The notes under the pieces are model-generated. The model made no database searches. It was not told the DNA's origin and saw only the letters and a list, made by a program, of their open reading frames with translations. The position numbers and the translations under genes are program-made. Below, in pieces: positions 1 through 64,000 of a DNA stretch of 64,000 bases. This DNA comes from Torulaspora globosa (Eukaryota > Ascomycota > Saccharomycetes > Saccharomycetales > Saccharomycetaceae), in assembly GCF_014133895.1 (NCBI RefSeq), contig NC_050728.1, forward strand, positions 620,001-684,000, read 5' to 3'. Each line of letters opens with the position of its first letter. Within the stretch, counting starts at the first letter, position 1.

Positions 1-69
1 AGTGGAGACTTTAATCTTGATAAATACAAATTTCTCATCTTGGGTAACAACAAAATCTGGAGTTAGCAT
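1..69 (-). CDS. SHQ1: SHQ1, 5' end only (H/ACA snoRNP assembly chaperone)
   Basis: Only the first 23 codons are present; the gene runs off the left edge. The reading frame opens with ATG at 69-67, and the peptide MLTPDFVVTQDEKFVFIKIK closely follows the start of S. cerevisiae Shq1 ([20 protein letters not shown]), which is part of its CS/HSP20-like domain. Shq1 is a chaperone that holds the pseudouridine synthase Cbf5 during assembly of H/ACA ribonucleoproteins. The divergent neighbour DPH1 is the same one as in S. cerevisiae (YIL104C/YIL103W), which supports the call. The promoter shared with DPH1 carries PAC and RRPE boxes, as expected for a ribosome-biogenesis gene. The call rests on a short stretch but sequence, orientation and synteny agree. 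Confidence 0.85.
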   Translation of the reverse strand, partial: MLTPDFVVTQDEKFVFIKIKVST

Positions 70-121
70 CTCTACTAATCTCTGCCTCTTTTATATCTCT
101 AAGGCTGTTAGTTCCTGCTTA

Positions 122-181
122 TGCGATGAGCTTTAATTCTTCAGCGCTGCAGTGAAAAATTTGAAATTTCAAGCTCATCGA
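122..181. promoter_or_regulatory. Divergent SHQ1-DPH1 promoter: PAC - RRPE - inverted PAC
   Basis: TGCGATGAGCT (PAC type) at 122-132, TGAAAAATTT (RRPE type) at 153-162 and an inverted PAC, AGCTCATCG, at 172-180. The ten bases CGATGAGCTT (124-133) and AAGCTCATCG (171-180) form a perfect inverted repeat around the RRPE. In yeast PAC is bound by Dot6/Tod6 and RRPE by Stb3, and both mark ribosome-biogenesis genes. Activity here is inferred. Confidence 0.6.
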
Positions 182-248
182 CTACTTTTACTGGGGTAGA
201 ATAAAAGCATCATCGGTCAACTCAGAATCTAATAGTTCGAAAGGCCAT

Positions 249-1511
249 ATGAGTTCGGAGCAGAGATCAATTCCTCGAAGAAAGTTTGTAGGAGCGAGAA
301 GACAGGATACCTCTTGCGAAACATCATGCAATAATAGTTCTATAGTGCACAAGCCGAAAGGTAGGATCAGCACTCGAGCCATCAATCACATACCTGACGA
401 TATTCTGAATGACAAGGATCTGAACGAAGCTATAAAGCTATTGCCACAGAATTACAACTTTGAAATACACAAAACTGTCTGGAACATCAGAAAACATGGA
501 GCTAAACGAGTAGCGCTTCAAATGCCCGAGGGTCTTTTGATGTATTCACTAATTATAAGTGACATTCTGGAGCAATTTTGCAATTGCGAGACTGTTGTTA
601 TGGGTGATGTTTCCTACGGGGCATGCTGTATCGACGACTACACCGCCAGAGCCTTGGACTGTGACTTTATTGTCCATTATGCGCATTCATGCCTTGTCCC
701 CATAGATGTCACTACGATCAAAATCCTTTACGTCTTTGTCACTATCAGTGTCGAAGAAGACCATATAATAAAGACATTAAAGAAGAACTTCGCAGTTGGA
801 GCCCGCTTAGCAGTTTTTGGCACAATTCAATTCAATCCGACAATTCACAGCATCAGAGAAAAGCTTCTCTCTGATGAAGCTCATGTCATATATGTGATAC
901 CACCGCAGATAAAACCACTATCCAGGGGCGAGGTCCTGGGGTGTACTTCCGAAAGACTGAACGAAGAACAGTTTGACGCCATGATCTACATTGGCGATGG
1001 AAGATTCCATTTGGAATCGGCGATGATCCATAACCCGGGAATCCCAGCCTATAGATATGACCCGTACAACCGTAAATTTACAAGAGAAGGTTACGACCAA
1101 CGCCGACTCGTCGAGCTAAGATCAGATGCCATAGCGACAGCAGCACAAGGCCAGACTTTCGGACTGATATTGGGTGCCCTAGGAAGACAGGGCAATTTAG
1201 CCACCGTCGAAAAACTGGAGGAGAAGTTAACTGCTGCTGGAAAAACAGTTGTCAAGATAGTATTGAGTGAGATCTTCCCTCAAAAACTAGCCATGTTCGA
1301 CAACATAGACGTCTTTGTGCAGGTGGCATGTCCCAGATTATCGATCGATTGGGGTTACGCATTCAGTAAGCCCTTATTAACGCCGTATGAAACCAACGTT
1401 TTGCTCAAACAAGATGTTATGTTCACAGAGAAATACTATCCCATGGACTATTATGAAGCGAGCGGTTATGGTCGCGGGAAGACGCCTACCCATGCGGTTC
1501 GAGATACTTAA
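249..1511 (+). CDS. DPH1: DPH1, diphthamide biosynthesis protein 1
   Basis: 420 residues (S. cerevisiae Dph1 is about 425). With Dph2 it forms the iron-sulfur enzyme that transfers the 3-amino-3-carboxypropyl group of S-adenosylmethionine to a histidine of elongation factor 2, the first step of diphthamide synthesis in the cytosol. The family cysteines that hold the [4Fe-4S] cluster are visible in three separated places: GDVSYGACCIDDYTA (about residue 125), HYAHSCLVP (about 148) and VACPRLSIDWG (about 361). The N-terminal region with IPRRKFVGA is also typical. The ATG at 249 gives a family-length protein. It is divergent from SHQ1 and convergent with COG6, with only 30 bp between the stops. 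Orthologue of YIL103W. Confidence 0.96.
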   Translation: MSSEQRSIPRRKFVGARRQDTSCETSCNNSSIVHKPKGRISTRAINHIPDDILNDKDLNEAIKLLPQNYNFEIHKTVWNIRKHGAKRVALQMPEGLLMYSLIISDILEQFCNCETVVMGDVSYGACCIDDYTARALDCDFIVHYAHSCLVPIDVTTIKILYVFVTISVEEDHIIKTLKKNFAVGARLAVFGTIQFNPTIHSIREKLLSDEAHVIYVIPPQIKPLSRGEVLGCTSERLNEEQFDAMIYIGDGRFHLESAMIHNPGIPAYRYDPYNRKFTREGYDQRRLVELRSDAIATAAQGQTFGLILGALGRQGNLATVEKLEEKLTAAGKTVVKIVLSEIFPQKLAMFDNIDVFVQVACPRLSIDWGYAFSKPLLTPYETNVLLKQDVMFTEKYYPMDYYEASGYGRGKTPTHAVRDT

Positions 1512-1541
1512 ATTATGCAGTATAACTAATTTGCATTTTCC

Positions 1542-4010
1542 TCATTTAACGCCAACCAAAGCTTTAAACTCTTCTTCCGAGAAATTCAAGATATTGCAGA
1601 TATCTTCAGTCCTCTCAGGATATAGGTGTATCATAACCTTCCTAAAAGTGGCGTAAAAGAGGCATAACTTCGCTAAACAACTATCGCAAATGTAATCCGC
1701 AATCGTAGGAGACATCAATTTAAACATAAGATTGTCTTGTATGTCAGTCAGCGCCTGAGGCACATATTCATTCAACCGCTTGTTGACTTTATCGTTTATT
1801 GTCTCAAGGTTCATTAGTGGATTATCCGATAACGAGAGGTACATGTCGTAGTCGAGTTCATCCTGCACTGATGCAATTGGGAAAATCATATTCAACAGAT
1901 TATAGTACAAGCCCAGGCCGCACCTTTCCATCAGCAGCTTGAATTGCAGATCAAGCATACGATTGATAAAATCATCCATTTTTTGTCCTATGCTCTTCCA
2001 TATATTCACTGCTTTCTCCTCGCGAGCAAGTATGCTGTTGGCAAAGGGCTGAAGACGTGATTTAATGAGATCGAGGCAATTTATTTGCACAGAAAGCAGA
2101 GAATATCTGGCTTCGTCATTTTTCTTCGCCAATGGAGTCTCTTGCTGCAGTCTCTTCATTAAAACTTCGTCAATTGGATTTGAAACAAAGTTTTCTAAGA
2201 ATGCACCATTAATCACTGCACTTCTCTTTTTAGTCTCCCAATCACCTCCTTGTTCGTGAGCCTCGAATAGCTCAACAAGCTTGTTTATATAGCCGTAAAG
2301 CCACTCTGGCGGCATTGAATCATTAAACTTATCAGACACCGAAGGAATGTCGCCTAGGTACTTTGTGAAGAAATCTTCAATTCGAGTCTTTGATATCTCT
2401 TGTAAAGATTTCAGGTTCTCTATCACAATATTATTGGTATTGATACCTTGTCTGTGATACATTAATTGGTACAAGTCCAGCAGCCGAATTATCTCAAAAT
2501 TAATGACCGGATCTTCTTCAAATCTAATAACCTGCTCAATTCTAATTCGGGAAGGATTAGCAAGTGATCTGACAACCTCATTGAACACTTTGGTGTCGAG
2601 GCCATCAAAAAGTTCTTTGTTATGCATCGTCACTATGTTTAAGTCTTCCTGAAATTTGAATAGTGGTTTCACAAAATCTGCCTCGTTCGCAATAGATGCA
2701 TGCACGCTCGCTAAAACATCACCAACGTATCGAAGTGGGTCGCCTGCGGATAGCAAGATAGGCCTCGACTCATTGGGATTGTAATCAAACTGAGACAGGA
2801 ATTCATCCAATATGCCCTTCGAGCGCATAGCGGTCACTCGTTTCAAAAACTCATTAAAGTACTTTAGATCGTTGGACAAGCAAACGACAGATTTTTTAAA
2901 AATGGTCCGGTCGCTCTTGCTAGGCGGTATAGTAGCTTGTGCAAACGAATTAGATCCAGAATCGTAGTTGTGCAGGAAATCAATCAAATGATTAAACACT
3001 TTTCGATAGACGCTCTCTAGGACTTGATTAATTCTCCGTATCAATGCATCTGCAGCCGTGGAGCTCGGTAGAGACAACAAAACGACTGTATGTTCTTTAA
3101 TTTTTATTGCCTTGTCAACGATTCGGAAGAATTGCACATCCACAGGGCCGTTCAACAGATAGTCATCCTCAACTTGGGTCAAAGTGAAATGATCCTTCAT
3201 TGAAGACAAAATGCTTTTTTTTAATCTTAAACGTTTAGCCTGTGAACAAAGTAATTCAATGTCCTTTGATACGCTTTCTTTGTCATCCTCGCTTGTCAGA
3301 CCATGACTATCGACGATGCTTTGCCCAGCAGCTTTGATTTTCTCAACTGGAATGGAGAACCGTTTGATTCTTCTGATTATAGGCCTTAATTCTTCGAGGA
3401 CCAGCAGATGCTCTTTTAGTAGCTCGTTTTCAAGACCACTTCTCATTGATTTTCTAGCGAGATTTCCAACAAAGCCTGAATCAATCAACCTGCTTTCATC
3501 CAACTGCAGTCTCTCTTTGTTCTCCTCTAGAAGTTGCAGGGACTTTCTAATCTGCGTCCTCGTCTGGTAATTTGTCAACGTGTGTTCATTCAGGATGTTG
3601 GAGAGCTTCCTCAATAGGAGATCAGTCGTCACTTCAGAAGCGGAGGGATTCTTGTCAGGCAAATTTTTGAGTTCTGCAGGTGTCATGAAAGTTCTACTGG
3701 GCTCCATAAAATGAGATGTCTTCCCTCGTAAAGCCTTCGTTGCTTCTGCGTCTACCGCTCTCTTGTCGACCTTTGACATTAGCATACTAGCATGTTGGGC
3801 CATCCTATCGTAAAGATTGTCCTTCCCAGAACCAGAAACATCTTCCCTGTTACGGAGATCAGGTATCTTGAAACTCGCTTCATTGGTGCCAGAATCAATT
3901 GATAAGGTTGAAAGATCTAGCAGCGATGACGGTTCAGGTAGAGAGCTATCGGAAGCCTTTTCTGCTGAAGAATCGATCACCGAGAAGGCTTCAAGGTCAA
4001 TAAAGTCCAT
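1542..4010 (-). CDS. COG6: COG6, conserved oligomeric Golgi complex subunit 6
   Basis: 822 residues (S. cerevisiae 839). Subunit of the eight-protein COG tether, which works in retrograde vesicle traffic within the Golgi. The strongest family stretch is about residues 140-240, with KLSNILNEHTLTNYQ, then RKSLQLLEENKERLQLDE and RPIIRRIKRF. The C-terminal part contains DELDYDMYLSL and VPQALTDIQDN, also as in Cog6. The longer open frame starts upstream at a TTG; the first ATG is at 4010 and gives MDFIDLEAF, which matches the MDF start of the S. cerevisiae protein. In S. cerevisiae it is YNL041C, close to NCE103, IDH1, GPI15 and BDP1, all of which occur in this window, but here it lies on the far side of that group, so a local rearrangement is likely. 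Confidence 0.92.
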   Translation of the reverse strand: MDFIDLEAFSVIDSSAEKASDSSLPEPSSLLDLSTLSIDSGTNEASFKIPDLRNREDVSGSGKDNLYDRMAQHASMLMSKVDKRAVDAEATKALRGKTSHFMEPSRTFMTPAELKNLPDKNPSASEVTTDLLLRKLSNILNEHTLTNYQTRTQIRKSLQLLEENKERLQLDESRLIDSGFVGNLARKSMRSGLENELLKEHLLVLEELRPIIRRIKRFSIPVEKIKAAGQSIVDSHGLTSEDDKESVSKDIELLCSQAKRLRLKKSILSSMKDHFTLTQVEDDYLLNGPVDVQFFRIVDKAIKIKEHTVVLLSLPSSTAADALIRRINQVLESVYRKVFNHLIDFLHNYDSGSNSFAQATIPPSKSDRTIFKKSVVCLSNDLKYFNEFLKRVTAMRSKGILDEFLSQFDYNPNESRPILLSAGDPLRYVGDVLASVHASIANEADFVKPLFKFQEDLNIVTMHNKELFDGLDTKVFNEVVRSLANPSRIRIEQVIRFEEDPVINFEIIRLLDLYQLMYHRQGINTNNIVIENLKSLQEISKTRIEDFFTKYLGDIPSVSDKFNDSMPPEWLYGYINKLVELFEAHEQGGDWETKKRSAVINGAFLENFVSNPIDEVLMKRLQQETPLAKKNDEARYSLLSVQINCLDLIKSRLQPFANSILAREEKAVNIWKSIGQKMDDFINRMLDLQFKLLMERCGLGLYYNLLNMIFPIASVQDELDYDMYLSLSDNPLMNLETINDKVNKRLNEYVPQALTDIQDNLMFKLMSPTIADYICDSCLAKLCLFYATFRKVMIHLYPERTEDICNILNFSEEEFKALVGVK

Positions 4011-4474
4011 CAATGAGTAATCTGAACCCTCGAGGGACAAAGAACAGCAAGGAACTGGAGTATATAGTCTCCAATTCGCTATTAGGTCGCGCAGTCATAT
4101 ATATGCGGAATAGTAGAAATCTAAAATGAACCGACGCGCCAGAGTAAATTTGTAGTCCTGAGCATGATTTGCACAGCAGAAACAGATTCAATCAAAATGA
4201 GATCTCGCAATTCAGATATTCATGCTATGGTTATGTGCAGCCAGTCACAGCCTCCTGCGGCTTCAAGCAGAGGGGTTTTGCAGTTACCAGTGTCCGGGGT
4301 ACCGTCGAACCTCTTGGTAATCAAGAGTGATGTACTCTTAGGGCGCCATCCATGTAGATGCAGCTTAAATCTTAACAAGTAAAACAGATTGACTGACTGT
4401 CAAAATTAGGGAATTAGAGCTGCAAGAAACCGTATATGTACTTGTATAAATTTTTTACGACATCGAACATTAGA
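4011..4474. other. COG6 upstream region without a recognised gene
   Basis: Between COG6 and the tRNA-Thr gene there is an open frame of 72 codons on the plus strand (4164-4382), but it matches nothing I know and its composition is unremarkable. In S. cerevisiae a small membrane protein gene (YIL102C-A) lies between DPH1 and XBP1. I looked for a short hydrophobic frame of that kind here and did not see one. Confidence 0.5.
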
Positions 4475-4547
4475 GCTTCTATGGCCAAGTTGGTAAGGCG
4501 CCACACTAGTAATGTGGAGATCATCAGTTCGAATCTGGTTGGAAGCA
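4475..4547 (+). tRNA. tRNA-Thr (anticodon AGU)
   Basis: 73 nt, intronless. The acceptor stem GCTTCTA pairs with TGGAAGC apart from wobble, followed by discriminator A. The anticodon loop reads CTAGTAA, giving AGT (read as IGU). The D-arm box GGCCAAGTTGGTAAGGCG (internal A box) and the T-arm box AGTTCGAATCTG (B box) are present. The sequence is close to the S. cerevisiae tRNA-Thr(AGU) family. A T-run follows directly. Confidence 0.96.
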
Positions 4548-4555
4548 TTTTTTTT
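4548..4555 (+). terminator. Pol III terminator of tRNA-Thr
   Basis: Eight T residues immediately after the discriminator base of tRNA-Thr. Confidence 0.85.
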
Positions 4556-4652
4556 ATTACACTACTGATATTCCTATAAAATTGGTATTGTCTTTTAGTT
4601 AACGAGCGGAGCTGGGCCAATATGAAATGAAGTCTGGATGTGCAGTAAATAA

Positions 4653-6758
4653 TTAATTTCGTTTGGGCTTCTGACCAGGACTGACGGTCTTCGGACTTAA
4701 GAGACCATCGTTTGACCCGACCTTACCGGAGCCTGAAAACCACCTTCTGGTCTCTCTACCATTCTCTCTTTGCAACGGCTCGTAGCTTGGTATGTCGAAC
4801 CCGGTGGTAACCTTCTGTGCTGGATTAATGCCCGCTGCTTTTGCCTGGTACTCTGAAAGCTCACTGTCTGGTGAACTATAAGGTGGTGATCTGTTAAGCA
4901 CTGGTTTCTGATGAGACATGTATATGTTTCCCGGATATGAATATCGGTGGCCATGAGTATTGTAAAAAGATGCAAGATGTGATAGGGTTTGCACTGTCGG
5001 ATTTGGGTAGCTTTGGAGCTGTCCGGATTGACGAGGATACGGGCCAGCAGTCGCATAGTGGACGTTCTCGGGTTCCGTGGCAGAACTACTATGCTCGCTG
5101 CCCCCTCCAATGGAAGATCTAGGTGATATGAATTGCATTACTGTACTAATTGGTGGTAATGTCTCTGAAGAAACTCTTCTGGGCAGCAAAGGAGTGTAGT
5201 AATCAGGTGCGCATGATAATGATTTGCTTCTGGCTTGTATTTCATGAGCTTCAATCGGGACCGGATGCCTCGAAATATCCAGGAGGTTTTGGAAGGCGTT
5301 TAAAAGTTCATTGCCGGCGGGTTTACTAACCTCCGATTTGGTCGACTTCCTTCTTTTTCTCCGTCTCTGCTCCGGATGCAACTCACGAGAATCGCTAATT
5401 GCGCTTTCCTTCTTCATTGCAGACCTGACTAGTCGCTGTTGAACATTAGTATACCATTCCTCGCATTCCTTGGGGAAGAGCGGCCCAAAAATTGGAACCA
5501 ACAGGTACCTGATTGGATAGCAGAATCTGACGCACAGGAGTCTTGCAGTCTCAAAGGGCAGCCATGTACCCTGAATTTTGATATAGCCACCTCTGATTCG
5601 TTTGACGACCTCCGTGTAATCAATCGTAGCAATTTCGCCCGGATTGAATCCTCTTTCGTTAATTAGATGGTTCCTGTACGTATCGCACATCATTTGTTTC
5701 AACTCCCTTGACAGGCTATTCCAGTGCAAATCCGTGTAGTGCGGGTTTAGGGACGTGGTCCCCACAGTCGCAGAATCTGAGGACAGCAGAGACCCGTCAT
5801 GGAGATTAAGCGACGAGATTTTTTCGGAGCCAGCTGACTGACGTCTTTTCCTTCTATCGGAAGGGCTGAGTGATATGGGAGAAGAAGAAGACTCATAAAA
5901 CGCAGAGGTAATCATGTAGTTAAGCTCTTCCTTGCAGATATTTTGCAGTCTCTCAGAACTATCCTCGCCCAGTCTCGGTACGCTTGTTAGCCCCCGCATC
6001 ACGTCCTGATACAGTCTCCATATCCCAGTCAGAAACACGTAGCCGGACCCATGGGTCCACAGAACGCAATTATTCGGGTTAATAAGCTTGCTATTCTGAT
6101 GCAGACTATGGTCCTGCTTCCGCAACTTGAATTGTTGATTCTTCGTCAAGGAATTTGCGTTTGTTGCTCTCTCGTCGCTGTCTCGCACAGCGTATGCTTG
6201 CGCTGGCAGAGCAATAGCATTCGGTAGACTCTCTTCATTCGCTGTGGAGATCGACCCCTTCAAAAGGTGCCCTCTGCCGTCTTTCAGACCCAAATTCTCC
6301 TTCACAGCCTCGGATAGAGAAGAAAGTTCCGAATAGCACAACGATCCCGCTGTGTCTACGTCTGGAAACTGGTATTCGAAGCAGTCCAGCACCTTCTTCC
6401 CCTGCGATCGCAGCGAAGTACCTAGAGTATCTTTGTCCTTCGCTACAGCCGCGTCATGCGCGGCGCCGGACGACGGACACGCAAACGATTCAGCAATGTT
6501 GGACTTGTAAGTGGCTCTTTTAACATCGATATTTCGTCGTTGATCTACATTGGGACGCGATAAAAGCGTTGCAAAGAACAACCTCTGGTAATCATCCAAC
6601 GGACTCTCTGAAAGCTTTACCCTAGAAAGATCGAGATTGTGAATAGCATATTTGAACCGTTCATCTCTAGCCATATGCGGCACGCTATCTGAACCACTCT
6701 TCTTTGTCATCTTGGATATCCTCTCCATCCCACATACATCCTTGCTGCATCGACTCAT
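4653..6758 (-). CDS. XBP1: XBP1-like transcriptional repressor (APSES/KilA-N fold)
   Basis: 701 residues (S. cerevisiae Xbp1 647). Xbp1 is a stress- and quiescence-induced repressor related to Swi4/Mbp1 that binds CTCGAG-type sites. The DNA-binding region lies at about residues 235-440: it starts near CVLWTHGSGYVFLTGIWRLY, is interrupted by a low-complexity insert, and ends with RIRGGYIKIQGTWLPFETAR and LLVPIFGPLFP. The rest is rich in Ser, Pro and basic patches and looks disordered. The frame extends upstream to a GTG; the first ATG is at 6758 (MSRCSKDVCG). A second ATG ten residues on (MERIS) is possible. Orthologue of YIL101C by sequence and by position between DPH1 and SGA1. Confidence 0.88.
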   Translation of the reverse strand: MSRCSKDVCGMERISKMTKKSGSDSVPHMARDERFKYAIHNLDLSRVKLSESPLDDYQRLFFATLLSRPNVDQRRNIDVKRATYKSNIAESFACPSSGAAHDAAVAKDKDTLGTSLRSQGKKVLDCFEYQFPDVDTAGSLCYSELSSLSEAVKENLGLKDGRGHLLKGSISTANEESLPNAIALPAQAYAVRDSDERATNANSLTKNQQFKLRKQDHSLHQNSKLINPNNCVLWTHGSGYVFLTGIWRLYQDVMRGLTSVPRLGEDSSERLQNICKEELNYMITSAFYESSSSPISLSPSDRRKRRQSAGSEKISSLNLHDGSLLSSDSATVGTTSLNPHYTDLHWNSLSRELKQMMCDTYRNHLINERGFNPGEIATIDYTEVVKRIRGGYIKIQGTWLPFETARLLCVRFCYPIRYLLVPIFGPLFPKECEEWYTNVQQRLVRSAMKKESAISDSRELHPEQRRRKRRKSTKSEVSKPAGNELLNAFQNLLDISRHPVPIEAHEIQARSKSLSCAPDYYTPLLPRRVSSETLPPISTVMQFISPRSSIGGGSEHSSSATEPENVHYATAGPYPRQSGQLQSYPNPTVQTLSHLASFYNTHGHRYSYPGNIYMSHQKPVLNRSPPYSSPDSELSEYQAKAAGINPAQKVTTGFDIPSYEPLQRENGRETRRWFSGSGKVGSNDGLLSPKTVSPGQKPKRN

Positions 6759-7112
6759 TATCACTGATATATTATATAACACCTAATAGCTCGACATATC
6801 CTTTATTTTCCGCCTACGCCTGTTCAGTAGCGGGCTTGCAGTGTAGTCGAGCAAGGATCACCGCGGCATACAGCTTACAAACCTTAAATGGACGTCTCGC
6901 CCTTTTTTTACTGGTTCTGACAGGAAGGGCTGAGGAGAAGGAAAATTACGATCTGCGTCGACTTTTAAGAAAAAAGAAGTTTCGATGGCTCATTCAGGTG
7001 ATTCGTCGACTGAATGCCACGACTGCTCCGATAACTCTTGATTAATGCCAGCAATATTATATTTTGTATGAACCTCTATGATATTATATATATGGATGTA
7101 GTGGGTATTTGT
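6759..7112. other. XBP1 promoter and NCE103 3' region
   Basis: 354 bp with no supported gene. An AT-rich block with TATATA runs lies at 7050-7095, just beyond the NCE103 stop, and may serve in 3'-end formation. The part next to XBP1 shows no site I can name with confidence. Confidence 0.4.
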
Positions 7113-7760
7113 CTAGTTGGAGATCACAGGATCGAGCAAACCGGAGTCGACGTTGTAGACTAGACCGTAGACTTCGAGTTCCTTGTTCGCGATGGCCGTT
7201 TTCACAGTGTCGTTTTCAATGACGCGGGCAAACTGTCTCTTGACATTGCATTGTGATAGGTATTTGCTCTTCGCGTCGAGTGTAGGTAGATTTGCCAGTT
7301 GGCTCTTTTCTTCGTGGTACATTTGGTCGATGTCCTGCAGGTATTGGTATAAATGCTGGCAGTTCAAGCCTTCTTTGTCGTTCAATGGCTCTATTTGTCC
7401 CGTCAGACAGGTCTTGATGCCGCCGCAATCGGTGTGACCGCAGATGACCACTTTGTTAACCTTTAGGCATCTAATGGCAAACTCCAATGTAGCCTTGAAG
7501 GTCAGGTCCTCTGGGCTGCAGACGTTAGCCACTGTTTTCCACGTGAACACTTCGCCCGGCAGCACACCCAGGCAGCCCTCGTTGTAGCGCGAGTCAGAAC
7601 AACCGATGAAAAGAGTGTGCGGATTTTGGCCCTTCGCGTTGTACTCGCGGAACAGACCGGGGTGCAGATCGTTCATTGTCTTGGACCACTGTTGGTTCGC
7701 AGCCAGCAGATCGTCAAGTTTAGAATCATGTGTCAAAGTGAAGATAGAGTCGCTGATCAT
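7113..7760 (-). CDS. NCE103: NCE103, beta-class carbonic anhydrase
   Basis: 215 residues (S. cerevisiae 221). Catalyses reversible hydration of CO2 to bicarbonate, which feeds carboxylation reactions; in yeast it is needed for growth in ambient air. Beta-class metal ligands are visible: Cys and Asp in FIGCSDSRYNE (about residues 52-62), and His and Cys in VVICGHTDCGG (about 103-113). ATG at 7760 gives a protein of family length. The upstream region contains a TATATATA element about 90 bp from the ATG and a perfect TGACGTCA palindrome at 8144-8151, the type of site used by the bZIP factor Cst6 to control NCE103 in other yeasts. Orthologue of YNL036W. Confidence 0.97.
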   Translation of the reverse strand: MISDSIFTLTHDSKLDDLLAANQQWSKTMNDLHPGLFREYNAKGQNPHTLFIGCSDSRYNEGCLGVLPGEVFTWKTVANVCSPEDLTFKATLEFAIRCLKVNKVVICGHTDCGGIKTCLTGQIEPLNDKEGLNCQHLYQYLQDIDQMYHEEKSQLANLPTLDAKSKYLSQCNVKRQFARVIENDTVKTAIANKELEVYGLVYNVDSGLLDPVISN

Positions 7761-8514
7761 TCTTAGCCTTTCTTGTGGTTATGTTGGTTGCGATCTTTTG
7801 GATTCGACAGGGAGTCGCCCTGAAAATCTACCACGGTTGCACGTACTATATATACATCGACATGAGTTTGCCGTCGAGAGCTGTCTTACAGTCGTGGTAG
7901 TTGAGCACATTGTTGAGCCGGTGACTTCATTCTCGAAAATGGTTTCGTCACTGTGGGCACAATTGTTGAAATTAAACGGTTGACAAATGGGAAAGAAAGC
8001 ACTATGCTGCAGCGTGTGACTGTTCGATAATCATGCCGTAATTCACGAGACTGCGCCCGCTGAACGGGGAAATGCAGTCGGGATTTAACTGGTGCAGCGT
8101 TGCTCGGGGCTTAACGAGGCCATTTTTACCCACGGGATTGTCTTGACGTCACCATGACACTTAACGGCCCGCAGGAGAGGGTAACAGACAAGGAGTTTTA
8201 AAATTGATGTCACGTGACTTTTCGTTTCCCAAAATTCCTGTGGTTTTGTACGAGCACGAAAGAGATAAGGGTTTTTTGCTTAGAGATGAGTCGCGATGTC
8301 TTTTGTGCAGTACTGCGTACATTGTATTTTGCAAAGGATAACTAAGTCTGATTTTTGTACTCTAGGACTTTTGACAATTTGATCTTTGTGACTGGTAATA
8401 GTTGATTGTATAAATAGTTGAAGGTTTCTTAGTGTTCCTTGATGTTTACATCGTAGATCTTCGCTCCTTTTTGTACAGTAGCCATTTATCTGGTTGATCA
8501 GTCTCTGTTGTAGA
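7761..8514. promoter_or_regulatory. Divergent NCE103-SGA1 promoter region
   Basis: 754 bp. It holds TATATATA at 7847-7854 (87-94 bp upstream of NCE103), the CRE palindrome TGACGTCA at 8144-8151, the E-box palindrome GTCACGTGAC at 8209-8218 (Cbf1/bHLH type) and TATAAATA at 8409-8416 (about 99 bp upstream of SGA1). No open frame here is worth calling. Confidence 0.6.
8144..8151. promoter_or_regulatory. Perfect ATF/CREB (CRE) site TGACGTCA
   Basis: Eight-base palindrome 384 bp upstream of the NCE103 ATG. In S. cerevisiae and Candida species the CO2-response regulator Cst6/Rca1, a bZIP protein, acts on NCE103 through this kind of site. Assignment to NCE103 rather than SGA1 is inferred. Confidence 0.6.
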
Positions 8515-10368
8515 ATGATAAAAAAGCCTTCCTCCAGTGTTGCTGGTAGGTCTACAGGTTTTGGATATGTGATCTCCGTGCTGACGCTGGTTGTGCTTCT
8601 GGTTCTTGCCGCTTATCATCATCTGCTACCACTGCCCTTGGGCTCGGAGTTGGTGCGGACTGGTGGCAGCGGTGGTGATGATGGGTCAAGCCATAACATA
8701 ACCATAGTGGATTTTTTCAAACCGTTTGATCCTGCACATCCCACATCCGTACCTTTAAAGGACTATTATAGAAGAATCAATCTAAGGCCTTTGTCGCCCT
8801 ATGGTGTTGCTAGCGTGAATTTCACCGAATGGATTGATGAGCAGTTTGAGATATCGTTTGAATATCTTTTAAACAACGTTGCAGATTCGAATTTCCACAA
8901 TGGCGGTTTGCTATCTCAAGGTGTTGCAGAAGGTGTCATTATAGCGTCACCTTCCAAGAAATCACCCGACTATTTCTATCAGTGGGTCCGTGACTCGGCC
9001 ATCACTATTCGTTCTGTGATATCCAACATGTTCATTCTGAATAGTACTCAGGTTTATGATGATGTCTACATTTTGAATGCCACGTTGGCGGCGACTGTTT
9101 TGAAATACGTTAATAATTCCTATGTCCTGCAAAGATTAGACAATCTATCAGGAGATGGTGTTAAATTAGACCAAGCAGGACAATTGAAGGGGCTGGGAGA
9201 ACCCAAATGGCTTGTTGATAATCACCCGTTTATGGAATCTTGGGGTAGACCGCAAAATGACGGACCACCACTTAGATCTGTGGCGGTACTTCATTTTTTG
9301 GATGAGTTGAGACAACAAGGCCTAAAGTTCAGCGATATCATCGATCAATGCAACCGGAGTAAATTGTTGAAGGGCCGTTTGCCCTTTAAGGATGAGAGAG
9401 AGCTATTTGAAAAGGTAATATACTGGGATCTTCAGTTTGTGCTCAAAAATTGGCAAGCCGATTCGTTCGACCTGTGGGAGGAAGTTAATGGTAAACATTT
9501 CTTTACTTCAATAGTGCAATTTGCAGCGATCAGGATGGGATTGCGTTTCTTACAGGAACATCCGGACTATACATGGGACAGTTTTGATAAATCGGCCCTT
9601 TCCAATGCTTTGCAAAAATGCGTCGAACAGATGCTCCAATTCTTGACCCTGGGCGCCGGATTCTTGAACCCAAACAAAAATTTTATCGTGGAGACACCGT
9701 CAATCTTGAACTCAAGGTCTGGTTTAGATATTGCTGTGATTATTGGATCTCTCTTGACCAGGAACTATGAGGACAACATGCCATTCGGTGTTAATGATTC
9801 TGGTGTGTTAAACACATTGTATCACCTGGTCAAATCGATGGGGATAATTTACCCCATAAATCATCCAAAGGCAAACCTGAATATTGGTGTGGCTCTCGGT
9901 AGATATCCTGAAGACGTTTATGACGGAGTCGGTACTTCCGAGGGAAACCCATGGTTTTTGGCAACATGTTCAGCTTCCGAGTTACTCTACCAATTGATCT
10001 TGGAGAGTTACCACGCGCAAACCGATCTGGTTATCCCCTTGAACAAATGGGAGTCGGAGTTTTGGACTTTAATATTTGATGGATTCGATGATTACAACAG
10101 ACAAAGCTACCAATTGGTAATTCCCTGGGGCACACCGGCCTTTACCCAAACAATGATATCCATCTTTGATCTTGGAGAGTCCTTCCTAGACGTGGTCCGC
10201 GAGCACGTAAGCGAGGGTGGACACATGAGTGAGCAATTCAACAAGTATACAGGGTATTTACAGGGAGCCGCCAATCTGACGTGGTCCTATGGTGCCTTGT
10301 GGAAAAGTTGCCACGCGCGTGCCCAAGCACAAACTCTCATCGGTCTGCAATCAGAAGGGGACCTCTAG
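8515..10368 (+). CDS. SGA1: SGA1, glucoamylase (glycoside hydrolase family 15)
   Basis: 617 residues (S. cerevisiae Sga1 549). An exo-1,4-alpha-glucosidase that releases glucose from glycogen or starch ends; Sga1 of S. cerevisiae is vacuolar and made during sporulation. A hydrophobic segment near residues 16-33 (YVISVLTLVVLLVLAAYHHL) is a signal anchor or uncleaved signal peptide. The GH15 domain covers about 80-610 with YQWVRDSAITIRS (substrate loop), SFDLWEEVNGKHFFTS (family signature; the first Glu of WEE is the expected general acid) and GAANLTWSYGALW at the end. Several NxS/T sites suggest secretion. The frame opens at TTG 8494; the first ATG is 8515. Its last 18 bp overlap the 3' end of FMC1 on the other strand. 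Orthologue of YIL099W. Confidence 0.95.
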   Translation: MIKKPSSSVAGRSTGFGYVISVLTLVVLLVLAAYHHLLPLPLGSELVRTGGSGGDDGSSHNITIVDFFKPFDPAHPTSVPLKDYYRRINLRPLSPYGVASVNFTEWIDEQFEISFEYLLNNVADSNFHNGGLLSQGVAEGVIIASPSKKSPDYFYQWVRDSAITIRSVISNMFILNSTQVYDDVYILNATLAATVLKYVNNSYVLQRLDNLSGDGVKLDQAGQLKGLGEPKWLVDNHPFMESWGRPQNDGPPLRSVAVLHFLDELRQQGLKFSDIIDQCNRSKLLKGRLPFKDERELFEKVIYWDLQFVLKNWQADSFDLWEEVNGKHFFTSIVQFAAIRMGLRFLQEHPDYTWDSFDKSALSNALQKCVEQMLQFLTLGAGFLNPNKNFIVETPSILNSRSGLDIAVIIGSLLTRNYEDNMPFGVNDSGVLNTLYHLVKSMGIIYPINHPKANLNIGVALGRYPEDVYDGVGTSEGNPWFLATCSASELLYQLILESYHAQTDLVIPLNKWESEFWTLIFDGFDDYNRQSYQLVIPWGTPAFTQTMISIFDLGESFLDVVREHVSEGGHMSEQFNKYTGYLQGAANLTWSYGALWKSCHARAQAQTLIGLQSEGDL

Positions 10369-10836
10369 ACCGACTTTACTGGCGGTTCTTCTGACGGTTT
10401 CGCTCTGCGACAACTTCGAGCCACCATTGTAACGCTCGATCAGCTCGTCGTACTCCCTCTGGTTATTCAAGAACGCCGCAATATCCTCAAGATGTTGTAG
10501 CAGTCGCGGCCTCTCGCCGTCGCTGCGTTCTACCAAATTCTCTCTGAGAATAGAAGTATCGCCAACGAAATGCAATCGCTTATCGTGCTCGATCTTTTCA
10601 TTTTTCAACAGATCCACCTGTCTATTCAGCATTTGCAATTCCTTAAACAACTTAGTCTTTTGCATACTATCAGTAGCTGCGTTCTGAGCCCTGACAACAT
10701 TCATTCTCTTGTACGTGAGCATTGCAATCTCCTTCCGTCTTTGCTCCATTCGTTGCGCGATACGCGATTTGCGGTCACTACGAACCATCGCCCTAATCAG
10801 GCATCGGTAAGCCTTCAAAGCATCAGTTCCGATCAT
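10351..10836 (-). CDS. FMC1: FMC1, mitochondrial F1-ATPase assembly factor
   Basis: 161 residues (S. cerevisiae 155). Fmc1 is a small matrix protein of the LYR-like superfamily that supports assembly or stability of the F1 sector of ATP synthase at high temperature, together with Atp12. The N-terminus ALKAYRCLIRAMVRSDRKSR carries the LYR-type start of the family, and the middle is helical and charged. ATG at 10836. The coding region converges with SGA1 and the two overlap by 18 bp (10351-10368), so each stop codon lies within the other gene. Divergent from IDH1. Orthologue of YIL098C by sequence, length and synteny. Confidence 0.87.
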   Translation of the reverse strand: MIGTDALKAYRCLIRAMVRSDRKSRIAQRMEQRRKEIAMLTYKRMNVVRAQNAATDSMQKTKLFKELQMLNRQVDLLKNEKIEHDKRLHFVGDTSILRENLVERSDGERPRLLQHLEDIAAFLNNQREYDELIERYNGGSKLSQSETVRRTASKVGLEVPF

Positions 10837-11271
10837 CTCGCCGGTCCTCCAAGGTTCTCCACCTTTCTACCTCATCACATCCTATCTCTTCAGCGCTATT
10901 GATCAACTCCAGACGTACCAAGGTGTTGCCCGCTCCAAGAAGCCGGGTGACCTGCCCAGCAGCCGACCTCGGCCTCCGAACCATTCCCGACGCCGGCACC
11001 GCGCGTCATCGAAAAGCAGAATTTCCCCTGCCATCCTCAGGCCCCCATAACGTCTCCCTTTCCGCCTCCGTGAGTCGAGTGATCGTGCAGGGCAGCCGCG
11101 TTTGTTTCTGCCCGCTCTCCAGACCGTTGATCAAACTCGAGTAACACGAGGTTCGTTGACGCAATGACAAACGCATATATATATATAGATAACTATGTAC
11201 AACTATCGTCCGCACATAATCCAGTTACGTTGCGCTTAGTTGTGGCAGAAAACCTCGTTTATACAACCGAA
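10837..11271. promoter_or_regulatory. Divergent FMC1-IDH1 promoter region
   Basis: 435 bp. A TATATATATATA run at 11176-11187 lies about 85-96 bp before the IDH1 ATG and is a good TATA element. The middle (about 10910-11130) is unusually GC-rich for yeast intergenic DNA. I saw no CCAAT box. The open frames here (including an N-terminal extension of IDH1) do not look coding. Confidence 0.5.
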
Positions 11272-12360
11272 ATGCTTAGATCTGCTATTGCCAAGAGGAC
11301 TCTTGCAACCGTCGCCAGTACAGAAAAAGTGCTGCCCAAGAAATATGGCGGTCGGTTCGTGGTCACGTTGATTCCCGGGGACGGTGTGGGCAAAGAAGTG
11401 ACCGACTCGGTGGTTTCCGTGTTCGAAGCCGAGAACCTGCCCATCGACTGGGACCGCGTGGATATCTCCGGTCTGGACCACGAAGAGGGCGTCGCAGCCG
11501 CCGTCCAATCGCTTAAAAGGAACAAGGTCGGTCTAAAGGGGATCTGGCACACTTCCGCGGCAGACCAGGCAGGCAAGGGCTCTCTCAACGTCGCGCTGCG
11601 GAAACACCTGGACATCTACGCCAACGTGGCTCTGTTCAAGTCGGTGCCCGGGGTGCGCACCCGGATCCCAGACGTGGACCTGGTGGTCATCCGTGAAAAC
11701 ACCGAGGGTGAATACTCCGGGCTGGAACACGAGTCTGTGCCGGGCGTGGTGGAGTCTCTGAAGATCATGACGGAGGCCAAGACCGAGCGGATTGCGCGTT
11801 TCGCGTTCGATTTCGCCAAGAAATATAACCGCCAAGCGGTCACCGCGGTTCACAAGGCCAACATCATGAAGCTTGGCGACGGCTTGTTCCGCAACGTGGT
11901 CACGCGTGTCGGCGAGCAGGAATACCCAGACATACGCGTCAACTCGATCATTGTCGACAACGCGTCGATGCAGACGGTCGCCAAGCCACACCAGTTCGAC
12001 GTGCTTGTCACACCCTCGATGTACGGTACCATCCTGGGCAACATCGGCGCCGCGCTGATCGGCGGGCCCGGTCTCGTGCCCGGAGCCAACTACGGCCGCG
12101 AATACGCGGTGTTCGAGCCTGGCTCCCGCCATGTAGGTCTCGATATCAAAGACCAGAACATCGCCAACCCAACGGCGATGATCCTTTCTGCCGCACTGAT
12201 GTTGGATCATCTCGGGCTAAACACTTCTGCATCTAGAATCTCCAACGCGGTCCACCAGGTGATCGCAGAGGGTAAGACCACCACGCCGGATATCGGCGGA
12301 ACAGCCTCTACTACCGAGTTCACCGAGGCTGTCATTGCAAGACTTGCTTCTATGTCATAG
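11272..12360 (+). CDS. IDH1: IDH1, NAD-dependent isocitrate dehydrogenase regulatory subunit
   Basis: 362 residues (S. cerevisiae Idh1 360). One of the two subunits of the octameric mitochondrial enzyme that oxidises isocitrate to 2-oxoglutarate in the TCA cycle; Idh1 binds the allosteric activator AMP. The start MLRSAIAKRTLATVAST is a mitochondrial presequence. Family motifs are VTLIPGDGVGKEVTDSV, VDLVVIRENTEGEYSGLEHE and TPDIGGTASTTEFT. The open frame runs upstream to 11164 through the TATA element; the ATG at 11272 agrees with the family. Codons are strongly biased toward C or G endings, which fits high expression. Orthologue of YNL037C; Idh1 is preferred over Idh2 on overall resemblance. 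Confidence 0.93.
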   Translation: MLRSAIAKRTLATVASTEKVLPKKYGGRFVVTLIPGDGVGKEVTDSVVSVFEAENLPIDWDRVDISGLDHEEGVAAAVQSLKRNKVGLKGIWHTSAADQAGKGSLNVALRKHLDIYANVALFKSVPGVRTRIPDVDLVVIRENTEGEYSGLEHESVPGVVESLKIMTEAKTERIARFAFDFAKKYNRQAVTAVHKANIMKLGDGLFRNVVTRVGEQEYPDIRVNSIIVDNASMQTVAKPHQFDVLVTPSMYGTILGNIGAALIGGPGLVPGANYGREYAVFEPGSRHVGLDIKDQNIANPTAMILSAALMLDHLGLNTSASRISNAVHQVIAEGKTTTPDIGGTASTTEFTEAVIARLASMS

Positions 12361-12840
12361 GTACTATACACTCCCCCTGTCTCTTAGTCTTTTGTCTCTC
12401 ACAGTAGTGCATTTGTATATACAAATTTTCGCCGTTCCTCGGCGGCTAAATAGCGCATCGGCCGGATACAAGCTTCAGCGCCGAGGGGCCCCCGCAGGCG
12501 CTAATCAAGGCTTTTTCGTTTCTTGCGGTGGTTCGTAAGGCTTGCCAAGAGCTGTTTTCCGCATAATAGGATAGGTTGCCAGTCGCGCATTCTTACAATC
12601 TCGCACCAGACTCGCTGGCGGGCGTCCTACTGCTGTGCCAGGGCGTTGAACCCTCCTGCCGAGTACCGATGCCGGCCAGCAGTGGCACAGCGGATAGGTG
12701 TCGTTTGCTCGATGAGCTGTTCTGTCTGCTTGTAATTCACGTGGAGCTTCCGGAATGGGAGTTTTCGCCTATATAGTAGGGAAACAGTGGTAAGAACAAG
12801 GGAAGAAGAGGGCCCAGACGGCAAAGCCAGCGAAGTAGTC
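12361..12840. other. IDH1 3' region and FYV10 promoter
   Basis: 480 bp without a gene. The first half is GC-rich with two small hairpin-forming repeats: CGCCG/CGGCG at 12430-12434 and 12440-12444, and AGCGCC/GGCGCT at 12477-12482 and 12497-12502. The second half holds an E-box CACGTG at 12738-12743 and TATATAG at 12769-12775, about 70 bp before the FYV10 ATG. Confidence 0.45.
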
Positions 12841-14376
12841 ATGACTTCGTTGATTAACGAACCCAGTACTGATTTCCATCTGAAGTTGAACGAGCAATTG
12901 TTCCACATACCTTATGAACTCCTTCGTAGGAACGTCAGACAAGTGCATAAACTGATAGAGAAGGAGTCGCTCGTTCTGCAGGGTTTATTCAAGGAACTGG
13001 ATGGATTACTGAAGTCGGACGATCTGGAACAGGATAAGATCGCCCTGGTGAAGTTGAATGAGATCATTAGGAAAGTGGAAATATTTGAGAAGAAGATCAA
13101 CAGAAGGTCCGATGAAGAGTTGAAGTTGTTGGAAAGGATTCACGTCAGGCTGAAGTTCTTTGAAGAACTGGAAGAGTCCAAGGCGTCTGGTAATGTTTCT
13201 CGTCTCACCGAATGGTATCAGAAGTACACAAACGTTCTGATCGGGGATTATCTGATCCGGAACGATCAGGTGCGGTCGAGTGCTGAGCAAGAGAACAGCG
13301 GCGGCGACGATGGGTCGATAGATGACAAGCTTTGGAACCCGGGAGTGATTTTTTTGAAGCAGCAGCAGCTAGATCGCTTGCTGGACTACGATATCCTGCT
13401 AGCGGCTAACAGAATCTCCAAGTCACTGACACAAGACCACGATATGCAGCCGCTGCTGCATTGGATAGGGGAAAACAGAACTTTTCTGAAGAAGAATTGC
13501 TCTTTTCTAGAATTCGAAGCGAGGTTACAGGAATATGTGGAACTTTTGAAACAACGCGACTACCAAGGCGCCATTGGTTGTTTCCAAAAATTCCTGCTAC
13601 AGTTTGCTGAGAGCAACTATGCGGATCTGAAGCTGGCTTCAGGTCTGTTGGTTTTTATCAATAGTTGTCAGCCGCAGCAACCCGTTCGGCCAATCGATGA
13701 GTTGATTGATCCTCAAATAATTACGACAAACGAGGAGGACAGCTCAGCGGCATTCCGGTCAACTTCCCAATCGTCCCGCGATGAGGTGTATGAGTACTTT
13801 TTCCGCAGGAAAATTCCAAATAATGAAAGAAGGGTCCCCGTGCCCTCTGTCAGCAAGCTCATCTTCAAACAGCGTAACGGGAATAGAGATCTTGCTCGCT
13901 ATACGGATCTGCTGGACTCTAGGAGGTGGTATACCCTGAACGAGCTTTTTACGAAGGAGTACTACTTAATGTACGGTATCTCACATAGCGAGCCGCTCTT
14001 GATGTATCTTTCTCTGGGGATATCGACTTTGAAAACCAGGGAATGTCTGCACGAGAGAGAGGTCCCAACCTCAGATAAACCGGAGCTTGATAACTATCTT
14101 GCAAAAGATGTTCTAGCGACAACCTGTCCCGTGTGCACCGATGAATTCGCTTCAATTGCAAAGGATCTGCCCTATGCTCATCATACTCAATCAAAGCTTT
14201 TTGAAAATCCAGTGATGTTGCCAAATGGTAACATCTATGATGCGAAAAAACTGAAATCATTAGCCTCTGCTCTGAACAATGCCAAGCTGGCCAATTTGAA
14301 AGATTTTGAGGTTATGGATCCGATAGATAAGAAAATATACTCGGAGAAAGAATTCATCACTATGTATCCAACATGA
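12841..14376 (+). CDS. FYV10: FYV10/GID9, RING-type subunit of the GID/CTLH ubiquitin ligase
   Basis: 511 residues (S. cerevisiae 516). Gid9/Fyv10 pairs with Gid2 as the catalytic RING module of the GID E3 ligase, which destroys gluconeogenic enzymes such as fructose-1,6-bisphosphatase when glucose returns. The N-terminus (FHLKLNEQLFHIPYELL) and the LisH/CTLH/CRA region (about 150-300) are recognisable. The degenerate RING region begins near residue 429 with TTCPVCTDEF, followed by LPYAHHTQSKLF and MLPNGNIYD, and the end ..MYPT is as in the family. The frame opens at a GTG (12787); the ATG at 12841 (MTSLINEPSTDFHL) aligns with the S. cerevisiae start. Orthologue of YIL097W. Confidence 0.95.
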   Translation: MTSLINEPSTDFHLKLNEQLFHIPYELLRRNVRQVHKLIEKESLVLQGLFKELDGLLKSDDLEQDKIALVKLNEIIRKVEIFEKKINRRSDEELKLLERIHVRLKFFEELEESKASGNVSRLTEWYQKYTNVLIGDYLIRNDQVRSSAEQENSGGDDGSIDDKLWNPGVIFLKQQQLDRLLDYDILLAANRISKSLTQDHDMQPLLHWIGENRTFLKKNCSFLEFEARLQEYVELLKQRDYQGAIGCFQKFLLQFAESNYADLKLASGLLVFINSCQPQQPVRPIDELIDPQIITTNEEDSSAAFRSTSQSSRDEVYEYFFRRKIPNNERRVPVPSVSKLIFKQRNGNRDLARYTDLLDSRRWYTLNELFTKEYYLMYGISHSEPLLMYLSLGISTLKTRECLHEREVPTSDKPELDNYLAKDVLATTCPVCTDEFASIAKDLPYAHHTQSKLFENPVMLPNGNIYDAKKLKSLASALNNAKLANLKDFEVMDPIDKKIYSEKEFITMYPT

Positions 14377-14421
14377 GGTGTATATATTTCATTTACGTTT
14401 AATGACTTGACCTGTTTGGTT

Positions 14422-15381
14422 TCACGCTTCATCATCACTTTCGGCTTTGCGCTTAGCCTGCGGAAGCATGAACTTTTGGAAAACGTATATCCTGGCTTCC
14501 CTCTGCTGCGCCGGCTTAGTGGTGTCTTGCTCACTGTTAGTTCTGCGGTGGTGATATTGCGGATAGTAATTCCATTGAAATTTGTTCGATCTTTCCACAC
14601 AAAGGTTGCAATCTTTCGCTAGGCTTTTGATCATCCACGAATCGTACGGTTCGCCAGTGAACACAGATAGTATAATCTTACCGTAACCTTCGGACGTCAA
14701 GCCGCCAAGTCTCTCAGAAGAATCATATCCTTGATTGTATGACATCCTGCTTTGCACAACTGGTGCATTTACGAGTTCGAATAATTTTTTGCAACTTCTG
14801 AAGTATCCAATGACCAATTGCTGATGATCGACAATGTTCCGATCTTGATCCTTGACGCCTTTACCAGTGTGGGGGAAATTGAAAATAATGTTTTGCAAAC
14901 TTTTCTGCTTCCAAGAAGGGCCTAGCACTTTGCTCCAAGGTTTTTTCTTCGATAAATCAAAAGACTTTATCAGGTCCGTTGCATCCACCTTGAAAAAGAT
15001 CTTCACCTTGTTTTCTATTAGAAAAGTGTAATTTTCTCTGAAAGAATGCGGATATTTAAGCTCCAACTCAGCAGGTGAAGCATCGTAGCTGGTTGCGATT
15101 AAATTCTCAGCTTTCATGTAGCCCTGTTCCACTAATGAGCGGGTGAACGAAAAATCGCCCTCTCCCACTAGCAATAAGGTCTCATTTTCCTGGAAAGGGA
15201 CAAATCTTGCCTCATTTACCTTTTGGGTTTCTTGATTTTTTCTCACTTGTGCACTAGGCTGCAATTTCTTGTTCTCTTCTTTCCTTTTATGAAGCCGTCT
15301 CAATTTCTCGAGATTTTGGTGTCTTTGAAGCGTGGCCTTCAAGCCCTGGTGACCTGCCTTACCTTTGAGCTTTCTCGCCAT
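14422..15381 (-). CDS. BMT5: BMT5, 25S rRNA (uridine-N3) methyltransferase
   Basis: 319 residues (S. cerevisiae 336). Nucleolar SAM-dependent enzyme that makes m3U2634 in 25S rRNA. The SAM-binding start of the DUF2431/Rossmann domain is visible as LLVGEGDFSFTRSLVEQG at about residues 69-86, followed by LIATSYDASP. A second family motif, IIFNFPHTGKGVKDQDRNI, sits near 160-180. The N-terminal 50 residues are strongly basic, which suits nucleolar localisation. The first ATG is at 15381. Weak PAC-like (GCGCTGAGATGG, minus strand, about 15464-15475) and A/T-rich RRPE-like sequence upstream would fit the ribosome-biogenesis regulon. Orthologue of YIL096C. Confidence 0.93.
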   Translation of the reverse strand: MARKLKGKAGHQGLKATLQRHQNLEKLRRLHKRKEENKKLQPSAQVRKNQETQKVNEARFVPFQENETLLLVGEGDFSFTRSLVEQGYMKAENLIATSYDASPAELELKYPHSFRENYTFLIENKVKIFFKVDATDLIKSFDLSKKKPWSKVLGPSWKQKSLQNIIFNFPHTGKGVKDQDRNIVDHQQLVIGYFRSCKKLFELVNAPVVQSRMSYNQGYDSSERLGGLTSEGYGKIILSVFTGEPYDSWMIKSLAKDCNLCVERSNKFQWNYYPQYHHRRTNSEQDTTKPAQQREARIYVFQKFMLPQAKRKAESDDEA

Positions 15382-15480
15382 TGCAATCCACGATTAATTC
15401 ACCGCCTTACATTGTATGGTCCATTGCCTTGACGAGTCCATCGAATTTTTTATCTTGCACGGCCCATCTCAGCGCACGGC

Positions 15481-16107
15481 TTAAGCATGAAAGCGCTTCT
15501 TTTCAGTATAAAGGCATTCTCTTGACATATTGTAGATAAACTTCTGGTCTTCCAATGTGGGTCTGGTCGCCTATCGATTGGTCAGTAGAAGAAGTTAGAA
15601 TTGTTGAAAACATGTAGAACATACCGGGAAAAGTAACTCTAATCTCTTTGACTCTTTAACGATGACTGCCAAGTAGAAAACGACTTGGAAACCTCTGACG
15701 AAACCTTCATTGATCACGATATCGAGGATCTGATCTCTTGGTATAAATTTACCCTGTGCCATCCACCGGCGGTTCCAGGCATCGGGCAGGATTAGTAAAC
15801 CCTTCACCTTGGTGACCTGTAGCCCGTAGTTTCGGTAGACTGTAAATGATTCAACAGGTGGTCTTCTCAAGATCAGAAGACTAGAGACGAAGATGGCTAA
15901 AATCAACAGGTTGCCCATATTTCGATCTAATGACAATCCTTTTCTGATCCATATCACCGACAGGATATTAATGAGGGCGAAGGCGAGAGTGGTGGCTACA
16001 AGCTTCCGCTTAGTAGATGCTGGTTTGATGGTAAACTTGAGCCAGAATTGGTTAGAGCCCTGGGTTGTTAGTAGGCAGTACCTCTTTCGTAGCCTGGTAG
16101 TTGCCAT
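15481..16107 (-). CDS. GPI15: GPI15, GPI-GlcNAc transferase subunit (PIG-H), two exons
   Basis: Exon 1 is 16107-15625 and exon 2 is 15570-15481, joined across a 54-nt intron (15571-15624) in phase 0; the product has 190 residues (S. cerevisiae 229). Gpi15 is part of the ER complex that adds GlcNAc to phosphatidylinositol, the first step of GPI-anchor synthesis. Two hydrophobic segments at about residues 36-52 and 64-80 form the membrane hairpin, followed by the PIG-H domain (PVESFTVYRNYGLQV, FIPRDQILDIVINEGF, FQVVFYLAVIV). Without splicing, the frame ends in an unrelated tail (VCSTCFQQF); splicing instead gives LLFPATRPTLEDQKFIYNMS, which fits the PIG-H C-terminus. S. cerevisiae GPI15 (YNL038W) also has an intron, as I recall it. 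Confidence 0.9.
15571..15624 (-). other. Spliceosomal intron of GPI15 (54 nt)
   Basis: On the minus strand the 5' splice site is GTATGT (15624-15619), the yeast consensus. The 3' splice site is TAG (15573-15571). Two branch-site candidates each differ by one base from TACTAAC: TACTGAC (15587-15581), about 10 nt before the 3' site, and TTCTAAC (15599-15593). Splicing keeps frame and restores family sequence. Confidence 0.88.
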
Positions 16108-16262
16108 TGGTATATTTGTCCAATGCTACTCTGGTTCCAGTTAAGCATTCTACAACTGAAACTCAAGTTCGCTTGCTTATTCGACGCTCGCGCCTATATC
16201 TGAATTCAACATCACTACAACAGTTATTACATATAGAGTCTAAGATGGTTCTTGAATCATTT

Positions 16263-17963
16263 CTACCTATAGTTCTGCTCCTCCTCGACCTGCTGAGAAG
16301 GATGCTTCTTAAGGTCATCAATTGTCCCCAGCACAATTTCAGATTTACGATATGCCCGTACTTGATCTGTTCTGAAGCCACCTGAGGTCTTTTTCTCCGG
16401 ATTGTGAGAGCTTTTCGTGTTTTGCGCATCTTCCTCTTTGGCGTTTGCTTTGGCCTCGTCGATGGCTTTCATGTGTTCCTCATGTTGCTCCTTGAGCCTT
16501 TCTATCCTCTCGTGGAAGGATTCCACAGTGCCAATGTCCTTCTTCGTCTCCGCACAATATTGTTCGAAGTTTGGTGGGAGTCTAGATCGCAGAGCTAGTT
16601 CAACCGTGACTGGATGCCTCCTTTCTTCGCTGATAAATTTTGCCTTCACCTGTTTCCTTGTTCTGTAAGGGAACATCTGGGCTATGAGATTGAAGTCTGT
16701 CCCCCACATTGACAGAGCTTTGTAAAACTGTATCAGTTCATCCTTTGTCCAGGGGTCTGTGTACATATTCTTGCCGTATGTGCCCGAGTTGTGCAGATTC
16801 TCGAACGGATTTTCATTCAGTTTTACTTTATGGGCATTCTGATAGCTGGCATTCTTATGTCTGTCGACCACTGTAGACTCCTCATCCACAACCATCGTAC
16901 CGTCCTGGTTCAATCGTAACTGGATCGCTGTGTGCGGACCCTGGTTGGATTCAGGCACTTCTGCATTGAGCAATTTTTCCGCAGCCTTTTTGCGCTCTTC
17001 GAGCTCTCTTTCCTCTTCCTCTTCGTTCAAGGAATTGATAGACTTGAACTCTTCACGAGCCCTCCGTCTGAGCTCTCGGCGCACTCTCCTTTTCTCAAAT
17101 TTCGCCTTCCCCGCCAGCTTTGCCTTCTCGAAGTTATCAGAGATCTCTCCGATCGGCAGCTTGGGTTTGCATAGCTCAGCCATGGTAAATTCCTCTTCGT
17201 CAATCAAATAACGCTCCGAGTCGGTATCCTGTATGTTTTTTGGGATTTCTTTCAGGTTTCTGATCGTGTATTTCTCGTACAAACTATCGGTTTTCTGGAA
17301 CAGTTGCGAAGATGCGTTGGGAGCCGCTACAGCGGTAGCCGTATGAACATCCGTGTCTGGTGAAGCTCTTCTGGATACAACGCTGATTCTATGTGCAGAG
17401 CCGGATTTCTTCGAGATCGAAGTCCGGATTGACATTCTCCGCTTCTTCAGAGCCTGTAAAGTAGAGTCTTTCTCGGCGATCGTATTGATCCTGACCTTTT
17501 TCAGGTTAGGCTTTGCAATGGTCGATAGCCTCCTATTGTTCATCACGGGAGTGGGCTCGAGGTAATCTGGCTTGAAAACGGGCTTTGCTGTCTGATTACT
17601 GCTCAGAGAGTCGAGCCGGCTGGCTCGGCGACCACCACCGGTGCCTTGGACTGACGTAAGCTGAGTGCTGGTCTGAATAGGATCCAGTTCTAGTTGTGAC
17701 GGGGCTTTCGGATTTTCGTCATCCTGTTCGCTCACTGCCGTGGTACCGGTGTCTTGATCAGTCTCATGGTCAGTTTTATTATCAATCCGGGAATTAGAGT
17801 CATCTACTTTAGTATCACCTTCAGTCGTAGACACTTCCTCTGTTATTCTAGTGCCTTCGGGAGTTATCGTAGTTTTGTCGTTCTTCGGTGCTGCCGAAAG
17901 AAGACGACGTTGCTTGAGCTTTGGAATAAAGCGAGTACCGCTCTTGTTGACCACGCTACTCAT
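16263..17963 (-). CDS. BDP1: BDP1, TFIIIB subunit B''
   Basis: 566 residues (S. cerevisiae 594). Bdp1 joins TBP and Brf1 to form TFIIIB, which recruits RNA polymerase III to tRNA, 5S and U6 genes. The extended SANT domain is at about residues 398-460: DPWTKDELIQFYKALSMWG, then DFNLIAQMFPYRTRKQVKAK. A basic, acidic and coiled linker (about 270-340) precedes it, and the N-terminal 200 residues are low-complexity and charged, as in the family. The start at 17963 (MSSVVNKSGTRFIPK) matches the known start region. Tandem with and upstream of GPI15 on the same strand. Orthologue of YNL039W; the last gene of the YIL/YNL-type block. Confidence 0.95.
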   Translation of the reverse strand: MSSVVNKSGTRFIPKLKQRRLLSAAPKNDKTTITPEGTRITEEVSTTEGDTKVDDSNSRIDNKTDHETDQDTGTTAVSEQDDENPKAPSQLELDPIQTSTQLTSVQGTGGGRRASRLDSLSSNQTAKPVFKPDYLEPTPVMNNRRLSTIAKPNLKKVRINTIAEKDSTLQALKKRRMSIRTSISKKSGSAHRISVVSRRASPDTDVHTATAVAAPNASSQLFQKTDSLYEKYTIRNLKEIPKNIQDTDSERYLIDEEEFTMAELCKPKLPIGEISDNFEKAKLAGKAKFEKRRVRRELRRRAREEFKSINSLNEEEEERELEERKKAAEKLLNAEVPESNQGPHTAIQLRLNQDGTMVVDEESTVVDRHKNASYQNAHKVKLNENPFENLHNSGTYGKNMYTDPWTKDELIQFYKALSMWGTDFNLIAQMFPYRTRKQVKAKFISEERRHPVTVELALRSRLPPNFEQYCAETKKDIGTVESFHERIERLKEQHEEHMKAIDEAKANAKEEDAQNTKSSHNPEKKTSGGFRTDQVRAYRKSEIVLGTIDDLKKHPSQQVEEEQNYR

Positions 17964-18541
17964 CTCTAATCAAATGACCGACGATAGCAGCATATATCGT
18001 TAGGCTTCGGCTCGTTATGTTGTTATCATATAGAGCTCATGCTCAATATCTAGATAGTACGCTTTACGAGATGCCGTTACCCGGCTGCTGAAATCAAGCT
18101 CTATTAACTAAGGAAACCACCATCTGCAAGAGGTTTGGATGGTATCTCATCTGAACGATCTTACTGCTCTGATCTACGAGAGTAATCGGTGAGTTTAACG
18201 TGCCTGCAGGCGTTGATTGTAAAACCCTTTTGTAGGTCTTGGAAGAATCCGGAAAGCTCAGTTAAGAAAGGAACGGTCTAGCGTGCCCGTCCGGCGACGG
18301 TCTGAACCGCATCCATAAGGATACCTCAGTCTAGTTGAAAGCATTGGCTTGTTCGATGTCTTTAATATGCTAATATTTTGAAACTTGAAGTGAAATTTCA
18401 GGGACGTACAAAGCGATACAAAAATTTTCATCATAGAGATGAGATGCGATGAGATGAGATAGCTTCAGGCCTGAGAACTGAGATTTGCGAAGGTGACTTG
18501 CTGTAGGCTGTCTGGATTCGCATTGAGAAGCTTTGAGAGTC
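17964..18541. other. BDP1-EBP2 divergent intergenic region; synteny breakpoint
   Basis: 578 bp. Genes to the left belong to the YIL/YNL ancestral block and genes to the right to the YKL/YJL block, so a chromosome rearrangement boundary relative to S. cerevisiae lies here. The RRPE and PAC boxes of EBP2 are at 18419-18458. The stretch 18050-18360 is of mixed composition and not A/T-rich like a plain promoter, with a palindromic core CCTGCAGG near 18200. I could not identify C/D or H/ACA boxes, so no RNA gene is called. Confidence 0.45.
18419..18458 (+). promoter_or_regulatory. RRPE + PAC boxes of EBP2
   Basis: AAAAATTTT-type RRPE at 18420-18428 and a perfect PAC, GCGATGAGATGAG, at 18446-18458, about 85 bp before the EBP2 ATG and in the usual order (RRPE upstream of PAC). 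These mark the ribosome-biogenesis regulon. Confidence 0.8.
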
Positions 18542-19687
18542 ATGTCTAGGAAGGTTACTAAGCTCGCGGGTAAGAAGAGCGATAAAATGGATGACAGTGC
18601 CGTCAAATCGGTGGAGAAAAGCGTAACAGCTGGTAATGAGAGTTCGCCAGCGGAAGTATATGCAAGCAAGGCTCTTTTCAAGAAGGAGAAGAGGCGGTTG
18701 AAGAAAGAGATGAAGAGACTTGAACAGGCCAAGGAGGAGGAAAAGGAAGAGGACGACGAAGAGGAGGAAGTAGAGGAAGAGCAGGAAGAAGAAGAGGGAT
18801 TGGATCTGGATAGACTAGCCAAGAGCGATTCGGATGACGATGATGAGGATGAGGAAGAAGAAGAAGCGGAAGAGGAAGAAAAGGAGGAAGAAGAGGAAGA
18901 AGAAGAGGAGGAAGAAGAGGAAGAAGATGTCGCGTTGTCAGAAGTGGAGTTTGATTCGGACGCTGATGTCGTTCCTCACCATAAGCTAACGACGAATAAC
19001 GTCAAAGCTATGAAACACGCGCTGGAGAGAATTCAGCTGCCATGGAAAAAACACTCCTTCCAGGAGCACCAATCCGTCACATCCCAGACCAACACAGACG
19101 AGGGTATCAAGGACATCTACGATGACACAGAACGGGAGCTGGCGTTTTACAGACAATCTCTTGATGCCGTGCAGGAAGCGCGTGACCAGTTGGCCCGCCT
19201 AAAGGTTCCTTTCAAGAGGCCGCTGGATTACTTTGCCGAGATGGTGAAGAACGACGAGCAAATGGACAAGGTTAAGAATAAGCTAGTTGTGGAAGCCAGT
19301 GAGAAGAAGGCTCGTGAAGAGGCCAGAAAGCAGAGACAGCTGAAGAAGTTCGGTAAGCAAGTGCAAGTAGCCACATTGCAGAAGCGTCAGCAAGAGAAGA
19401 GAGAAACGTTGGAGAAGATCAAGTCGCTCAAGAAGAAGAGAAAGCAGAGCGAAATAGACGGTACCGGTTTCGACGTAGGCATCGAAGAGGCAACCGATGA
19501 TCACAGTAGCCGCAAACCAAACTACAAAAGAGCTGCTAAGGACGCCAAGTACGGCAGCGGTGGTTTGAAGCGATTCAAGAGGAAAAACGACGCACAATCT
19601 TCTGCCGATGTGACCGATTTCTCGCACAGAAAGATGAAGGGAAAACCCTCGAGACCAGGTAAAAGTAGACGCGCTAAGAGATATTAG
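18542..19687 (+). CDS. EBP2: EBP2, 60S ribosome biogenesis factor
   Basis: 381 residues (S. cerevisiae 427). Nucleolar protein required for 27S pre-rRNA processing and 60S assembly, partner of Rrs1. The N-terminal part contains a long run of Glu and Asp (about residues 62-140). The conserved Ebp2 domain follows: DIYDDTERELAFYRQSL, RPLDYFAEMVKNDEQMDKV and EARKQRQLKKFGKQVQ. The C-terminus is lysine/arginine-rich and ends in PSRPGKSRRAKRY. The open frame begins at a TTG three codons earlier; ATG 18542 (MSRKVTKLAGKK) is the first ATG. Orthologue of YKL172W. Confidence 0.95.
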   Translation: MSRKVTKLAGKKSDKMDDSAVKSVEKSVTAGNESSPAEVYASKALFKKEKRRLKKEMKRLEQAKEEEKEEDDEEEEVEEEQEEEEGLDLDRLAKSDSDDDDEDEEEEEAEEEEKEEEEEEEEEEEEEEDVALSEVEFDSDADVVPHHKLTTNNVKAMKHALERIQLPWKKHSFQEHQSVTSQTNTDEGIKDIYDDTERELAFYRQSLDAVQEARDQLARLKVPFKRPLDYFAEMVKNDEQMDKVKNKLVVEASEKKAREEARKQRQLKKFGKQVQVATLQKRQQEKRETLEKIKSLKKKRKQSEIDGTGFDVGIEEATDDHSSRKPNYKRAAKDAKYGSGGLKRFKRKNDAQSSADVTDFSHRKMKGKPSRPGKSRRAKRY

Positions 19688-19906
19688 GCTTACCACCCGT
19701 TCTCGTATCTCTACGATTGGAAGAGTAGCATGTATAGTATAGAATCACTCCATATCTCTGAAATTTGCATTATAAGCGGACAACTGTTTACGCATAAAAA
19801 AACTAAGAAAAAATGCAGGTACGACAGGTTATAAACGCATTTGCTTGAAAGGTAACCAATTCCCAACCATTGTAGCCGGCGAAAGGGTCAATTGCAATCG
19901 TCGACG

Positions 19907-20962
19907 ATGTCTAAAGAAAGTCCCAGAGCTAAGTTTCTCGCTGAGTTCCCTGAATTAGTTCAGGAGCTAAAATCAGAGCTGGTTCGCTATGGCATGCCTG
20001 CCGAGGCCATCAAGTGGTACGAGGACTCGCTGAACTACAACACTCCAGGCGGTAAGCTGAACAGAGGTCTATCGGTAGTCGATACTTATGCCATCTTGAA
20101 GGGTTACCAGTCCGTCGACGAGCTATCTCCGGATGTCTACAAGAAGGTTGCCCTTCTAGGATGGTGTATCGAGCTCTTGCAGGCTTACTTCCTGGTTGCC
20201 GATGACATGATGGACCAGTCTATCACCAGAAGAGGCCAGCCATGCTGGTACCGTGTCAAGGAGGTGGGTGACATCGCCATCAATGACGCCTTCATGCTGG
20301 AGGCTGCCATTTACGTGATTTTGAAGAAGCATTTCAAACAGGAGCCCTATTACGTCGATCTGATCGAGCTTTTCCACGACGTTACGTTCCAGACCGAACT
20401 GGGCCAGCTGTTGGATCTGATCACCGCGCCGGAGAACAGCGTGGACCTGTCCAAGTTCTCGCTGGAAAAGCACTCCTTCATCGTCACCTTCAAGACCGCA
20501 TACTACTCCTTCTATCTTCCAGTCGCCCTGGCCATGTACGCGGCCGGCGTGAGCGACCCCCAGGACCTGAAGCAGGCCCACGACGTGCTGATCCCACTGG
20601 GCGAGTATTTCCAAATCCAAGACGACTACTTGGACTGTTTCGGCACCGCCGAGCAGATCGGAAAGATCGGAACCGACATCCAGGACAACAAATGTTCCTG
20701 GGTCGTGAACAAGGCCCTCAAGCTCGCCAGCCCTGAACAAAGAAAGATCCTAGACGACAACTACGGCAGAAAGGACGCCGAGTGTGAGGCCAGATGCAAG
20801 AAGCTGTTCCGCGACCTGAACATCGAGACCCACTACCGCGAGTACGAGGAAAAGATCGCGCAAGAGCTCAAGGACAAGATCGCGCAGACCGACGAGTCTC
20901 GCGGCTTCAATGCTGACGTTCTCACCGCCTTCTTGAACAAAGTCTACAAGAGAACCAAGTAA
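19907..20962 (+). CDS. ERG20: ERG20, farnesyl diphosphate synthase
   Basis: 351 residues (S. cerevisiae 352). Condenses dimethylallyl and then geranyl diphosphate with isopentenyl diphosphate to give farnesyl diphosphate, the precursor of sterols, dolichol, haem A and prenyl groups. The first aspartate-rich motif [19 protein letters not shown] lies at about residues 100-118 and the second, [11 protein letters not shown], at about 240-250. The C-terminal YKRTK is typical. The frame opens at a TTG; ATG 19907 ([11 protein letters not shown]) fits the family. Codon use is strongly biased toward C- and G-ending codons, as expected of an abundant enzyme. Tandem with QCR8 as in S. cerevisiae (YJL167W-YJL166W). 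Confidence 0.98.
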
Positions 20963-21222
20963 AGAGCCGCCGAGAGCTCAGTTCCTTATATACTGTCTTG
21001 CGATCCACAACGTATAGAACGATAATCCTGTTATGGACCAATCAAAACGCGGTATCTGCGTTCTTGCCGGTGTTTTCGGCTAGCAGAGCGCAGACCCGAC
21101 AAGGAGCCATCTGTGGGCACTTCGACGAACTCTCGACCACCAGTTTATAAGAAAGGGCTCCGTAACGGCTTCTATCGAGTGGTTCAGCTAGACTAACAGA
21201 AATCTATCACACAGAAAACATC

Positions 21223-21510
21223 ATGGGAGGACCTCCAAGTGCTAAGACTTACATGGGATGGTGGGGTCACATGGGCTCGCCAGTTCAGAAGGGCATTACC
21301 TCGTATGCTGTGTCTCCATATGCCCAGAAGCCCCTCGCAGGTGCCGCCAACGCTGCCGTCTTTAACCTGTTCAGAAGATTTAAGAGCCAGGTCCTGTATG
21401 TTGCCATTCCAGCCGGTATCTACTGGGCCTGGTGGGTGAACTCCAGAGACTACAACGAATACTTGTACACCAAGGCAGGTAGAGAAGAGCTGGAGAGAGT
21501 CAATGTCTGA
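21223..21510 (+). CDS. QCR8: QCR8, ubiquinol-cytochrome c reductase subunit 8
   Basis: 95 residues (S. cerevisiae 94). Small inner-membrane subunit (ubiquinone-binding QP-C type) of respiratory complex III. MGGPPSAKTYMGWWGHMGSP and the following QKGITSYAVSPYAQKPLAG are diagnostic. One membrane helix is seen at about residues 57-73 (VLYVAIPAGIYWAWWV), and the end KAGREELERVNV faces the intermembrane space. No cleavable presequence, as in the family. Orthologue of YJL166W. Confidence 0.97.
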   Translation: MGGPPSAKTYMGWWGHMGSPVQKGITSYAVSPYAQKPLAGAANAAVFNLFRRFKSQVLYVAIPAGIYWAWWVNSRDYNEYLYTKAGREELERVNV

Positions 21511-21902
21511 TAGGGGCGTTCTGAACCATGAACCAAGTATTATTTATTCCCGCGGCGAGCAAGCATGACGCACCTCTTCAGGTTGCAGGTATATGTATAT
21601 AGGACGCTATATATACTGCCATGTGTAGGATAAAACAGTGAAACTCATCGAGTGGCTCTCGGAGCCCATCGAGCTGGTGCTGGAGGAGCGGTGAAGAGGT
21701 TTGCCGTTTTCACGTGTCCCCTAGGGGTCGTTGGTGGTTAAGTGTTACGATGGGCTGAGGAAGAGTAAACCTCTAATGTTTACTGGGAGTCGGTGTAAGA
21801 TCTGTTCGATTGATCGCAGTGGCATCTGTTGGTGGTCTCGTTTGCTAGGCCGGCCTGGTGGTTGTTACTGATTCACGGCTAGGAGTGTTTGGTTCGGTCG
21901 AG
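21511..21902. promoter_or_regulatory. NNK1 upstream region
   Basis: 392 bp between QCR8 and NNK1. It contains the E-box CACGTG at 21711-21716 and, two bases on, the perfect palindrome CCCCTAGGGG at 21718-21727, which holds stress-response element cores (CCCCT/AGGGG) on both strands. TATATA-rich sequence near 21595-21620 probably belongs to QCR8 3'-end formation. Confidence 0.5.
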
Positions 21903-24419
21903 ATGCCTCCGACCGAACGGCTACTTGTACGGGATCACAATTTGGACGAGAAGGCTATGAGGGAGTCTGTGGCGTCTTCAGGCGATTCCAGGGACGGTAT
22001 ACGGGATGATGAGTTGTATTTTGAGCCGAAAAGGGTGTACAGACGGTCGACTGATAGCTCATCGCGGTCATCGCTAGTGAGGGTGTACTCGGAAAACGAG
22101 AGGGCCAATTTCGACCAGGTTACTGGGTCGAGGATTTATGACGATTTGAAGCACCGTCCAATACCGAGTGACGGCAAAATCGCTGCAGAAACGGAAGGCA
22201 GGTCCCTGGTGTCGGTGGGAGATGCGCAACGTTCGAGGAAACGGCGACTGTCGTTGAACGACGGCCGGTACGGCGACATGCAGGACGAATATATTCCGGA
22301 TCTCGATTTCTCAGAGGCTGTTTTGCACTGGCAGAGCGAAGATAGCGCCTCGCCGGCTGTGTTGTCGCAGAAGCTGAGAAACGACAGCTCTAATGCGACT
22401 CCGACAAGGTTTCCTGGGAGCATCACACGGACTAACACATGGAGCACCGATCGCGAACCCAATAGCGGTAGCGTGAGCCCCAATAGTTCGTATGTGTTCG
22501 ATTCTTCGCACGCTCAAGTGGAGCCTATTCCGCTGCCAAACGCGTCCAATGGGGTCTCCATGATAACGCCTCTGTCTGCCTCGGAGGTAAGTAAGAGCAT
22601 AACAGGCCCTGGGGCAAATGCCAGCGACGTGGATCCGTTTAAACATGGGCATCTTGCCTCTTCGTTCCAGCCCCGGAAAGTGTCTAGAAGGAAGACGTCC
22701 GTTTGCGAGTCCTACAACTCGGCATCTTCGTCTTTGACTTATCTCCCGGACAATACGGTGTCGATAATTGCTGAACTGAGAATGACGCCGGAAGAAGTGC
22801 TGGAACTCATTGGGAAGTTGCCACATGATTTTGTCTACATGCCCTATTCTCAAAGGAAGAAAGTGATATTGGATTTGATACCCAACAAGGATTATAAACT
22901 ATTGATGTCGGTGATCAAGAAGCTTATGCTGAAGAGCACGAGGAGTAGCGTATCGATAAGCAAAAATTCGTTGCCGGCTGCAGCCGCAACCGCTAAATCG
23001 CGTCATGGCTCTGTGGCTTCGCAGTTTTTGAGTTCATTCTCGCCTGCTGGAGTGACCTCTACCCCAAGTGCAAACAGTGTCAGACCGGATGAGAAAGGTA
23101 TGGAAATCATGGGTTATAGTTTAGGAAAAGTCATTGGGTTTGGCGCATGGGGTATGATACGAGAATGCCACAATCTGGAAACAGGTTCTGTGAAAGCCAT
23201 GAAGATAGTGCGGTTCAGAAATAACATGAAGGTCAAAAACCAGGTACTAAAAGAAGTTTCTGTTTGGAAAGAACTCCATCATCAAAATATTCTCCCTCTC
23301 TTGCAGTGGAAATTAAATGACGACTACGCAATGTACTGTTTGACTGAAAGGATTCACGGCGGTACGATATACGATTTAGTGATATCTTGGGGAGAGTACG
23401 ACACTTCCAAGATCGACCTGGTTACTAGATGCAAACTGACCATCATTCTGTGTTTGCAAGTCACCTCGGCACTCAAATATATGCATAAAAAGTACATCGC
23501 CCACGGAGACGTTAAGCTAGAAAATTGTCTTTTAGAGAAGCAATCGGAAGCGTCTCAATGGAAAGTCTTCCTTTGTGACTTCGGAATGAGCTGTCACTAC
23601 AAACATTGCGAAGCGTTTCCTGTTGACGCTGACTCAGACTCGGAGCCGCTTACAAATCTCCCAGAATGCAGCTATACACAGCTGTCGCCATACATGGAAA
23701 AGAAGAAAATAGCAGGACACGTCAACGAACCGTTGCCTTTCCACAGATCACGTTCGAGTTCCGGGCTCCGTCACGGCAGTCGAATGGTAAAGTTCCATAA
23801 AATAATGAAAAACAAGAAACTGACCCACGATGACACTCCCTTAGGAATCAGCTCCCTGCCCAAAACTTATGGTCCAGCGTTAACAAGTGCTCGCATCGGG
23901 AACTCTAGCTTCCCGTCGCTGCGACAGATTGCATCTCAAAGCACAGCATTAACTCCAACCATGGACATGACCTCGCCCCATCAAGCTACAGACGAGGAAA
24001 CCCGTGCCGTCGGACCGGATCCCCATTCTCACATAGGGTCGCTCCCATATGCAGCACCTGAGCTTCTAGAACCTTCACCTCCGCCACTTGGACCTGCGGC
24101 TGATATCTGGGCCCTGGGTGTTACGTTGTACACCATGCTGACGGGGAAATTACCGTTCAAACACGATTATGAACCCCGGATGAGAGCCATGATCGCCTCG
24201 GGCAAATTTGATAGAAAGGCTCTTGAAACCGTTTGCCGCGTCACAACAGAGGAACCTGACGTTACAAGGCGCGAGCGCCAAGATAGACCAAGATTTACAG
24301 GATTGTACAATGCTCTTATGGGCTGTCTCGCAAGCGATTTGAACCAGCGCTGGGAACTGGATAGGATCGAGACGTCTCTCAAGGATGACCTAATGAAACT
24401 GTCTCCTTTGTATAATTAA
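21903..24419 (+). CDS. NNK1: NNK1, protein kinase of the Npr1/Hal5 fungal family
   Basis: 838 residues (S. cerevisiae Nnk1 928). A Ser/Thr kinase linked to nitrogen signalling and to Gdh2. The N-terminal 400 residues are Ser-rich and disordered, with a short conserved block near 300-340 (MTPEEVLELIGKLPHDFVYM). The kinase domain starts at about residue 403 with GYSLGKVIGFGAWGMIRE and VKAMKIV (catalytic Lys). The catalytic loop is AHGDVKLENCLL (about 535), an HGD variant of HRD, and the metal motif is CDFG (about 558). About 150 residues with low complexity separate DFG from the APE motif (LPYAAPELLEP, about 713), an insertion within the activation segment region. The frame opens at a GTG; ATG 21903 is the first. 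Orthologue of YKL171W by sequence and by adjacency to MRPL38. Confidence 0.9.
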   Translation: MPPTERLLVRDHNLDEKAMRESVASSGDSRDGIRDDELYFEPKRVYRRSTDSSSRSSLVRVYSENERANFDQVTGSRIYDDLKHRPIPSDGKIAAETEGRSLVSVGDAQRSRKRRLSLNDGRYGDMQDEYIPDLDFSEAVLHWQSEDSASPAVLSQKLRNDSSNATPTRFPGSITRTNTWSTDREPNSGSVSPNSSYVFDSSHAQVEPIPLPNASNGVSMITPLSASEVSKSITGPGANASDVDPFKHGHLASSFQPRKVSRRKTSVCESYNSASSSLTYLPDNTVSIIAELRMTPEEVLELIGKLPHDFVYMPYSQRKKVILDLIPNKDYKLLMSVIKKLMLKSTRSSVSISKNSLPAAAATAKSRHGSVASQFLSSFSPAGVTSTPSANSVRPDEKGMEIMGYSLGKVIGFGAWGMIRECHNLETGSVKAMKIVRFRNNMKVKNQVLKEVSVWKELHHQNILPLLQWKLNDDYAMYCLTERIHGGTIYDLVISWGEYDTSKIDLVTRCKLTIILCLQVTSALKYMHKKYIAHGDVKLENCLLEKQSEASQWKVFLCDFGMSCHYKHCEAFPVDADSDSEPLTNLPECSYTQLSPYMEKKKIAGHVNEPLPFHRSRSSSGLRHGSRMVKFHKIMKNKKLTHDDTPLGISSLPKTYGPALTSARIGNSSFPSLRQIASQSTALTPTMDMTSPHQATDEETRAVGPDPHSHIGSLPYAAPELLEPSPPPLGPAADIWALGVTLYTMLTGKLPFKHDYEPRMRAMIASGKFDRKALETVCRVTTEEPDVTRRERQDRPRFTGLYNALMGCLASDLNQRWELDRIETSLKDDLMKLSPLYN

Positions 24420-24500
24420 ACTATTTAATGTCAAACTTAGTATTGCAGAATCGCATCATAGTTCACGAAGGGCTTAAGAATCTACACTTCTAACTAAAAA

Positions 24501-24551
24501 ATGTCAACCTACTACTACAATAGCTTTAAAAGTGACTTCATCAGCCATTGA
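24501..24551 (+). other. Short upstream ORF before MRPL38 (16 codons)
   Basis: ATG at 24501 preceded by an A-rich context (AAAAAATG) opens a 16-codon frame that ends at TGA 24549-24551, 16 bp before the MRPL38 ATG. If the transcript begins upstream it could lower translation of MRPL38; if the transcript starts within it, it has no role. Inference only. Confidence 0.35.
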
Positions 24552-24567
24552 ACGAAGCATTGTCGAG

Positions 24568-24984
24568 ATGATCTACCTTAAATCCATGCTGAAAGTTATT
24601 GACAATTCCGGAGCACAACTAGCGGAATGCATCAAAGTTCTGAAAAAGGGCTCACCAAAATCACCGGCTAGGATTGGTGACAGAATAGTATGCGTTGTTC
24701 AGAAAGCTAAACCGTTGACACAGAATATCACAGGTACATCGAGCACTAATAGAGTCAAAAAGGGCGATATAGTCCACGGAATCGTGGTTCGTACGAAGCA
24801 AAGAAATATGCAAAGAGAAGATGGATCTACTGTAGCCTTTGGCGACAATGCCTGCGTTTTAATCAATAAGAATACGGGAGAGCCTTTAGGGACGAGAATA
24901 ATGGCCAACGATGGATGCGTTGGCAGGGAACTGAGGGATAAGGGATACAACAAAATATGCTCGCTGGCCAGCAGAGTTGTATGA
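24568..24984 (+). CDS. MRPL38: MRPL38, mitochondrial ribosomal protein uL14m
   Basis: 138 residues, exactly the S. cerevisiae length. Large-subunit protein of the mitochondrial ribosome, bacterial L14 homologue. [19 protein letters not shown] at the start, [14 protein letters not shown] in the middle and [19 protein letters not shown] near the end cover the whole L14 fold. The open frame extends to a GTG at 24532, but the ATG at 24568 ([15 protein letters not shown]) matches the known start. Orthologue of YKL170W. Convergent with the HAL5-type kinase. Confidence 0.97.
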
Positions 24985-25080
24985 TGATGCGAGTATGCGC
25001 GGTCGGCCACCCTGTAAATAGACTGAATGCATGCAATTGAAGTTCAACTATTCACAATATTTCTATGTAAGGCAATTTCT

Positions 25081-27240
25081 TCATTTCTCTCTATCGCAAG
25101 ATTTGTACAAAACGCAGCATCTGGTGCGCCTCATCCAAGCGGTTTGTAGAAGATCAGCGATGGTGACTCTCTTTATTGGATCCACTTGGAAAATTTGATA
25201 TAGCGCTATTCTTCTCAGACGATTTAGCTCATTGTTGACATGTCTCATCTCTTCAAGGACGTAGAACTCTTTACGCTCCGCCATTTCAGTGCAGAAAGAA
25301 TCGTAGAGCGCATCTTTGCTTCGTACTGCCACTTTCCACAGGTAATTGCCGAGGACCATAGTACAGTAGACAATACCGCAGCTCCAACAATCAGCTAACC
25401 GAGGATCATATTCACTGCCGTGAATGAATTCCTCGGGCGCAACGTAAGGTTCCGAGCCCATCGTCCCAGATTGGAAATGAACCTGTTTCTCCCAGGCGGT
25501 CTGAAACACAGAGCTGGTTCCAAAATCACATATTTTCAGCAGTCCGTTCGGATGAAATAAGATATTCTCAGGTTTTAGATCGCAATGCGCAACGCCGCGA
25601 CTGTGCATGAAGTGAACACCATGGAGCAATTGCTTCATAAAACAGTCCGCCTCCAGGGGATGTAATGCGCTGCCATTCTTTGACTTTCTCGTCAGAAGAT
25701 TGTACAAGTCCCCGGAGGGGCAAAATTCCATTACTTCTGCAAAGCAGTTTTGAGTCTCCAAAAGATCAAGCACCTTTAAAATGTTAGGCGCTAGTTTATC
25801 GCCTCTCTTGTGGCATCTGCTCAAGGAATGCCCAATAATGAACTCGGATGTGATTCTTGTACTGAACTTCTCTATCTGATCGGTAGCTTTGGGCCTCAAC
25901 TCTTTTACGGCAAAAAATAGTCTCTTGCCATTGGTATAAGTTGGTAGCGGCGACACATCCTTCGCTGTCACAGGTCTTGCACATATCTTGACCACTCCGT
26001 AAGCACCGTGCCCTATAACTCCAATGGGTTTGCCGTATTGCTCGTGAAACGTCGTGGGACCGTCCTTCTTGCCCTTTTCCTCACCTTCGGCCTTACCCAT
26101 TTTGCCCTTTAGTCCTCGCTGAATCTTTTCGGATAGCGTATTAATTAGCGTGAGCTCTGCAGGGCCCACAGCGGCGTTAGGATTCACTATTCTGGGCGTT
26201 CGATCATCGGTACTTTCGCCGTTAGCTGACTCTTCATCTTCCTCGTTTATATCGCCTTCGCTGCTCTCCAGTGCATGATTTCTTACTCTGTCCAATCTCT
26301 GCGAAAGTGACCAAGTAGTCGACGGTATGAGAGATAGGGCATTGTCCAGCTGGTTGTCCTCTTTGTGAGGTTTGAAGATTCCTGATAACGAGAAACCGGA
26401 CTTCTGTTTCGTCAAGCCTTCGGAGCCATCATTCGAATCTGCTACCAGTGACGTGACCTTAAGGCAGTGTTCATGAAGACCACTTTCAAAAACTTTGAAG
26501 TTATCGACTTGCAAAATGCACTTTGACTCCATTTCGGAGAAGCGAGGCAGACTTGAAGCGCTAACCGTATCAGCACGAGTCCTACCTGCAGCATAAGCTT
26601 TATTTGAAGAGGACGACGACGATGAGGAGGATCCAATCCTCCTCAAAGAGTTCGACACACAGCTATTCGCCCGACCACGGCTTTGATGTGGTGGAAAATT
26701 CGCATTTGTTTCTCCCTTCGCGGGTTGCTCGCCGTTCTCTAACACGGAATCGATCAGCATGCTATCGCCCTGTTCAGCATCCTGAGCGGCAACATAGCTC
26801 CTCGTCTCATCATCGCTACCTCTCTCTGAAGATGATCGCTCTGCTCTGAACGATGTTTCCTCCTCATTGGGGCTTGAACGCCGGGAAACACGATCGCTGT
26901 CAGAAGCATGAGCACTCTGTAGTAGCGAAAGTTTCGCCAGGCTTGGAATACCGTGGCGTCCGACGGGTGCCTGCAAAGGAGACCTGGGGGCCTGTACCGG
27001 AGCTCCCCTGCTGCTACTCAGCTCTGCCTCCTTGCTCGTCGCAATGTTCCCCAATCTGCTGCTGTTCTTCTTCACCACCGCTGGAGGAACTTCATGTGGA
27101 GTACCTGGGGCCAACGTCTGATTGCTGGCACTGCTGGCTGCCCAGCTACTACCTTTGAAAATGCCCTTCAATGATCCGGTTAACGATCTAGATCTCTTGA
27201 CAGATTGACTGCGAGGTTTCCTATCATCATCAGAGCCCAT
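25081..27240 (-). CDS. HAL5: HAL5/KKQ8-type protein kinase
   Basis: 719 residues (S. cerevisiae Hal5 855, Kkq8 724). In S. cerevisiae Hal5 stabilises the potassium transporters Trk1/Trk2 and other nutrient permeases at the plasma membrane. The Ser-rich N-terminal half contains a basic start (RKPRSQSVKRSRSLTGSLKG). The kinase domain begins near residue 398: GKPIGVIGHGAYGVVKIC, then FFAVKELRPK (catalytic Lys), the catalytic loop [14 protein letters not shown] (about 549) and ICDFGTSSVF. The frame continues upstream to a TTG; ATG at 27240 (MGSDDDRKP) is the first. It occupies the ancestral position of both YJL165C (HAL5) and YKL168C (KKQ8), next to MRPL38 and the MRP49/TPK genes, so it is their pre-duplication single copy. 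Confidence 0.92.
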   Translation of the reverse strand: MGSDDDRKPRSQSVKRSRSLTGSLKGIFKGSSWAASSASNQTLAPGTPHEVPPAVVKKNSSRLGNIATSKEAELSSSRGAPVQAPRSPLQAPVGRHGIPSLAKLSLLQSAHASDSDRVSRRSSPNEEETSFRAERSSSERGSDDETRSYVAAQDAEQGDSMLIDSVLENGEQPAKGETNANFPPHQSRGRANSCVSNSLRRIGSSSSSSSSSNKAYAAGRTRADTVSASSLPRFSEMESKCILQVDNFKVFESGLHEHCLKVTSLVADSNDGSEGLTKQKSGFSLSGIFKPHKEDNQLDNALSLIPSTTWSLSQRLDRVRNHALESSEGDINEEDEESANGESTDDRTPRIVNPNAAVGPAELTLINTLSEKIQRGLKGKMGKAEGEEKGKKDGPTTFHEQYGKPIGVIGHGAYGVVKICARPVTAKDVSPLPTYTNGKRLFFAVKELRPKATDQIEKFSTRITSEFIIGHSLSRCHKRGDKLAPNILKVLDLLETQNCFAEVMEFCPSGDLYNLLTRKSKNGSALHPLEADCFMKQLLHGVHFMHSRGVAHCDLKPENILFHPNGLLKICDFGTSSVFQTAWEKQVHFQSGTMGSEPYVAPEEFIHGSEYDPRLADCWSCGIVYCTMVLGNYLWKVAVRSKDALYDSFCTEMAERKEFYVLEEMRHVNNELNRLRRIALYQIFQVDPIKRVTIADLLQTAWMRRTRCCVLYKSCDREK

Positions 27241-27661
27241 GATCCTATAATCTCGACAAGTTTCCCTGGAAACAACGACTAGTCTACCTTTGTTCTCTGC
27301 CAAATGAAACAATCCTGCTTAGTTCCACTTTTTTATCTGAATTCTGTATCCTGCCTAAATCTGTACTTGATCAATTGTAGCGAACCGGCCTGAGATACGA
27401 TAATGAGGTCTCTATGCTGCCAGTTGACCAATCTTACAGTTACGTACAGTTTTCTTCAGTATGGTTTGCGCAGCCCTTAAGTTGAAGAGCGATGGTATTC
27501 TCATAGCTCGAGCCTAGAAGAAAATGATCAAAATCACATATCAGGAAGCCTGAGCCCTCTGGATCCTATGCATGCGGGACGATCAGTCGAGCTTCAAGGC
27601 CAGACCCTGGCGTCGTTAGGCAGCGCTTCCAGCTGTAGCAACAGCTTCTTGCAAGACTTAT
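27241..27661. other. HAL5-LrgB gene intergenic region
   Basis: 421 bp with no supported gene, RNA or repeat. It serves as the HAL5 upstream region and the 3' flank of the LrgA-LrgB gene. Confidence 0.4.
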
Positions 27662-29611
27662 TTAGTTTAGACCAACCAGCTGATGTACAAATTGCTTTAT
27701 GGGACCGATTGCGCTCAAGATGACCATGAGAGCACCGTAGAAGACAAACGACAGTGAGCTGATTGCCGCAGCTCTTCTGTCTACGCCGAGAAGATAAGCG
27801 GTGGCTATGGCACCGCAGTTGCAGCCGAGGGCTAAGCCTCGGGTAACGTAGTCCTCTTCGGGGACTCTTATGAAATCGAGCATGCGACCTCCTGTGAGGG
27901 CTCCGACGACGCCACTCATGACAGTGGTCACTGCCATCACTGTCTGGTCGCCGCCTAAGTTGGATATCATGGGCCCGCCGAGAGCCAAGGTGACACTTCT
28001 ACCGGCGAAACCGATCGATCGTAGGGACGAGATGCCTATGTTGTAGCATATTAGAGGGTAGAGCAGTAACGAAGCGGCTGTAAAAAGCAGGATTGGCGGT
28101 ACCATGCTGAAGAAGTGTTTCTTCAGGTCCTTGCGATATGTGTACATGGGCAGAGATAGTCCGACAATCGAGACGTCCATGCAGCTGGAGAATATGTCGC
28201 CCGCTCCAGGCCACTGATGGTAGCCGTAACTAGGGTCGAAAAGGTGAAGGTAGGTGCGACCTGTCTTGTAGCTCTTGAGTTCACGTAGGAAGAAGACCAC
28301 TTCTCTGTGTTTAATCATCACTGAAATCAGCATTACAAGCCACGTTAGCGCCACAGAGCAGATGACCGGATGAGCAAGCCTCTTCAGCCTGGGGCGATTC
28401 ACAATGAAGGGGGAATCCGTTATGATCATGAACATGCAGACGGCGGTGAAGAAGTGGAAGGGCGTAGTGTACCACTGGAAATAGTAAGTGAAAATGGTTG
28501 CGAAAAACCCTAGAGCGTAGAGAACATGGTGCAGATGTGCATCCCACATATTGATCGAAAAGTGAAAGTCGATCTGTCTCGAATACTGCCGCGTGATGGC
28601 CCGTTGGCATATACTTCTGCTGTCAGACGAGTCCACAGTCACGGCGGAGCTGGTCTCAATATTCTTATGGCGTGCCGGCTGCAGCCTCTGCAGCAAACCG
28701 GTCCCGCCATGGCGGATATTGGGCGGCGCGGAAGCAGTCGCTCTTCTTGAGGACCCTATCTGTATCATATCTTCCGCCTCGTTGATGTTATCATCATCGT
28801 GATGACTATATTCGTGCTTTGGCAGCATCTCCGAACCCAGACTTGAGGTCGCTCTCGAGTTGACATATGACAGTGACAAACCAGAGTTGCTGGCAAGGTT
28901 AACCAATGGATCGTGGAAGTCTAGTCCATTGGAATCACCAAAAAAAACTTGAACACTGGAACTATCCCGATTTTCTTCGCCAGCAGGAGCCTCTTTATCG
29001 ATTGCGACGTTGCTGCTAGAGATGCTGTCGTTCCCCTTGTATTGCGAAGCTGGAGCAAACCGTGATCCATTTTCCATACCATTGTGCAGCTCTTCCTGCC
29101 GAACAAACACAGACCTCAACCTCAGAGATCCCGTCACCTTCTGTCCCAGTACTGTAATGTATGCAAGCAGTACAAAAGCCACCAGATACCCAATCAAGAA
29201 AACCGCGACTATCAGCAGAGCTTCCTTGCATGAGATCCAGGGACTCAACGGCAAAGTTACAAAAGCTGGCGTAAAAAAAACGTTCATCCATCTCAACGCC
29301 CAGCTCAGCGGAACATCAATCACGCCAAGATAGAACTCCACGTAGGGCTTCTTAAATGCAGCCAGCACACTCATGAATGCGAAATTGATCAACATTACCG
29401 CGACACTTGCCGGAAACGTCACTTTGATACAATTCTTGATTAGTCGATCCACGCCGTACAATAAACACATAACTAGCAGGACTCCAATGGGCACAAGCAC
29501 ATATGTGCGGAACAATTCCTTTCGCCGTAGGATGACGAATTGCTTGAATATCGACCAATGTCTTCTGACACCTTCTTTCCATCCAAAACGTCTCGACTTT
29601 CCTCGTTCCAT
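27662..29611 (-). CDS. LrgA-LrgB (CidA/CidB) type membrane protein
   Basis: 649 residues. No S. cerevisiae counterpart is known to me. The C-terminal half (about 350-649) has the look of the LrgB/CidB family: several membrane segments, a glycine-rich repeat-like core (SVTLALGGPMISNLGGDQTV, then MSGVVGALTGGRMLDFIRVP) and GLALGCNCGAIATAYLLGVD with the late SFVFYGALMVILSAIGP helix. The N-terminal part (about 20-170) has four or five hydrophobic segments like LrgA/CidA, and a polar linker (about 175-335) joins the halves. Fused LrgA-LrgB proteins exist in plants as the plastid glycolate/glycerate transporter PLGG1, and related proteins occur in fungi; transport of a small organic acid is therefore a guess. 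It is an insertion relative to the HAL5-MRP49-TPK order of S. cerevisiae and borders the WHO/FBA1 relic. Confidence 0.75.
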   Translation of the reverse strand: MERGKSRRFGWKEGVRRHWSIFKQFVILRRKELFRTYVLVPIGVLLVMCLLYGVDRLIKNCIKVTFPASVAVMLINFAFMSVLAAFKKPYVEFYLGVIDVPLSWALRWMNVFFTPAFVTLPLSPWISCKEALLIVAVFLIGYLVAFVLLAYITVLGQKVTGSLRLRSVFVRQEELHNGMENGSRFAPASQYKGNDSISSSNVAIDKEAPAGEENRDSSSVQVFFGDSNGLDFHDPLVNLASNSGLSLSYVNSRATSSLGSEMLPKHEYSHHDDDNINEAEDMIQIGSSRRATASAPPNIRHGGTGLLQRLQPARHKNIETSSAVTVDSSDSRSICQRAITRQYSRQIDFHFSINMWDAHLHHVLYALGFFATIFTYYFQWYTTPFHFFTAVCMFMIITDSPFIVNRPRLKRLAHPVICSVALTWLVMLISVMIKHREVVFFLRELKSYKTGRTYLHLFDPSYGYHQWPGAGDIFSSCMDVSIVGLSLPMYTYRKDLKKHFFSMVPPILLFTAASLLLYPLICYNIGISSLRSIGFAGRSVTLALGGPMISNLGGDQTVMAVTTVMSGVVGALTGGRMLDFIRVPEEDYVTRGLALGCNCGAIATAYLLGVDRRAAAISSLSFVFYGALMVILSAIGPIKQFVHQLVGLN

Positions 29612-29788
29612 ATCTTGTAGCTTAACTAGATCTTTTCATATCACGTCGGCTCGAAAGAAGATCTCTATTCAGTTGCATGGTGGGTTGTCCTTATTATATT
29701 GCTCCGTTGACGTATTTTTATGCCTGACGCAGGTCATGAACTTGGCGAAAACTAAAGAATTCGATAAAAGTAAACTTATTCAGTCATG

Positions 29789-29813
29789 ATAAAACTCACT
29801 TACAAAGTGTTGG
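29789..29813 (-). repeat. 25-bp direct repeat, copy 1 (FBA1 3' end)
   Basis: Identical over 25 bp to 31366-31390, in the same orientation. On the minus strand it encodes the last codons (..NTL stop) of FBA1 plus 11 bp of 3' flank. Start-to-start distance is 1577 bp. Confidence 0.95.
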
Positions 29814-29910
29814 TGGTTCTGAAGTCTTCCAAGGCAACGGCAATTCTCTTGGACATGGTCTTTTCGCCCTCTCTGACCCAGACTCTTGGGTCAAAGTACT
29901 TCTTGTTGGG
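29800..29910 (-). pseudogene. FBA1: FBA1 3'-terminal fragment (36 codons of class II aldolase)
   Basis: On the minus strand, an open frame from 29910 to the stop at 29802-29800 encodes PNKKYFDPRVWVREGEKTM and ends in FRTTNTL, the C-terminus of fungal fructose-1,6-bisphosphate aldolase (S. cerevisiae: PNKKFFDPRVWVREGEKTM and FRTTNTL). Only about the last tenth of the gene is here; the catalytic part is absent from the window. The frame is intact, with no stop or shift. Its boundary at PNKK is abrupt and the sequence just upstream is of different origin. This is what is left of a target gene after insertion of a WHO homing element, which replaces the FBA1 3' end and leaves the old end downstream. 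Confidence 0.93.
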
Positions 29911-29913
29911 TAC

Positions 29914-30952
29914 GTCACTTGAAGAGGGATTCCTCCAGTGGATTGCTCTACACCGGCCAATAACCCGTCGAACAACTTCCCTTTTCTTGCCTCTGAGCCT
30001 TTTTGGATTTAGATCTCTGGGCTTGAAGACCGACCGTTACTGCAACGCATATGAGTGAGCGAATAAGAAACCCAACAAGCCCTGCATATCCTGTCAAAAA
30101 CATCCCCCAACCGGGAAACCTTGAGCCACTGTGATGTCGTTTCTGTACGGCATGATAAGCAACTCCTTTTGGAATCCGGTCTTGATTCAAGTCTTTTCGT
30201 AATCAATTCGGCATTTGCACATACAATCTGTTCATCCGTGACAAAAGTCCGGTTAGAGGTACCCGACAGTACCTTTACAACCTGGGATAATTTCAAACCT
30301 GAACTTGCCAAAATTGAATGTGCCATCTTGTTGTTCTTCCGGATCATCTTCAAAGCTCCAAGACTGGTATCTCTATCGATATAGGTGTAAAATCATCTTA
30401 GAGGAGCCAGACGTCTTTTGTTAACGTACCGTAAATCATCTGCCTCACATTGCCAGTTGAAGCATCTCCCTCGCTCCGCAAGACCATTGGCTTTACGTGG
30501 TCCATAATCTTCGACGTCTCGGTTGTCAGAGGGAATCGTCTGCATTTTCCTTGATGATCTTGATAATTCGACCATCCGTTGTTCGATTATCAGCCAGCTG
30601 AGACACGTTAACCTGCCTGAAACCTCCACGCCCTTTCTTGGCTATCTGGATCTTCTGTTTCGTCCTCAAAATCAGTTGTTGTCTCTTGGAGCATGTCATT
30701 TCGATTATGCCCCAAGGTTTCCCCACCGAGGGACCTTGCAAGTGTGCGTAGTGGTTGGTCTTTTGTCGAACTGTGACCAAACCATGGTCACCTCTTAACA
30801 CAGCCTCGACTTTTGCCGCACTTCCATCAGATGTAAGAACTTCATCGCCAACTTTGATGTTTTCAATTGGCACGGTCCCAGTTGGCTAGGAAAACCTTTG
30901 TGCCTGGTACCAAACCACCAATGAACCGTGGATCACCGCTGATGCTCTGCAT
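29914..30952 (-). pseudogene. Decayed WHO/HO-type homing endonuclease gene
   Basis: Pieces in three frames line up in order with HO and the VMA1 intein. (1) From ATG 30952, with a TATA box at 30974-30979, a 29-codon frame ends at TGA 30863; it includes VPGTKVFLAN, like intein block A (KGTNVLMADG). (2) After a frameshift near 30875, VPIENIKVGDEVLTSDGSAA continues to about 30526 and includes VRQKTNHYAH, MTCSKRQQLILRT (block B) and TDGRIIKI. (3) After another shift, CFNWQCEADDLRYVNKR parallels the HO stretch YFNFDIEVRDLDYL; the same frame, interrupted by TGA at 30393-30395, continues to an HO-type zinc finger with CLSCR, QW and ICRACW, ending at 30009. No LAGLIDADG core is present, so an internal deletion removed the nuclease. 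The block B histidine position is occupied by Gln. It lies directly before the FBA1 fragment. Confidence 0.88.
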
Positions 30953-30973
30953 TGAGACGAAATCAGTCGCTCT

Positions 30974-30979
30974 TTTATA
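30974..30979 (-). promoter_or_regulatory. TATA box of the WHO-type pseudogene
   Basis: TATAAA on the minus strand within GTGTATAAAAGAGCG, only 22 bp before the pseudogene ATG at 30952. It suggests that the element once carried its own promoter; the actual start site cannot be read from sequence. Confidence 0.45.
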
Positions 30980-31365
30980 CACTACAGGGATGGTGCAATG
31001 TAGTGGTACGTTGTTTCAAAATTGGTGCAGAGCTTGAGCATCAAATGGTTTCAAACGATCAAACAATGCCATAAGATCGTGAGGGGCAGATTGTCAGGTC
31101 ATTTGGCCTAAATGACCGACTATCTCTTACTTTGATGGAAGAAGCGAGGGATCCAAATAAGCCTAGATCGTTTTGCAACATCTAATGCGGAAGCGACCTA
31201 TGACTGTGCTCGCCAAGGCGTTTGGGATTGAATTTGGATCGTTGCCAAGACAAAGCTCAGAAAGCCATGAGTCTTTACCCGAACATGCTCAACTGACAAG
31301 CCTTAAAGCTTGCATTTCAATCACTTGTCGCTTCATTGACAGTTTACTTAAGCTATTCATTTGCC

Positions 31366-31390
31366 ATAAAACTCACTTACAAAGTGTTGG
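31366..31390 (-). repeat. 25-bp direct repeat, copy 2 (FBA1 3' tip)
   Basis: Same 25 bp as 29789-29813, with the FBA1 stop codon at 31379-31377. Upstream of it the aldolase coding sequence is not recognisable (the frame reads CGFANTL instead of DFRTTNTL), so this is the last trace of an upstream FBA1 copy or of the end the element brought in. Confidence 0.9.
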
Positions 31391-31648
31391 CAAAACCGCA
31401 GCTTGCAGCTGGCTTTGACCGAAGGACGTACAATTCAACGCTTGTCGAAGAATATCTATAGCCAGATGATGCCAGTAATGGGCAATTGATTAATCCCAGG
31501 CTGCTATATCGCTATAGAGACTAACTAACGAGTCAATGTCCTCATGGCATGGTTCTTTTTAATCGCTTTAATGAATGCCCATCGCATCTCATGTTATGTG
31601 CTTGCCGTATTTACAGGTTGCTTGAAGTCGTAGAAGGCTCCATTTGTC

Positions 31649-32044
31649 TCAAACTTTCACCAAAGATTCTTCGGGTACGGGCTCATGTTCCACTTTCTCC
31701 AGGAATTCCTTCATTATTATGTCGTCTGTCTTATTCCTCATATCGATGTGCTTGATTACCTTGTCCTCGTTGGACACTATCTCTAAGGTACAGGGAACGC
31801 CGGCGAATTTTGTGTTCTCATTCTTGATTCTTATTACGTCGATCCTGAAATTTGGGTTGTAGAATTGCAGTGTTGGAAGGTACTCACGCCAAAACTTCCT
31901 GGCTCCCATGTGTCCGTGATGGTTTTCCACTTGGAATGTTAATTTGACTCCCGAGTACTTGGTGGCATCGAGCAGAATTTGGGCTTGCTTCGTTGTGGAG
32001 CTTATTTTGTTCAAGAACTTCAGTTGCTTCGCTACACTTGACAT
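31649..32044 (-). CDS. MRP49: MRP49, mitochondrial ribosomal protein mL61
   Basis: 131 residues (S. cerevisiae 137). Large-subunit mitochondrial ribosomal protein with the thioredoxin-like L51/S25/CI-B8 fold. The order of segments matches the family: a basic N-terminus (VAKQLKFLNKISS), then VKLTFQVENHHGHMGARKFW, REYLPTLQFYNPNFRIDV and VPCTLEIVSNEDKVI. ATG at 32044. Same strand as the TPK gene, with 189 bp between them. Orthologue of YKL167C. Confidence 0.93.
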   Translation of the reverse strand: MSSVAKQLKFLNKISSTTKQAQILLDATKYSGVKLTFQVENHHGHMGARKFWREYLPTLQFYNPNFRIDVIRIKNENTKFAGVPCTLEIVSNEDKVIKHIDMRNKTDDIIMKEFLEKVEHEPVPEESLVKV

Positions 32045-32233
32045 GATTCTGGCTCCCTGGAGTGTCAGCCTTAAACCTCTATAGCTTCATCGAACTCGAC
32101 ATCTTAAGCTTTATGAAGCTTTTCAACAAGAGATCATTCCGAACGTAGTGATCGGTACCGCGAGTCTATGCCTCTGTTGATGATTTCTACCGATTCATTG
32201 ATCTATATATAATGCTTCATTCTTCCCAGTTTG

Positions 32234-33466
32234 CTAAAACTCCTTGAAGAGGTCGCAATACGGATCTTCACCCTGCACTCCGTAGTTGATTTCCTCCTCA
32301 GGATACCTGTCAAACTGCGAGGTGTCACCCTGTCCCTGTTGAATTGGTGGCTCGTAGGGCGTCTCTATGTTTCTGGACAACAATTTCTCCCATACGACTT
32401 CACTGAACCACGGGTGGTTCTTGACGTCGGCGGACCCGTTCTGTAGGTTTCCCAGTCTCTTACTCAGGTCCCTCTCTATCAACTTGGAAAGCAGGTCTTG
32501 AGCGTCGTGGTTGAAGAACGGCGGGAACTTTAGTTCGGCGTTTAAGATGTTTTCGTAAGTCTTCATGGCATTAGCATCGTAGAAGGGCGTGTATCCCGCC
32601 AGCATCTCATATATGTATATCCCAAAACTCCACCAATCTACTGACTTGTTGTAAGGCTTCGTGCTTATTACTTCCGGGGCGATGTAGTCCGGCGTGCCGC
32701 ACAAGGTGTATGTGACGTCCGGCACATATTTTGCGAATCCAAAATCGGTAATCTTAATGTGGCCGTTTCTGTCAAGCAATATATTCTCCGGTTTCAAATC
32801 TCGATATATGATATCGTTGGCATGCAAGTACTCCAGAGCCAGGCACACTTCCGCCGCATAGAACTTCGCTACCGGGTTCGGAAACCTTTGGCTCTTACGC
32901 AACAGAGAAAAAAGCTCTCCGCCCTCGATATAGTCCATTACCATGAACACTTGCTCCGAGTCCTGGAACGTTCCCCACATACGGATCAGAAACGGGTGAG
33001 ATACAATAGAAAGCATTCTCCGCTCGTCGTTCGTGTGTTCCACCTGCTTCAGTTTCACGATAGTGCGTTTCTTCAGTACTTTCAAAGCATAGAAACGGCC
33101 GTTGTGATTAGAACGCACCAGATGAACCCTGCCGAAGGAGCCTGTCCCTAAAGTTCGCAATATTTGGAAGTCGTTCAAGCAGTATTTCCCCGAAGTGGGC
33201 CTCCCACGCATAATTGGATCCGCAGCTTTCTTCTGCAGCACCCCCTCCGTCCCAGCCTCCGAATGCTCCTTATTATGTGCCTCCCTGTTTTTCTCTGCCT
33301 CTCGTATTTGTTCAGTCAGCTTCTTCAACGTAAGATGTTCGTGCTGCTGCTCGCCGCTACACTTGCTGTTCCCACTCTCGTGTCCACTCATGATCTCCTC
33401 TCTCTTTTGCACGGTTGGGAGACTCAAATTCCGAACTCTGTTGTTCCTTTGAGGATCCACATACAT
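32234..33466 (-). CDS. TPK1: TPK, cAMP-dependent protein kinase catalytic subunit
   Basis: 410 residues (S. cerevisiae Tpk1 397, Tpk3 398). Catalytic subunit of PKA, released from Bcy1 by cAMP; it drives growth and represses stress responses. The AGC kinase domain starts near residue 100: [14 protein letters not shown] (P-loop), YALKVLKKR (catalytic Lys), [23 protein letters not shown] and the activation loop [14 protein letters not shown], whose Thr is the activating phosphosite. The C-terminal tail ends in CDLFKEF, the AGC hydrophobic motif as in yeast Tpk proteins. The N-terminus is Gln/Glu/His-rich and variable in the family. Two ATGs are possible (33466, and 33391 giving [10 protein letters not shown]). 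It sits at the ancestral place of both TPK1 (YJL164C) and TPK3 (YKL166C). Confidence 0.95.
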
Positions 33467-34018
33467 GATTAGATCCCACCAAGCCAGACCACTTGAGATG
33501 ACTCTTCCTAAAAGCCAATCCTTTTAAACCCCAACGCCTTTTTAGAGCTCAAAGAAATCCTACCACCAATCCAGCCTGCCTAGCTCTCTACGACTCTCCT
33601 TCTCCCTCAGCTTCGTTCTCTCCTTTAAATTTACTCTATATAATTGTTCAATCTACGAGCGATAGGAGGTTAGATTGCCGAGAAATACGGGATTGCTTGT
33701 AGGGCTTTTTACACGACCAAACATTAATTAGAGTCGAAGACTGCGAATTAGTCTCCCTCATGATAGATGGCCTACTGCTGGTTCATTGCGCTAGATATCA
33801 TGGAAGGCTTCATTGAAACGACATTCTCTAAAGCGATAGGAAATTCCACTAGCTGTTTAGATTTTTTTTCTCCGATTTGCCGGAATTTGCAAACGCACAA
33901 TACCTAGTTGGGTCCAAGAGGCACTGTGGAAGATATTTCGGTATCGCCGCAGGAATTTGCTGACTGCACCCAATACTTGCGCTTGCTGTTAAACGAATGG
34001 CAAAAAATTCTTGGACAT
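33467..34018. other. TPK upstream region and 3' flank of the MFS-like gene
   Basis: 552 bp, A/T-rich, no supported gene. A T-run lies near 33862-33871. I saw no regulatory site that I would name with confidence. Confidence 0.4.
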
Positions 34019-35728
34019 TTATTTAGGCACCGCAGTTGCATCATCAATTATATGCAGGAAGTTTGACAGTATTATGGCGCAGATCCCACATGTCAGTGGA
34101 ATGTAGAGGAAAAGTTCTGGTTTGAATGAAACTGTGGTGCCATAAATTCGTAACAGGATTGGCGGGACTATGAGCATCACGCTTGATCTGATTAGTGCCA
34201 TAGCACCAAAGCATCGGCCAGTGAATTTCTTGGAACAGTACTTGATGATTGCGGACTGTATGGTTGGCGAACAGAAGGCGCTGAGGGCTTGCAGGACGGC
34301 ACATGTGAAGAGTGCGGCTTCATGTTCTTTGCCAACCAGCACGGCCGCGACGCTACAGGTGAGCAAAACCAACGATATCTTGATGCAGGTCACGTCTATG
34401 CGGTCGATTGAGTGATTCAAAGGCTTGTAAAACCTTCTCAGCACATGTAGCAGACACGGCGATATCACGAGCAGCACAGCTGCTCTCCCGAGACCGGAGA
34501 TCGAGATGAAGTAGCCGAGCTCCACTGATCGCCAGCCGTATTGGTATGTGGCAAATAGTACTAGAGCTGGCATCGCGGCCGCGGTCATACTCAGAAAGAA
34601 GATGTCCAGGGCAACCAGCATTAGGACGGTGTATCTCGGCACAACTGAGCCATCGGCCGTTGGGTTTAACCACAGTGTCTTGACGGAGGAGAACACATCG
34701 AGCAGTCGCAGCAAGTGGTATCTACCGTAGGTTGCCAGCCTTGCGGATATGCGAGTGGTGTCCGATCGAATGCTAGATATACTGTCTCTTCTTTCGACGA
34801 AAGTCGCCTGCGAAAGCTTCAGGGCTTCCTCATGGCGCGGCTCCCTCACGGAGGTGAAGCATAGAATGGCTGCCAACAAACCGATTGCTATCGACAGGTA
34901 GATTGGCAAGCGGTCTCCCCCACCAAAATTCTTCACCAGCACTGATCCCAACATGGGCCCCAGTCCCATGGTGGCGTAAACAGCGCTCATCATGATGCTC
35001 ATCGACAGAGCACGGTGATCAGCTTCAACAATGTCTGAAATGTAGCTGTTGGCGTTGGCGAGCAACGCAAGCATGCCGCCGCTTAGAGATGATACTGATC
35101 CAGCCAGTATTATCAGCCACTTGTGGTAGGGAGTTGACGGCAGTAGCGCCCAGAAATGTAGAGAATTGCCGATCACCCTAACTAGCGCCATATACCCAAA
35201 AATACGAACCCTCCCGGCTCGATCTGAGAACTCCCCCCACGTACCTGATGTGAAGGTGCATGCCAGTCCCGTCAGAATCATGGTGAATGATGAAATTACG
35301 GACATGACGCTCTGAACTTCCTGGGGATCGCACTGCACATCATCCGCAGACTTGCCGGACTCGCCATGATGCATCGCAATGCCCTCACACACTTTTTTCA
35401 TAGTCAACCCAATCATAGGAGTGATACATAGCGTTTCCCCGAGACAAACCAACATTACGAGAGAGCACAGTATAGCCAAACTGGGTCTTTGAAACCAATT
35501 CATGTGTTTGTGCCTTAGTCGAACCTCTCTGAGCCACCGCATTTCTTCAGTTTCGCCAGCTTGAGGTTCATCGGTCATCAAGCTCTCAAAGAAGGCTAAA
35601 CCAGTTTGCTCAGCTACGTATTCGAACCCTTCATCGACGATCTCTCTGGACCCATTCTGATCGTCCATCCTCGACGATCTTGTAGCAGTATCCGATGCCG
35701 AAAGCAGCGGAGAGCCTTCCTTTACCAT
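34019..35728 (-). CDS. MFS-like membrane protein (YJL163C type)
   Basis: 569 residues (S. cerevisiae YJL163C 555). Multi-spanning protein with about 11-12 hydrophobic segments arranged like a major facilitator: SLAILCSLVMLVCLGETLCI (about 80-100), a conserved loop GTWGEFSDRAGRVRIFGYMA (about 160-180) resembling the MFS signature between helices 2 and 3, and AVYATMGLGPMLGSVLV. A soluble N-terminus of about 75 residues is acidic, and a cytosolic loop (about 295-345) splits the two halves. Substrate unknown. In position it corresponds to YJL163C, next to TPK1 and JJJ2, and the function of that gene is also unassigned. Confidence 0.83.
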   Translation of the reverse strand: MVKEGSPLLSASDTATRSSRMDDQNGSREIVDEGFEYVAEQTGLAFFESLMTDEPQAGETEEMRWLREVRLRHKHMNWFQRPSLAILCSLVMLVCLGETLCITPMIGLTMKKVCEGIAMHHGESGKSADDVQCDPQEVQSVMSVISSFTMILTGLACTFTSGTWGEFSDRAGRVRIFGYMALVRVIGNSLHFWALLPSTPYHKWLIILAGSVSSLSGGMLALLANANSYISDIVEADHRALSMSIMMSAVYATMGLGPMLGSVLVKNFGGGDRLPIYLSIAIGLLAAILCFTSVREPRHEEALKLSQATFVERRDSISSIRSDTTRISARLATYGRYHLLRLLDVFSSVKTLWLNPTADGSVVPRYTVLMLVALDIFFLSMTAAAMPALVLFATYQYGWRSVELGYFISISGLGRAAVLLVISPCLLHVLRRFYKPLNHSIDRIDVTCIKISLVLLTCSVAAVLVGKEHEAALFTCAVLQALSAFCSPTIQSAIIKYCSKKFTGRCFGAMALIRSSVMLIVPPILLRIYGTTVSFKPELFLYIPLTCGICAIILSNFLHIIDDATAVPK

Positions 35729-36121
35729 TTCTGCAAGTATCTAGCCTGGAATCTCTCCTTTCCCTGAAATCCTTCGGCCATGAAGCTTGTTAGGTTTCTC
35801 CAAGAACGAATCAGTCTAAATAAACCGTTGCAAGAATAGGCTTACTAAAAATGAACAGTACCAGCGAACTGAAAACAAAGCGAGTTCAGTACTTCTGAAA
35901 ATTAGTAAGAATAGATTAATGCATTTAATGCTCATCCGCGGGTTAACCGAAGGGATATCTTTTTTCTATGACTTCTCACCTTTAAGCTTGCGCGCAACAT
36001 CACGGATCTTAAGAGGGCATAGCCATGGGATTTCTATTGTCAAGAATGCATAGAATTCATTGCTGGCAGATAGCCTCGATTCTATGTATCGTATATTGCG
36101 TGTAGAGAAATGCAAAGCAAC
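35729..36121. other. Upstream region of the YJL163C-type gene; MCD4 3' flank
   Basis: 393 bp, A/T-rich. No gene, RNA or repeat could be supported. Confidence 0.4.
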
Positions 36122-38881
36122 CTAGCTTTGCTTTTTGGTGGTACTGACTGGTCGTGTAATTGTGACGTTCTTTAGCAGTATATGCCCAATGACCTCTAGT
36201 ATCAACATGAAAAGAGATGATAAAATGGCGAGACAGTAATTGGATATGGTGATGCCTATATCTAGCCAAGAGCCTTCGGTCTTGAGGAGATAAAAGAAGT
36301 TCAGTGACAGTATATCGCTTGATGAAATGATCAATGCAGAAATAGTGTAGTCCTTGATGTCCAATTTCAAATTCAAAACGCCTAGGCCGATTGATAGCAG
36401 TACGTAGGGGACAATTAGTTTCAGCATCAGCAGAGCACCCATGGAAAAAGGATCAAAAATGGGGAGGAGACGATAAACTGAGTCTAGTGAGAACGATGAG
36501 ATAGAAGCAACATTTCCTGTGCCGAAGAAGGCGACCTGCAACAGAAAGAAGCCGACTAATGCCACTCTCAACAGCTGTTGGTAGTTATCATGCGATTTGA
36601 GTTGTTTGATTTGAGATTCGATCTCAATCCATTGAACAATGTAGCAAGTGAAGATAACGTAGAAAAGGGCCTCAAAGGAGATGGTGAGGATGATGAAGGC
36701 GGGTGCAAAAGTCAGATAGATCGCTAGAAGTCTGACCTTGTAATTGCTGTTCGGTCTTAAGTAATGTAGTGAAGGGAAAACCACAAGTGACATTCCCATG
36801 ATCAGCCATCCTGCCAACTGGGAGTCGTGCGGTAAGCCTTGTCTGTTCTGCAGCGAAGTGACAGATTTTTGGGTTACCAAAAGCATTGTGGGTATTAGAG
36901 TAACCTGAGCCCACAATACAGCTGAGGTGTAACGGCCGATATCTTTGGAGACTTTCTTCAGCCCATAAGCCGAAGTCAAGACCATTAACAGGCCAGCAGA
37001 GTTGATCTGGGTGAGACTCTCGGTCTTGACAGCATCGTACAGTGTGAAAGTGGACAAGAGAATGCTCGTGATTATCCATCCCATTAGCGTGTAACTTGCG
37101 GAGATACCGCAGAAGATAGGATAAAATGCCAACACGTTAAGGATCACTGTGAAAATCCATCTGTGGAAAAATCCATAAACAATACCTTCATAAACAGCAA
37201 ATATAGCTGCGGCTACAACGATTCTTCGCGTGAAGGAAATGCCTTTCAAGAACTCCTGTGTGCCATCACGTAAAATGCTGAGATTGGTGAAAATTTGACT
37301 CCATAAGTATAGCGGGAACAGTAGGTACATATAAAAGTTGAAAGGCGACCTTTGGTAGTAGAGTACCCAATTCAGACAACAACCTAATGTACCGAAAACA
37401 AAGAGGTTGCATGAAGATGTTTGATAATTCGACGCATTTTCCAATATATAAAACTTCAGAAAGATGACGAAGGCATACGTGATCCAGCCAGCAAATCCGA
37501 ACGTGACAATTGTTCTAATAAACCTCCAGTTGTAAGTGGTCAAGTAATGCAGTCCCTCCAAGGTCGTTTTTATGAGGTCTTCAGTGATGGTGATCGCTTC
37601 TGCTGTCAATTCAGCCTCACCACTCGCTATTTTTTCAATCAATAATTCAATTTGGGATAGATATTTTTGATACGGCCGACGAGCAAATTTATGATATTCT
37701 TTGTAGGTAAATTGTGATTCGATAACTTCCTTTTCCTTGACAATATACTGCTCGAGAATACTGCGGGCGTTGTTGTAGAGGGCATGTAATTTGTCAACCT
37801 CCTGGCCAGAAATATAGGCTAGCGGCAGTTCGCCGACAGAATTTGCTGGATAATTCACGCCGATCAGGTAAGACATCAGCGAAGCGATATCTGCCTGCTT
37901 GACGTCGTGGCGCTGAACATTCTCAAGGCCCCAGGTAAAAGTGTAGTTATCAAAAACAGGAACTTCGTTCAGTACCGGCTTATTCAAGCCTGCACCCCAT
38001 GCGACCAGAGGTGTTCTAGTATTGTTTGGATGGCCATCTCCATGTGAGCCGAACGCACTCATACCGTGGTCGGCCGTAAAGATAAACGCTGTGTCGTCGT
38101 CTCCAAAGAAATTTCTAACTTTATCACTCAATAGAGCTACCTGGTCATCGATGTATTTCACATTATCGTAGTATTCTGCGGAGTAAGGTCGGTAGGAATG
38201 ACCAGCGGTGTCGCAACCCAGCAAGTGAAGAAAGAAAACATTCCCTTCTTGTCTAATCTCAGCATCCAAGGTCAAATTTCTGGTTGAGTTCCGAAAGAGC
38301 TGGTCTAGATGCCTGAAAACATACGCGTCCAGCTCGATAGATGATTGCGTGAAATCTTCAAACTCATGACCATAAGTCCAAGTATCCACTCTGTTAGGAT
38401 CCGAAGCGCCCTCCTTGAACATCGGCAGGATATCTGGTGAGCCGAAGGAATATGTGTGTGTTGATTGATTAAAGAAACTGTCAAAATCCACAGGATTTTC
38501 CTTCCAGCCCTTGGTAACAGCACTGACATCTTCGTAAAAACCAGCAATCATAGCAACGTGTCCTGGACGAGACTCGGTGGGCATTCGTGTATGTGAGATA
38601 CCGTAGGTTCCATTATTCAAAACCAATGATCTTATATATGGAGCCAGATACTCAGTTTTACCTGTCGTCGGATGTGTGATCATATCGAAAGTCGTATCAG
38701 CACGAAGTCCATCGCCCACAATGAGGAAAAGCCTTTTTGCAGGAGGCTTTTCAGTGCTTCTATATTGATTCATGCCATGCACTAATGGCGAAACAAAGTA
38801 GATGTCAAATATGGACCATAGATAGAAAAGATGAAAGAAAACACCAACCGCAATGAATGTTATTCTGTGTTTGCCCCACAT
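36122..38881 (-). CDS. MCD4: MCD4, GPI ethanolamine phosphate transferase 1
   Basis: 919 residues, the S. cerevisiae length. ER membrane enzyme that adds phosphoethanolamine to the first mannose of the GPI precursor. After an N-terminal membrane segment (about 6-25), the lumenal alkaline-phosphatase-like domain has LFLIVGDGLRADTTFD (about 50-65; metal and nucleophile region), SRPGHVAMIAGFYEDVSAV and FIFTADHGMSAFGSHGDGHP (metal-binding His and Asp). The C-terminal half (about 430-910) has some 14 hydrophobic helices and ends in a short lysine-rich tail. The open frame begins at a GTG; the first ATG is 38881 (MWGKHRITFIAV). Orthologue of YKL165C. Confidence 0.97.
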   Translation of the reverse strand: MWGKHRITFIAVGVFFHLFYLWSIFDIYFVSPLVHGMNQYRSTEKPPAKRLFLIVGDGLRADTTFDMITHPTTGKTEYLAPYIRSLVLNNGTYGISHTRMPTESRPGHVAMIAGFYEDVSAVTKGWKENPVDFDSFFNQSTHTYSFGSPDILPMFKEGASDPNRVDTWTYGHEFEDFTQSSIELDAYVFRHLDQLFRNSTRNLTLDAEIRQEGNVFFLHLLGCDTAGHSYRPYSAEYYDNVKYIDDQVALLSDKVRNFFGDDDTAFIFTADHGMSAFGSHGDGHPNNTRTPLVAWGAGLNKPVLNEVPVFDNYTFTWGLENVQRHDVKQADIASLMSYLIGVNYPANSVGELPLAYISGQEVDKLHALYNNARSILEQYIVKEKEVIESQFTYKEYHKFARRPYQKYLSQIELLIEKIASGEAELTAEAITITEDLIKTTLEGLHYLTTYNWRFIRTIVTFGFAGWITYAFVIFLKFYILENASNYQTSSCNLFVFGTLGCCLNWVLYYQRSPFNFYMYLLFPLYLWSQIFTNLSILRDGTQEFLKGISFTRRIVVAAAIFAVYEGIVYGFFHRWIFTVILNVLAFYPIFCGISASYTLMGWIITSILLSTFTLYDAVKTESLTQINSAGLLMVLTSAYGLKKVSKDIGRYTSAVLWAQVTLIPTMLLVTQKSVTSLQNRQGLPHDSQLAGWLIMGMSLVVFPSLHYLRPNSNYKVRLLAIYLTFAPAFIILTISFEALFYVIFTCYIVQWIEIESQIKQLKSHDNYQQLLRVALVGFFLLQVAFFGTGNVASISSFSLDSVYRLLPIFDPFSMGALLMLKLIVPYVLLSIGLGVLNLKLDIKDYTISALIISSSDILSLNFFYLLKTEGSWLDIGITISNYCLAILSSLFMLILEVIGHILLKNVTITRPVSTTKKQS

Positions 38882-39067
38882 TGCGATTCCTTCCCAGACC
38901 ACTGTTGGCTTCTAGTACTCAATTGCATTAATTATGTTCTTAGAGTTGATACGTGTTATATAGATCGATGTATTATCGCGTTCGGCGCGTCTCTTCGCGA
39001 TACCTTCAAGGTTCAAAGATGACAAAAGTTCGATATGTCAGTGACAGTAATTCCTGACAAAATTCAG

Positions 39068-40777
39068 TTAATGGCCTGTAGCGTAGAGAGATTTCAATAA
39101 ACTCAGAAAACTCTGGGCTACGATCCGCTGACGGTTTTGTAGTTCGCTTAGCTTGTTGACGACTTCGAAATCGAAATCCTTGCACGAGACCCAATTTGCG
39201 GCGTTTTCGATCTTGACAAGCCTTTCATCAAGCGCCTGGTCTGCGTTCAGGCGGTCATGCATAATGGCAAGTAAGTTTTGTTTTAAAGCATTGCATCTGG
39301 CATTGAATTCGATTACCGATCGCTTGCAATGCTCCACTTCGTTACTGTCCAGTAGGTTGCATTGGAAGATGGGCATTTGGGGCAGCTCCAATTGGGCGAC
39401 CTGAGAGTTTATTTTGTACTGGTCCATGGCTATGATATCTTTCTTATAAATCTTTGGTAATGGCTCATTTACTGGCATGTGCAGGGTTCTGGAAGTGTGT
39501 GACGAATATGCTGAATTTTTGACCTGCAATCGAGATATTTGGCTTTTGGGAGGTGATTTCATTTCAATATCTGAACTCTCAGTCGCGAAAGAAGCTCTCT
39601 TTGTTCTCTTGACTGTATGTACATCATCTAAAATGTCACTTACCTGATGCATATCGAAGAAGTCGTCATTCGGCGGTAAAGAGCTGCTCAGATCTTCTAA
39701 TCCGATGTTTCCTCCATAGCCTTTTCGCGCCTTTAGAGAGCTACTTCGCAAGGAAGTCAGGAGCTCCTTTTCTTCTTTTGCATGTTTTTGGTTGTTGTGC
39801 TGAATGTTTGCTTCCTTTGACGGAAAATTGTTTAGAATATTTTTGAGACCACTCCAGCTCTCTGACATACCGGGAGTGTCTGTAGTTGGAATTGATTTGA
39901 CAGGTGATGCAGAGCGCCGACCACGTAACGTTGCCTCGTGTTTCTTTCTGGCATAATGTCGATGCTGATTATCACTGAAAGGGGAGTCTGGTGCCCCGTC
40001 TGAGGTATAAGACGTATCCGCCTTATGCATTTTCCATCGCAGGTTTTCAACCTCCAGTTCTTCTTCTCCTTCTTCTCTCTCTTCCTTTTTTCTACTATCT
40101 TCATTCGAATTGCCAGTAAACTCTGCTTCCCCAGCATAGCTCCTGGTCCTTCCTTGATCTACCGCCTTCTCCGTCGATCGAGAAGAAGCATCTTTCGGCT
40201 CATTGACGACTATGTCCTCCGGTGCCTCATGAGAAGTCCGATGCGTGAACATCTTGAATGAAGCTGGCGCATTAGGCTCATCAGGCGTCCTCTCCTGGGC
40301 AGACCTTTGCTTTCTTTGGTAGTTTTTCAGATTAAAGGACTGAAATATCGGAACTTTGGGGTGAGGATGAGCTGTCCTTGAGTTTTCCGTACCGAAGCCG
40401 TATGGTTGCTGCTCATAGGGCTGGCGATGATTCGCAGCCTGCTGCGTCTTTTGTGCCTGTTTGGCATGTTTGCCATCCTTTTGCGCAGCTCTGGCGTGTC
40501 TGTAGAAATTCCCCTTGGGCAGGTAGCCCCATAGACCCTTGGTATGTAGCGTCTTGTCATACTTGCTTCTCTGTTCTTTATCCATCAGAACATAATGGGC
40601 ATGACTTATCAGTTTGAATTGTTCTGCGCTGGCATCGGATTTTGATTTATCGGGATGCAGAAGACGAGCCAGCTTCATGTAAGACTTGTGTATATCACTC
40701 TCGGTGGCATCGGAAGAAAGGCCAAGTATGGAATAATGCGTCGTAAGGTCTAGTAAAATGTCGGGACTTGAGGACAT
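39068..40777 (-). CDS. JJJ2: JJJ2, J-domain protein
   Basis: 569 residues (S. cerevisiae 583). Cytosolic DnaJ-type co-chaperone of unknown specific role. The J domain is at about residues 8-72: THYSILGLSSDATESDIHKS, then the HPD tripeptide in LLHPDKSKSD and DKEQRSKYDKTLH. The rest is low-complexity and charged, with a C-terminal helical region (about 480-565) conserved in position only. The frame opens at a TTG; ATG 40777 (MSSSPDILLD) is used. Orthologue of YJL162C by J domain, length and position between the YJL163C-type gene and FMP33. Confidence 0.88.
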   Translation of the reverse strand: MSSSPDILLDLTTHYSILGLSSDATESDIHKSYMKLARLLHPDKSKSDASAEQFKLISHAHYVLMDKEQRSKYDKTLHTKGLWGYLPKGNFYRHARAAQKDGKHAKQAQKTQQAANHRQPYEQQPYGFGTENSRTAHPHPKVPIFQSFNLKNYQRKQRSAQERTPDEPNAPASFKMFTHRTSHEAPEDIVVNEPKDASSRSTEKAVDQGRTRSYAGEAEFTGNSNEDSRKKEEREEGEEELEVENLRWKMHKADTSYTSDGAPDSPFSDNQHRHYARKKHEATLRGRRSASPVKSIPTTDTPGMSESWSGLKNILNNFPSKEANIQHNNQKHAKEEKELLTSLRSSSLKARKGYGGNIGLEDLSSSLPPNDDFFDMHQVSDILDDVHTVKRTKRASFATESSDIEMKSPPKSQISRLQVKNSAYSSHTSRTLHMPVNEPLPKIYKKDIIAMDQYKINSQVAQLELPQMPIFQCNLLDSNEVEHCKRSVIEFNARCNALKQNLLAIMHDRLNADQALDERLVKIENAANWVSCKDFDFEVVNKLSELQNRQRIVAQSFLSLLKSLYATGH

Positions 40778-41109
40778 TAAAGTTTCCAATCTTTACCTAA
40801 GATACCAACGTGGTGCAAGCCAAGGCCAGGAGCTGCTGGAAATCGATGCAAAAGCCTCTAGATTAACGATCAGTATTCACACTTGTTTGTCAAAATGTTA
40901 CTCAGATGTTGTTACCACTGCGGTTTTCTGATCTTCAAATTCGCGACTTACAGGCCAAAACATAAATATAAGGACTAAATCAGATGATGCAGAAGGAGCC
41001 CAGTTGTAACAGCCTAGAGTCTAGGGTCTTGGTATGCAGTATCAATTTACAATGACAGCACTATCTTGTGATCTATGATTGAAAGAAATGTAAAAAACCA
41101 TGATGAAGC

Positions 41110-41116
41110 AAAAAAA
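41110..41116 (-). terminator. Pol III terminator of tRNA-Glu
   Basis: Seven T residues on the minus strand, starting one base after the discriminator. Confidence 0.85.
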
Positions 41117-41117
41117 G

Positions 41118-41189
41118 CTCCGATGCGGGGAGTCGAACCCCGGTCCCCACGGTGAAAGCGTGATGTGATAGCCGTTACACTACATCGGA
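41118..41189 (-). tRNA. tRNA-Glu (anticodon UUC)
   Basis: 72 nt on the minus strand, intronless. TCCGATG at the 5' end pairs with CATCGGA at the 3' end, discriminator G. The D arm contains GTGTAACGGCTATCAC, the anticodon loop CTTTCAC (anticodon TTC) and the T arm GGTTCGAACCCC. Very close to S. cerevisiae tRNA-Glu(UUC). Confidence 0.97.
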
Positions 41190-41936
41190 AATAATTATTT
41201 ATTGAGTTAATTAAATAAACACCCCATGTACATCAGTTGAGGTCACATGACCTACCCAGTTCCTCATTGTACCGCCTGTCGACGTTTATTCGCAGGATAT
41301 TTGAGCCGAACTCCTACTACTCGTCCGACGCAAAGTAACGTAAGCTTTAGTACTGTCTCGGTCACGAAATCTAGGTTTGTAGTTTTTCATTTCCTACGCA
41401 ACTGTATTTACAAATTGGACTCGGTTAGATTGCAGTTCAGCTAATAGCTCACTATCAAAAAAAGTCACAGCCCATTGCAGGCCGAGCCTTTCTAATGCTT
41501 CTGGAGATAAAAGCTGTAGACGACAGTCACGCTGCATAATAGCAAAAAGGAAGCTGAAAATAAAATCGATCGGTGGAAACGCAACGGGACACGAGAAGGG
41601 CCACGAATCTATCTCAAGTAGTGTCTCTAGCAGGCTTTTCTAACAGCGCTCCATGGTATGAGATAGAGTCCGATCGCTAATTCTATCTTTTTTTTTTTTG
41701 TTTTTCAACTAGCATGTTCGATGATAGCGCCGCTCAACGAAGCGCATAATGCGATACTGACATGAAAAGGTGGTAGTGCTTTGCGGAGAACAACGTAGGA
41801 GCTGATGTACCCCTACTCAACTGCAATCCTTGTCCTTTGCGTCAAGATGCCTATATATAGGGATTAACGTCTTTCGCCTAGGATGTCGAGCTGAACATCT
41901 GAGCTAGCTTACTATCGAAAGAAATATTCATCCCAA

Positions 41937-42494
41937 ATGAGACCTAGCTTATTTAGATTGCAGAGTGTCGGAATCAACGGTGCTAAATCTACTTCTGGGA
42001 TGGGAAAGGGCATCCCATCGCAAAAAGTACCTTTTTATGCTTCAAAGAAAAATGTTGCCATTAACTGCGTAATAACGTTCTTGTACGGGTACGGGCTCTA
42101 TGCTTTTTACAAAGATTATCAAACGGCGAAAAGATTTGCTGTCCGGAAGCTGTCGAAACCTGATCCGGATGTTTCTCCGTACTACTTGGAGAGAGTGGAA
42201 GATATCCACAACGCACCAAATCGTTTATTCCATTCCGAGCATGAAGATAAGGAAGTGGAACGGTCAACTATGAGAAGAGTCATACATTCTTTGACCTACG
42301 GTGACGTTTCACAGTGTGCGGTTGCTTGGGGATTTTTGATTCAGTTATGTAATACAACGCATGCTGTTTACGGCACAAAGTCAATGCTTTTCAGGACCAG
42401 TTTGCTAAGCGTCGTGGGCTTCCCGCCGCTGTTATACTATCTCTATAGGATGCGGTTGTTCAACCTTGAGAAAAAAGGCGTCATTATCAACTAG
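41937..42494 (+). CDS. FMP33: FMP33, mitochondrial membrane protein of unknown function
   Basis: 185 residues (S. cerevisiae 180). S. cerevisiae Fmp33 was found in mitochondria; its role is not known. The basic N-terminus (MRPSLFRLQSVG) is suited to mitochondrial import. Hydrophobic segments are seen at about residues 40-58 (VAINCVITFLYGYGLYAFY) and 120-165 (a broken pair, CAVAWGFLIQLCNTTHAVYG and TSLLSVVGFPPLLYYLYRM). The end is short and basic. Called on length, topology and position between JJJ2 and the PIR cluster, where YJL161W lies in S. cerevisiae. Confidence 0.82.
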   Translation: MRPSLFRLQSVGINGAKSTSGMGKGIPSQKVPFYASKKNVAINCVITFLYGYGLYAFYKDYQTAKRFAVRKLSKPDPDVSPYYLERVEDIHNAPNRLFHSEHEDKEVERSTMRRVIHSLTYGDVSQCAVAWGFLIQLCNTTHAVYGTKSMLFRTSLLSVVGFPPLLYYLYRMRLFNLEKKGVIIN

Positions 42495-42677
42495 TAGCAG
42501 TAGTTCTACGATTTCTAATTTTCAATTTACTAACTTACTTTATATGAAGAACGATAAAAGTTACGTACGTATCGGAAAGCGTACATGCTTTCCCCAGCGC
42601 AGAATCTTGAAATAATATACAGTGATGCCATTCTATCCCGAAAAAATTGTCTTAAACCCCAAGTTGCACTTTATTCA

Positions 42678-43565
42678 TTAACAGTTGACCAGATCAATGA
42701 CCTCTAGGTGTACTGGATGACATTGCTCGCCTAGACTTTGGTCGTACAAGTTGTAGAAGTTACCGGACAAACATTGGTAGAAGGTGTCTTCGTCACCGAT
42801 AGCCAGGTTTCCAGCGGGGGTGATGGACCAGCCGGCGGCGTAGATAGCACCAGCTTGTGGTGGTGGACCGTCGAACTGGAATTGTCTGTTTGAAACGATG
42901 GAGCCGATTCTACCCTTACCGTCAGTCAAGATACCGCCCTTTAGAGTCATTTGCAAGGTACCGTCGTTCTTGCATGATTTCAGCTTGACTGGATCGCTGC
43001 TGTTGCCTTTGTTGTAATTTATCGAAGCAGAAGTAGTGGCTTGCACTTGACCGTCGCTGATCTGAGAGGCGGCACCTGTGGTAGTGGCCTGAACTTGGCC
43101 GTCACCGATTTGAGAAATTGGAGCTAGAGTAGTGGTTCCTGTAGCTTGAATTTGGCCATCGCCAATTTGAGAGACAGCTGGGGCAGTAGTAGCTTGGATC
43201 TGACCGTCACCGATCTGAGAGACGGCTGGGGCAGTGGTAGCTTGGATCTGACCGTCACCGATCTGAGAGACGGCTGGGGCAGTGGTAGCTTGGATCTGAC
43301 CATCGCCGATTTGGGAGACGGCGGCGGCGCTAGTAGCAGTAGTAGCTTGAATCTGACCATCGCCGATCTGAGAGACGGCGTCCCTCTTGGCGATGCTAGA
43401 AGTTGCGAACGGCTTCACAGCGATCCCAAAGTTCGCGCTGTAATCAGTGATACCATTGGAATAGGTGGCAGATGGGGTCAAGGTAGACCATGGCTCGCTT
43501 GGAACATAAGAACCAATCACTGCAGTAGCTAGAGTAGTGGCGGCTAGAGTCTTCTTGTACTGCAT
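42678..43565 (-). CDS. PIR cell-wall protein (7 internal repeats)
   Basis: 295 residues. Proteins with internal repeats (PIR) are secreted and become linked to beta-1,3-glucan through glutamines in the repeats. Order of elements: signal peptide ([20 protein letters not shown]), pro-region, Kex2 site KR at about 60-61 (IAKRDAVSQ), seven repeats of the form SQIGDGQxQATT (about 62-175), then the conserved four-cysteine domain from [20 protein letters not shown] to LEVIDLVNC with the usual Cys spacing. It takes the place of YJL160C (PIR5)/YKL164C (PIR1), same strand. A TATATAAA element lies about 97-104 bp upstream on the minus strand. N- and C-terminal parts are almost identical to the neighbour at 44599. 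Confidence 0.95.
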
Positions 43566-44598
43566 TTTCGTCTTGGAAGTCTGTTAATCTTCTTTGTTGT
43601 AGTGTTGTAAGACTGAAGGGAGTTGAATTGCAACTATCTAATCGATACCAAGATTAATCACTTTATATAGCTTTGCCAAGCTCGATGGCTCAAGTCAATG
43701 GCTGGCAATTGCAATATAACTTACTGAGATGGCTGCCAGTCTAATCTTCAAGCCAATCTAGATTCATTTCCCGATTTGGCTGGTTGCTTGTCAAATTCGG
43801 TTCCCTTCTTAACGCGTTACCATGGAGATTACACAGCCGCAACCAGCATGTTAATTAAAGGATTCCCGTATTCAGCCGACTGAACAAGCGAAAGAACTTT
43901 AGGTAATAAAGATGGCGGGTCAACCGCAAGGCCAAAAATAGATCTCGATCCGTAAAATATGATATTTTAGGGTAGCGCCGCCTGGGCTTCAAGAATTGCT
44001 TTCACGTGAACTGAAAAATTTCAGCTTTACGCGTCGTATCGCGTAAAGCTTAAAAAAAGGGGATGAGAGATCGGCGATCAGCGCGTCTGCCGTAGGAAAT
44101 GCGTCGATCCTTAATCGATAAGACATTCGACTGGGTAAAACATCTTGGAAACCATACTTACGACTTTGACTATTAGAGTCTCTTACTCACAAAAGGTTTA
44201 AAGGTTTCACAACGCTACCTAACCGGCTATGAGATCCTGCAATGGTGATATTCTGTGAAATTGCAAGCTACCTGCCTCTTGATCTTTTTTTTTCGACCAG
44301 CAGCGTTAATTATTTTATTGCCTCTATCTTTTTCACTTTTAACCTGATTAGGAAATGAAATTGAAAAGGTTAGCTGGTAGAACCCGAACACCGCACTGAA
44401 CACTAATTTTAGAAATAGTGTGAGCGTTTGCAAGAGGAGGGATGCCTGATCAGGATCTGTTAGCTCAGGCCGCCAGGATTAGGTATATAAGGAGTTCAGA
44501 TTAGCGCTTTGATTGAGAGCAGTTGGTTCTTCTGATTCATCTTAAGAAACCAGGCACAACTTTAATCGAGTCAATCGCTCCACTCCGTTTCATATAAT
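43566..44598. promoter_or_regulatory. Divergent PIR promoter region
   Basis: 1033 bp between two divergent PIR genes. TATA elements: 43662-43669 (TATATAAA on the minus strand) and 44484-44490 (TATATAA, plus strand). Three ACCAGC/GCTGGT cores of Swi5/Ace2 type at 43779-43784, 43842-43847 and 44373-44378, fitting M/G1 expression of PIR genes. E-box CACGTG at 44003-44008; MCB-type ACGCGT at 44029-44034 inside an 11-bp inverted repeat; AGGGG near 44058. Site functions are inferred. Confidence 0.55.
44023..44050. repeat. Perfect 11-bp inverted repeat in the PIR promoter
   Basis: Left arm AGCTTTACGCG (44023-44033), 6-bp spacer TCGTAT, right arm CGCGTAAAGCT (44040-44050). No mismatches. The left arm end overlaps ACGCGT. 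Confidence 0.9.
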
Positions 44599-45687
44599 AT
44601 GCAATACAAGAAAACTTTAGCAACTGCTGCTTTGGCCTCTGGTGCCTTGGCTGCTTATGTTCCTAGCGAGCCATGGTCTACTTTGACCCCGTCTGCCACC
44701 TACTCCAACGGTATCACTGATTACAGCGCGAGCTTTGGAATCGCTGTGAAGCCGTTCGCAACTTCTAGCATCGCCAAGAGGGACGCCGTCTCTCAGATCG
44801 GTGACGGTCAGATTCAAGCTACTACTGCTACTACCGCCGCTGCCGTCTCCCAAATCGGCGATGGTCAAATCCAGGCTACCACTGCCCCAGCTGTATCTCA
44901 GATCGGTGACGGTCAGATCCAAGCTACCACTGCCGCTGCCGTCTCGCAAATTGGCGATGGTCAAATCCAGGCTACTACTGCTACTACTACCGCCGCTGCC
45001 GTCTCCCAAATCGGTGACGGTCAAATTCAAGCTACTACTGCCCCAGCCGTCTCTCAAATTGGCGATGGCCAAATCCAGGCCACTACCGCTGCAGCTGTCT
45101 CTCAAATTGGTGACGGTCAAATTCAAGCTACCACCGCTACTACTGCTGCAGCAGTCTCTCAAATCGGCGATGGCCAGATCCAGGCTACTACTGCCACCAC
45201 CAACGCTGTCTCCCAAATCGGTGACGGTCAAATTCAAGCTACTACCGCTACTACCAATGCTGCATCTCAGATTGGCGATGGTCAAGTCCAAGCTACCACC
45301 ACTACCAGCGGCGCTTCTCAGGTGAGCGACGGTCAAGTCCAAGCCACTGGTTCTTCAAGCAGCAGCTCCAACGCTGTCAAGGCTGTCTCTTGCAAGAACG
45401 ATGGCACCTTACAAATGACTCTAAAGGGCGGTATCTTGACTGACGGCAAGGGTAGAATCGGTTCCATCGTTGCAAACAGACAATTCCAGTTCGATGGTCC
45501 ACCACCACAAGCTGGTGCTATCTACGCCGCCGGCTGGTCCATCACCCCAGCTGGAAACTTGGCTATCGGTGACGAAGACACCTTCTACCAATGTTTGTCC
45601 GGTAACTTCTACAACTTGTACGACCAAAGTCTAGGCGAGCAATGTCATCCAGTCCACCTAGAGGTCATCAATCTAGTCGACTGTTAA
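44599..45687 (+). CDS. PIR cell-wall protein, HSP150/PIR3 position (11 repeats)
   Basis: 362 residues (S. cerevisiae Hsp150 about 413, Pir3 325). Secreted glucan-linked wall protein, heat- and stress-induced in S. cerevisiae. Signal peptide [20 protein letters not shown], pro-region ending in the Kex2 site (IAKRDAVSQ), about 11 SQIGDGQxQATT repeats (about 62-248) separated by Thr/Ala spacers, and the four-cysteine C-terminal domain ending LEVINLVDC. It takes the place of YJL159W/YKL163W, same strand. TATATAA 109-115 bp upstream. Its coding DNA is nearly the same as the gene at 42678 in the first 60 codons and in the Cys domain, including silent positions, which points to gene conversion or a recent copy. 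Confidence 0.96.
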
Positions 45688-46066
45688 GTGATACAGTCGG
45701 AAAATTAACGACACCTGCATTGCTTGGACAATTCGTCGCGATTGTCCCCTATTCGCATCCATTCCTTCGCATTCTTTGATGTTTCCAAATCTTCGCACCT
45801 TTCTACGGAACCTTTACTGGTTAATATTTTCGTTCTTCCAGTCAAAACGCTTTGAGATTCTTAATTTGTATACATTAGTATATGCTATCACGACAGAAAA
45901 TTATAAGTCACTATAGATATGTATCTACTAACCTTCCTGCATTATAATGAACAACTAATTTTCAAGTAAGCTAAAAATTTTAAAAACCTAGATCATTTAC
46001 AAAAAACCTTGAGTTTGGATCGGACTCTATCTGATGGCCAATCCAACCCTCCATGCAAAACCCACC
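45688..46066. other. Convergent intergenic region between two PIR genes
   Basis: 379 bp between stops of convergent PIR genes, A/T-rich in its second half; shared 3' region. No gene seen. Confidence 0.4.
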
Positions 46067-46777
46067 CTAACAGTCAACGAGGTTCACCAATTCTAAATGG
46101 ATTGGGTGACATTGCTCACCTATGGACTGATCGTACAAGTTGTAGAAGTTACCAGACAAACATTGGTAGAAGACGTCATTTTCACCCAATGCCAAATTGC
46201 CACCTGGGGTGATGGACCAGCCCGCGGCGTAGATAGCACCAGCTTGTGGTGGTGGACCATCGAACTGGAATTGTCTGTTTGCAACAATGGAGCCGATTCT
46301 ACCCTTACCGTCGGTCAAGACACCGCCCTTCAGCTGAACGGTCAAAGTACCAGAATTCTTACACGACGAGGAATCCAAAGTGACAGGCTGAGTGGCACAG
46401 GCGCTGTTGGAGGCTGCAGCGGAACTTGGGGACAGAGTTGTGGTGGCCTCACTTAGAGACTGTTGGCTTTGACTACCGGTAGCCTGTGGAGCAGCGGTGG
46501 TAGTTGCTTGTAGCTGACCATCGCCAATTTGCGAAACGCCGGTAGTGGTTGCTTGTAGCTGACCATCACCGATTTGAGAAACTGCATCTCTTTTAGCCAT
46601 GGAGGAGCTGATAGTCTGCACTGCGAGACCGAAAGATGAAGCATACTCTGTGATACCACATTTGTACGTGGCTGTTGGGGTCAAAGTGGACCATTCCTGA
46701 CCTGGAGTGTAACCGTCTGCACACACGTTGGAAGCCAAACAAGCGGCTGATACCAAAGCAACGTTCTTCAATTGCAT
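46067..46777 (-). CDS. CIS3: PIR cell-wall protein, CIS3 type (2 repeats)
   Basis: 236 residues (S. cerevisiae Cis3/Pir4 227). Mannoprotein of the wall, bound to beta-1,3-glucan. Signal peptide [20 protein letters not shown], pro-region, Kex2 site KR (MAKRDAVSQ, about 66-67), only two repeats ([12 protein letters not shown] twice), a Ser/Thr/Gln-rich spacer and the four-cysteine domain ([19 protein letters not shown] to LELVNLVDC). The low repeat number and the position next to FAR1 match YJL158C (CIS3). TATAAATA lies about 165-172 bp upstream in the loop of an inverted repeat. Confidence 0.95.
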
Positions 46778-47448
46778 TTCTAAAATATAAATTCAGTCAA
46801 CAAACGTGGTTTTTTGAAAAGCAGGAAAGTCTAGTAAGCGAATGATTAGCTTTTCCCTTTGTATTTGCCGCAATAACTGCCAATTAACAACAGCTTTACA
46901 GAAACGCGATAGATCTTTTCAAGCGACTTCAATGTCGTTAGTATTTATACTTAACGACATCGGAAAAGCGTCATAATTTGTTATTTCGATTGATCTTCCT
47001 GCTCGGAAATTTCCAATGTTGATGGTTCTGTTTTTAGTTAACATTCCTAGCCTGCTCAACTGCGACACTAATTCTCACATTATTTACTGGCGCGCGACGG
47101 TAAGCCCACTTCGACTTTGGCGTCTAGATCGATTCTTCACGATGTTTACAGATTGCGTCGTTTGGCGTCGGCCGTAAAGAGCGCGTCGCCCAGAAAAGTC
47201 CGCAGACCTTAAGCGGGATAACGGCGTCCGATCGGGTCGATCGTAGTCCAGATTAAGCCGGCCAATGCGCCTTTTGGGTTATTTTGCGATCGAGATGCAC
47301 CTAGTTGGGAATGCCAAGAAATGGCACTGGTGAAGAGGATGTCAGGCATAGATGGTTACGTTACTTCAGAGAGCGAGAGAGAGCCTATTGTTCTCTGATC
47401 GATTGACCTTGGCTATGTGAAACAGTGAGAATTATTTATATGAGATTA
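46778..47448. promoter_or_regulatory. CIS3 upstream region and FAR1 3' flank
   Basis: 671 bp. TATAAATA on the minus strand (46942-46949) is enclosed by the inverted repeat ATGTCGTTA/TAACGACAT (46932-46940 and 46952-46960). A CpG-rich patch at about 47085-47245 contains GGCGTC three times. No gene seen. Confidence 0.45.
46932..46960. repeat. Inverted repeat enclosing the CIS3 TATA element
   Basis: Perfect 9-bp arms ATGTCGTTA (46932-46940) and TAACGACAT (46952-46960) with an 11-bp spacer that carries the minus-strand TATAAATA (46942-46949). Confidence 0.88.
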
Positions 47449-49929
47449 TCAGATATTGGTTACTTGTGTGGTGACGACGTTAGCTTCTTGAGTCCTGGAA
47501 TCGATCCATGAGATTTCGCACGATTCCGGTATGCTTTCATGATCTAACTTAAATGGTAGTTTTTTCTCCGCTCCCGGGGCCATGTTGCCGAATAGGAGTT
47601 TTTCATTGGCATATGTTACTGTCAAATTTCTCAGGTAACTCCGATGCAAGATATCTATCACCGAGGTTAGCTCGTCCTGACTTAAACTGTTGATGGATTG
47701 GATTTGCATTAGATTGAAATTGTGGACTTCGGTGATTAGTCTTCCGTATTTGTGGTCGTTTTTCGCGGGCGTTCCGTCTCGTAAGAGGATTACTTGTTTT
47801 GAGAACTGTGCGCTCTTGTCTTGTTCTAGCATGGACTCTGCGGTGCTCACGAGGCGCAGACAAGTTTCAAGCATTTTGTCTAGTTCACTGTCTGCGGAAT
47901 CAAAAATCCTATGTTTTGACGCTTCTAGATCGCTGAAAGCTTCATTCCAGTAGGGCCAATGCTTGTTGACTGTTCCGAAAAACGTTCCAAACCGACCAAT
48001 GTTACCTCTGCCGTCTTTTCCGACCGCCACTAGGCCGAGAAGATCATCGTCGTTGAGTGCGTTTAACAGACACTTCAGAAGTTTGATTATTGAATGCTGA
48101 TAGTCTTCATTTTTCATACCAGAGTCGTTTGAGAGGCTCAAGCATACTATGAGCTGCAAGGGCACATGTGTCTGTAATGTCTCCCAAGGTTTCGAAAGTG
48201 CCAAACCTGCATCAGCAGTGGATTCATTCGCCTGCTCAAAGAATGCATTAAGCTCCCCAACAAGTTCCTCGGGCAAGACATCCCAACATGTCCTTGTGAT
48301 ATCTTCCAGTGACGGTCCGCTTCCAATATGTCCCAAGTAGAACCTCCATTTTTCAAGTTGTGAGTTCTTCATTCCCTTCGGTGGAAACGACATATACATT
48401 TGAGGTAAAGTGCGGCTTTTGAGGTCGATAAGCAAAGTGGACTCATCCAACTTAAGAACCTGGCATATTTGTCCCAATGGTATCTTACCACTAACAGTTA
48501 ATGCTTGCCGATCGAACAAGATGAGGAATTGATCGAACAGATAAAGTGTAACATCCTTGTTCCATCGCTCTCCATCTGTAGAGAAGTCGCCTCTATCAAA
48601 CATTACCAATGATCCCAATTGGGTATCGTTGTCCAATTCGTCCTTGACTGATTCCTCGATCCGCTGTTTAAGAGCTTCTCTCTGGCTTGCAAAATCATCA
48701 CATTCTTGAGTCTGATGACTTTCCCGCCCCGACTCTTTCGGTACCCTAACTGTGATTCCATATTCTGAATCGCGTCGGCCCGCGAGCACTTCAATCTGCG
48801 GCCCCAAGCCACTTGCGTCGTGTCCTTCATCTCCCTTCGGATCAGCTTGCCCGTCGTCGCCGAGCAAAGTTTCTTCGAGCCAGATACTATGTTGAAATAG
48901 CGCATCATAAGACTCTGTACAGGTATTCCAACAAGCATCAGAAGCTGACCTGAGGGGCCCATACGGCGTTCGAAAACCGCTTGATGAGATGTCAGCTGTG
49001 CGAATGATTTGCTCCCCAGGCGTAAAGAATGCGTGCTGCGAAGCTGTTGTCGGTTGCTTGGAATATAGCAATTGGGGTTCAACAACGGTTTCTGAGCAGT
49101 CATAAGAGCCTTTTCTTGACAAAAGATGCGTTACCATTTTTTCCCAGGTGCTCTTATCGCTTGGTTTCACAGTCTTCCCACATATCCTGCACTCCGGATA
49201 CCTCTTGGCCGGTTGAAGACATTCTAATGTGGCAAGGTAACATTGATAATGACTTGCGTGAGAGCAAGTAAGTTCCGTGATCTTTTCACCCGAAAGCGTA
49301 TTACATATTTTCTCATCGCACATGGAACACCGGAGGCCAATGAACGTTCGATGACCTGCCTTTGCACTGGTTTTAGAGATGTTCTGAGAAATAGACGTGA
49401 GATACGTCGGTGAATCCTCTTCCAGATATGGATCATCGAGGGTATCTGTCCAGATGATGGTATTGTCATGCGGACTAACCTCTCTCCCTTGCTCCGACCG
49501 ATATGCTGAATTAAATGCTGTAGTAAGATTGAAAGAATCCAGTGGTTTTTCCAAAGCTTGTATCTTGAGGGAGGGAGCAAGCTGAATGGGGGACTCCAAA
49601 ACGTCATGGCTTCGATTTCCTTGCGCCGTATGCGGAAAACTGGACCGAGAGCCAGGCGACCATTGACATGTTTTCTTGACACTCGGTGGAGGAGATAAAG
49701 GCTGGGGGATATTCAAAGGCTTGGGTAGAGGATACCTACTAGAAAGACTTGGGGCTGGCACAAACAGCCCGCTAGATGGCAATGTATCACTATCGGAGTT
49801 CGAGGATCTCTTGAAAACCTTTCCAGATAAACTTTTCAATAATTTAGGTTTTCCAGGGTCGCGTCCTATACTCGGTGGAGTATGAACCTTCTTTTCGGTA
49901 TTAGGCTGAGTTGGAGTCTTCAGGGACAT
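47449..49929 (-). CDS. FAR1: FAR1, pheromone-response CDK inhibitor and polarity scaffold
   Basis: 826 residues (S. cerevisiae 830). Far1 arrests the cell cycle in response to pheromone by inhibiting Cdc28-Cln and links G-beta-gamma (Ste4/Ste18) to Cdc24 for directed growth. The RING-H2-like domain that binds G-beta-gamma is at about residues 200-255 (RCSMCDEKICNT, LTCSHASHYQCYLATLECLQ, RYPECRICGKTV). A PH-like domain follows (about 430-540, DVTLYLFDQFLILFDR) and a von Willebrand A-like domain shared with Ste5 (about 590-790, VPLQLIVCLSLSND, LLGLVAVGKDGRGNIG). N-terminal SP/TP sites suit CDK control. A TGAAACA pheromone-response core sits 290 bp upstream. Orthologue of YJL157C. Confidence 0.94.
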   Translation of the reverse strand: MSLKTPTQPNTEKKVHTPPSIGRDPGKPKLLKSLSGKVFKRSSNSDSDTLPSSGLFVPAPSLSSRYPLPKPLNIPQPLSPPPSVKKTCQWSPGSRSSFPHTAQGNRSHDVLESPIQLAPSLKIQALEKPLDSFNLTTAFNSAYRSEQGREVSPHDNTIIWTDTLDDPYLEEDSPTYLTSISQNISKTSAKAGHRTFIGLRCSMCDEKICNTLSGEKITELTCSHASHYQCYLATLECLQPAKRYPECRICGKTVKPSDKSTWEKMVTHLLSRKGSYDCSETVVEPQLLYSKQPTTASQHAFFTPGEQIIRTADISSSGFRTPYGPLRSASDACWNTCTESYDALFQHSIWLEETLLGDDGQADPKGDEGHDASGLGPQIEVLAGRRDSEYGITVRVPKESGRESHQTQECDDFASQREALKQRIEESVKDELDNDTQLGSLVMFDRGDFSTDGERWNKDVTLYLFDQFLILFDRQALTVSGKIPLGQICQVLKLDESTLLIDLKSRTLPQMYMSFPPKGMKNSQLEKWRFYLGHIGSGPSLEDITRTCWDVLPEELVGELNAFFEQANESTADAGLALSKPWETLQTHVPLQLIVCLSLSNDSGMKNEDYQHSIIKLLKCLLNALNDDDLLGLVAVGKDGRGNIGRFGTFFGTVNKHWPYWNEAFSDLEASKHRIFDSADSELDKMLETCLRLVSTAESMLEQDKSAQFSKQVILLRDGTPAKNDHKYGRLITEVHNFNLMQIQSINSLSQDELTSVIDILHRSYLRNLTVTYANEKLLFGNMAPGAEKKLPFKLDHESIPESCEISWIDSRTQEANVVTTQVTNI

Positions 49930-50324
49930 TTAACGATCCTTCCCTACACGGCGAGATCTTGCTGAGGCTTGTGGTCCACAAGTGATATCGATTTAGAGTA
50001 ATGCAGACACACACATATATATATTATCAAAATGCAAGAATAAGAATAAAATTCCATGAACCTTGGTAGGAGGAGAAGGGCCTGCGACTGCTTTGAGGTT
50101 ATATAATTGCCCCATCTAGTATATCAGATTGTTCACAACAGTCCCTTCGCTAATTTTTGAGGTAGAATTAGGCGATGGTAGCGCCGCTCTGCGACAATCT
50201 CCGACATAGCGCATTATGAAACAAGGTATAATGGTTGTCAAGAGCCTAAGTTGAGACCAGTTGCAAACGTTCGTGAAATATTCCATCAAATATTCGAACT
50301 TGGAATGTGTTTTTGGCAGCTACG
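49930..50324. promoter_or_regulatory. FAR1 upstream region
   Basis: 395 bp. TGAAACA (Ste12 pheromone-response element core) at 50217-50223 on the plus strand, a TATATATATA run near 50015-50025 and the motif block GATGGTAGCGCCGCTC at 50174-50189, which recurs upstream of FMP33. A single PRE is weak evidence, but the gene identity supports it. Confidence 0.45.
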
Positions 50325-52418
50325 TCAGGTAGGTGCTGCGTCTATATCCCACAGCACTCCGGTAACAGTATGGAGTCGCTCCAAAATGTCGCCTATGGGA
50401 GTAAACAGGCCAAATTGTCTCTGCTCACCATCGTAAGAGTGCAACATACCTACTACCCCAAGTCCTAGTCTGTTCTCTAATTTTGTTAGAATCCAGGAGC
50501 CGGAGTCGCCGGCACTTGCGAATAACGGCATGGGGGATGATACAACAAATTCACTGCTCTGCAGTTTCCCATCAGCCCAGTAGACAAGCTTCGCAGCGTT
50601 AACTGATCCAGAAGTGTAGTTGGTGGCAGCACCAATTTTGAAAACTTGCAATCCTGGTCTCAATTTGAGGATCTTTTCCTTAACATACATGTTTTGGAAT
50701 CGCAACGTAGGGTCTGGTACGCCGGTCAGCCCAATGCCTAAGCAATTCTCACATTTATATTGCTGTCCAACTTTTATTATTGCAAAATCGGAGAGTTTCT
50801 GATTCACGATCGATCTTTCACCCCAAACTACTTGACCAAACTTATTTTGTTCTTGCCACTTCATGTTTTCATCCACCCGGCGGATCTCTTCCTGAAATGC
50901 CTTATGCTCGACAGAGTCTTCCGGATAACGGTGAGACTCTTCCGAGAGAGTTTTTCTATAAGTGGTTTGCAAGACCTTCGATGGTATTGAAACGTATGGG
51001 TAATCCTGGGACTCCGACAATACAACATGAGAGCAAGTGATTGCGAATGAGGCGCCTGCAAATTGAGATAATTTAGAACCCTTCTCTATCTGAGGAAACA
51101 AATAGCCACCTAACGTGCCTGTTGTCTTCGAACTCTGATCTGATGATAGGGACATCGAAATCGGAGGCTTGAGAGCGTCCGGAGCAAGCCTATATGGTGG
51201 TGAGAATTGGAATGTGCTAGGAGGGGCAGCCAAAGGAGTGCTTGCTGACATAGGCTTAGCAACTGTATTGAGAACTTCGGCACACGGTTGTATATAATCC
51301 TTGACGCAATAGAAATGAACGTCTGGCATCACTGAATATAATGCCTTCACGATTTCTTGGTGCTCCTGTTGGGGATTTGGGACTCCAAACATAACCGTCA
51401 AAATTGCTGATTTCCGAGTAAGCCCTCTGAGAACAGGAGCCATGAAAGCTCCGTCCTGGTCAGCCACCAAGCTGGGATCCGACTTCGATATCTCCTCTAT
51501 GATCCTGCTGATATTATCTCGGTTCGGTAGAGTACAAGTAGAATCAATGCAAAAATTGTTCAAACATGGTGCAAGTTGCGATTCTGAGGCAAAGTCCGCT
51601 GGAGTACTGATATTAAGCTTTTCCAGAAAGTATATATATCTTCTCATCAGGATGGACCGCGAGTTACCGAAAGCTTCAGACATGAGTAGGTTATCCATGA
51701 AATGCAAAAATATTTTGGTTATCGCTCTCAAAGACGACGACCTTTCGAAGGTCAAGTTAAATGAAAGTTTCACATTAACAGTAGGTAAGAACTGCTTGAA
51801 GTATTCGATCGCTTGAATAACAGCCTTCGAGATGCTAGTGACGTTCTGGTGAATATCGTCCATCAGACCGACTAGGTTGTCCTCCAGAATGTTTAGTTCA
51901 TTCTTCACCAGTTCCAAAGACCTTGTGTTTCTGGAGAGAGAGTCGGCCCTTCTCTGCCTTGCCTGTGACGGCTGTAGCCCTTGGGTAGCATGAGTATTCT
52001 CTCCTGCCGGTACAGATCCCTCATTGGGACCTTCTTCCTCGAAAACAGGGTTCAGGTAATTAAACTTTTCAGAGTTCACGACCCTCAAAGGTTTGCCGAC
52101 ATCATCTAGCTCGGAGCCTAAAGCACCAACAGATTTTCTCCCGTAAGTACTTCCAGTTGAAGACGATGCTCCCGTGCCACTAGTATGTCTACCCTTGGAG
52201 AAGACGGACGAAGAAGCTAAAGAAGACGCCGCCCTTGAAGATGAAAAATCGTATGTAGAGGGAGCCCTTTCAGAGCCATCCCTTTGACCTTGAGCTTGAG
52301 GTTCAGCTATAGCACCGGGAATTGAGCCATGATCCGCTGCATTTGACTGAGTTTCTGAGTTGCTATCGCTTGATTTTCCTGGCTTTTTCTTGCTTGAGCC
52401 AAATATGCCCTTCAGCAT
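50325..52418 (-). CDS. SSY5: SSY5, endoprotease of the SPS amino-acid sensor
   Basis: 697 residues (S. cerevisiae 699). Chymotrypsin-like serine protease which, when the Ssy1-Ptr3 sensor detects amino acids, cuts the N-terminus from Stp1/Stp2 so that they enter the nucleus. The N-terminal half is the inhibitory pro-domain (Ser-rich start, then helical, about 150-330). The protease domain begins near residue 385. Catalytic residues can be placed: His in FAITCSHVVLSES (about 463), Asp in KLSDFAIIKV (about 552) and Ser in FASAGDSGSWIL (about 640, GDSG motif). Autocleavage in S. cerevisiae occurs near residue 381, and the corresponding segment here is Ser/Pro/Ala-rich. Orthologue of YJL156C. Confidence 0.95.
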   Translation of the reverse strand: MLKGIFGSSKKKPGKSSDSNSETQSNAADHGSIPGAIAEPQAQGQRDGSERAPSTYDFSSSRAASSLASSSVFSKGRHTSGTGASSSTGSTYGRKSVGALGSELDDVGKPLRVVNSEKFNYLNPVFEEEGPNEGSVPAGENTHATQGLQPSQARQRRADSLSRNTRSLELVKNELNILEDNLVGLMDDIHQNVTSISKAVIQAIEYFKQFLPTVNVKLSFNLTFERSSSLRAITKIFLHFMDNLLMSEAFGNSRSILMRRYIYFLEKLNISTPADFASESQLAPCLNNFCIDSTCTLPNRDNISRIIEEISKSDPSLVADQDGAFMAPVLRGLTRKSAILTVMFGVPNPQQEHQEIVKALYSVMPDVHFYCVKDYIQPCAEVLNTVAKPMSASTPLAAPPSTFQFSPPYRLAPDALKPPISMSLSSDQSSKTTGTLGGYLFPQIEKGSKLSQFAGASFAITCSHVVLSESQDYPYVSIPSKVLQTTYRKTLSEESHRYPEDSVEHKAFQEEIRRVDENMKWQEQNKFGQVVWGERSIVNQKLSDFAIIKVGQQYKCENCLGIGLTGVPDPTLRFQNMYVKEKILKLRPGLQVFKIGAATNYTSGSVNAAKLVYWADGKLQSSEFVVSSPMPLFASAGDSGSWILTKLENRLGLGVVGMLHSYDGEQRQFGLFTPIGDILERLHTVTGVLWDIDAAPT

Positions 52419-52647
52419 GTTGAAGTAGCTGTTGGATGACAGAACTATGAGGTTTAACCAGAGTGGAAGGACATCCGAGAGTCTTTCGTCTAGCTCTTAT
52501 ATTTCTTCAACATCTCGTCATTGTGAAGATCTCATCCTGGTCATCATTTTCGCGGAAGAGTTGACTCATCAAGCGCATCACAGATACATAGGCGAAGGAT
52601 ATGAAGCGTTTAGTTAGACCAGTACTATGTAGGTAATATGTATGAAT

Positions 52648-54000
52648 TTATGCAGATGGGGGGGCACCGTTTAGAAGATTGCGAAACTTGGCAGTCGCGT
52701 CGCTGCTTGATTCGCCCAACTTGCTAGTGCCTTTTTCCTTGTAAGTGCTGACGGCAGGGATATCGGCCTTTATTCTGGTGACTTCAGTGCCATAAGCGCG
52801 CGGTTCCAGCCTAATTAGGGTGTGTAACGGAATAGACATCCATGGCGACTCTTCCTGCGGGACGTTCATAAAGTATGCATATATGCATCGCAGCACGGCC
52901 TGATGTGTGACGATCAGGATATTCTCCTGCCGTTCTAACTCCATGATTATCGGTTCTAATCTTATCACGACATCTCTGTACGATTCACCTCCCGGGTATC
53001 TGTATTCATACTTATCATCGTCGCGGGCTTTGAAATCTTCTGGGTATTTCTCCTCGATTTCCTCGTATGTCATCCCATCGCACACACCAGCGTCTAGTTC
53101 GTCCAATGCCTTCCACTGGAGCTGCTTGTAGGGCAGATGTTGCGCAGTTTGTTGCGTTCTACAGAGCGTGGACGTCCAGACGGTCAAGTTGACATCGCCC
53201 GCGCTTTTCCTGACTATCTCCGGCAGCTTTTCCGCATACTGCAAGCCTCGTGGGGACAGAGAGGAGTCGCCTCCTATCTTCTTCTCCACATTATAAACGG
53301 ATTCTCCGTGTCTCGATAACCAAATACATCGGGGTCGAATATGCAAATTCATAACATAAAAAACAACTCTGCTCTCCAGATAAGATTGAATGCCATTAAC
53401 TATGACCTCCTGCGCGACGTTGATCAGCTTCACGAAAGTTAAATCCTTATCACAATCACTGTCAAGCGGCTCGTATACCTTCTCATAGTTGCTAATCCGT
53501 CTGAGGAAGTCCTTGGTAGCAACCTCAGGATCGATGCCCTCATAATCCGGGGAAGAAGTCTTGACGTCACTGATGTTGCGTAAAATAAGTTCCTTATCAT
53601 CGCACCAACTTTCCAGAAACATAGGCTCAATTGCATTCTCCCTGCAGAGTTTCAAGACCCACCGTCTTCTTTCTTTGGTACTGTTTGTAGCATCCAGAAT
53701 GGCTACCACACCATTTTCCTCGCTAAACCAAGCCATCATGTCTTTGACGGCTTCAGTAACAGCATTTTGTCTAACCTGGGAACCCTCTTTGTTAGAAGGA
53801 TCGAAGAAATCTGCATCGGGATGAGCTGGTCCAACTTTACGTCTGTAGGTGCCGACGTTAAAACACTTTGCTTTTATCGACAGCCACGAAAGATAGCGAA
53901 CAATCTTCTGCGAGATAAATGACTTCCCCCTAGCTGGCAATCCAACCATGACAACACAGATACGCATGTCTTCCACATTGGATACTGTGTAGAAACCCAT
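52648..54000 (-). CDS. FBP26: FBP26, fructose-2,6-bisphosphatase (PFK2/FBPase2 family)
   Basis: 450 residues (S. cerevisiae 452). Hydrolyses fructose-2,6-bisphosphate, the activator of glycolysis and inhibitor of gluconeogenesis. N-terminal kinase-type domain (about 10-225) with P-loop VMVGLPARGKSFISQKI and CFNVGTYRR. C-terminal histidine phosphatase domain (about 226-420) with WLSRHGESVYN (phospho-accepting His) and the second catalytic His in ILIVTHQAVLR, plus YRYPGGESYRD. In S. cerevisiae Fbp26 acts mainly as the phosphatase; whether the kinase half is active here cannot be told. Orthologue of YJL155C. Confidence 0.96.
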   Translation of the reverse strand: MGFYTVSNVEDMRICVVMVGLPARGKSFISQKIVRYLSWLSIKAKCFNVGTYRRKVGPAHPDADFFDPSNKEGSQVRQNAVTEAVKDMMAWFSEENGVVAILDATNSTKERRRWVLKLCRENAIEPMFLESWCDDKELILRNISDVKTSSPDYEGIDPEVATKDFLRRISNYEKVYEPLDSDCDKDLTFVKLINVAQEVIVNGIQSYLESRVVFYVMNLHIRPRCIWLSRHGESVYNVEKKIGGDSSLSPRGLQYAEKLPEIVRKSAGDVNLTVWTSTLCRTQQTAQHLPYKQLQWKALDELDAGVCDGMTYEEIEEKYPEDFKARDDDKYEYRYPGGESYRDVVIRLEPIIMELERQENILIVTHQAVLRCIYAYFMNVPQEESPWMSIPLHTLIRLEPRAYGTEVTRIKADIPAVSTYKEKGTSKLGESSSDATAKFRNLLNGAPPSA

Positions 54001-54341
54001 TTGGCCTGATTCGTCCTCAAAACTTCGTCAATTCCAACAAAATGACTTTATCTCGACAAATATCTAAGAGAAACTTGTTCCATCAAGCAACCAACGCCGA
54101 TTCGCTTGAACAGATTGATCGATCAGCGGCTTTCTGATGGTAAAGGGGCCTTCTTTCAGTGAATTTTAGACAAGTTGCCCGCTGTGTTCGTTACGTCTAA
54201 AATGATCATATGAACTTCTCAATAACCAATAGCCAGCAGGGCTATATCGAATTCATACGAGATGCCTCTTGAGATCTGGGTCTATGTCTGGGTACTTTTC
54301 TGCGCCGGTCAATGTGAATTGTAGTACTATTTGTAGATTAT
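54001..54341. other. FBP26 upstream region and VPS35 3' flank
   Basis: 341 bp without a recognised gene, RNA or repeat. Confidence 0.4.
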
Positions 54342-57068
54342 TTAACCACCCAGGGTTATGACTTTGAATCTATCGTCAACATCTCTCTGGTTCTGAATAT
54401 ACTCGCATGTTCGGTTGAAATGCTGTACCGGAATTTGTATCATTTCGTTGAGGTGTATTGAGTTCAGCTTCGATGTCACGGAGGCGCGGCCGCCGTTGCC
54501 TGTGGGGACGTCGATGTACGAGCCGTCCAATCCGATGACAAACCTGTTGCCTTCTTTCGCCGTGCCCTCTGCATTGTGGATGTGGAGCTCATCGAGCCGG
54601 TGCTCAGCAAGCTGGATCGTCGAGGATGTAGTTTCCTCCATCTTGAGTGATTTTATGTTGGCTCTTATCAGTTCTATGAGGCCGTTGATATACTTGACAC
54701 TGATATGTGTCTCCCGTTCATCACCGTGAATGAAATAGTAGAGACATCTGTTAAGAATCTCAATCATTAGTTCGCTGCTTTGGACGTTATCCATTGTCGA
54801 ATCGGCAACTCTCAGTGAACGCTGCAAGCACTCCAAAACTCTTTTTCCTTCTCGGTAAAAGTCACTAGTGACACCTTCTTCCTCCCCTATGAGCGCAATC
54901 TCCGTCGCCCACCACAGGTGGGAACACAGGTATACGGCGCGACATTGATCTTGTTTCTTTAGCAGTTTAGATCCATGCAACGTGCATCTGACAATAAGCA
55001 GCTCATAGTAGGATTCTTCATGCAGGGACCTGGTCTTTTGAAGGGATTGGGCCATGTATACAAGCGCTTGGAATTGAGTTCTCGAATCGCTGAGGGACTC
55101 TTCGAAAAGGGTGAATGCCTGTGAAAGGAAATCATACGCAATCTCTCCCAAAGACAATTGATCTGCTAGTGACGCGCTCTGGATATTCAATTTATAAAGC
55201 GCATCAGCTAGGGGACTGCCACAAACGTTGTATAAGTCATTAATAGAGCGAGAGACGTACTTGAAAAACTGTTTCACAAACTCGCTATATTGTTTTTCGT
55301 TTTGCGAGTCACGATTCCTTAACAGATGGCATTTTCTTATCAACTTCCAAAAATTCGTTATTATAGCGGGATATGTATATTTGATGTTCTTACCTCCTTT
55401 GTAAAGCCAATTCCTGAGAGAAAGTAATATCTCTACTTCGAGCTGGATGTTTTCGATGGGATCACCAGATTGAGATACCGACCTCATAATTATATGAGAT
55501 AATTTGGCGAGATTTTCTTGTGTCAGATCCAGAATCCAGGAGTTCTCGTCTTCGTCCGCAACATCATCGTTGGCGAGCGCTTTATTAACCGCCTTCCTAT
55601 CTGGTAGTATATCCGGTGAAGACGCTTTAATGAGCGGTTCGAAAATGCTTAACAAGTTATCCAAGTCTACCTTGGTGGCAACAGTAAATCCACGTTCGAC
55701 TGACGAAGCATCGGACTGGTTTTCAGCGGCGCTCTCTCCGCCTGGCAACGGAGTATGTTGCAAAAGGACCTCTAATATGCTGTTCAATATGCTTTTCTGT
55801 GGCAAAACGTTCTGCAAACCCAACAAATCACGGTAAGACGCACATTGAGTTATCAGCTTATAATAAAAATTTGCATCAAGCTTCGAGAGGGCCGCATTAT
55901 TTTGCAACGTCAGCAAGTTTTGGAAAAGGTATTCTGCGTTCGCCGGAACTTCTTTCCCGTAATCTTGACATTTTTGGGCTGTGAATCTGTAAAGAGCGTC
56001 CAAATTTTGAAGATTTTGTGGATACCATTGCAAAGAGAGAGTCATTACACTTTCAATCAGAGGGATGAAATGCTGCAAAGGCAGATCAGGTCTCTCCTCA
56101 TTCAAATTAGAGAGATAATTCCAAAAATTTTGGAAAAGATTGAGATCCCTCAGACTTGCGCCTCCATTCTTTGTTCCTTCCTGTTCCGTTCTATCCTTAT
56201 ACCCGTTCAACCTGTCGATCAACGTCAAAACGATCTTATTCATGGACACCTCAGGATTTAAGCGCGTTGTGGCCTCCAACAGCGCGTCTAAAGTGGCCAG
56301 GTGGAATTCGTCGGGAAAAACTTGACAAATCGCATCGAGAAGATATTCCTGGGAGACCGCATCTCTGCACTGTATCACTTGCTCCAACATCACAGGCAGT
56401 ATCTGCTCCTTGTACAAAGACAGGTTGTCATCCACGATCTGCGATAACCGCACCAATTGGGACCCAATAAGTATCTGCAACTCTCTCCTCTCCTTGGTTC
56501 GCTGTTCTCTCTCCCGCAGCGGACCCTGGTGCTGTAGCCTGACCCACAATTTATTCATCTCGATAAAGTTCGTAACAATAAAGTTGACATTGAAGTCTAC
56601 CGCCCCCTGAGGTAGCAACTGCTTAGTCCTCTGAGATAGATAGTATCGCAAGAAGAGGCCGCGAATCGGGTTCTGGACCCCCCGACACATCTCGATCATA
56701 TCTTTCAGGATCTCCTCGCTCGGAGATTCCGCACACTTCAGATAGCTGCTTCCCACGGTAATCATCAGGTACAACCTGGGAACAACATTCCCCGCATACT
56801 GCACCAGCTCGTACAGATCAGCCAGATGATGATGCTTAGGGTGATTCTCCACCAAATACGTCGACAAAATCGACAACGAATCAAAGATCAAAATGTATAA
56901 CTCGTAGTATGGCTTTGGATATAGCTCTGGATTTCGCAACTCGGTCAACATGATTGAAGTGTGTCTTAGCGCGTCCATCAACCTCCTTTGTTGCAAGCAT
57001 CGCTGCATCAACACCGCCTGCTGTTTCACGGTAGACAGCGCCTGTTCCAGAGTTTCAGAATAAGACAT
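54342..57068 (-). CDS. VPS35: VPS35, retromer core subunit
   Basis: 908 residues (S. cerevisiae 944). Alpha-solenoid of the retromer coat, which selects cargo such as Vps10 and binds Vps26 and Vps29 for endosome-to-Golgi transport. The N-terminal Vps26-binding region contains [15 protein letters not shown] and the highly conserved [15 protein letters not shown] (about 145-160). The helical repeats continue to the C-terminal Vps29-binding part (SHLWWATE, near 740). The frame opens at a TTG; the ATG at 57068 ([19 protein letters not shown]) is the first and aligns with the family start. Divergent from CCP1. Orthologue of YJL154C. Confidence 0.96.
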
Positions 57069-57673
57069 CGTGAACAACAAATCAATGTGCTGGAGGACGT
57101 GGCTGCCAATCTGGCCGTCCAATTCACATTATACTGCCACTACTACGCTACTTAATAGACCATAATAGGGAATAAGCCATTATTCGAACTTCTCGTTACC
57201 CGCCCATAAACCCGTTCATCATGACAGAAGATCACGTGTTCCAAATCCTATGACAATTCCCAAAAGGGATGTAGATGTACCAATTAGATCATGTCTCCCA
57301 AAAGGGAGTCTTCCGACGTCATAACCGATATTTCCAGAATCGAAACGTCTTTGGCCATTGAATAACGTAAGATTCCGATACGATCGAGACCATGGTGATG
57401 ATTGGTAACCAGACTTTCCTCCGAACTTCACGACGGGTGCAGGGATAGCAGTTCGCTCTTATTGCGAGTCATTCTTCCCCTTACCTTGTAGTAAGCACGT
57501 TAGCTCCTTTTGTATTAGTAACGATCTATTTGGCGTTATCAAATGCCAGTTTCTCGAGTTCTTCTTGTTTGCATATGTATATAAGACCTAAAGGATTGAA
57601 TCACTTTTGTTCTCTAGTACACTCTCTAGAGATCAGAAAGTTGGAATTTCAGAAATAATTAAGATAACCAGAG
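57069..57673. promoter_or_regulatory. Divergent VPS35-CCP1 promoter region
   Basis: 605 bp. E-box CACGTG at 57233-57238; CCAAT at 57280-57284 and ATTGG at 57401-57405 (possible Hap2/3/4/5 sites, fitting a respiratory gene); two copies of TCCCAAAAGGGA at 57258-57269 and 57296-57307; TATATAA at 57578-57584, about 90 bp before the CCP1 ATG. Confidence 0.55.
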
Positions 57674-58741
57674 ATGGCTAGCGTATTCGGAAGAGCGGTG
57701 AGCAGAAGTTCGGTGTTGCTAGTGGGTGCTGCCGCAGCAGCCACTTCTTTGGCTACTAGTATTGCGTTGAATAACGATAATGGAACATTTAGCAGTAGAA
57801 ATCATTCTAATAAAAACAATAAAAACGGCTGGAGCAAGACTGGTGTGTTGTTAGGTGCTTCACCTGCTCTGCATCTTGCTAAGGCGCAAGATGGCAAGTC
57901 CTTAGAGGATTTCCAGAAGGTTTACAATGCTATTGCCGAGAAATTAAGAGATGAGGATGAATTCGATGGCTATATTGGTTACGGTCCTAACCTGGTGCGT
58001 CTATCGTGGCACGTTTCCGGTACTTTCGATAAGAACGACAACTCCGGTGGTTCTTTTGGAGGTACGTATCGATTCAAGAAGGAGGCCGATGATCCAGCTA
58101 ACAAAGGTTTGCAGAATGCCGCTCACTTCTTGGAGCCAATTGCCAAGAAATTCCCATGGATTTCCCACGGCGATCTTTACACTCTTGCTGGCGTCACTGC
58201 CCTGCAGGAGATGCAGGGTCCTAAGATCCCATGGAGACCCGGTAGAGTGGATGCTGATGAGAAGGACACACCAGAAAACGGTAGGCTTCCCGACGCATCT
58301 CAGGATGGTAGCTATGTGAGACATTACTTTGGCAGATTCGGATTTACTGATCAGGAGATTGTGGCGTTGCTCGGTGCTCATTGTTTAGGTAAGACTCACT
58401 TGGAAAATTCGGGATATGAGGGTCCTTGGGGTGCGGCCACCAACACGTTCACTAATGAATTCTTTGTGAACTTGCTAAACGAGAACTGGAAGCTGGAGAA
58501 GAATGAGGCTGGCAATAAGCAGTACAATTCCGAGAAGGGTTACATGATGTTGCCAACAGACTACGCTCTGGTGCAGGATGGTAAATTCAGGAAATACGTC
58601 GAAAAATATGCCAAAGATCAAGATGCTTTCTTCGAGGATTTCAAGAGTGCCTATGTGAAATTGCTAGAGAACGGTATTGACTTCGGCAAGTTGGGTAAGG
58701 CCTACGTTTTCAAGACTTTGGATGAACAAGATTCTAACTAG
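57674..58741 (+). CDS. CCP1: CCP1, mitochondrial cytochrome c peroxidase
   Basis: 355 residues (S. cerevisiae 361). Haem enzyme of the intermembrane space that reduces hydrogen peroxide using ferrocytochrome c. The long bipartite presequence (about 1-65: basic start, hydrophobic stretch [20 protein letters not shown]) is typical; in S. cerevisiae it is cut by m-AAA and Pcp1. Distal residues Arg, Trp and His lie in [12 protein letters not shown] (about 106-117), the proximal His in [13 protein letters not shown] (about 236) and the radical Trp in [11 protein letters not shown] (about 252). In S. cerevisiae CCP1 (YKR066C) is not beside VPS35 or INO1, so its place here marks a synteny break. Confidence 0.97.
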
Positions 58742-58796
58742 TGGAAAGTACTCGAATTGTGTGTTTGCGAATCTTGCGAAATTATTTATGAATTAT

Positions 58797-60389
58797 CTAC
58801 TTTAATCTCTCTTCAAAACGTAGCTCATCGAGCGCAGGCAAACCGATCAACAAACGGAGGAAGCTCTCTAGACCTTGGCGCTGCTTGTTGAGGCCATTGA
58901 TAGTCTTGAATCCCTTCCTGGTCAAAGGCGCTTTTAACCAGTAACCCAAGAAGGCCAAAATTGAGTAGAAACTCTCGTAGGATTGTTCGCCAGCGTTTAG
59001 CTTCTTGTATGTCACTCTTGAACAGAATTCGGCCATGACAATTAAATCAATGATCAGGGGCGTTGCCAGCAATGAGTCCTCACAAACGTTATGGATCGAA
59101 ATTCTATTGTGACCACCAAGCATCAACTCGGAGTAATATTCATCCATGGCCACTTTGGAATCGCCGACAGCATTCATGTATTTAATCACGATACAGTGGT
59201 CCACTTTATTACCAAGTTTCTCATTGTACAGGATCTGATTAGAGGCAATAACGTCATCGACAACAGACTTCTTTGAAATCTCTTTGGATCTGAACTGTCT
59301 CTCAGAACTCAAGTTGAAACCGTCGTTATTACCCAGGTGATTATAAGATGCGATAGAGACAGGCTTGATACCAGCGTCCACCAAGAATTGGGCAAGAACA
59401 GACTTGATCTTGGTTTGACCACTCTTGAAGTCGTCACCAGCAATCAAGGAGCCGCTCTTCTCAGCCAAATCGACGACACCTGGAACAAAAGTGTTCTGTG
59501 GAGAACCGTTAATGTAAGGGACACCCTCCAGAATGGAGGCAACCGCGAAAATGGTAGATGGAGCGATCTCCTCGTGGTCACCCTTAATGGCCGCCAACAA
59601 GTTATCAGCCGTGTCGTTGACACCAGACACGATATCAGCGTATCTCTCAGTGTTGGCCGTCCATAGCACGATCACTTTGTCCAGGTCGTTTTGACGCTTG
59701 AAGTTCTGAATATCTGATCTGATTTGCTCAACGTGGGACCATTTGCCTGCCGTCGAGACTTTGCCAGTCTTGGGGTCTCTATTGATACAATTGTCAGCTC
59801 TCTCATCCTGATTAGCGGCAATGAAATCAGGATAGTATATAGAGGGTAATGGAACCATCTTGGACATCTCTTCGCCTAGTCTACGCTGCAGGTCGTACTC
59901 CAGCACCTGAGACCTTGCCATAGCATCGGAAAGATTAGCCTTGTTGATATCCCAGCCACCAACAACGAAGTCATTGGGCGACACAAATGGCACGAGAGAG
60001 TTGAATGGCACATAGAAGTCATTGCCCTCGGAGTCAATCCCCAGCTTGATCGTAGAAGACTGCGTCACAGAACCGAAGTAATTTGCTTCTTTCAGACCAT
60101 CCTTGGTGTGAAATTTTACCTTATTCTTGTTTGCCAAGACAGATGCAACAAACGTGGTACCGTTGTTACCACCTAGCCCAACCAACATAACACCTAGTTT
60201 TGGCAATCTCAAGTCTACCTTAAACTCGTAATCCTGTTCACTCAAGTTGACTTCAATTGACCCATTAGATTCGTTCTTGGAAACATGAGAATTGACATAA
60301 CGATACTGTGTGGTCAATTCCGTCTCCGTGAAGCGACATTTATCAGTCTCAACCTTGATAGATGGCGTAAAGTATTTTTGAACAGTCAT
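58797..60389 (-). CDS. INO1: INO1, inositol-3-phosphate synthase
   Basis: 530 residues (S. cerevisiae 533). Cytosolic NAD-dependent enzyme that turns glucose-6-phosphate into inositol-3-phosphate, the committing step of inositol synthesis. NAD-binding motif [16 protein letters not shown] at about residues 65-80. Further family motifs are [50 protein letters not shown] and [17 protein letters not shown] at 60389. TTCACATGT at 60877-60885 matches the inositol-sensitive element (Ino2-Ino4) that controls INO1 in S. cerevisiae, though it lies about 490 bp upstream. Orthologue of YJL153C. Confidence 0.97.
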
Positions 60390-61039
60390 TGTAAAAGAAG
60401 TCTAGCGGCGGTATTCGTTCTATCGGACCTACTGATTTAGAAGACAAGATACAACATAACAAAGAACCTCCCATGAATTAGAACGAAAATACGGTCCCCT
60501 TTTATACCTTTCCCAGCTATGTCAATGCTACCTAGTTCTTAATCGCCACCCTTTAAAATTTGCACTATTGCAGTTTTACCATTATTCGAATATTTAGTGA
60601 CACTGACGCAATTCGGCGAAATGGAACCCAGACACCGCACTCTAAAATTTCGCAAATTCGCCGAAATTTTTGTTGTCGGGCCTTTTCTGTTCACACCACA
60701 CAAAACGCTCAAACGCGCTCAAACGCGCTTATCCCAACTTCAACACATGCCCAGTTAAAGCCACGCACACCAACAAGTTATTCAGTAACTGAACCAGCCT
60801 CTTAAGGCCGAAATCGTATGCTGCTTGTTCGTATCCAACAATTAATCCTGATATGATTGGCTTAGATCTCTTAAACTTCACATGTAGAACTTGATACCAA
60901 TGGCTTAGTAAAGCGTTATAGCGTTCTGAAACGCGATCTGTATGCCTCCATCAAGTTAAATTGAGCAGAAATTAGTTTCTATGAGTATATTCTGGAATTA
61001 GTCTACAACGGGGGATCTTTTAAGCGGATATTATGTATT
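60390..61039. promoter_or_regulatory. INO1 upstream region and CPA2 3' flank
   Basis: 650 bp. Candidate UAS-INO sites: TTCACATGT at 60877-60885 and a weaker CACATG at 60744-60749. ATTCGGCGAAAT (60611-60622) and ATTCGCCGAAAT (60656-60667) differ by one base. AAACGCGCTC is repeated in tandem at 60711-60730, the second copy ending in T. The ACGCG and CGAAA cores recall MBF/SBF sites. No gene seen. Confidence 0.5.
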
Positions 61040-64000
61040 TTACACGGGTTTAAAACCGACGAAATCTTCCCACGAACGGACTTCGTTGGGGACCACTACA
61101 TCGTTAGATTCGAGCACTCTGACTTTTTCAGCTATCTTGGCCTTCAGAGCCTTGGCGAACAATTTACAGGTTTGTGGCTCATTGAAGAGTGGGATTGCGA
61201 AGTCAATTGCGTTTCTTCTCATCACGTAATCATCATCATCGGTGTTGTCAGCTCTCTTGGAGGCCAAGTTGATAACCAGTTTGATGTCGTACTTTTGGAA
61301 CAGTTCACGCAAAGCTCTCTTGTCATTCTTTGGGAACTCGATTACGGTGATGTGGTCGTTTGTGTATTCCTGCAAGTACTTCTTGGCGGACTCGTCAGCG
61401 ACGTAGAAGTTGAAGCCGAGAGAGGAAATGGTGCTGATGACTTCGCCTAGCCATGGCTTGGTCAAGTCGCCGCCAAACAATATGCCGCTGGGAGGTAGCG
61501 GGACGTGGAAATTCATAGTGCTCTGGATGGCGGTCCAATAGCTTTCTATCTCGTCCTTACCGAAAGATGCGACCTCACCGGTTGAAGCCATTTCGACGCC
61601 TAGGAATGGATCAGCTCCCGCCAGTCTTGTGAAAGAGAACTGTGGGCACTTTGTGGCAACGTAGCCGTATTGTTTGCTCATCAAGTCTACTGGTTGAGGA
61701 ACTTTGTCACCGCCTAGGAACGCCTTGACGGCGATTTCGATGAAATTCACCCCAAGCACTTTGGATACGAATGGGAAGGATCTGGAGGCTCTGATGTTAC
61801 ATTCGATGACCTTCAAATCGTCGTTGTGCTTGATGATCTGCATGTTGAATGGACCGGTAATCTTCCAAGCATGTGCAACCTTGTCAGCGATTTCTTTCAA
61901 TTTGTTCTTGATTTGCTCGCTCAAGTGTTGTGGGGGCAAGACTAAGGTAGCATCACCAGAGTGCACACCTGCATTCTCAACATGCTCGGAGATAGCATGA
62001 ACCAATACCTTACCGTTGTATGCGACGGCGTCGACATCGATCTCTTCAGCGCCCTCGATGAATTTGGAGATGACCACGGGATGGTCAGGAGAGACGGCGG
62101 ATGCTAAAGTCAACTTATCCTCCAACTCGTGCTCGTTGTGGATGGTGTTCATGGCAGCACCAGAAAGGACGTACGAAGGACGAACCAATACAGGATAGCC
62201 GACCTTGTTGGCGAAGCTTTTGGCCTCATCTACGGAGGTCAATTCGCTCCATTCTGGTTGACTGACGTCGATCGAATCCAATATAGATGAGAATTTGTGT
62301 CTGTTTTCAGCACTGTCGATGTCAACCGGGTTGGTACCCAGAGTATTACAACCATTCTCAAAGAGCTTCAACGCAATGTTCTGAGGTAACTGACCACCAA
62401 CTGAGATGACACATCCCTCAGAGTTCTCCAACTCATAGATATCCATAACTCTCTCGAAAGAAAGCTCTTCGAAATACAGTCTATCAACCTCATCAAAATC
62501 AGTGGACACGGTTTCAGGGTTGTAATTGATCATAACAGTCTTCTTGCCCTCGTTTCTCAAGGTCTTGGCGGTGTTAACAGCACACCAGTCGAATTCGACG
62601 GAGGAACCGATACGATAAACACCTGAACCCAAAACTAGCATACCCTTGTCGGTAAATTCAACATCGTTCTTGGTTGCATTGTAAGTGGTGTATAGATAAT
62701 TGGTGGAAGCTGGGAACTCAGCAGCGAGAGTATCGATTCTCTTGACGAACGGAATGATACCGAATTGTTTTCTCACCTTGCGAACATCCAACTCGTTAAC
62801 AGAGCAGCTGGCTCCTTTGCTAATTGACAATGCAATTTGCTTGTCAGAGAATCCTAATTTCTTTGCCTTCTGCAACAAATCCTTATCCAAACTTTCCAAA
62901 GAGTTGACAGCCTCCAACTTCTTGTACATGTTGACTATGTTCATACATTTGTGCAAAAAGAAGCTATCGATATTAGTCAATTCATGAACTCTCTCAACAG
63001 TGTAGTTTTCGTGCAATAGAGCTTGGCCAACGGCCAATGCTCTTCTGTCTGTGGCAACGGCAAGGGCCTCATCCAACTTGTCACCAAATTCGTCCGATCC
63101 CTGGAAACCCAATAGAGATGGATCAACTTGTCTCAAAGCCTTTTGGTAAGCTTCCTCAAAATTTCTGCCAATAGACATCACCTCACCAACAGATTTCATG
63201 GCAGAACCGATATCTCTGTTGACATACTGGAACTTGGATAGATCCCATCTAGGGATTTTGGCAACGATGTAGTCGAGCGATGGCTCGAAGTTAGCCACGG
63301 TGGTCTTGGTGATTGGATTTGGTAGTTCTGGCAAGGTGTAACCTAAAGCAATCTTGGCAGCGGTGTAGGCCAATGGGTATCCGGTTGCCTTAGAAGCCAA
63401 AGCAGAAGAACGGGACAAACGAGCATTGACCTCAATAACCCTGTAATCCAACCCGTCGGGTTGCAGAGCGTATTGGACGTTACATTCACCAATAACACCC
63501 AAATGTCTGATAATTTTGATAGCTGCTGATCTCAACATGTGGAATTCTTGATCAGACAGCGTCTGAGATGGCGCAAAAACGATAGAATCACCAGTGTGGA
63601 TCCCCAAAGGATCGAAATTTTCCATATTGCACACAGTGATGCAGTTGCCCACTCTATCTCTGACCACTTCGTACTCAATTTCCTTCCAGCCCTTCAGCGA
63701 CTTCTCGACTAGGATTTGGGGTGCTAGCGATAGCGATTGGGAAGCCAGTTCTCTCATTTCGCCGGCATTGTTGGCAAAGCCAGAACCCAATCCACCCAAG
63801 GCATACGCAGATCTGACAATCACTGGGTATCCGACCTCGTCTGCCGCACTCAATGCTTCCTCCAGCGTTTCGCAAGCAATAGAAGACGCTATGGGAATAT
63901 TAATTTCTTGTAGAGCTTGAGCAAACAAATCTCTGTCTTCAGTCATCTCCAGAGTCTTGATTGGAGTACCAAGCACCTTGATGTTGTACTTCTCCAGGAC
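61040..64000 (-). CDS. CPA2: CPA2, carbamoyl phosphate synthase large subunit (5' end missing)
   Basis: 986 codons are visible, and the gene continues past the right edge; compared with S. cerevisiae Cpa2 (1118 residues) about 130 N-terminal residues are missing. With the glutaminase Cpa1 it makes carbamoyl phosphate for arginine. The visible part begins in the first ATP-grasp domain (LGTPIKTLEMTEDRDLFAQA, then YALGGLGSGFANNAGEMREL), passes through the oligomerisation domain and the second ATP-grasp domain (VLVRPSYVLSGAAMN, AGVHSGDATLVLPPQHLSE), and ends in the methylglyoxal-synthase-like domain and SWEDFVGFKPV. An internal in-frame GTG is not the start. It is called CPA2 rather than the CPSase part of URA2 because it is not joined to ATCase and its end matches Cpa2. 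In S. cerevisiae (YJR109C) it is not next to INO1. Confidence 0.95.
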   Translation of the reverse strand, partial: VLEKYNIKVLGTPIKTLEMTEDRDLFAQALQEINIPIASSIACETLEEALSAADEVGYPVIVRSAYALGGLGSGFANNAGEMRELASQSLSLAPQILVEKSLKGWKEIEYEVVRDRVGNCITVCNMENFDPLGIHTGDSIVFAPSQTLSDQEFHMLRSAAIKIIRHLGVIGECNVQYALQPDGLDYRVIEVNARLSRSSALASKATGYPLAYTAAKIALGYTLPELPNPITKTTVANFEPSLDYIVAKIPRWDLSKFQYVNRDIGSAMKSVGEVMSIGRNFEEAYQKALRQVDPSLLGFQGSDEFGDKLDEALAVATDRRALAVGQALLHENYTVERVHELTNIDSFFLHKCMNIVNMYKKLEAVNSLESLDKDLLQKAKKLGFSDKQIALSISKGASCSVNELDVRKVRKQFGIIPFVKRIDTLAAEFPASTNYLYTTYNATKNDVEFTDKGMLVLGSGVYRIGSSVEFDWCAVNTAKTLRNEGKKTVMINYNPETVSTDFDEVDRLYFEELSFERVMDIYELENSEGCVISVGGQLPQNIALKLFENGCNTLGTNPVDIDSAENRHKFSSILDSIDVSQPEWSELTSVDEAKSFANKVGYPVLVRPSYVLSGAAMNTIHNEHELEDKLTLASAVSPDHPVVISKFIEGAEEIDVDAVAYNGKVLVHAISEHVENAGVHSGDATLVLPPQHLSEQIKNKLKEIADKVAHAWKITGPFNMQIIKHNDDLKVIECNIRASRSFPFVSKVLGVNFIEIAVKAFLGGDKVPQPVDLMSKQYGYVATKCPQFSFTRLAGADPFLGVEMASTGEVASFGKDEIESYWTAIQSTMNFHVPLPPSGILFGGDLTKPWLGEVISTISSLGFNFYVADESAKKYLQEYTNDHITVIEFPKNDKRALRELFQKYDIKLVINLASKRADNTDDDDYVMRRNAIDFAIPLFNEPQTCKLFAKALKAKIAEKVRVLESNDVVVPNEVRSWEDFVGFKPV

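Follow-up and report, generated by a model that had tools for sequence, protein, structure and literature searches.

The window, a stretch of 64,000 nucleotides of Torulaspora globosa DNA (C2:620001-684000 of a genome of 9.28 Mb in eight contigs), harbors a dispersed copy of the WHO10 family with an L51/S25-domain gene on its left and an LrgB-like gene on its right. Taken jointly, the observations reported here probably mean that this is a dead WHO10-family copy situated away from FBA1 and that WHO10 has spread by way of DNA break repair. The dispersal of WHO10 in T. globosa has already been published, and the route by which it enters sites other than FBA1 is called unclear in the parts consulted of that paper (Coughlan et al., 2020; PMC7282813).

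Structure of the Relic

The element is a broken WHO gene on the minus strand (31390-29789), spread in translation over three frames (Table 1). The blocks still present are PGTKVFLANW (within 30937-30866), TVPIENIKVGDEVLTSDGS and TCSKRQQLILRT (both within 30885-30529), CFNWQCEADDLRYV (within 30641-30396), a Cys-rich remnant with the motifs CLSC and CRAC in the frame 30392-30012, and an FBA1 tail with its stop (29931-29800). In the profile search, the Hint region was matched by PF05203 at 30541-30873 (E 4.5e-17; score 63.2 bits, cut-off 32.1), and the intact T. globosa WHO10 protein P0001 matches the Hint-region piece at 75% over 110 aa and the zinc-finger remnant at 73% over 80 aa; the match of these blocks to WHO proteins is far above chance. 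No LAGLIDADG-type nuclease domain was found in the window copy: PF05204 (Hom_end) had no match in the window and 14 elsewhere in the genome. At the junction of the core deletion, the copy L013 has 787 bp more than the window copy. Because PF05204 is not matched and the core is deleted, the window copy was classified as a WHO10 relic and not as a working element, and it can no longer make the nuclease.

These results agree with most of what the initial annotation had read from the letters alone, namely HO/intein-like blocks spread over three minus-strand frames (translation, PF05203 match), a degenerate WHO element with a 3' piece of FBA1 (PF05203 and P0001 matches, in-frame tail, placement in WHO10) and a lost nuclease core (absence of PF05204 from the window, deletion junction). 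Some of its details need correction. The 36 intact FBA1 codons do form an in-frame tail, but the homology begins about seven codons earlier and 43 codons are read; the C-terminal zinc finger stands as a remnant by its match to P0001, while Pfam GATA stays under its cut-off there (E 0.0015; 18.5 bits against 26.8). The end coordinates chosen in that annotation fall on the two copies of a 25-bp direct repeat (31390-31366 and 29813-29789), and homology to other copies extends beyond the repeat, on the left to 31543 (in one copy only) and on the right to 29754.

Table 1. Features of the WHO10 relic and its host genes, in window coordinates.
Feature	Coordinates	Strand	Basis
Left host gene, L51/S25/CI-B8 domain	31649..32044	-	profile match; stop at 31649
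Left flank common with the copy at C1:941-943 kb	31409..31543	-	genome search
FBA1 end and start of FBA1 3' UTR; left copy of 25-bp direct repeat	31366..31390	-	
Spacer upstream of WHO10, resembling spacers before WHO sequences in the FBA1 cluster	30940..31365	-	
Start of Hint region (GDPRFIGGLVPGTKVFLANW), separate frame	30866..30937	-	
Hint region, 119 open codons, stop after IIKENADDSL	30529..30885	-	PF05203
Frame containing CFNWQCEADDLRYV	30396..30641	-	translation
Junction of deleted nuclease core, shared with the C1:941 kb copy	30350..30362	-	
Linker and zinc-finger remnant	30012..30347	-	P0001 match; GATA below cut-off
78 open codons, zinc-finger end through FBA1 C-terminus, and FBA1 stop	29800..30036	-	
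FBA1 tail, codons 318-360 and stop	29800..29931	-	
FBA1 3' UTR, up to last base matching native FBA1	29754..29799	-	
Right copy of 25-bp direct repeat	29789..29813	-	
Right host gene, LrgB-like	27662..29611	-	profile match; start at 29611

Family Placement and Distribution in the Genome

The profile search and tree that the initial annotation had proposed as a check were carried out, and the tree places the window copy in WHO10, outside HO and VDE. The protein tree (plain LG model) has 30 rows, made up of 25 of the 36 proteins collected, the other 11 being left out, together with HO, VDE and three dead-gene fragments. In it, the window piece, whose row fills 19% of the columns, pairs with the relic at C1:941 kb (83/87) inside a WHO10 set of seven rows (98/98). 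The 28 WHO rows split from the one HO row and the one VDE row at 100/99, the tree program giving a long-branch warning for HO, VDE and P0025. The single HO row lies outside the WHO rows, and the host genes of the window copy are other than VMA1, in which VDE resides. As for the description of WHO as the family from which HO arose, it is the model of the published work (PMC7282813, in the parts consulted), and the present tree shows only that the WHO rows stand apart from HO and VDE.

The genome has a single aldolase-family match, FBA1, at C7:163198-164220. Insertion at FBA1, as originally supposed, is contradicted by this position, the window copy being on C2; as expected of WHO10, the copy lies away from FBA1 and has an FBA1 fragment immediately downstream. 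The left host gene is presumably MRP49-like. About 15 places in the genome, that of FBA1 included, have WHO10 or FBA1-tail sequence (45 matches, grouped by hand), and at three of them the WHO10 frame is intact (614, 622, and 625 aa). Judging from gene order, we take these three genes to be those at positions given as CMC4, RKM5, and MIN6 in strain CBS764. At the other extreme are very short WHO10 remnants at C4:36330-36422 (93 bp) and C8:565511-565568 (58 bp), and at C4:169642-169748 there is a 107-bp piece, 96% identical to the FBA1 downstream region, with no WHO10 match at that place. A second, different broken WHO gene was noted downstream of FBA1 (L012 2252-3528; C7:159.7-161.0 kb), the N-terminal frame of which groups with P0016 (HG537_0D01700) in the protein tree.

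Shared Lesions and Exchange Between Copies

Nine damaged and three intact copies were aligned, and all lesion calls rest on this one alignment. A 1-bp frameshift at 420 is common to the window, C1:941 kb and FBA1-locus copies, and two further 1-bp frameshifts, at 565 and 581, are common to the window and C1:941 kb copies alone, as is the junction of the core deletion; in the FBA1-locus copy the core was lost by another deletion, at about 626-1037. In the 200 bases left of the junction, the window and C1:941 kb copies are identical at 197 of 200, the next best copy reaching 182 of 199. Further lesions are common to L011 and L018, to L011, L016 and L018, to L010, L011 and L018, and to L010 and the window copy. 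L010, L011, L016, and L018 all come from contig C2, and these four could have arisen by local duplication. The gap at position 18, present in L018 and the window copy, is doubtful, as are those in common with L019. These gaps and duplicate sets (553, 581, and pieces of the core gap) were excluded from a nesting check on seven common lesions, which found five overlapping but non-nested pairs of sets; four of the five depend on one 2-bp gap of L010 and the window copy. Such a pattern of lesions among dead copies was not met in the sections consulted of the WHO literature (PMC7282813 and the commentary PMC7282806).

The existence of three intact copies is what would be expected if each copy had been inserted intact by its own nuclease and had then decayed singly, an explanation that we regard as unlikely given that frameshifts are common to copies on different contigs and that two copies have the identical core-deletion junction. 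The common lesions could be explained by gene conversion after insertion as well as by movement of dead copies.

Recombination among the WHO10 copies is indicated by a neighbor-compatibility test. With L017 and L019 excluded, 10 copies contributed 47 two-letter sites free of gaps; the observed value was 0.34, the mean over shuffled data was 0.44, and none of 2000 shuffles was as low. The nearest copy of the window copy also varies by segment: in trees of separate segments it groups with the FBA1-locus copy for 60-420 (95/94) and with the C1 copy for 421-612 (100/99), and in the C-terminal segment, analyzed with the FBA1-locus copy excluded, the C1 and C3 copies group together (100/100), the window copy falling in no supported group. 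The compatibility test and the differing segment trees together imply that copies, dead ones included, have exchanged or passed on sequence. An alternative is that the window and C1:941 kb copies are the two halves of one segmental duplication. Besides the deletion junction, these copies have in common about 135 bp of left flank, since 31543-31409 was found by the genome search at two places only, the window and C1:943035-943170 (91%). The host genes, however, differ on both sides, and the C-terminal part of the C1 copy is closer to the C3 copy (96% identity) than to the window copy (86%), which makes such a duplication improbable.

The FBA1 Tail and Its Junction with the Zinc-Finger End

The FBA1 tail was found by the genome search at 10 places including FBA1 itself, that is at nine places away from it, the window among these (an eleventh row, of 26 bp, falls inside one of the 10). 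The tail therefore travels with the element. In the window, the zinc-finger end is in frame with the FBA1 codons and their stop. In L009, L011, L013, L014, L015, and L016, the gene and the tail are separated by WHO10 pieces in inverted orientation, about 66-186 bp long, whereas the window copy has none. In three of these, L009, L013, and L016, GNP and a stop come after the zinc-finger end in the FBA1 frame, ahead of the inverted piece, and we infer from this that the direct in-frame fusion of zinc finger and FBA1 is the older state; the alternative, that an inverted piece was lost through the short repeats beside it, is possible.

That the 78 codons are open up to the FBA1 stop might suggest a kept and expressed fusion peptide of zinc finger and aldolase tail; this is very improbable, the sole Met of the frame sitting inside the FBA1 tail and the 43 codons differing from native FBA1 by seven synonymous and six replacement changes, which lend no support to selection on the tail. 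A functional tail revealed by unusual conservation was likewise considered and rejected, because its conservation is not exceptional beside that of the non-coding spacer: with gaps and the FBA1-locus copy excluded, mean pairwise identity is 93.4% for the tail (36 pairs), 92.7% for the spacer (3 pairs only), 87.2% for the N part of WHO10 (45) and 88.0% for its C part (21). Constant ends and a target-site duplication are not claimed either, the right ends differing between copies. Homing into an FBA1 gene since lost from the window place, which FBA1 3' sequence at both ends of the element could recall, is scarcely credible when the tail occurs at nine places away from FBA1.

Two observations concern neighboring sequence. 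In L011 (2787-4370), a host frame of 527 aa enters the left end of the element and stops in FBA1-derived sequence (ending STLCK), so the 3' end of the host gene may have been replaced. L013 (6218-6621) and L011 (6672-7074) have about 400 bp in common, around and to the right of the FBA1 tail, and a frame starting at the right end of this segment in L013 we take to be like the end of a Ty3-type integrase.

Captured Fragments and a Possible Route of Spread

The insertion at C1:1517 kb contains about 400 bp (92%) of the 3' end of the LrgB-like gene of the window (C1:1515926-1516322), for which the genome search found no third place, as well as an 85-bp piece (88%) of a gene beside the C2:709 kb copy and a 167-bp piece (97%) of C2:465681. 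Matches to WHO10 itself or to the region downstream of FBA1 were not counted as fragments, nor were about 150 bp in common with the C2:80 kb relic. Other WHO10 places are found within 3 kb of two of the three sources, and the third is 179 kb from any; a post hoc binomial gives P 0.0004 for a limit of 3 kb and P 0.0009 for 5 kb, and at a limit of 1 kb one source of three counts (P 0.015). A genome search with the 0.86 kb lying upstream of the C2:709 kb copy found no second place. The traced fragments support the proposal, made in the parts consulted of the original description, that fragments in WHO10 insertions are fossils of earlier sites (PMC7282813).

Shared lesions, mixed ancestry of segments and traced fragments lead to a testable account, break repair with ectopic copying. 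A putative WHO10 nuclease, made elsewhere and acting in trans, would cut a target site; repair of the cut would use whichever WHO10 copy was available as template, whether dead or intact, and could also take up nearby fragments, as filler from other broken loci; fold-back would give inverted pieces, and later ectopic recombination would mix the copies. WHO10 would in this way spread by break repair instead of by a transposase. At yeast breaks, fold-back inverted duplications and distant templated insertions are described, with local inversions mostly of 5-34 bp in the sections consulted (PMC11724301), and the inverted WHO10 pieces found here are longer than these.

More tentatively, the dead WHO10 copies may constitute a dispersed donor store, in which a nuclease encoded by an intact copy would cut in trans and dead copies would be the repair templates, WHO10 evolving as a recombining network where nuclease-less copies also spread; we hold this to be possible but rather doubtful. 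If true, it would resemble in outline HO with its silent cassettes before domestication, and break repair with ectopic copying would connect the origin of HO switching with a system already using spare copies as templates.

Comparison with Known Systems

The window copy has the tree position, the site outside FBA1 and the downstream FBA1 fragment of the published T. globosa WHO10 genes, and foreign gene fragments in insertions are a feature of the family both here and in the published account; unlike the WHO10 genes in the parts of it consulted, the window copy is dead, without a nuclease core, intergenic and with its zinc-finger end in frame with the FBA1 tail (PMC7282813). With the WHO homing elements at FBA1 it has in common the Hint region and the FBA1 3' fragment, and its Cys-rich remnant would correspond to their zinc finger, but it is not beside FBA1, and its FBA1 piece is of 43 codons, the fragment in T. 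delbrueckii WHO elements being of about 400 bp (PMC7282813, same parts).

HO, which in the published model derives from the WHO family, is likewise composed of an intein-like region and a C-terminal zinc finger, whereas VDE is without a zinc finger (PMC7282813, as far as consulted). The genome has an open HO-like frame at C4:102002-103390 and an open VDE intein frame at C3:1001696-1003060. The window copy resembles HO in having an intein-like region and a zinc-finger remnant, yet the HO-like gene of this genome falls on a long branch outside the WHO rows; with VDE it has in common the homology of the Hint region, and the VDE of this genome, on C3 in a VMA1-like frame, also falls outside the WHO rows.
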